A stretch of 11,851 bases of DNA, from NCBI GenBank assembly GCA_030681075.1, contig JAUXUE010000059.1, forward strand, positions 1 through 11,851. The letters are read 5' to 3'. Positions within the stretch are counted from its first letter, which is position 1, and each line of letters starts with the position of its first letter. This DNA is from Candidatus Amesbacteria bacterium (lineage in GTDB: Bacteria > Patescibacteriota > Microgenomatia > CAZETR01 > Amesbacteraceae). The notes beneath the pieces are model-generated. The model worked only from the letters and a program-made list of their open reading frames with translations. It had not been told where the DNA came from and made no database searches. Shown here piece by piece: positions 1 through 11,851 of the stretch. The position numbers were made by a program, and so were the translations under genes.

Positions 1-1
1 A

Positions 2-1498
2 AAGACAAATGTAAATATAGATCGCAAGAAATTATTACTTCGCTTAAATGATTTGCAATATAGCCGCAATGATATGGCCTTTATCCGAGGAACATATCGT
101 GTTAGAGGGGATTTGTTGGATATTTATCCCGCCTATCAGGATACAGGATACAGGATACAAGCCTCTGGAGACGAAATCACAAAAATTTCTAGTATAAATC
201 CGATCACAGGTGAAGTCATTTCAGAAACCAAAAAAATAATAATCTATGCCGCCAAGCATTTTCAGGCTGATAAAGAGAGTTTTAAGAGTGCATTTGTCCA
301 GATTGAATCAGATTTAAAGATGCAGGTAGATTTATTAAAATCTCAAAATAAGGTATTAGAGGCGCACAGAATTCAGCAAAGAGTGACATATGATCTGGAA
401 ATGATACAGGAACTTGGTTACGTCAATGGAATTGAAAATTATTCCCGTTATTTTGATGGAAGAAAGCCCGGCGATGCGCCTTATTCTCTACTCGACTACT
501 TTCCGTCTGACTATTTGACAATTATTGACGAATCGCATATATCTGTTCCTCAAATCCGAGGTATGTACAATGGAGACAGGTCTAGAAAGCAGACTTTGAT
601 AGATTATGGATTTAGATTACCGTCAGCTCTGGATAATAGACCTTTGAAATTTGATGAGTTTATGAGACGAGTTGGACAGACTGTCTACGTTTCAGCGACC
701 CCCAATGAATGGGAAATTTCTCTTTCCGAAAACAAGATAGTAGAACAATTGGTTAGACCGACTGGCCTTATTGATCCCTTGGTTGAAATTCATCCGACTA
801 CTGGGCAAATCCAAAATTTGATAGACAAAATTATTGAGAGGACTTCAAAACACCAAAGAGTTCTCGTTACTACAATGACCAAGCGAATGGCCGAAGACTT
901 GGCAAACTATTTGGATGAGCAAAAAATTAAAGTCCATTATTTACATTCTGATTTGGATACATTGGAACGCTTAGATATTTTGGATGATTTACGGGCGGGT
1001 AAATATGATGTCATAGTAGGAATAAATTTACTCCGTGAAGGCCTGGATTTACCGGAGGTCTCTATGGTGGCTATATTGGATGCTGACAAAGAGGGATTTT
1101 TGAGATCAAGAACTAGCTTAATTCAGACTATGGGCAGGGCTGCCCGGCATGTCGAAGGAACGGTAGTCATGTATGCAGACAAGATCACCGATTCTATGAA
1201 AAATGCGATTGATGAAGTGACCAGAAGACGCAATATCCAGCTCGTTTACAATCAAAAAAATAATATTACTCCACAATCGATAACCAAAGCTATCAGGGAA
1301 AGAATTGTCACAAAAGAGGAAAAAAATATTATAGATGCTTCCGACGTCGACATGTCAAAGGTTAATCAGTTAGTCCCAGAGGATCGCATGAAACTCATTA
1401 GACTCATGACTCGTCAGATGAATGCAGCAGCCAAGTCCCTCGAATTCGAGCTGGCAGCGAAAATTAGGGATAGAATTAAGGAGATTATATTAACCTAA
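2..1498 (+). CDS. uvrB: Excinuclease ABC subunit B, 5'-truncated by window edge
   Basis: UvrB is the damage-verifying helicase-like subunit that UvrA loads on DNA and that recruits UvrC. The frame is open from base 2, so about 498 C-terminal residues are visible and roughly the first quarter, including Walker A, lies outside the window. The visible part begins in the conserved stretch leading to RGTYRVRGD. Numbering from base 2, I see the Walker B/motif II DESH (176-179), SATP (231-234), YNGDRSRK, the helicase C-terminal half with GINLLREGLDLPEVS and QTMGRAARH (375-383), and a C-terminal UVR helical hairpin (about 462-496) that binds UvrC. The internal TTG at 53 is not the start, because homology continues upstream of it. 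The stop overlaps the stop of the convergent gene by 4 bp. A 7-bp tandem repeat lies at 137-159. Identification is near certain. Confidence 0.98.
   Translation, partial: KTNVNIDRKKLLLRLNDLQYSRNDMAFIRGTYRVRGDLLDIYPAYQDTGYRIQASGDEITKISSINPITGEVISETKKIIIYAAKHFQADKESFKSAFVQIESDLKMQVDLLKSQNKVLEAHRIQQRVTYDLEMIQELGYVNGIENYSRYFDGRKPGDAPYSLLDYFPSDYLTIIDESHISVPQIRGMYNGDRSRKQTLIDYGFRLPSALDNRPLKFDEFMRRVGQTVYVSATPNEWEISLSENKIVEQLVRPTGLIDPLVEIHPTTGQIQNLIDKIIERTSKHQRVLVTTMTKRMAEDLANYLDEQKIKVHYLHSDLDTLERLDILDDLRAGKYDVIVGINLLREGLDLPEVSMVAILDADKEGFLRSRTSLIQTMGRAARHVEGTVVMYADKITDSMKNAIDEVTRRRNIQLVYNQKNNITPQSITKAIRERIVTKEEKNIIDASDVDMSKVNQLVPEDRMKLIRLMTRQMNAAAKSLEFELAAKIRDRIKEIILT
137..159 (+). repeat. Tandem 7-bp repeat CAGGATA, about 3.3 copies, inside uvrB
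   Basis: Three perfect copies of caggata lie head to tail, followed by a partial ca, in the uvrB segment just after RGDLLDIYPAY. The unit length is not a multiple of three, so the copies are read in three different phases (giving QDTGYRIQ) and gain or loss of one unit would frameshift uvrB. Three units (21 bp) are neutral for frame. Confidence 0.9.
1418..1485 (+). repeat. uvrB 3'-end direct repeat, copy A (native, in frame)
   Basis: This is the part of uvrB encoding the UVR hairpin. Its last 50 bp (1436-1485) recur at 2062-2111 with 46 of 50 bases identical. The upstream part (1418-1435) matches the second copy only weakly, at ATGAATG and scattered bases. Offset to copy A' is 626 bp. The four differences in the strong block are all third-codon-position, synonymous changes. 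Confidence 0.93.
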
Positions 1499-1971
1499 CG
1501 AAGGAGTAATGCAACTGGAATAATATCCTGAAAACCCGTTGCCTCAATTAATGATCTAACATATTCATCTGGATCAGGATAGACATTATTTGCGTCACTT
1601 TCAATTCTCATATAAGTTGTTACACCATTTTGGCCTCCTCCTCCAGAACTCGAAGTTGCGCGATAAAGTATCTTATTTTTATCGCAATATATTCCAGGAG
1701 CTTGACCCCTTATACGATTAACTTCTAATTGTATATTTCTATACATTTCCATCATATTGTCAGATTCTCCTACAACCGTTCTATTAATTGTCGCCATTAA
1801 ATCACCAATTGTATTGGGTTTTGCCTTGGTTGGTATAAGAAGACTTGAAGATCTTTCATCTTGAAGCTCTACGAGTGCATACACAATGCCAGAAGCTCGT
1901 GTTACCACTTTAGCAAAATGCCCTTTTTCCAATAAGTCGTGGCTCCATGAATCTGTATCAATGAATCTCAT
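1495..1971 (-). CDS. Hypothetical protein, 158 aa, unrecognised
   Basis: I do not recognise this protein. It is soluble-looking, with no signal peptide or convincing membrane segment. It has a Ser/Gly-rich loop (SSSGGGG, 107-113), an Asn/Asp/Pro-rich turn region (126-135) and a hydrophobic C-terminus (IIPVALLLR). I choose ATG at 1971 over the GTG at 1986 because a TTGACA-17-TATTGT promoter (2006-1978, minus strand) puts the -10 box over the GTG start region and exactly 6 nt before the ATG, implying a leaderless mRNA. The gene is convergent with uvrB (TAG/TAA overlap at 1495-1498) and sits between the two uvrB-tail repeats, so it is probably a laterally acquired cargo gene. Function is unknown; an intact reading frame and a promoter support it being a gene. 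Confidence 0.7.
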   Translation of the reverse strand: MRFIDTDSWSHDLLEKGHFAKVVTRASGIVYALVELQDERSSSLLIPTKAKPNTIGDLMATINRTVVGESDNMMEMYRNIQLEVNRIRGQAPGIYCDKNKILYRATSSSGGGGQNGVTTYMRIESDANNVYPDPDEYVRSLIEATGFQDIIPVALLLR

Positions 1972-1977
1972 GATGGC

Positions 1978-2006
1978 ACAATACACCTATATTTATTTAT
2001 TGTCAA
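1978..2006 (-). promoter_or_regulatory. Predicted sigma70-type promoter for the minus-strand hypothetical gene
   Basis: On the minus strand a perfect TTGACA (2006-2001), a 17-bp AT-rich spacer and TATTGT (1983-1978) are followed by 6 nt and then the ATG at 1971. Transcription would be expected to begin at or next to the ATG. It is back to back with the plus-strand promoter copy that starts at 2015. Confidence 0.6.
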
Positions 2007-2014
2007 CACTTCCG

Positions 2015-2045
2015 CTTGAACAAAACCCGAATTGTTCGATAAAAT
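2015..2045 (+). promoter_or_regulatory. Duplicate of the uvrA promoter region (copy P)
   Basis: The 17-mer cttgaacaaaacccgaa (2015-2031) is identical to 2448-2464 in front of uvrA. Here it forms TTGAAC (2016-2021), an 18-bp spacer and TAAAAT (2040-2045), the same geometry as the uvrA promoter. It also carries an inverted repeat, gaacaa (2018-2023) and ttgttc (2032-2037), that the uvrA copy lacks. It now points into the displaced uvrB tail, not into uvrA, so it is either a relic or the promoter of a micro-ORF. Confidence 0.6.
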
Positions 2046-2121
2046 GAATGTTGTGATTGAATCCCTCGAATTCGAGCTGGCTGCAAAAATTAGGGATAGA
2101 ATTAAAGAAATACAACGATAA
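2044..2121 (+). pseudogene. Displaced second copy of the uvrB 3' end (UVR-motif fragment A')
   Basis: In frame from ATG 2044 to TAA 2119-2121 this encodes a 25-residue peptide whose core SLEFELAAKIRDRIKEI is identical to the end of UvrB, with a different last pair of residues (QR instead of ILT) and a diverged start (NVVIE for NAAAK). The DNA match is 46/50 over 2062-2111 with only synonymous changes. The most likely reading is a uvrB remnant left by recombination. A weaker alternative is a translated micro-peptide: a TAAAAT box ends at 2045, with an in-frame GTG at 2053 seven nt later. A bare UVR hairpin could in principle compete with UvrB for UvrC; nothing here proves expression. Confidence 0.75.
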
Positions 2122-2122
2122 C

Positions 2123-2151
2123 TTGACAATTTCATATTTTAGACTTAGACT
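2123..2151 (+). promoter_or_regulatory. Predicted promoter for the small gene at 2159
   Basis: A perfect TTGACA (2123-2128), a 17-bp spacer and TAGACT (2146-2151) begin 2 bp after the stop of the uvrB remnant. The ATG at 2159 lies 7 nt beyond the -10 box and the ATG at 2156 lies 4 nt beyond it, so the transcript would be leaderless or nearly so. Confidence 0.6.
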
Positions 2152-2158
2152 AACGATG

Positions 2159-2404
2159 ATGGCTAGATGCTGTGAAGTACATTCAGAAGTTACAGAGAGT
2201 GGCTATGGTACTTGGACAGTTGGCAATCTTAAGGTAAAAGTAATACAGAGAATTTCTGTAAAAGATTTGCCGGCTCAGTGTGCGATAGATAGTGCCATAG
2301 CTAGAGTAAAAAGTCAGTCTTTAACTGGAGGCATATCTCCATGTAAGTGTGGGCTCCAAATCTCCTGGGATCCCATTATCATTCCAGTTGATGAAGTAAA
2401 ATAA
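2159..2404 (+). CDS. Small Cys-containing hypothetical protein, 81 aa
   Basis: I do not recognise this protein. It has five cysteines (4, 5, 41, 62, 64), including CC near the N-terminus and a CKC pair near the C-terminus, which might bind metal but match no motif I can name. There is no signal peptide or membrane segment. The frame runs upstream to a TTG at 2057, but that stretch reads the uvrB remnant out of phase and lies upstream of the TTGACA/TAGACT promoter, so I place the start at ATG 2159 (or 2156). It occupies the same position in its repeat unit (after a uvrB tail, before a uvrA promoter copy) as the unrelated minus-strand gene does in the other unit. A decayed or spurious ORF is possible. 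Confidence 0.55.
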   Translation: MARCCEVHSEVTESGYGTWTVGNLKVKVIQRISVKDLPAQCAIDSAIARVKSQSLTGGISPCKCGLQISWDPIIIPVDEVK

Positions 2405-2447
2405 TATTCAAATTGAACAGAATCCTCAGTTTATTATTAATCAACCA

Positions 2448-2478
2448 CTTGAACAAAACCCGAAACGTGATATACAAT
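2448..2478 (+). promoter_or_regulatory. Predicted uvrA promoter (copy P')
   Basis: TTGAAC (2449-2454), an 18-bp spacer and TACAAT (2473-2478) precede uvrA. Unlike other starts in the window, this leaves about 25 nt of leader, and GGGGTGAG (2496-2503) sits 6 nt before the uvrA ATG as a plausible Shine-Dalgarno sequence. The first 17 bp are an exact repeat of 2015-2031. uvrA thus has its own promoter separate from uvrB. Confidence 0.65.
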
Positions 2479-2509
2479 AAAGATTCAGGTTAATTGGGGT
2501 GAGTTATGT

Positions 2510-5335
2510 ATGAATGACAAGATAATTATCAAAGGAGCCAGGGAGCATAATCTAAAAAATGTGGATCTGGAGATACCAAAAAACAAGTTGGTTGTGTTTA
2601 CGGGATTATCTGGAAGTGGCAAGTCTTCCATGGCCTTTGACACAATTTATGCCGAAGGGCAAAGAAGATATGTCGAGAGTTTGTCGAGTTATGCCAGGCA
2701 ATTTTTGGGAATTATGGATAAGCCTGATGTCGATCAGATTGTCGGATTATCACCTGCGATATCTATATATCAAAAATCTACCAGCCACAACCCCAGATCG
2801 ACTGTGGGAACGGTAACCGAAATTTATGATTACTTAAGACTCTTATTTGCTCGTATTGGTCATCCTCATTGTCCCCAATGTGGCCATGAGATAGCCCATT
2901 TATCACCACAGCAAATAGTTGAACTTATTCAGGAGTTAGCCAATCAGGCACTAGGCACTAGTAAATTAGTCAGAATATTAATTCTGGCACCAGTAATTAA
3001 AGACAGGAAAGGAGAATTTACAGATTTATTTAGTAATCTCAGACAAAAAGGCTATAGCAAGGTCAGATTGGACGGTAAAATAATTGGTCTAGGTGAAGAT
3101 TTGTTTATTCTGAAAAACAACAAGCACAAAGTCGATGTGGTGATAGACAAGCTTATATTTGACAAAAAGACCGATATCAAATCGAGATTATTTGAAGCCG
3201 TCGAGGCAGCCCTTAAGCTATCGGACGGGTTGTGTATAGCTGGCATTGTTAAGGACAAAAGTTTTGATTTCCCAGACAAACCACTAGATATCGAAGACCA
3301 TCTTTATTCTGAAAAATTTGCCTGTCCGGTTTGCAATCTTTCGCTTCCAGAGATAGAACCCAGATTATTTTCTTTCAATTCTCCCCATGGTGCTTGTCCT
3401 ACTTGTACAGGTCTGGGAGTAAGACAAAAGATTGATCCTGAGGTTGTTCTCAATCCTAGGTTGACTATTTCTGAAGGAGGAATACTGCCTTATGCCAATA
3501 CATTTGCTTATGATGGTTGGTTTGCCAAGAAAATATCCTCTCTGGGAATCCCCCTCAAAGTTCCTATTGGTGAATTGTCAAAAAAAGAAAGAGATTTAAT
3601 ATTGAATGGTGGCGAAGGATTCGAAGGTTTTATCGCAAACCTGGAAAGAAGGTACCGGGAAACTCAATCGGATTTTGTCAGAACTGAAATAGAAAAGTAT
3701 ATGCGAAAGGAAATTTGTCCAGTTTGCAAAGGTCAGAGACTTAAGCCAGAGGCCTTGGGAGTAACCATAAACAATAAAAATATAGTTGATGTGGCTCATA
3801 GCCCAATTTTAAATTGTATAGATCTCCTAAGTAACCTAAGCAACTTAAGTAACCGAGAAACTATTATCTCGAGGCCTATACTAAAGGAAATTGGCGATAG
3901 ACTGGGATTTTTGACATCAGTTGGATTAGGTTATCTGACACTCAATAGATCAGCAAACACTTTGTCTGGGGGTGAAGCTCAGCGGATCAGGTTAGCTTCC
4001 CAGATAGGGTCCGGATTATCAGGAGTTTTGTATGTACTCGACGAACCGTCTATTGGATTACATCAACGGGATAATCAAAAGCTAATTGATACCTTGAAGA
4101 GACTTCGAGATTTGGGCAATTCAGTTATAGTGGTCGAGCACGACGCAGACATGATGAAACAGTCTGATTGGTTGGTGGATTTTGGTCCTGGAGCAGGGGA
4201 ATTGGGTGGCAAAGTAATTTCAGAGGGAACACCTGCACATGTAATGCAAGATAAAAATTCATTGACAGGAAAATATCTATCAGGCAAAAAAACTATTAAT
4301 ACCTCACCCCTAACCCCTCTCCTGAATTCAGGAGAGGGGAACGCAAGGGGAGAGGTGTTAGAAATCCGCGGTGTTACCCAAAATAATTTAAAAAATATCA
4401 ATGTCAAGTTTCCACTCGGAAAACTGATAACTATTAGTGGTGTCTCAGGATCTGGCAAATCGACACTTCTGACGGACGTTCTCTATCACGCGATGGCCAG
4501 GCATTACAATCCCGAGCATAGAGAAAAGCCTGGAGCTTATAAAGAATTAATTGGTCTTGAACACATCAATAAAGTAGTCATGGTTGATCAATCTCCTATT
4601 GGCCGGACTCCGAGATCCAATCCAGCAACTTACACTGGTTTATTTACTCATATCAGAGACCTATTTGCCTTAGTGCCTGAAGCTCGAATCAGAGGTTATG
4701 GAATCGGCCGATTCTCATTCAATGTCAAGGGAGGCAGGTGTGAAGCTTGCCAAGGTGAAGGTCAGCTAAAAATTGAAATGCAGTTTTTGCCAGACGTTTA
4801 TGTCAATTGTGAAGTCTGTGGTGGAAAGCGTTATAACTCTGAGACATTGGAAGTTGTATATAAAGGTAAAAATATATTTGAAGTCCTGTCTATGACGGTA
4901 GAGGAAGCTCTAGAATTTTTTAGATTTCTGCCTCCTGCTCGTGAGATACTTCAGACTTTAGTTGATGTAGGTTTGGGTTATATCAGACTTGGTCAGCAAG
5001 CACCAACGTTGTCAGGAGGCGAGGCACAGAGAGTTAAATTATCAGCAGAGCTTTCAAAACGGGCAACCGGCAAGACATTTTATATTCTTGATGAACCAAC
5101 CACGGGACTTCATTTTGCCGATCTGGAAAAATTATTAATTGTTTTAAGAAGATTGGTATCATCTGGAAATACAGTGGTTGTCATTGAGCACAATCTCGAT
5201 GTGCTCAAAAATTCTGACTGGATAATTGACCTTGGTCCCGATGGTGGGGACCTTGGCGGCCACCTCGTCGCCTCCGGCACTCCCTCCCAAATCTCCAAAT
5301 CCAAGAATTCTTATACCGGCCAATATCTTCGTTAA
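2510..5335 (+). CDS. uvrA: Excinuclease ABC subunit A
   Basis: UvrA is the dimeric, DNA-scanning ABC ATPase that recognises distortions and loads UvrB in nucleotide excision repair. At 941 residues it is full length. Motifs in order: Walker A GLSGSGKSS (32-40), the conserved GTVTEIYDYLRLLFARIG region leading into a zinc-type CPQC, further CxxC pairs (CPVC, CPTC, CPVC), ABC signature LSGGEAQR (about 485), Walker B LDEPSIGLH, second Walker A GVSGSGKST (about 644-652), zinc module CEAC ... CEVC, second signature LSGGEAQR (about 834) and LDEPTTGLH. ATG 2510 has an SD-like GGGGTGAG upstream. Oddities: the usually charged linker between the ABC halves is encoded by a GC-rich palindrome (SPLTPLLNSGEGNARGEV, about 600-617), a 9-bp tandem repeat encodes LSN three times, and the normally SI(D/E)QK motif reads SIYQK. 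No frameshift is seen. Confidence 0.99.
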   Translation: MNDKIIIKGAREHNLKNVDLEIPKNKLVVFTGLSGSGKSSMAFDTIYAEGQRRYVESLSSYARQFLGIMDKPDVDQIVGLSPAISIYQKSTSHNPRSTVGTVTEIYDYLRLLFARIGHPHCPQCGHEIAHLSPQQIVELIQELANQALGTSKLVRILILAPVIKDRKGEFTDLFSNLRQKGYSKVRLDGKIIGLGEDLFILKNNKHKVDVVIDKLIFDKKTDIKSRLFEAVEAALKLSDGLCIAGIVKDKSFDFPDKPLDIEDHLYSEKFACPVCNLSLPEIEPRLFSFNSPHGACPTCTGLGVRQKIDPEVVLNPRLTISEGGILPYANTFAYDGWFAKKISSLGIPLKVPIGELSKKERDLILNGGEGFEGFIANLERRYRETQSDFVRTEIEKYMRKEICPVCKGQRLKPEALGVTINNKNIVDVAHSPILNCIDLLSNLSNLSNRETIISRPILKEIGDRLGFLTSVGLGYLTLNRSANTLSGGEAQRIRLASQIGSGLSGVLYVLDEPSIGLHQRDNQKLIDTLKRLRDLGNSVIVVEHDADMMKQSDWLVDFGPGAGELGGKVISEGTPAHVMQDKNSLTGKYLSGKKTINTSPLTPLLNSGEGNARGEVLEIRGVTQNNLKNINVKFPLGKLITISGVSGSGKSTLLTDVLYHAMARHYNPEHREKPGAYKELIGLEHINKVVMVDQSPIGRTPRSNPATYTGLFTHIRDLFALVPEARIRGYGIGRFSFNVKGGRCEACQGEGQLKIEMQFLPDVYVNCEVCGGKRYNSETLEVVYKGKNIFEVLSMTVEEALEFFRFLPPAREILQTLVDVGLGYIRLGQQAPTLSGGEAQRVKLSAELSKRATGKTFYILDEPTTGLHFADLEKLLIVLRRLVSSGNTVVVIEHNLDVLKNSDWIIDLGPDGGDLGGHLVASGTPSQISKSKNSYTGQYLR
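3827..3853 (+). repeat. Imperfect 9-bp tandem repeat in uvrA (LSN x3)
   Basis: Three 9-mers, ctaagtaac / ctaagcaac / ttaagtaac, encode LSNLSNLSN followed by R in a loop of the first ABC half. The unit keeps the reading frame, so copy-number change would only lengthen the loop. Confidence 0.8.
4301..4356. repeat. GC-rich palindromic repeat element embedded in frame in uvrA
   Basis: The core is a perfect 26-bp palindrome at 4314-4339 (half-site cccctctcctgaa, centre GAATTC). It is enclosed by outer arms 4301-4310 (acctcacccc) and 4347-4356 (ggggagaggt) that pair at 9 of 10 positions. Its base composition is unlike the AT-rich DNA around it. It is translated as part of the UvrA inter-domain linker. 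The ctcacccc/ctctcc type of sequence resembles widespread bacterial palindromic interspersed repeats; I infer it is a mobile repeat tolerated in a flexible linker, like Rickettsia palindromic elements. Confidence 0.8.
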
Positions 5336-5348
5336 TCTAGACTTATAG

Positions 5349-5354
5349 TATAAT
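5349..5354 (+). promoter_or_regulatory. Consensus -10 box (TATAAT) before the frameshifted GNAT-like gene
   Basis: A perfect TATAAT begins 13 bp after the uvrA stop and is followed by exactly 6 nt and then the ATG at 5361. I see no good -35 hexamer at 16-18 bp spacing. The geometry predicts a leaderless transcript. Confidence 0.55.
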
Positions 5355-5360
5355 ACACTC

Positions 5361-5953
5361 ATGTCTTTTAAACTCGAATTCGATCTAATGATAAATAGTG
5401 AAGCATATGAGCCAAAAGCTCATGCAATACCTTCGCTGGTAAGTTGGCTTAGAATAGTGACAATGCTTAACGCCAAGCCAGGAGACGATATTGTTGTCCA
5501 ACCGATTATACTGGTTCTAAATCGGTTGTAGAACAATGGCTGAAAACGCCAAAATTACTTGTATATTTATATGGAAGTCCTAGCAATATACTCGAGAATG
5601 GTTGGTATGGATATTTAACTCTATATCTAAATGAAATTAATCATTCATTACAAACCGAGATTACGTATGGAATATTTGATATTTCTCATTCGAATATGGG
5701 TTACACAACAAGGGCACTAGATATGGCTCTACGGCTTGTTGAATACGCTTGTGTTACCTTCGGTGTTCCACTAACTGCCCATGCTACAGAAGTAAGCGAT
5801 GAGAACCCGGGGTCAATGAAGGTACTACTAAAAAATACTTATGTTTTAACGACTACTAACAATAAATCTCCAATTCGTATGGGTGGGAGTAATATGCTTG
5901 CTCAAAAATATCCATCTAATTTTCTTAATCCAAATAAATATTCAATTTGGTAG
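5361..5953 (+). pseudogene. Frameshifted gene, possible GNAT-like acetyltransferase relative
   Basis: From ATG 5361 the frame runs MSFKLEFDL... to GDDIVVQ, then hits TAG at 5529-5531. A second frame, open from 5471, continues smoothly as DYTGSKSVVEQWL... to TAG at 5951-5953. Joined near 5499-5503 they give one protein of about 197 residues, so a single-base loss (net -1) explains the break. The segment from MGYTTRALDMALRLVEYACV to NPGSMKVLLKNTYV resembles the core of GNAT acetyltransferases (acetyl-CoA-binding helix, then N-x-x-S and a late strand), though the R/Q-x-x-G-x-G/A loop is not well kept. The gene sits directly after uvrA and before a RAYT element, in an accessory slot. A sequencing or assembly error could also produce the break. 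The family call is tentative; the split frame is clear. Confidence 0.65.
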
Positions 5954-6030
5954 AAATAACTTTGTTCAGATAGTCTCGATTCCTCCATTCTCAAAACCTC
6001 CAAAGGCCAAGGCTATTTTCTGAGTTAAAG

Positions 6031-6053
6031 CTTTCCACCCCAAGGGTGGAAAG
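6031..6053. repeat. REP-like hairpin, left end of RAYT element
   Basis: Perfect 10-bp arms ctttccaccc (6031-6040) and gggtggaaag (6044-6053) surround a CAA loop. The hairpin abuts the RAYT stop codon (6054-6056, minus strand). It matches the reverse complement of the right-end hairpin at 22 of 23 positions. On the plus strand it is followed by ttattct, so it might also end transcription from the upstream gene. Confidence 0.88.
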
Positions 6054-6725
6054 TTATTCTAAATCAATAGTTGCATGTTTAATTAGTTCTAGTTCCCGCG
6101 CGTAGTCTGAATGATTCAGAACAAAATTTTCATAATTGAATTTGTCTCCAAATCTATGTAGCACATAGTCTGGATTGGTGATTGCTGAATTTCCACTGAT
6201 AAATTCTGGAAAAGAAGACCATGGATAGGTTATCAGATGACTTTTATAAATCAGTGACGAAACAAGAGGATTGAGATGTATGTATCTGGACACATGTAAA
6301 AGCTGCTCCTCTGATTCGATTTCTACAGATTTAAAGACACCTTGAAACAAATGACCGACCCTGTTGTGTCTTGTGTTGTAATATCTTGTGTAGCTATTTG
6401 TAAATCTGGAAAGAAATATAGTAATACCATTGTTTACGTTTTGTCTCAAGAGAAAGTGCCAATGATTTGGCATTAACACATATGCGACAATGTCGACTAA
6501 TTTAGGTTGCAATACCAAAGAGGATAGAATTCTGTTCTGATCTGACTTTGATAAAGATTTATACCTAGATAGTTTAACAGCGGGTTTAATCGTCTGATAA
6601 TATCTCATTGTGAACAATGCTTGTCTATAATCTGAGTCTATAATAAATGTTGGCTGCTTTGCTACTCCCCGATTAAATGTGTGATAAAAGCCTTCGTTAA
6701 CAAATGGTGATATTCTGCTAGACAT
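6054..6725 (-). CDS. REP-associated tyrosine transposase (Y1_Tnp/HUH family)
   Basis: This 223-residue protein has the RAYT layout: an N-terminal FYHTFNRGV strand, then AYVLMPNHWHFLLR with the HUH metal-binding motif HWH (88-90), then a helix NSYTRYYNTRH whose Tyr112, 115 or 116 would be the nucleophile, followed by the hallmark RVGHLFQGVF (122-131) and RYIHLNPL (147-154). RAYTs are single-strand DNA nucleases/transposases linked to the spread of REP palindromes. I prefer ATG at 6725 (MSSRISPFVNEG); an in-frame GTG at 6740 falls inside the right hairpin. The frame is complete with all core motifs, so it may be active. The upstream hairpin could also affect translation or transcription of the gene, which is an inference. 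Confidence 0.93.
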   Translation of the reverse strand: MSSRISPFVNEGFYHTFNRGVAKQPTFIIDSDYRQALFTMRYYQTIKPAVKLSRYKSLSKSDQNRILSSLVLQPKLVDIVAYVLMPNHWHFLLRQNVNNGITIFLSRFTNSYTRYYNTRHNRVGHLFQGVFKSVEIESEEQLLHVSRYIHLNPLVSSLIYKSHLITYPWSSFPEFISGNSAITNPDYVLHRFGDKFNYENFVLNHSDYARELELIKHATIDLE

Positions 6726-6732
6726 TTCTCTA

Positions 6733-6755
6733 TTTTCCACCCTTGGGGTGGAAAG
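6733..6755. repeat. REP-like hairpin, right end of RAYT element
   Basis: Arms tttccaccc (6734-6742) and gggtggaaa (6746-6754) flank a TTG loop, with an outer T-G wobble pair (6733/6755). It is the reverse complement of the left-end hairpin except for one base at 6733. It lies in the 56-bp gap between the divergent starts of the RAYT (6725) and the transglutaminase gene (6782). Confidence 0.88.
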
Positions 6756-6769
6756 TCAAGATGTTGTAT

Positions 6770-6775
6770 TAAAAT
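6770..6775 (+). promoter_or_regulatory. Possible -10 box (TAAAAT) before the transglutaminase gene
   Basis: TAAAAT ends 6 nt before the ATG at 6782, the same geometry seen at other starts in this window. A -35 element at normal spacing would fall in the RAYT right hairpin and matches consensus poorly, so the call is weak. Confidence 0.4.
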
Positions 6776-6781
6776 ATATAC

Positions 6782-8554
6782 ATGAAGAAAGTGCTTTTAT
6801 TTATATTTTGGATGTCGACGTGGCCTGTGGTTATACTTGCTGAAAAGGAATTTAATGTCGGATTGGATGTGACTTATAGATTTGATAAGGAAGGGGTATC
6901 TCAAGTAGAACAGATTGTTACTATTACCAACCTCACCCAATATATGTATGCTGGAAATTATGAGATGAACCTGTCTGGAGATACGCCAAAGAATATTAAA
7001 GCCTGGGATGATGGTGGTCAGATGAAAATAGATGAAATATTTGACTCGGGACAGACTAAGATAAAAGTAAATTTCAACAATCCTGTAGCGGGACGGGATC
7101 GAAAATATCAGTTTCATCTCAGCTATCTAGGCAGGCCTGCCATTCACAATGGTCAAGTATGGGAAGTCAGTTTTCCCAGACTCGCCAATGCCGATGAAAT
7201 AGACAGATATAGACTGAGCGTCATTATTCCAAAGATCTTTGGAAGACTGGCCTTTTCCAGTCCAAATCCCGAGAGTAACAATGGTGAAATCATGGTCATA
7301 ACTCACAACCAAGGTGCCCAATATGGTGTAGTGGCTGCTTTTGGTGATTTTCAGACCTATGAATTTGATTTGTCTTATACAATTGATAAATCACAAGCGA
7401 TTAGTCTTCCCTCTGATTCAGGATACCAGCGGATATTCTATGACACTATTGATCCCATGCCTGACAATATTACTATTGATATTGATGGAAATTGGCTGGC
7501 TTATTATGAAGTAAAAAGTAAGGAAAAGAAATCAATTAGGGTTTCTGGCAGGGCCAATATTTTATCGGAAAGCTCTCAATTTATTCCGAGTGTCGGTTAC
7601 CATGATTTGACCAAATATACCAAGCCGACTACTTATTGGCCGAGTGACAATGAAAAATTTTTCAATCTTGCCAAGACCTACAAGACGCCACAAGAAATTT
7701 ATGAATTTGTAGTCAAAACCCTCAAGTATGATAAATCAAAAAAACCAGTTAGATTAGGTGCAATTGAAGCTTTAAGTAGACCGGAATCAGCTCTCTGTAC
7801 CGAATTTACAGATCTTTTTATTACCATGAGTAGGGCTGCCGGAATTCCCGCTCGTGAACTCAATGGTTTTGCATATACCTCAAATCCAGAATTGAGACCA
7901 CTTTCACTATCAGGTATTGACGTACTCCATGCCTGGCCACAATATTGGGATTTTGCCAAATCCACTTGGATATCAGTAGATCCTACTTGGGAAGTAACGA
8001 CTAAAGGAATAGATTATTTTTCAAAGATGGATTTCAATCATTTTGCCTTTGTCAGTCATGGGGTTTCTGATACAGAACCTAGATCAGCTGGATTTTATAA
8101 ATTGCCTGGAGATGAGACAAAAAGTGTCGATGTAAAGTTTGGAGAATTTAAAGATTACCCAGCCAAACCTATGGAGCTTAAGGTTGGCTGGCCTTGGCAA
8201 ATATGGGCTCCGCTTGGAGCAAGAGCAAAGCTAATCATAAAGAATCCAAATCCTTATGCACTTTATCGCACAAGTGTCAGAATAAATCATGTGGAAATTA
8301 ATACTATTGATGTTTTACCTCCATTTTCCACCCACAAAATTGATTATCAAATCAAACCAAATTGGAATCTAAACTTTGATACCAAAAAACTAGAATTCGA
8401 AGCTGGTATATCCAAACTGACGTATAATATCAAAGTTAGCAGTTATTTTGTCTGGCATGCTACAGTCGCTATCTTCTCATCGCTTGTCCTCATCCTCCTG
8501 GGATTTATTGCCTCGCGCATCTGGAGTCTACATCTACAAAGACAGTCAGTCTAA
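6782..8554 (+). CDS. Exported, membrane-anchored transglutaminase-like (cysteine protease-fold) protein
   Basis: This 590-residue protein starts with a signal peptide (MKKVLLFIFW..., cleavage probably near residue 20 at ILA/EKEF). An all-beta N-terminal region (about 21-200) follows, then a transglutaminase-core domain. The catalytic triad is visible: Cys339 in ALCTEFTDLFITMSRAAGIP, His383 in DVLHAWPQYW and Asp400 in WISVDPTWE. After a beta-rich region comes one C-terminal membrane helix (about 557-577) and a short basic tail, so the enzyme domain should face outside with the tail in the cytoplasm. This superfamily includes protein cross-linking enzymes and cysteine peptidases; which activity applies cannot be told. 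No SD sequence is seen; a TAAAAT box 6 nt before ATG suggests a leaderless start. Its last 98 bp also encode the start of uvrC in another frame. Confidence 0.9.
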   Translation: MKKVLLFIFWMSTWPVVILAEKEFNVGLDVTYRFDKEGVSQVEQIVTITNLTQYMYAGNYEMNLSGDTPKNIKAWDDGGQMKIDEIFDSGQTKIKVNFNNPVAGRDRKYQFHLSYLGRPAIHNGQVWEVSFPRLANADEIDRYRLSVIIPKIFGRLAFSSPNPESNNGEIMVITHNQGAQYGVVAAFGDFQTYEFDLSYTIDKSQAISLPSDSGYQRIFYDTIDPMPDNITIDIDGNWLAYYEVKSKEKKSIRVSGRANILSESSQFIPSVGYHDLTKYTKPTTYWPSDNEKFFNLAKTYKTPQEIYEFVVKTLKYDKSKKPVRLGAIEALSRPESALCTEFTDLFITMSRAAGIPARELNGFAYTSNPELRPLSLSGIDVLHAWPQYWDFAKSTWISVDPTWEVTTKGIDYFSKMDFNHFAFVSHGVSDTEPRSAGFYKLPGDETKSVDVKFGEFKDYPAKPMELKVGWPWQIWAPLGARAKLIIKNPNPYALYRTSVRINHVEINTIDVLPPFSTHKIDYQIKPNWNLNFDTKKLEFEAGISKLTYNIKVSSYFVWHATVAIFSSLVLILLGFIASRIWSLHLQRQSV

Positions 8555-9683
8555 GATAATCTATGTAGGTAAAGCCAAGAATCTCAAAAGCCGTGTCAGC
8601 TCCTATTTTCGTTCACCTATAAATCTTGGTCCTAAGACCACAAGCTTAGTTTCCCAAATTCAGTCTATTGAATATATAGAAGTCAATTCTGAGATTGAAG
8701 CCCTTCTGCTGGAGTTGAAGTTGATTAAGAAATTCATGCCAAAATACAACATAGCTTCCAAAGACGATAAATCTCCATATTATATTCACATTACAAAAGC
8801 AATTTATCCAAAGCCAGTAGTAAATCACATAGCTGATGGATCTATAGCCGGACCTTTCTTGAGTGGATATGTAGCCAAAAGTATCTTAAGACAATTTAGA
8901 AAAATTGCCCCATATTGTACATCCAACCACCCCGAAAAACCTTGTCTTTATACCCATCTTGGTTTGTGCGATCCCAATCCAATTCAATACAAAAGAAATA
9001 TAAGTAAATTAAAAAAGCTCTTGCGAGGAGAATTCTCCAAAGTCAGGTCAGATTTGAGTTTGTCGATGAATACCGCATCAAAATCTCAGGATTTTGAATT
9101 AGCTTCAAAAATCCGCGATAAAATCATAAATCTAGATTATTTACTTTTAAAGCCTGTCTCAGCTGATGATTATATAGTTAATCCAAATTTGGTCGATGAT
9201 AAAAGACAAGAAGCGTTAGAAAATCTAAAAATGCTTGGAACTAATCTGCATCGCATCGAAATGTATGACATATCAAATTTAGCCGGAACTTCGGCTACTG
9301 GGGCTATGACTGTGGCTATCAATGGTCAGATTACACCCCGTGAATACAGACATTTCACTATAAAAACTGATGAATTAAACGATGTGTCTATGATGAAGGA
9401 AATGCTAACCAGGAGGTTAAAGAGAGATGATTGGCCAAAGCCAGATTTGATAATCTTGGATGGGGGAATGCCGCAACTGTCAATCACAAAATCTTTAAAT
9501 TTCACATGTCCAATTTTTGGTCTAGCCAAGCAAGATGAAATAATATTTGATATTCATGGTAATCAAGTAAGGCTTGAAAGATCGAATCCAGGCTTGCAAT
9601 TGGTTCAAAGACTGCGTGATGAAGCCCATAGATTTAGCAGACGATTGCATCACAAACACAGAAGTGCGACAATTAAATCATGA
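8457..9683 (+). CDS. uvrC: Excinuclease ABC subunit C, compact form
   Basis: UvrC makes the 3' and 5' incisions around damage verified by UvrAB. From ATG 8457 it has 408 residues, about 200 fewer than E. coli UvrC. The GIY-YIG domain is intact (GVY 23-25, YVG 36-38, Arg46, EALLLE 81-86, PKYN), as is a UVR motif (SQDFELASKIRDKI, about 208-222) for UvrB binding. The RNase H-like nuclease keeps its catalytic set: Asp271 (YDISNLAG), Asp335 (ILDGG) and His391 (RDEAHRF). The region normally between UVR and nuclease is strongly shortened, and the C-terminal tandem helix-hairpin-helix domain is absent. Of the four cysteines that bind the Fe-S cluster in the family, three are present (154, 163, 171), with Pro at the fourth place (175). 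TTG 8448, 8484 or 8508 are alternative starts. It overlaps the transglutaminase gene by 98 bp and the next gene by 4 bp. Confidence 0.96.
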   Translation: MLQSLSSHRLSSSSWDLLPRASGVYIYKDSQSKIIYVGKAKNLKSRVSSYFRSPINLGPKTTSLVSQIQSIEYIEVNSEIEALLLELKLIKKFMPKYNIASKDDKSPYYIHITKAIYPKPVVNHIADGSIAGPFLSGYVAKSILRQFRKIAPYCTSNHPEKPCLYTHLGLCDPNPIQYKRNISKLKKLLRGEFSKVRSDLSLSMNTASKSQDFELASKIRDKIINLDYLLLKPVSADDYIVNPNLVDDKRQEALENLKMLGTNLHRIEMYDISNLAGTSATGAMTVAINGQITPREYRHFTIKTDELNDVSMMKEMLTRRLKRDDWPKPDLIILDGGMPQLSITKSLNFTCPIFGLAKQDEIIFDIHGNQVRLERSNPGLQLVQRLRDEAHRFSRRLHHKHRSATIKS

Positions 9684-10090
9684 TCCGTTTATTTTTCCGT
9701 ACTGTCTCTATTAATCTACTCGGAATTTATCTGGCTTCTCAGATTCTCAACGGTGTAATTGTCTACGTCGGGGGAGTATCGACTTTGCTTATGGCTGCCT
9801 TGGTAATTGCAGTAGTAAACTTGTTTGTCAGACCGGTTATCAACTTGTTGTTACTACCAATCAATCTTATTACTCTTGGCATGTTTCGCTGGGTATCCAA
9901 TTTGGTTACCTTGTTTATGGCTACCCGCCTGATTCCAAATTTGCAAATTCGCTCTTTTGATTTTGCAGGTAGTAATTTGTATGGAATTATTATTCCACCT
10001 ATTCATTTTTCTGCTTTCATGGCATTTGTCGTTGCTACTATCACAATCACCATTACTTTTCATTTCTTGTATTGGCTGTTTCAAGACTAA
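9680..10090 (+). CDS. YvlD / phage holin family 4 small membrane protein
   Basis: This 136-residue, very hydrophobic protein has about four predicted membrane helices (around 8-25, 33-50, 55-80 and 108-134). The NLFVRPVINLLLLPINLITLGMF stretch (47-69) is the hallmark of the PF04020-type family (N-x-x-x-RP ... LP-x-N-x-x-T-x-G-x-F). Despite the holin name, the family is mostly chromosomal and its role is unclear; envelope-stress functions have been suggested for Bacillus members. Its ATG overlaps the uvrC stop (ATGA, 9680-9683), so translation is probably coupled. The downstream secG promoter lies partly within its 3' end. There is no evidence of a prophage here. Confidence 0.87.
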   Translation: MIRLFFRTVSINLLGIYLASQILNGVIVYVGGVSTLLMAALVIAVVNLFVRPVINLLLLPINLITLGMFRWVSNLVTLFMATRLIPNLQIRSFDFAGSNLYGIIIPPIHFSAFMAFVVATITITITFHFLYWLFQD

Positions 10091-10101
10091 TCGTATATAA
10101 T
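10072..10101 (+). promoter_or_regulatory. Predicted secG promoter, leaderless
   Basis: TTGGCT (10072-10077), an 18-bp spacer and a perfect TATAAT (10096-10101) are followed by 6 nt and the ATG at 10108. The -35 box lies inside the end of the preceding gene. This is one of the clearest examples in the window of a promoter that places the start codon at about +1. Confidence 0.65.
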
Positions 10102-10107
10102 ATATTT

Positions 10108-10320
10108 ATGAAAGAAATCCTACCGATGCTCCAAATAGTGGTTGGAATTTTACTTTCTGTCTGCGTCTTATTACAAGCCAAGGGAACGGGGCTTGGTCGA
10201 AGTATGGGTCCCACTTCGTATCATCAGAGGCGGGGAGTCGAAATTCTCCTTTTTAGAGCGACTATTGCCCTGGCTGTGATTTTTGTGGCTTTTTCCATAA
10301 TCGGACAGTTTTTACCCTAA
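10108..10320 (+). CDS. secG: Protein translocase subunit SecG
   Basis: SecG is the small auxiliary subunit of the SecYEG export channel. The 70-residue protein has the family's two membrane helices (about 4-23 and 44-67) joined by a cytoplasmic loop with the typical QAKGTGLGRSMG segment (22-33) and RRGVEILLFRAT before the second helix. An upstream in-frame TTG at 10072 would add 12 residues, but it overlaps the -35 box and would precede the transcription start, so ATG 10108 is preferred. The stop overlaps the ATG of the next gene by one base (TAATG), suggesting coupled translation with the solute-binding protein. Confidence 0.93.
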   Translation: MKEILPMLQIVVGILLSVCVLLQAKGTGLGRSMGPTSYHQRRGVEILLFRATIALAVIFVAFSIIGQFLP

Positions 10321-11597
10321 TGTTTCGTACACTACGGTTTCATTTGAGATTTGTAATTGCCTTCACAAAAAAATACCGGGCGGTCATATTGGCAGGTATT
10401 GTCATTGGGATTATCACCTTCTGGTTTATGCCAAAAATCTTGAAAATAATGCCCAGATTTGGATCAACAAACAGGATTGCTATCGTCGGTAGATACTCAC
10501 TCTCAGATATTCCATTATCAATTCAGCAAGAGATTAGCTTTGGCCTGACTACAATTTCAGATAAACAAGAGGTTTTACCTGGAATTGCAAAAAGTTGGTC
10601 AGTATCTGAAGATGGTAAAATTTACATTTTCAATTTGAGAGATGATTTGTTTTGGCATGATGGTACTAGGCTAAAATCGAGGGATATTAATTATTCTTTT
10701 AAGGACGCAACGATAGACTATCCAGATAATTCGACACTCATCGTTACTTTATCAGAAGCCTATGCAGCTCTTCCTGCGCAGTTATCTAGACCGGCTTTCA
10801 AGCTAGGTCTAATTGGCGTCGGAGACAATAAAGTAATAAAGATAAAGAAAAATGGGCTATATTTAGAAGAATTGAGATTATCAAATGGGACAATATACAG
10901 ATTTTATGTCTCCCAAAATCTGGCAAAGATAGCCTACAAGCTTGGCGAGGTGGATACTCTAACAGACCAAATTCCGGGTGATGAATTGGAGAAATGGCCA
11001 AATACGGAAACTGTTCCCATAATTCGTTTCGATCGATACATAGTACTACTGTTTAATACATCAAGTATTGACAAATCATCTCGTCAATCGCTTGCTTACG
11101 CAGTTGATAAAAAGAGATGGAGTCCTCGTGCTTACGGACCAATATCACCCAAATCATGGGCCTACAATCAGGATGTAAAATTTTATGAATATGACCCAGC
11201 CAAGGCTGCTGCAGTCAAAAAATTAAGTCAAATCACCATCAGTACTTTACCAGCATTTGCAAAAGACGCAGAATTAGTAAAGTCCGATTGGGAAAAATTT
11301 GGTATAAAAGTCCAAATTATAGTAGAAGATGTCATACCGGAGAGCTTTGAGTCGCTACTCATAGCTCAAGCGATTCCTATCGATCCTGACCAGTATCATC
11401 TCTGGCATTCTACCCAAACTACCAATATAACTAAGCTTGATAATAAGCGAATAGACAAAATTCTAGAAGATGGACGGAAAATATCAGATCATACCAAGAG
11501 AATTTTGTTGTATAAGGATTTTCAGAAATATTTACTTGAGGACATGCCAGCTATTTTCCTGTATTATCAGACTACAAATACTTTGAATCGAAAATAA
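10320..11597 (+). CDS. Membrane-anchored family-5 ABC solute-binding protein (oligopeptide type)
   Basis: This 425-residue protein has a basic N-terminus, one membrane helix (about 20-37) and then a periplasmic-type SBP_bac_5 domain outside the cell. The family signature is clear: EVLPGIAKSWSVSEDGKIYI then FNLRDDLFWHDGTRLKSRDI (about 80-120), and further on RQSLAYAVDKKRW. Family members bind peptides, nickel or opines and feed DppBC/OppBC-type permeases; no permease or ATPase gene is visible in the window. It is shorter than the usual 500 or more residues and has no lipobox Cys, so the N-terminal helix is the likely anchor. It starts on the last base of secG and ends 1 nt before the next ATG. 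Substrate is unknown, though peptide uptake would suit an organism with limited biosynthesis. Confidence 0.9.
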   Translation: MFRTLRFHLRFVIAFTKKYRAVILAGIVIGIITFWFMPKILKIMPRFGSTNRIAIVGRYSLSDIPLSIQQEISFGLTTISDKQEVLPGIAKSWSVSEDGKIYIFNLRDDLFWHDGTRLKSRDINYSFKDATIDYPDNSTLIVTLSEAYAALPAQLSRPAFKLGLIGVGDNKVIKIKKNGLYLEELRLSNGTIYRFYVSQNLAKIAYKLGEVDTLTDQIPGDELEKWPNTETVPIIRFDRYIVLLFNTSSIDKSSRQSLAYAVDKKRWSPRAYGPISPKSWAYNQDVKFYEYDPAKAAAVKKLSQITISTLPAFAKDAELVKSDWEKFGIKVQIIVEDVIPESFESLLIAQAIPIDPDQYHLWHSTQTTNITKLDNKRIDKILEDGRKISDHTKRILLYKDFQKYLLEDMPAIFLYYQTTNTLNRK

Positions 11598-11598
11598 T

Positions 11599-11851
11599 AT
11601 GCTCTTGCCGACAGTCACCATTGCTGCGATTTTGGATAGCATCAATCCTTGTGCCATTTCAGTTCTCTTACTTACTATTGGTTTTTTGTTTAGCTTGAAT
11701 AAAGACCGTAAAAATATTCTCGGTATTGGACTTACTTATATTTTGGCAATATATGTCGTCTATATATCTATTGGATTGGGAATTTTGCAAGCTCTGACCA
11801 TTTTTGGGTTCCCGCGGTTTTTGGGTAAATTTGGAGCCATTTTTATTATTG
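11599..11851 (+). CDS. CcdA/DsbD-like cytochrome c biogenesis membrane protein, 3'-truncated by window edge
   Basis: Eighty-four residues are visible before the window ends. They open with IAAILDSINPCAISVLLLTI, where the NPC motif in the first helix is characteristic of the CcdA/DsbD transmembrane family, which carries reducing equivalents across the membrane. A second helix (LGIGLTYILAIYVVYISIGL) and the beginning of a third follow. ATG 11599 lies one nt after the stop of the solute-binding protein, so the two are very likely co-transcribed. The paired second cysteine would lie outside the window, so redox competence cannot be judged. Confidence 0.88.
   Translation, partial: MLLPTVTIAAILDSINPCAISVLLLTIGFLFSLNKDRKNILGIGLTYILAIYVVYISIGLGILQALTIFGFPRFLGKFGAIFII

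Follow-up and report, generated by a model that had tools for sequence, protein, structure and literature searches.

The window analysed is a stretch of 11,851 nucleotides from a Candidatus Amesbacteria draft genome. Between uvrB and uvrA it carries two small genes, here called cargo 1 and cargo 2, together with two copies of the uvrB tail (A and A') and two copies of the uvrA promoter box (P and P'). The features are listed in Table 1. The order A-P-A'-P', proposed in the initial annotation, was confirmed by the repeats and by the two cargo reading frames.

Copy A falls within the final 63 nt of uvrB and is identical to A' at 46 of 50 positions (92%). The UvrB search matches a fragment of 24 codons at A' (E 2.2e-4), and the frame of A' continues to a stop (KEIQR*, TAA to 2121), like a genuine uvrB C-terminus. 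All four differences between A and A' are synonymous, for which the naive chance is about 0.002-0.005. The 17-mer CTTGAACAAAACCCGAA is present in exact copies at 2015-2031 and 2448-2464, the latter upstream of uvrA; two matches with three mismatches or fewer were found in 0 of 200 shuffles (mean 0.04). P and P' sit inside a pair of 37-nt repeats of 78% identity, and P is followed by a -10-like TAAAAT at 2040-2045.

In the stretches after the boxes 14 of 30 sites differ, and their alignment is no better than that of shuffled sequences, 394 of 500 of which reach the score. The divergence of these 30 nt differs from that of A and A' (p 0.0002), but this comparison is biased because the A stretch was selected for high identity. 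When the whole 37-nt repeat is taken together with its box, the divergence does not differ significantly from that of A/A' (8/37 versus 4/50 differing sites, p 0.11). A resemblance of P and its leader to the sister species G001 is unsupported, because shuffles also reached the score, 36 of 500 with P and 40 of 500 with P'. The identity of uvrB to that of G001 varies along the gene with no clear trend at the 3' end, in a comparison made between species.

Table 1. Features of the uvrB-uvrA interval, in positions of the window
Feature	Position	Strand	Basis or remark
uvrB, 3' part	53..1498	+	Pfam UvrB_inter, Helicase_C, UvrB, UVR; contig begins within gene
A, uvrB tail copy inside uvrB, with UVR motif SLEFELAAKIRDRIKE	1436..1485	+	Direct repeat D1
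Cargo 1, 158 aa from ATG 1971 (163 aa if GTG 1986)	1495..1971	-	ORF 1495-1986; no known family
uvrB stop codon	1496-1498	+	
Cargo 1 promoter-like site, TTGACA-17-TATTGT	1978..2006	-	Consensus match only
P, first copy of the uvrA promoter box	2015..2031	+	Repeat; exact 17-mer; family-wide box
Junction, P leader to A'	2032..2061	+	Resemblance to stretch after P' not above chance
A', displaced uvrB tail	2062..2111	+	Repeat of A; UvrB search match
Cargo 2 promoter-like site, TTGACA-17-TAGACT	2123..2151	+	Consensus match only
Cargo 2, 82 aa, Cys-containing	2156..2404	+	ORF, ATG 2156, stop to 2404; no convincing relative
P', uvrA promoter box with -10-like TACAAT (2473-2478)	2448..2478	+	
uvrA, 941 aa, ATG 2510	2510..5335	+	

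The two cargo genes

The stop codon of cargo 1 overlaps that of uvrB. Its start is more likely ATG 1971 than GTG 1986, judging by the promoter-like site, which ends at 1978. This site lies 6 nt upstream of the ATG, and the corresponding site of cargo 2 lies 4 nt upstream of ATG 2156; if used, both would give leaderless transcripts. With a promoter-like site and a leaderless start of its own, each cargo gene looks self-contained and could therefore work in either orientation. A leaderless TTGACA promoter common to the cargos of the family was considered and rejected, as it occurs in one of ten filled gaps, namely that of this genome.

Neither cargo has a Pfam family at E 1. Among 5.8 billion proteins cargo 1 has one relative, P0002 (65% identity over 99% of the length; encoded on a contig of 2182 bp), and nothing beyond it in phages, plasmids or viral contigs. 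Its best PHROG match has an E value of 0.17, and there is no PADLOC match at E 5 or NCBIfam match at E 0.001. Cargo 2 has no convincing relative among the same 5.8 billion proteins or in phages. In the 372 other genomes of the class no convincing match was obtained for cargo 1 (with P0002 as the query) or for cargo 2, the latter giving two weak matches with internal stop codons (G276, E 0.023; G082, E 0.042). The search of solved structures gave a best E of 0.33, and the predicted models, with a mean pLDDT of 33 for cargo 1 and 39 for cargo 2, are unusable.

The gap and the promoter box in related genomes

The locus was compared between species and genera, with one genome per species. In 12 of 14 family genomes, this one included, uvrB is followed by uvrA on a single contig and in the same order; in G012 the locus is split over two contigs overlapping by 99 bp, and G006 has no strong uvrB match. 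The gap is filled in nine of the 12 relatives with the locus and empty in three (G001, which is the sister species, G009 and G013). Its length ranges from about 35 to 1156 bp (12 genomes), compared with -4 to 32 bp between uvrC and the gene that follows it (9 genomes); for uvrC and the gene before it the values are -170 to -101 bp (10 genomes). A long gap is not peculiar to the family: an ordered uvrB-uvrA pair was present in 35 of 80 fetched loci, with gaps of -4 to 5230 bp, the other 45 giving none within the stretch examined. Six gaps of at least 298 bp were found in other Patescibacteria (L014, L017, L019, L026, L034 and L050).

The small genes in the gap are mostly unrelated between species, in agreement with the earlier suggestion of a swap site for small genes. 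G010 and G011, which belong to the same genus, have kept one gap gene (52% over 44 aa, E 5e-12), and their minus-strand gap genes, at 9847-10095 and 2371-2601, do not match each other. No Pfam family was found at E 0.1 for nine gap proteins from six of the nine filled relatives (all but G004, G005 and G007).

The core of the 17-mer is the family's uvrA promoter box. The exact box occurs once in each of the 12 relatives with the locus and twice in this genome only. With at most one mismatch it lies upstream of uvrA in 13 family genomes, in which it occurs elsewhere a single time (G010, one mismatch). A longer 17-mer, TTGAAYAAAACCCGAAA, is present in 12 of 14 family genomes and in one of 359 others of the class, which has no uvrA within its 3-kb locus. 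A role as a general damage box is unsupported, the box being almost confined to its position upstream of uvrA in the family genomes.

None of the nine filled gaps has a second promoter box or a second uvrB tail (best, 10 mismatches of 30), and the A-P-A'-P' scar is present in one genome, on one contig. The relatives have a single box and a single tail, A' derives from uvrB and P from the uvrA promoter, so that the two outcomes which would have contradicted the initial annotation, a four-part arrangement common to all relatives and an origin of A' and P at unrelated loci, did not occur. Because the relatives show changing contents with one box and one tail, or an empty gap, the gap is, as judged by sequence comparison, a slot in which small genes turn over, and the four-part scar of this genome represents a derived state.

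Origin of the doubled arrangement

The preferred reading, to which we assign a probability of about 0.55, is that two alleles of the slot are joined head to tail, DNA of a diverged relative having been added beside the resident allele and not in its place. The incoming DNA would consist of a uvrB tail, a gene and a uvrA promoter; it would recombine at a common flank, either the uvrB tail or uvrA, and the event would be completed by a second end-joining event or via a circular intermediate. We infer the import from another lineage, the route by natural transformation and the type of crossover. Counting against this reading, the 372 other class genomes yielded none with just one of the two cargos, the relatives with two gap genes carry no remnant of stacking, and other nearby gaps vary as well. 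A ComEC-type Competence domain is found in G000 and G001, and natural competence is reported for Saccharibacteria (PMC10633639).

Two diverged alleles are favoured over a simple local tandem duplication because all A/A' differences are synonymous and the stretches after P and P' are alike only at the level of chance. The same two observations fit that part of the earlier model which placed two alleles side by side. The single crossover of a circle that it proposed would produce the same order as a one-sided, illegitimate integration or two haplotypes joined during assembly, and the three are indistinguishable here.

A local tandem duplication in which an empty unit of A and P (about 100 bp) was copied, followed by two independent insertions of a small gene, one per unit, is unlikely, even though exactly such an empty unit exists in the sister species and a donor is unnecessary, with gap genes present in 9 of 12 relatives. 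A displaced A' would be expected to drift freely, yet all four of its differences are synonymous. The sister species matches A' at three of the four sites, so at these few polarised sites (only three) it is the functional copy A that has changed. The similarity after the boxes should also approach that of A and A', but it is at chance, in a comparison biased by the choice of the A stretch.

Slightly less probable still is an assembly artefact in which two co-occurring strains, one with each cargo, were written serially into one contig. The order A-cargo 1-P-A'-cargo 2-P' is that of a serialised two-haplotype bubble, the draft genome is fragmented into 105 contigs, and the G012 assembly breaks at this place, its contig overlap covering the uvrB tail and reaching 36 bp into the gap. 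Against this, the window contains no N, and no common sequence is visible by eye where the P leader joins A', so that a join at a shared word is not obvious; a haplotype distance of about 8% in a conserved coding stretch would also be far for one bubble.

Integrative elements commonly integrate at the 3' ends of genes, restoring the gene, and A contains a perfect 12-bp palindrome, CTCGAATTCGAG. It is nevertheless very improbable that a mobile element with its own recombinase attached at the 3' end of uvrB, delivered one of the cargos and displaced the end that is now A': the palindrome encodes LEFE of the UVR motif, the P copy is the uvrA promoter and not element DNA, the inserted DNA consists of two reading frames without a Pfam recombinase, no recombinase was seen in the nine gap proteins of relatives either, and the nine filled gaps have no second A that could act as a flanking att repeat.

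The addition of one allele beside another has partial parallels. A Campbell-type single crossover of a circular fragment, the route proposed in the initial annotation, duplicates the homologous segment in direct orientation and leaves the two cargos one after the other; the present locus shows neither a plasmid backbone nor a circle. Homology-facilitated illegitimate recombination (PMC3240628), in which one end of a linear DNA is joined through homology and the opposite end illegitimately, would yield this order without a circle; it is known from experiments, whereas here a natural end product alone is seen. Also close are the replacement flexible genomic islands of PMC4033161, where a single site flanked by conserved genes holds differing genes, homologous exchange between clonal frames is proposed, and the differences near the edges are mostly synonymous. 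The uvrB-uvrA gap likewise has a fixed place between conserved genes and contents that differ between relatives. The islands described there encode exposed structures, vary at the strain level and replace alleles, whereas this gap holds one to three very small genes, was compared across species and genera, and has had one allele added beside the other. As a flexible slot the locus belongs to a known kind, and no recombinase is seen in it; the stacked scar is what is unusual. Among the matches listed, the titles and opening parts of abstracts did not describe a gene slot between uvrB and uvrA in Patescibacteria.

More speculatively, and with doubtful standing, the gap might be an integrase-free gene-capture slot that is maintained between two repair genes throughout the family, in which transformation would stack new alleles beside old ones whose scars then erode, the two-gene slots of relatives being old stacks and this genome being caught before erosion. 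The locus offers a tangible intermediate of a process by which bacteria with streamlined genomes may acquire and exchange very small uncharacterised genes amid their housekeeping genes, no mobile element taking part. The slot is a place in which orphan genes can be sampled across the whole family, and the uvrA promoter box provides an exact handle for locating more examples in it.

Repeats and the uvrA promoter box

The window is a single contig (C70, 11,851 bp) from a draft assembly of 636,582 bp comprising 105 contigs, 90.39% complete. Its closest named UvrA matches are mostly from Patescibacteria (Daviesbacteria, 61%; WWE3, 59%; Paceibacterota, 56-57%), followed closely by Firmicutes and Chloroflexi at about 55%. 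This pattern suggests that the genome belongs to the Patescibacteria. The initial annotation described a doubled uvrB tail (A, A') and a doubled uvrA promoter box (P, P') around two unrelated small genes, cargo 1 and cargo 2. Both repeats were confirmed. A and A' are identical at 46 of 50 positions, and the P/P' 17-mer occurs twice, as in none of 200 shuffles. Both derive from the flanking genes: a UvrB search matches A', and the P sequence is the promoter box of uvrA. The A' reading frame continues through KEIQR to a stop, like the genuine uvrB end.

Features of the window and their positions
Feature	Position	Strand
uvrB	53-1498	+
A, uvrB tail in uvrB	1436-1485	
Cargo 1	1495-1971	-
ATYATTCCAGTTG 13-mer in the cargo genes	1512-1525; 2377-2390	
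P, first promoter box	2015-2031	
Conserved block TTGAAYAAAACCCGAA	2016-2031; 2449-2464	
A', displaced uvrB tail	2062-2111	
Cargo 2	2156-2404	+
P', second promoter box	2448-2464	
uvrA	2510-5335	+
Stretch downstream of uvrA	5361-6050	
REP-associated tyrosine transposase-like gene	6054-6740	-

Each of the 13 family genomes that have the locus, the window genome included, carries TTGAAYAAAACCCGAA and then a -10-like hexamer upstream of uvrA. Exact copies number one in each of 12 relatives and two in the window genome, both within the window; a one-mismatch search adds a single site elsewhere in the genome of one relative (G010). No box was found in another (G006), where the uvrB match is itself weak (E 8.5e-5). 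The longer form TTGAAYAAAACCCGAAA is present in 12 of 14 family genomes versus 1 of 359 other genomes of the class, and that one genome has no uvrA within its 3-kb locus. Its final A is absent from P and from the box of relative G012. The TTGAAYAAAACCCGAA block, found nearly once per genome, spans the -35 element and spacer of the family uvrA promoter and could act as the operator of a regulator specific to uvrA.

The uvrB-uvrA interval in the family

Where a single contig carries both genes (12 genomes), uvrB and uvrA are separated by -4, 35, 40, 280, 324, 404, 465, 550, 598, 745, 1011 and 1156 bp, with start codons picked mechanically; for the -4 of the sister species (G001) the likely start is the ATG at 4791, 44 bp past the uvrB end. 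The slot is empty in three relatives, including the sister species, where the stop codon of uvrB and the promoter box overlap, and holds ORFs in nine. In all 10 comparisons the gap has a lower G+C than the uvrB stretch before it, by 0.01 to 0.11 (the G012 flank has only 63 bases). The G012 locus is split over two contigs (L170/L171) with an exact 99-bp overlap covering the uvrB tail plus the adjoining 36 bp of the gap, an assembly break that may point to strain variation there.

Control distances were -4 to 32 from uvrC to the next gene (9 genomes), -170 to -101 from the preceding gene to uvrC (10 genomes) and 70 to 255 for a third pair near uvrC (9 genomes), whose gap holds secG in the window. 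Since the distances from uvrA to the conserved gene that follows it (9 to 8264, 5 genomes) and at the gene before uvrB (-33 to 864, 9 genomes) also vary, the slot is one among several variable places here. Downstream of uvrA the window carries the transposase-like gene (46/80 bits, under the curated cut-off); in the stretch before it, only the last 17 residues (94% identical) of the ORF that occupies this place in G001 were found, the rest being short ORFs.

Nine slot proteins from six of the nine filled relatives had no Pfam match at E 0.1. Comparison of 45 ORFs from all 10 filled gaps (41 in a first comparison without the main G012 gene) gave one convincing link, between the plus-strand genes of the congeneric relatives G010 and G011 (52% over 44 aa, E 5e-12); their minus-strand slot genes do not match each other. 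Weaker matches, of low-complexity type, join G002 with G004 (Pro/Lys-rich, E 1e-6) and G008 with G003 (E 0.001). Small Pro/Lys-rich plus-strand ORFs of 40-62 aa occur in several slots (L123, L129, L125 and L127, from G010, G011, G002 and G004).

The two cargo genes

Cargo 1 (158 aa from the ATG at 1971) has one relative among 5.8 billion proteins, P0002 (163 aa, 64-65%, encoded on a 2182-bp contig), and is supported as a real gene by their gap-free alignment over 163 columns. For cargo 2 (82 aa), protein, class-genome and phage searches gave no convincing relative; its two weak matches both contain stop codons. Structure models of both were unusable. TTGACA-17-TAnnnT sites end 4-6 nt upstream of both ATGs, a pattern picked after being seen there; among 200 sets of ten random intervals, its occurrence together with an ORF of 35 codons or more averages 0.08 per set with a maximum of 2, so that the observed two were attained by chance at least once. 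With their own promoter-like sites the cargos are predicted to be units that can be self-contained in either orientation. The 13-mer ATYATTCCAGTTG lies close to the 3' end of both ORFs (C-terminal IIPV); the two copies form a 14-nt inverted repeat, with just two further genomic sites within one mismatch.

Origin of the stacked units

None of the nine filled relatives has a second box (best, 5 mismatches in 16) or a second A (best, 10 in 30). Therefore the double unit, special to the window genome among those compared, is a derived state. The four differences between A and A' are all synonymous third-position changes; if changes were random and independent, the probability of this would be about 0.002 at equal rates, or about 0.005 with transitions weighted threefold. 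At three of these sites the sister species has the A' base; at the fourth it matches neither copy. The 30 bases following P and P' show 14 mismatches (p 0.0002 against A/A', a stretch picked for high identity), and their alignment is no better than that of shuffled sequence, with 394 of 500 shuffles reaching the score; over the whole 37-nt repeat including the box, the contrast with A/A' is not significant (p 0.11). The synonymous-only differences and the dissimilar sequence after the boxes suggest, with moderate confidence, that two diverged alleles are a likelier reading of the units than copies made in place.

For two diverged alleles, DNA from a related lineage, running from a uvrB tail through a small gene into the start of uvrA, would have joined next to the resident allele. 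The single crossover proposed initially fits the order if the fragment was circular, but a linear fragment that recombined homologously at one end and illegitimately at the other would yield the identical order. Transformation is a possible route, because a ComEC-type domain is present here and in the sister species and natural competence has been shown in Saccharibacteria (PMC10633639). A serious alternative is that the assembly joined two haplotypes into one contig. Simple local duplication of an A-P unit is less likely than two diverged alleles: it predicts similar divergence of both parts, whereas A/A' and the sequences after P and P' differ in this, though A was selected for identity.

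Flexible islands exchanged by homologous recombination (PMC4033161) and horizontal transfer in Patescibacteria (PMC12455944) are already known. Less usual are the very small size of this slot between uvrB and uvrA, the fact that some species have it empty while its contents change in others, and, in the window genome, a stacked pair whose scar can still be recognised.
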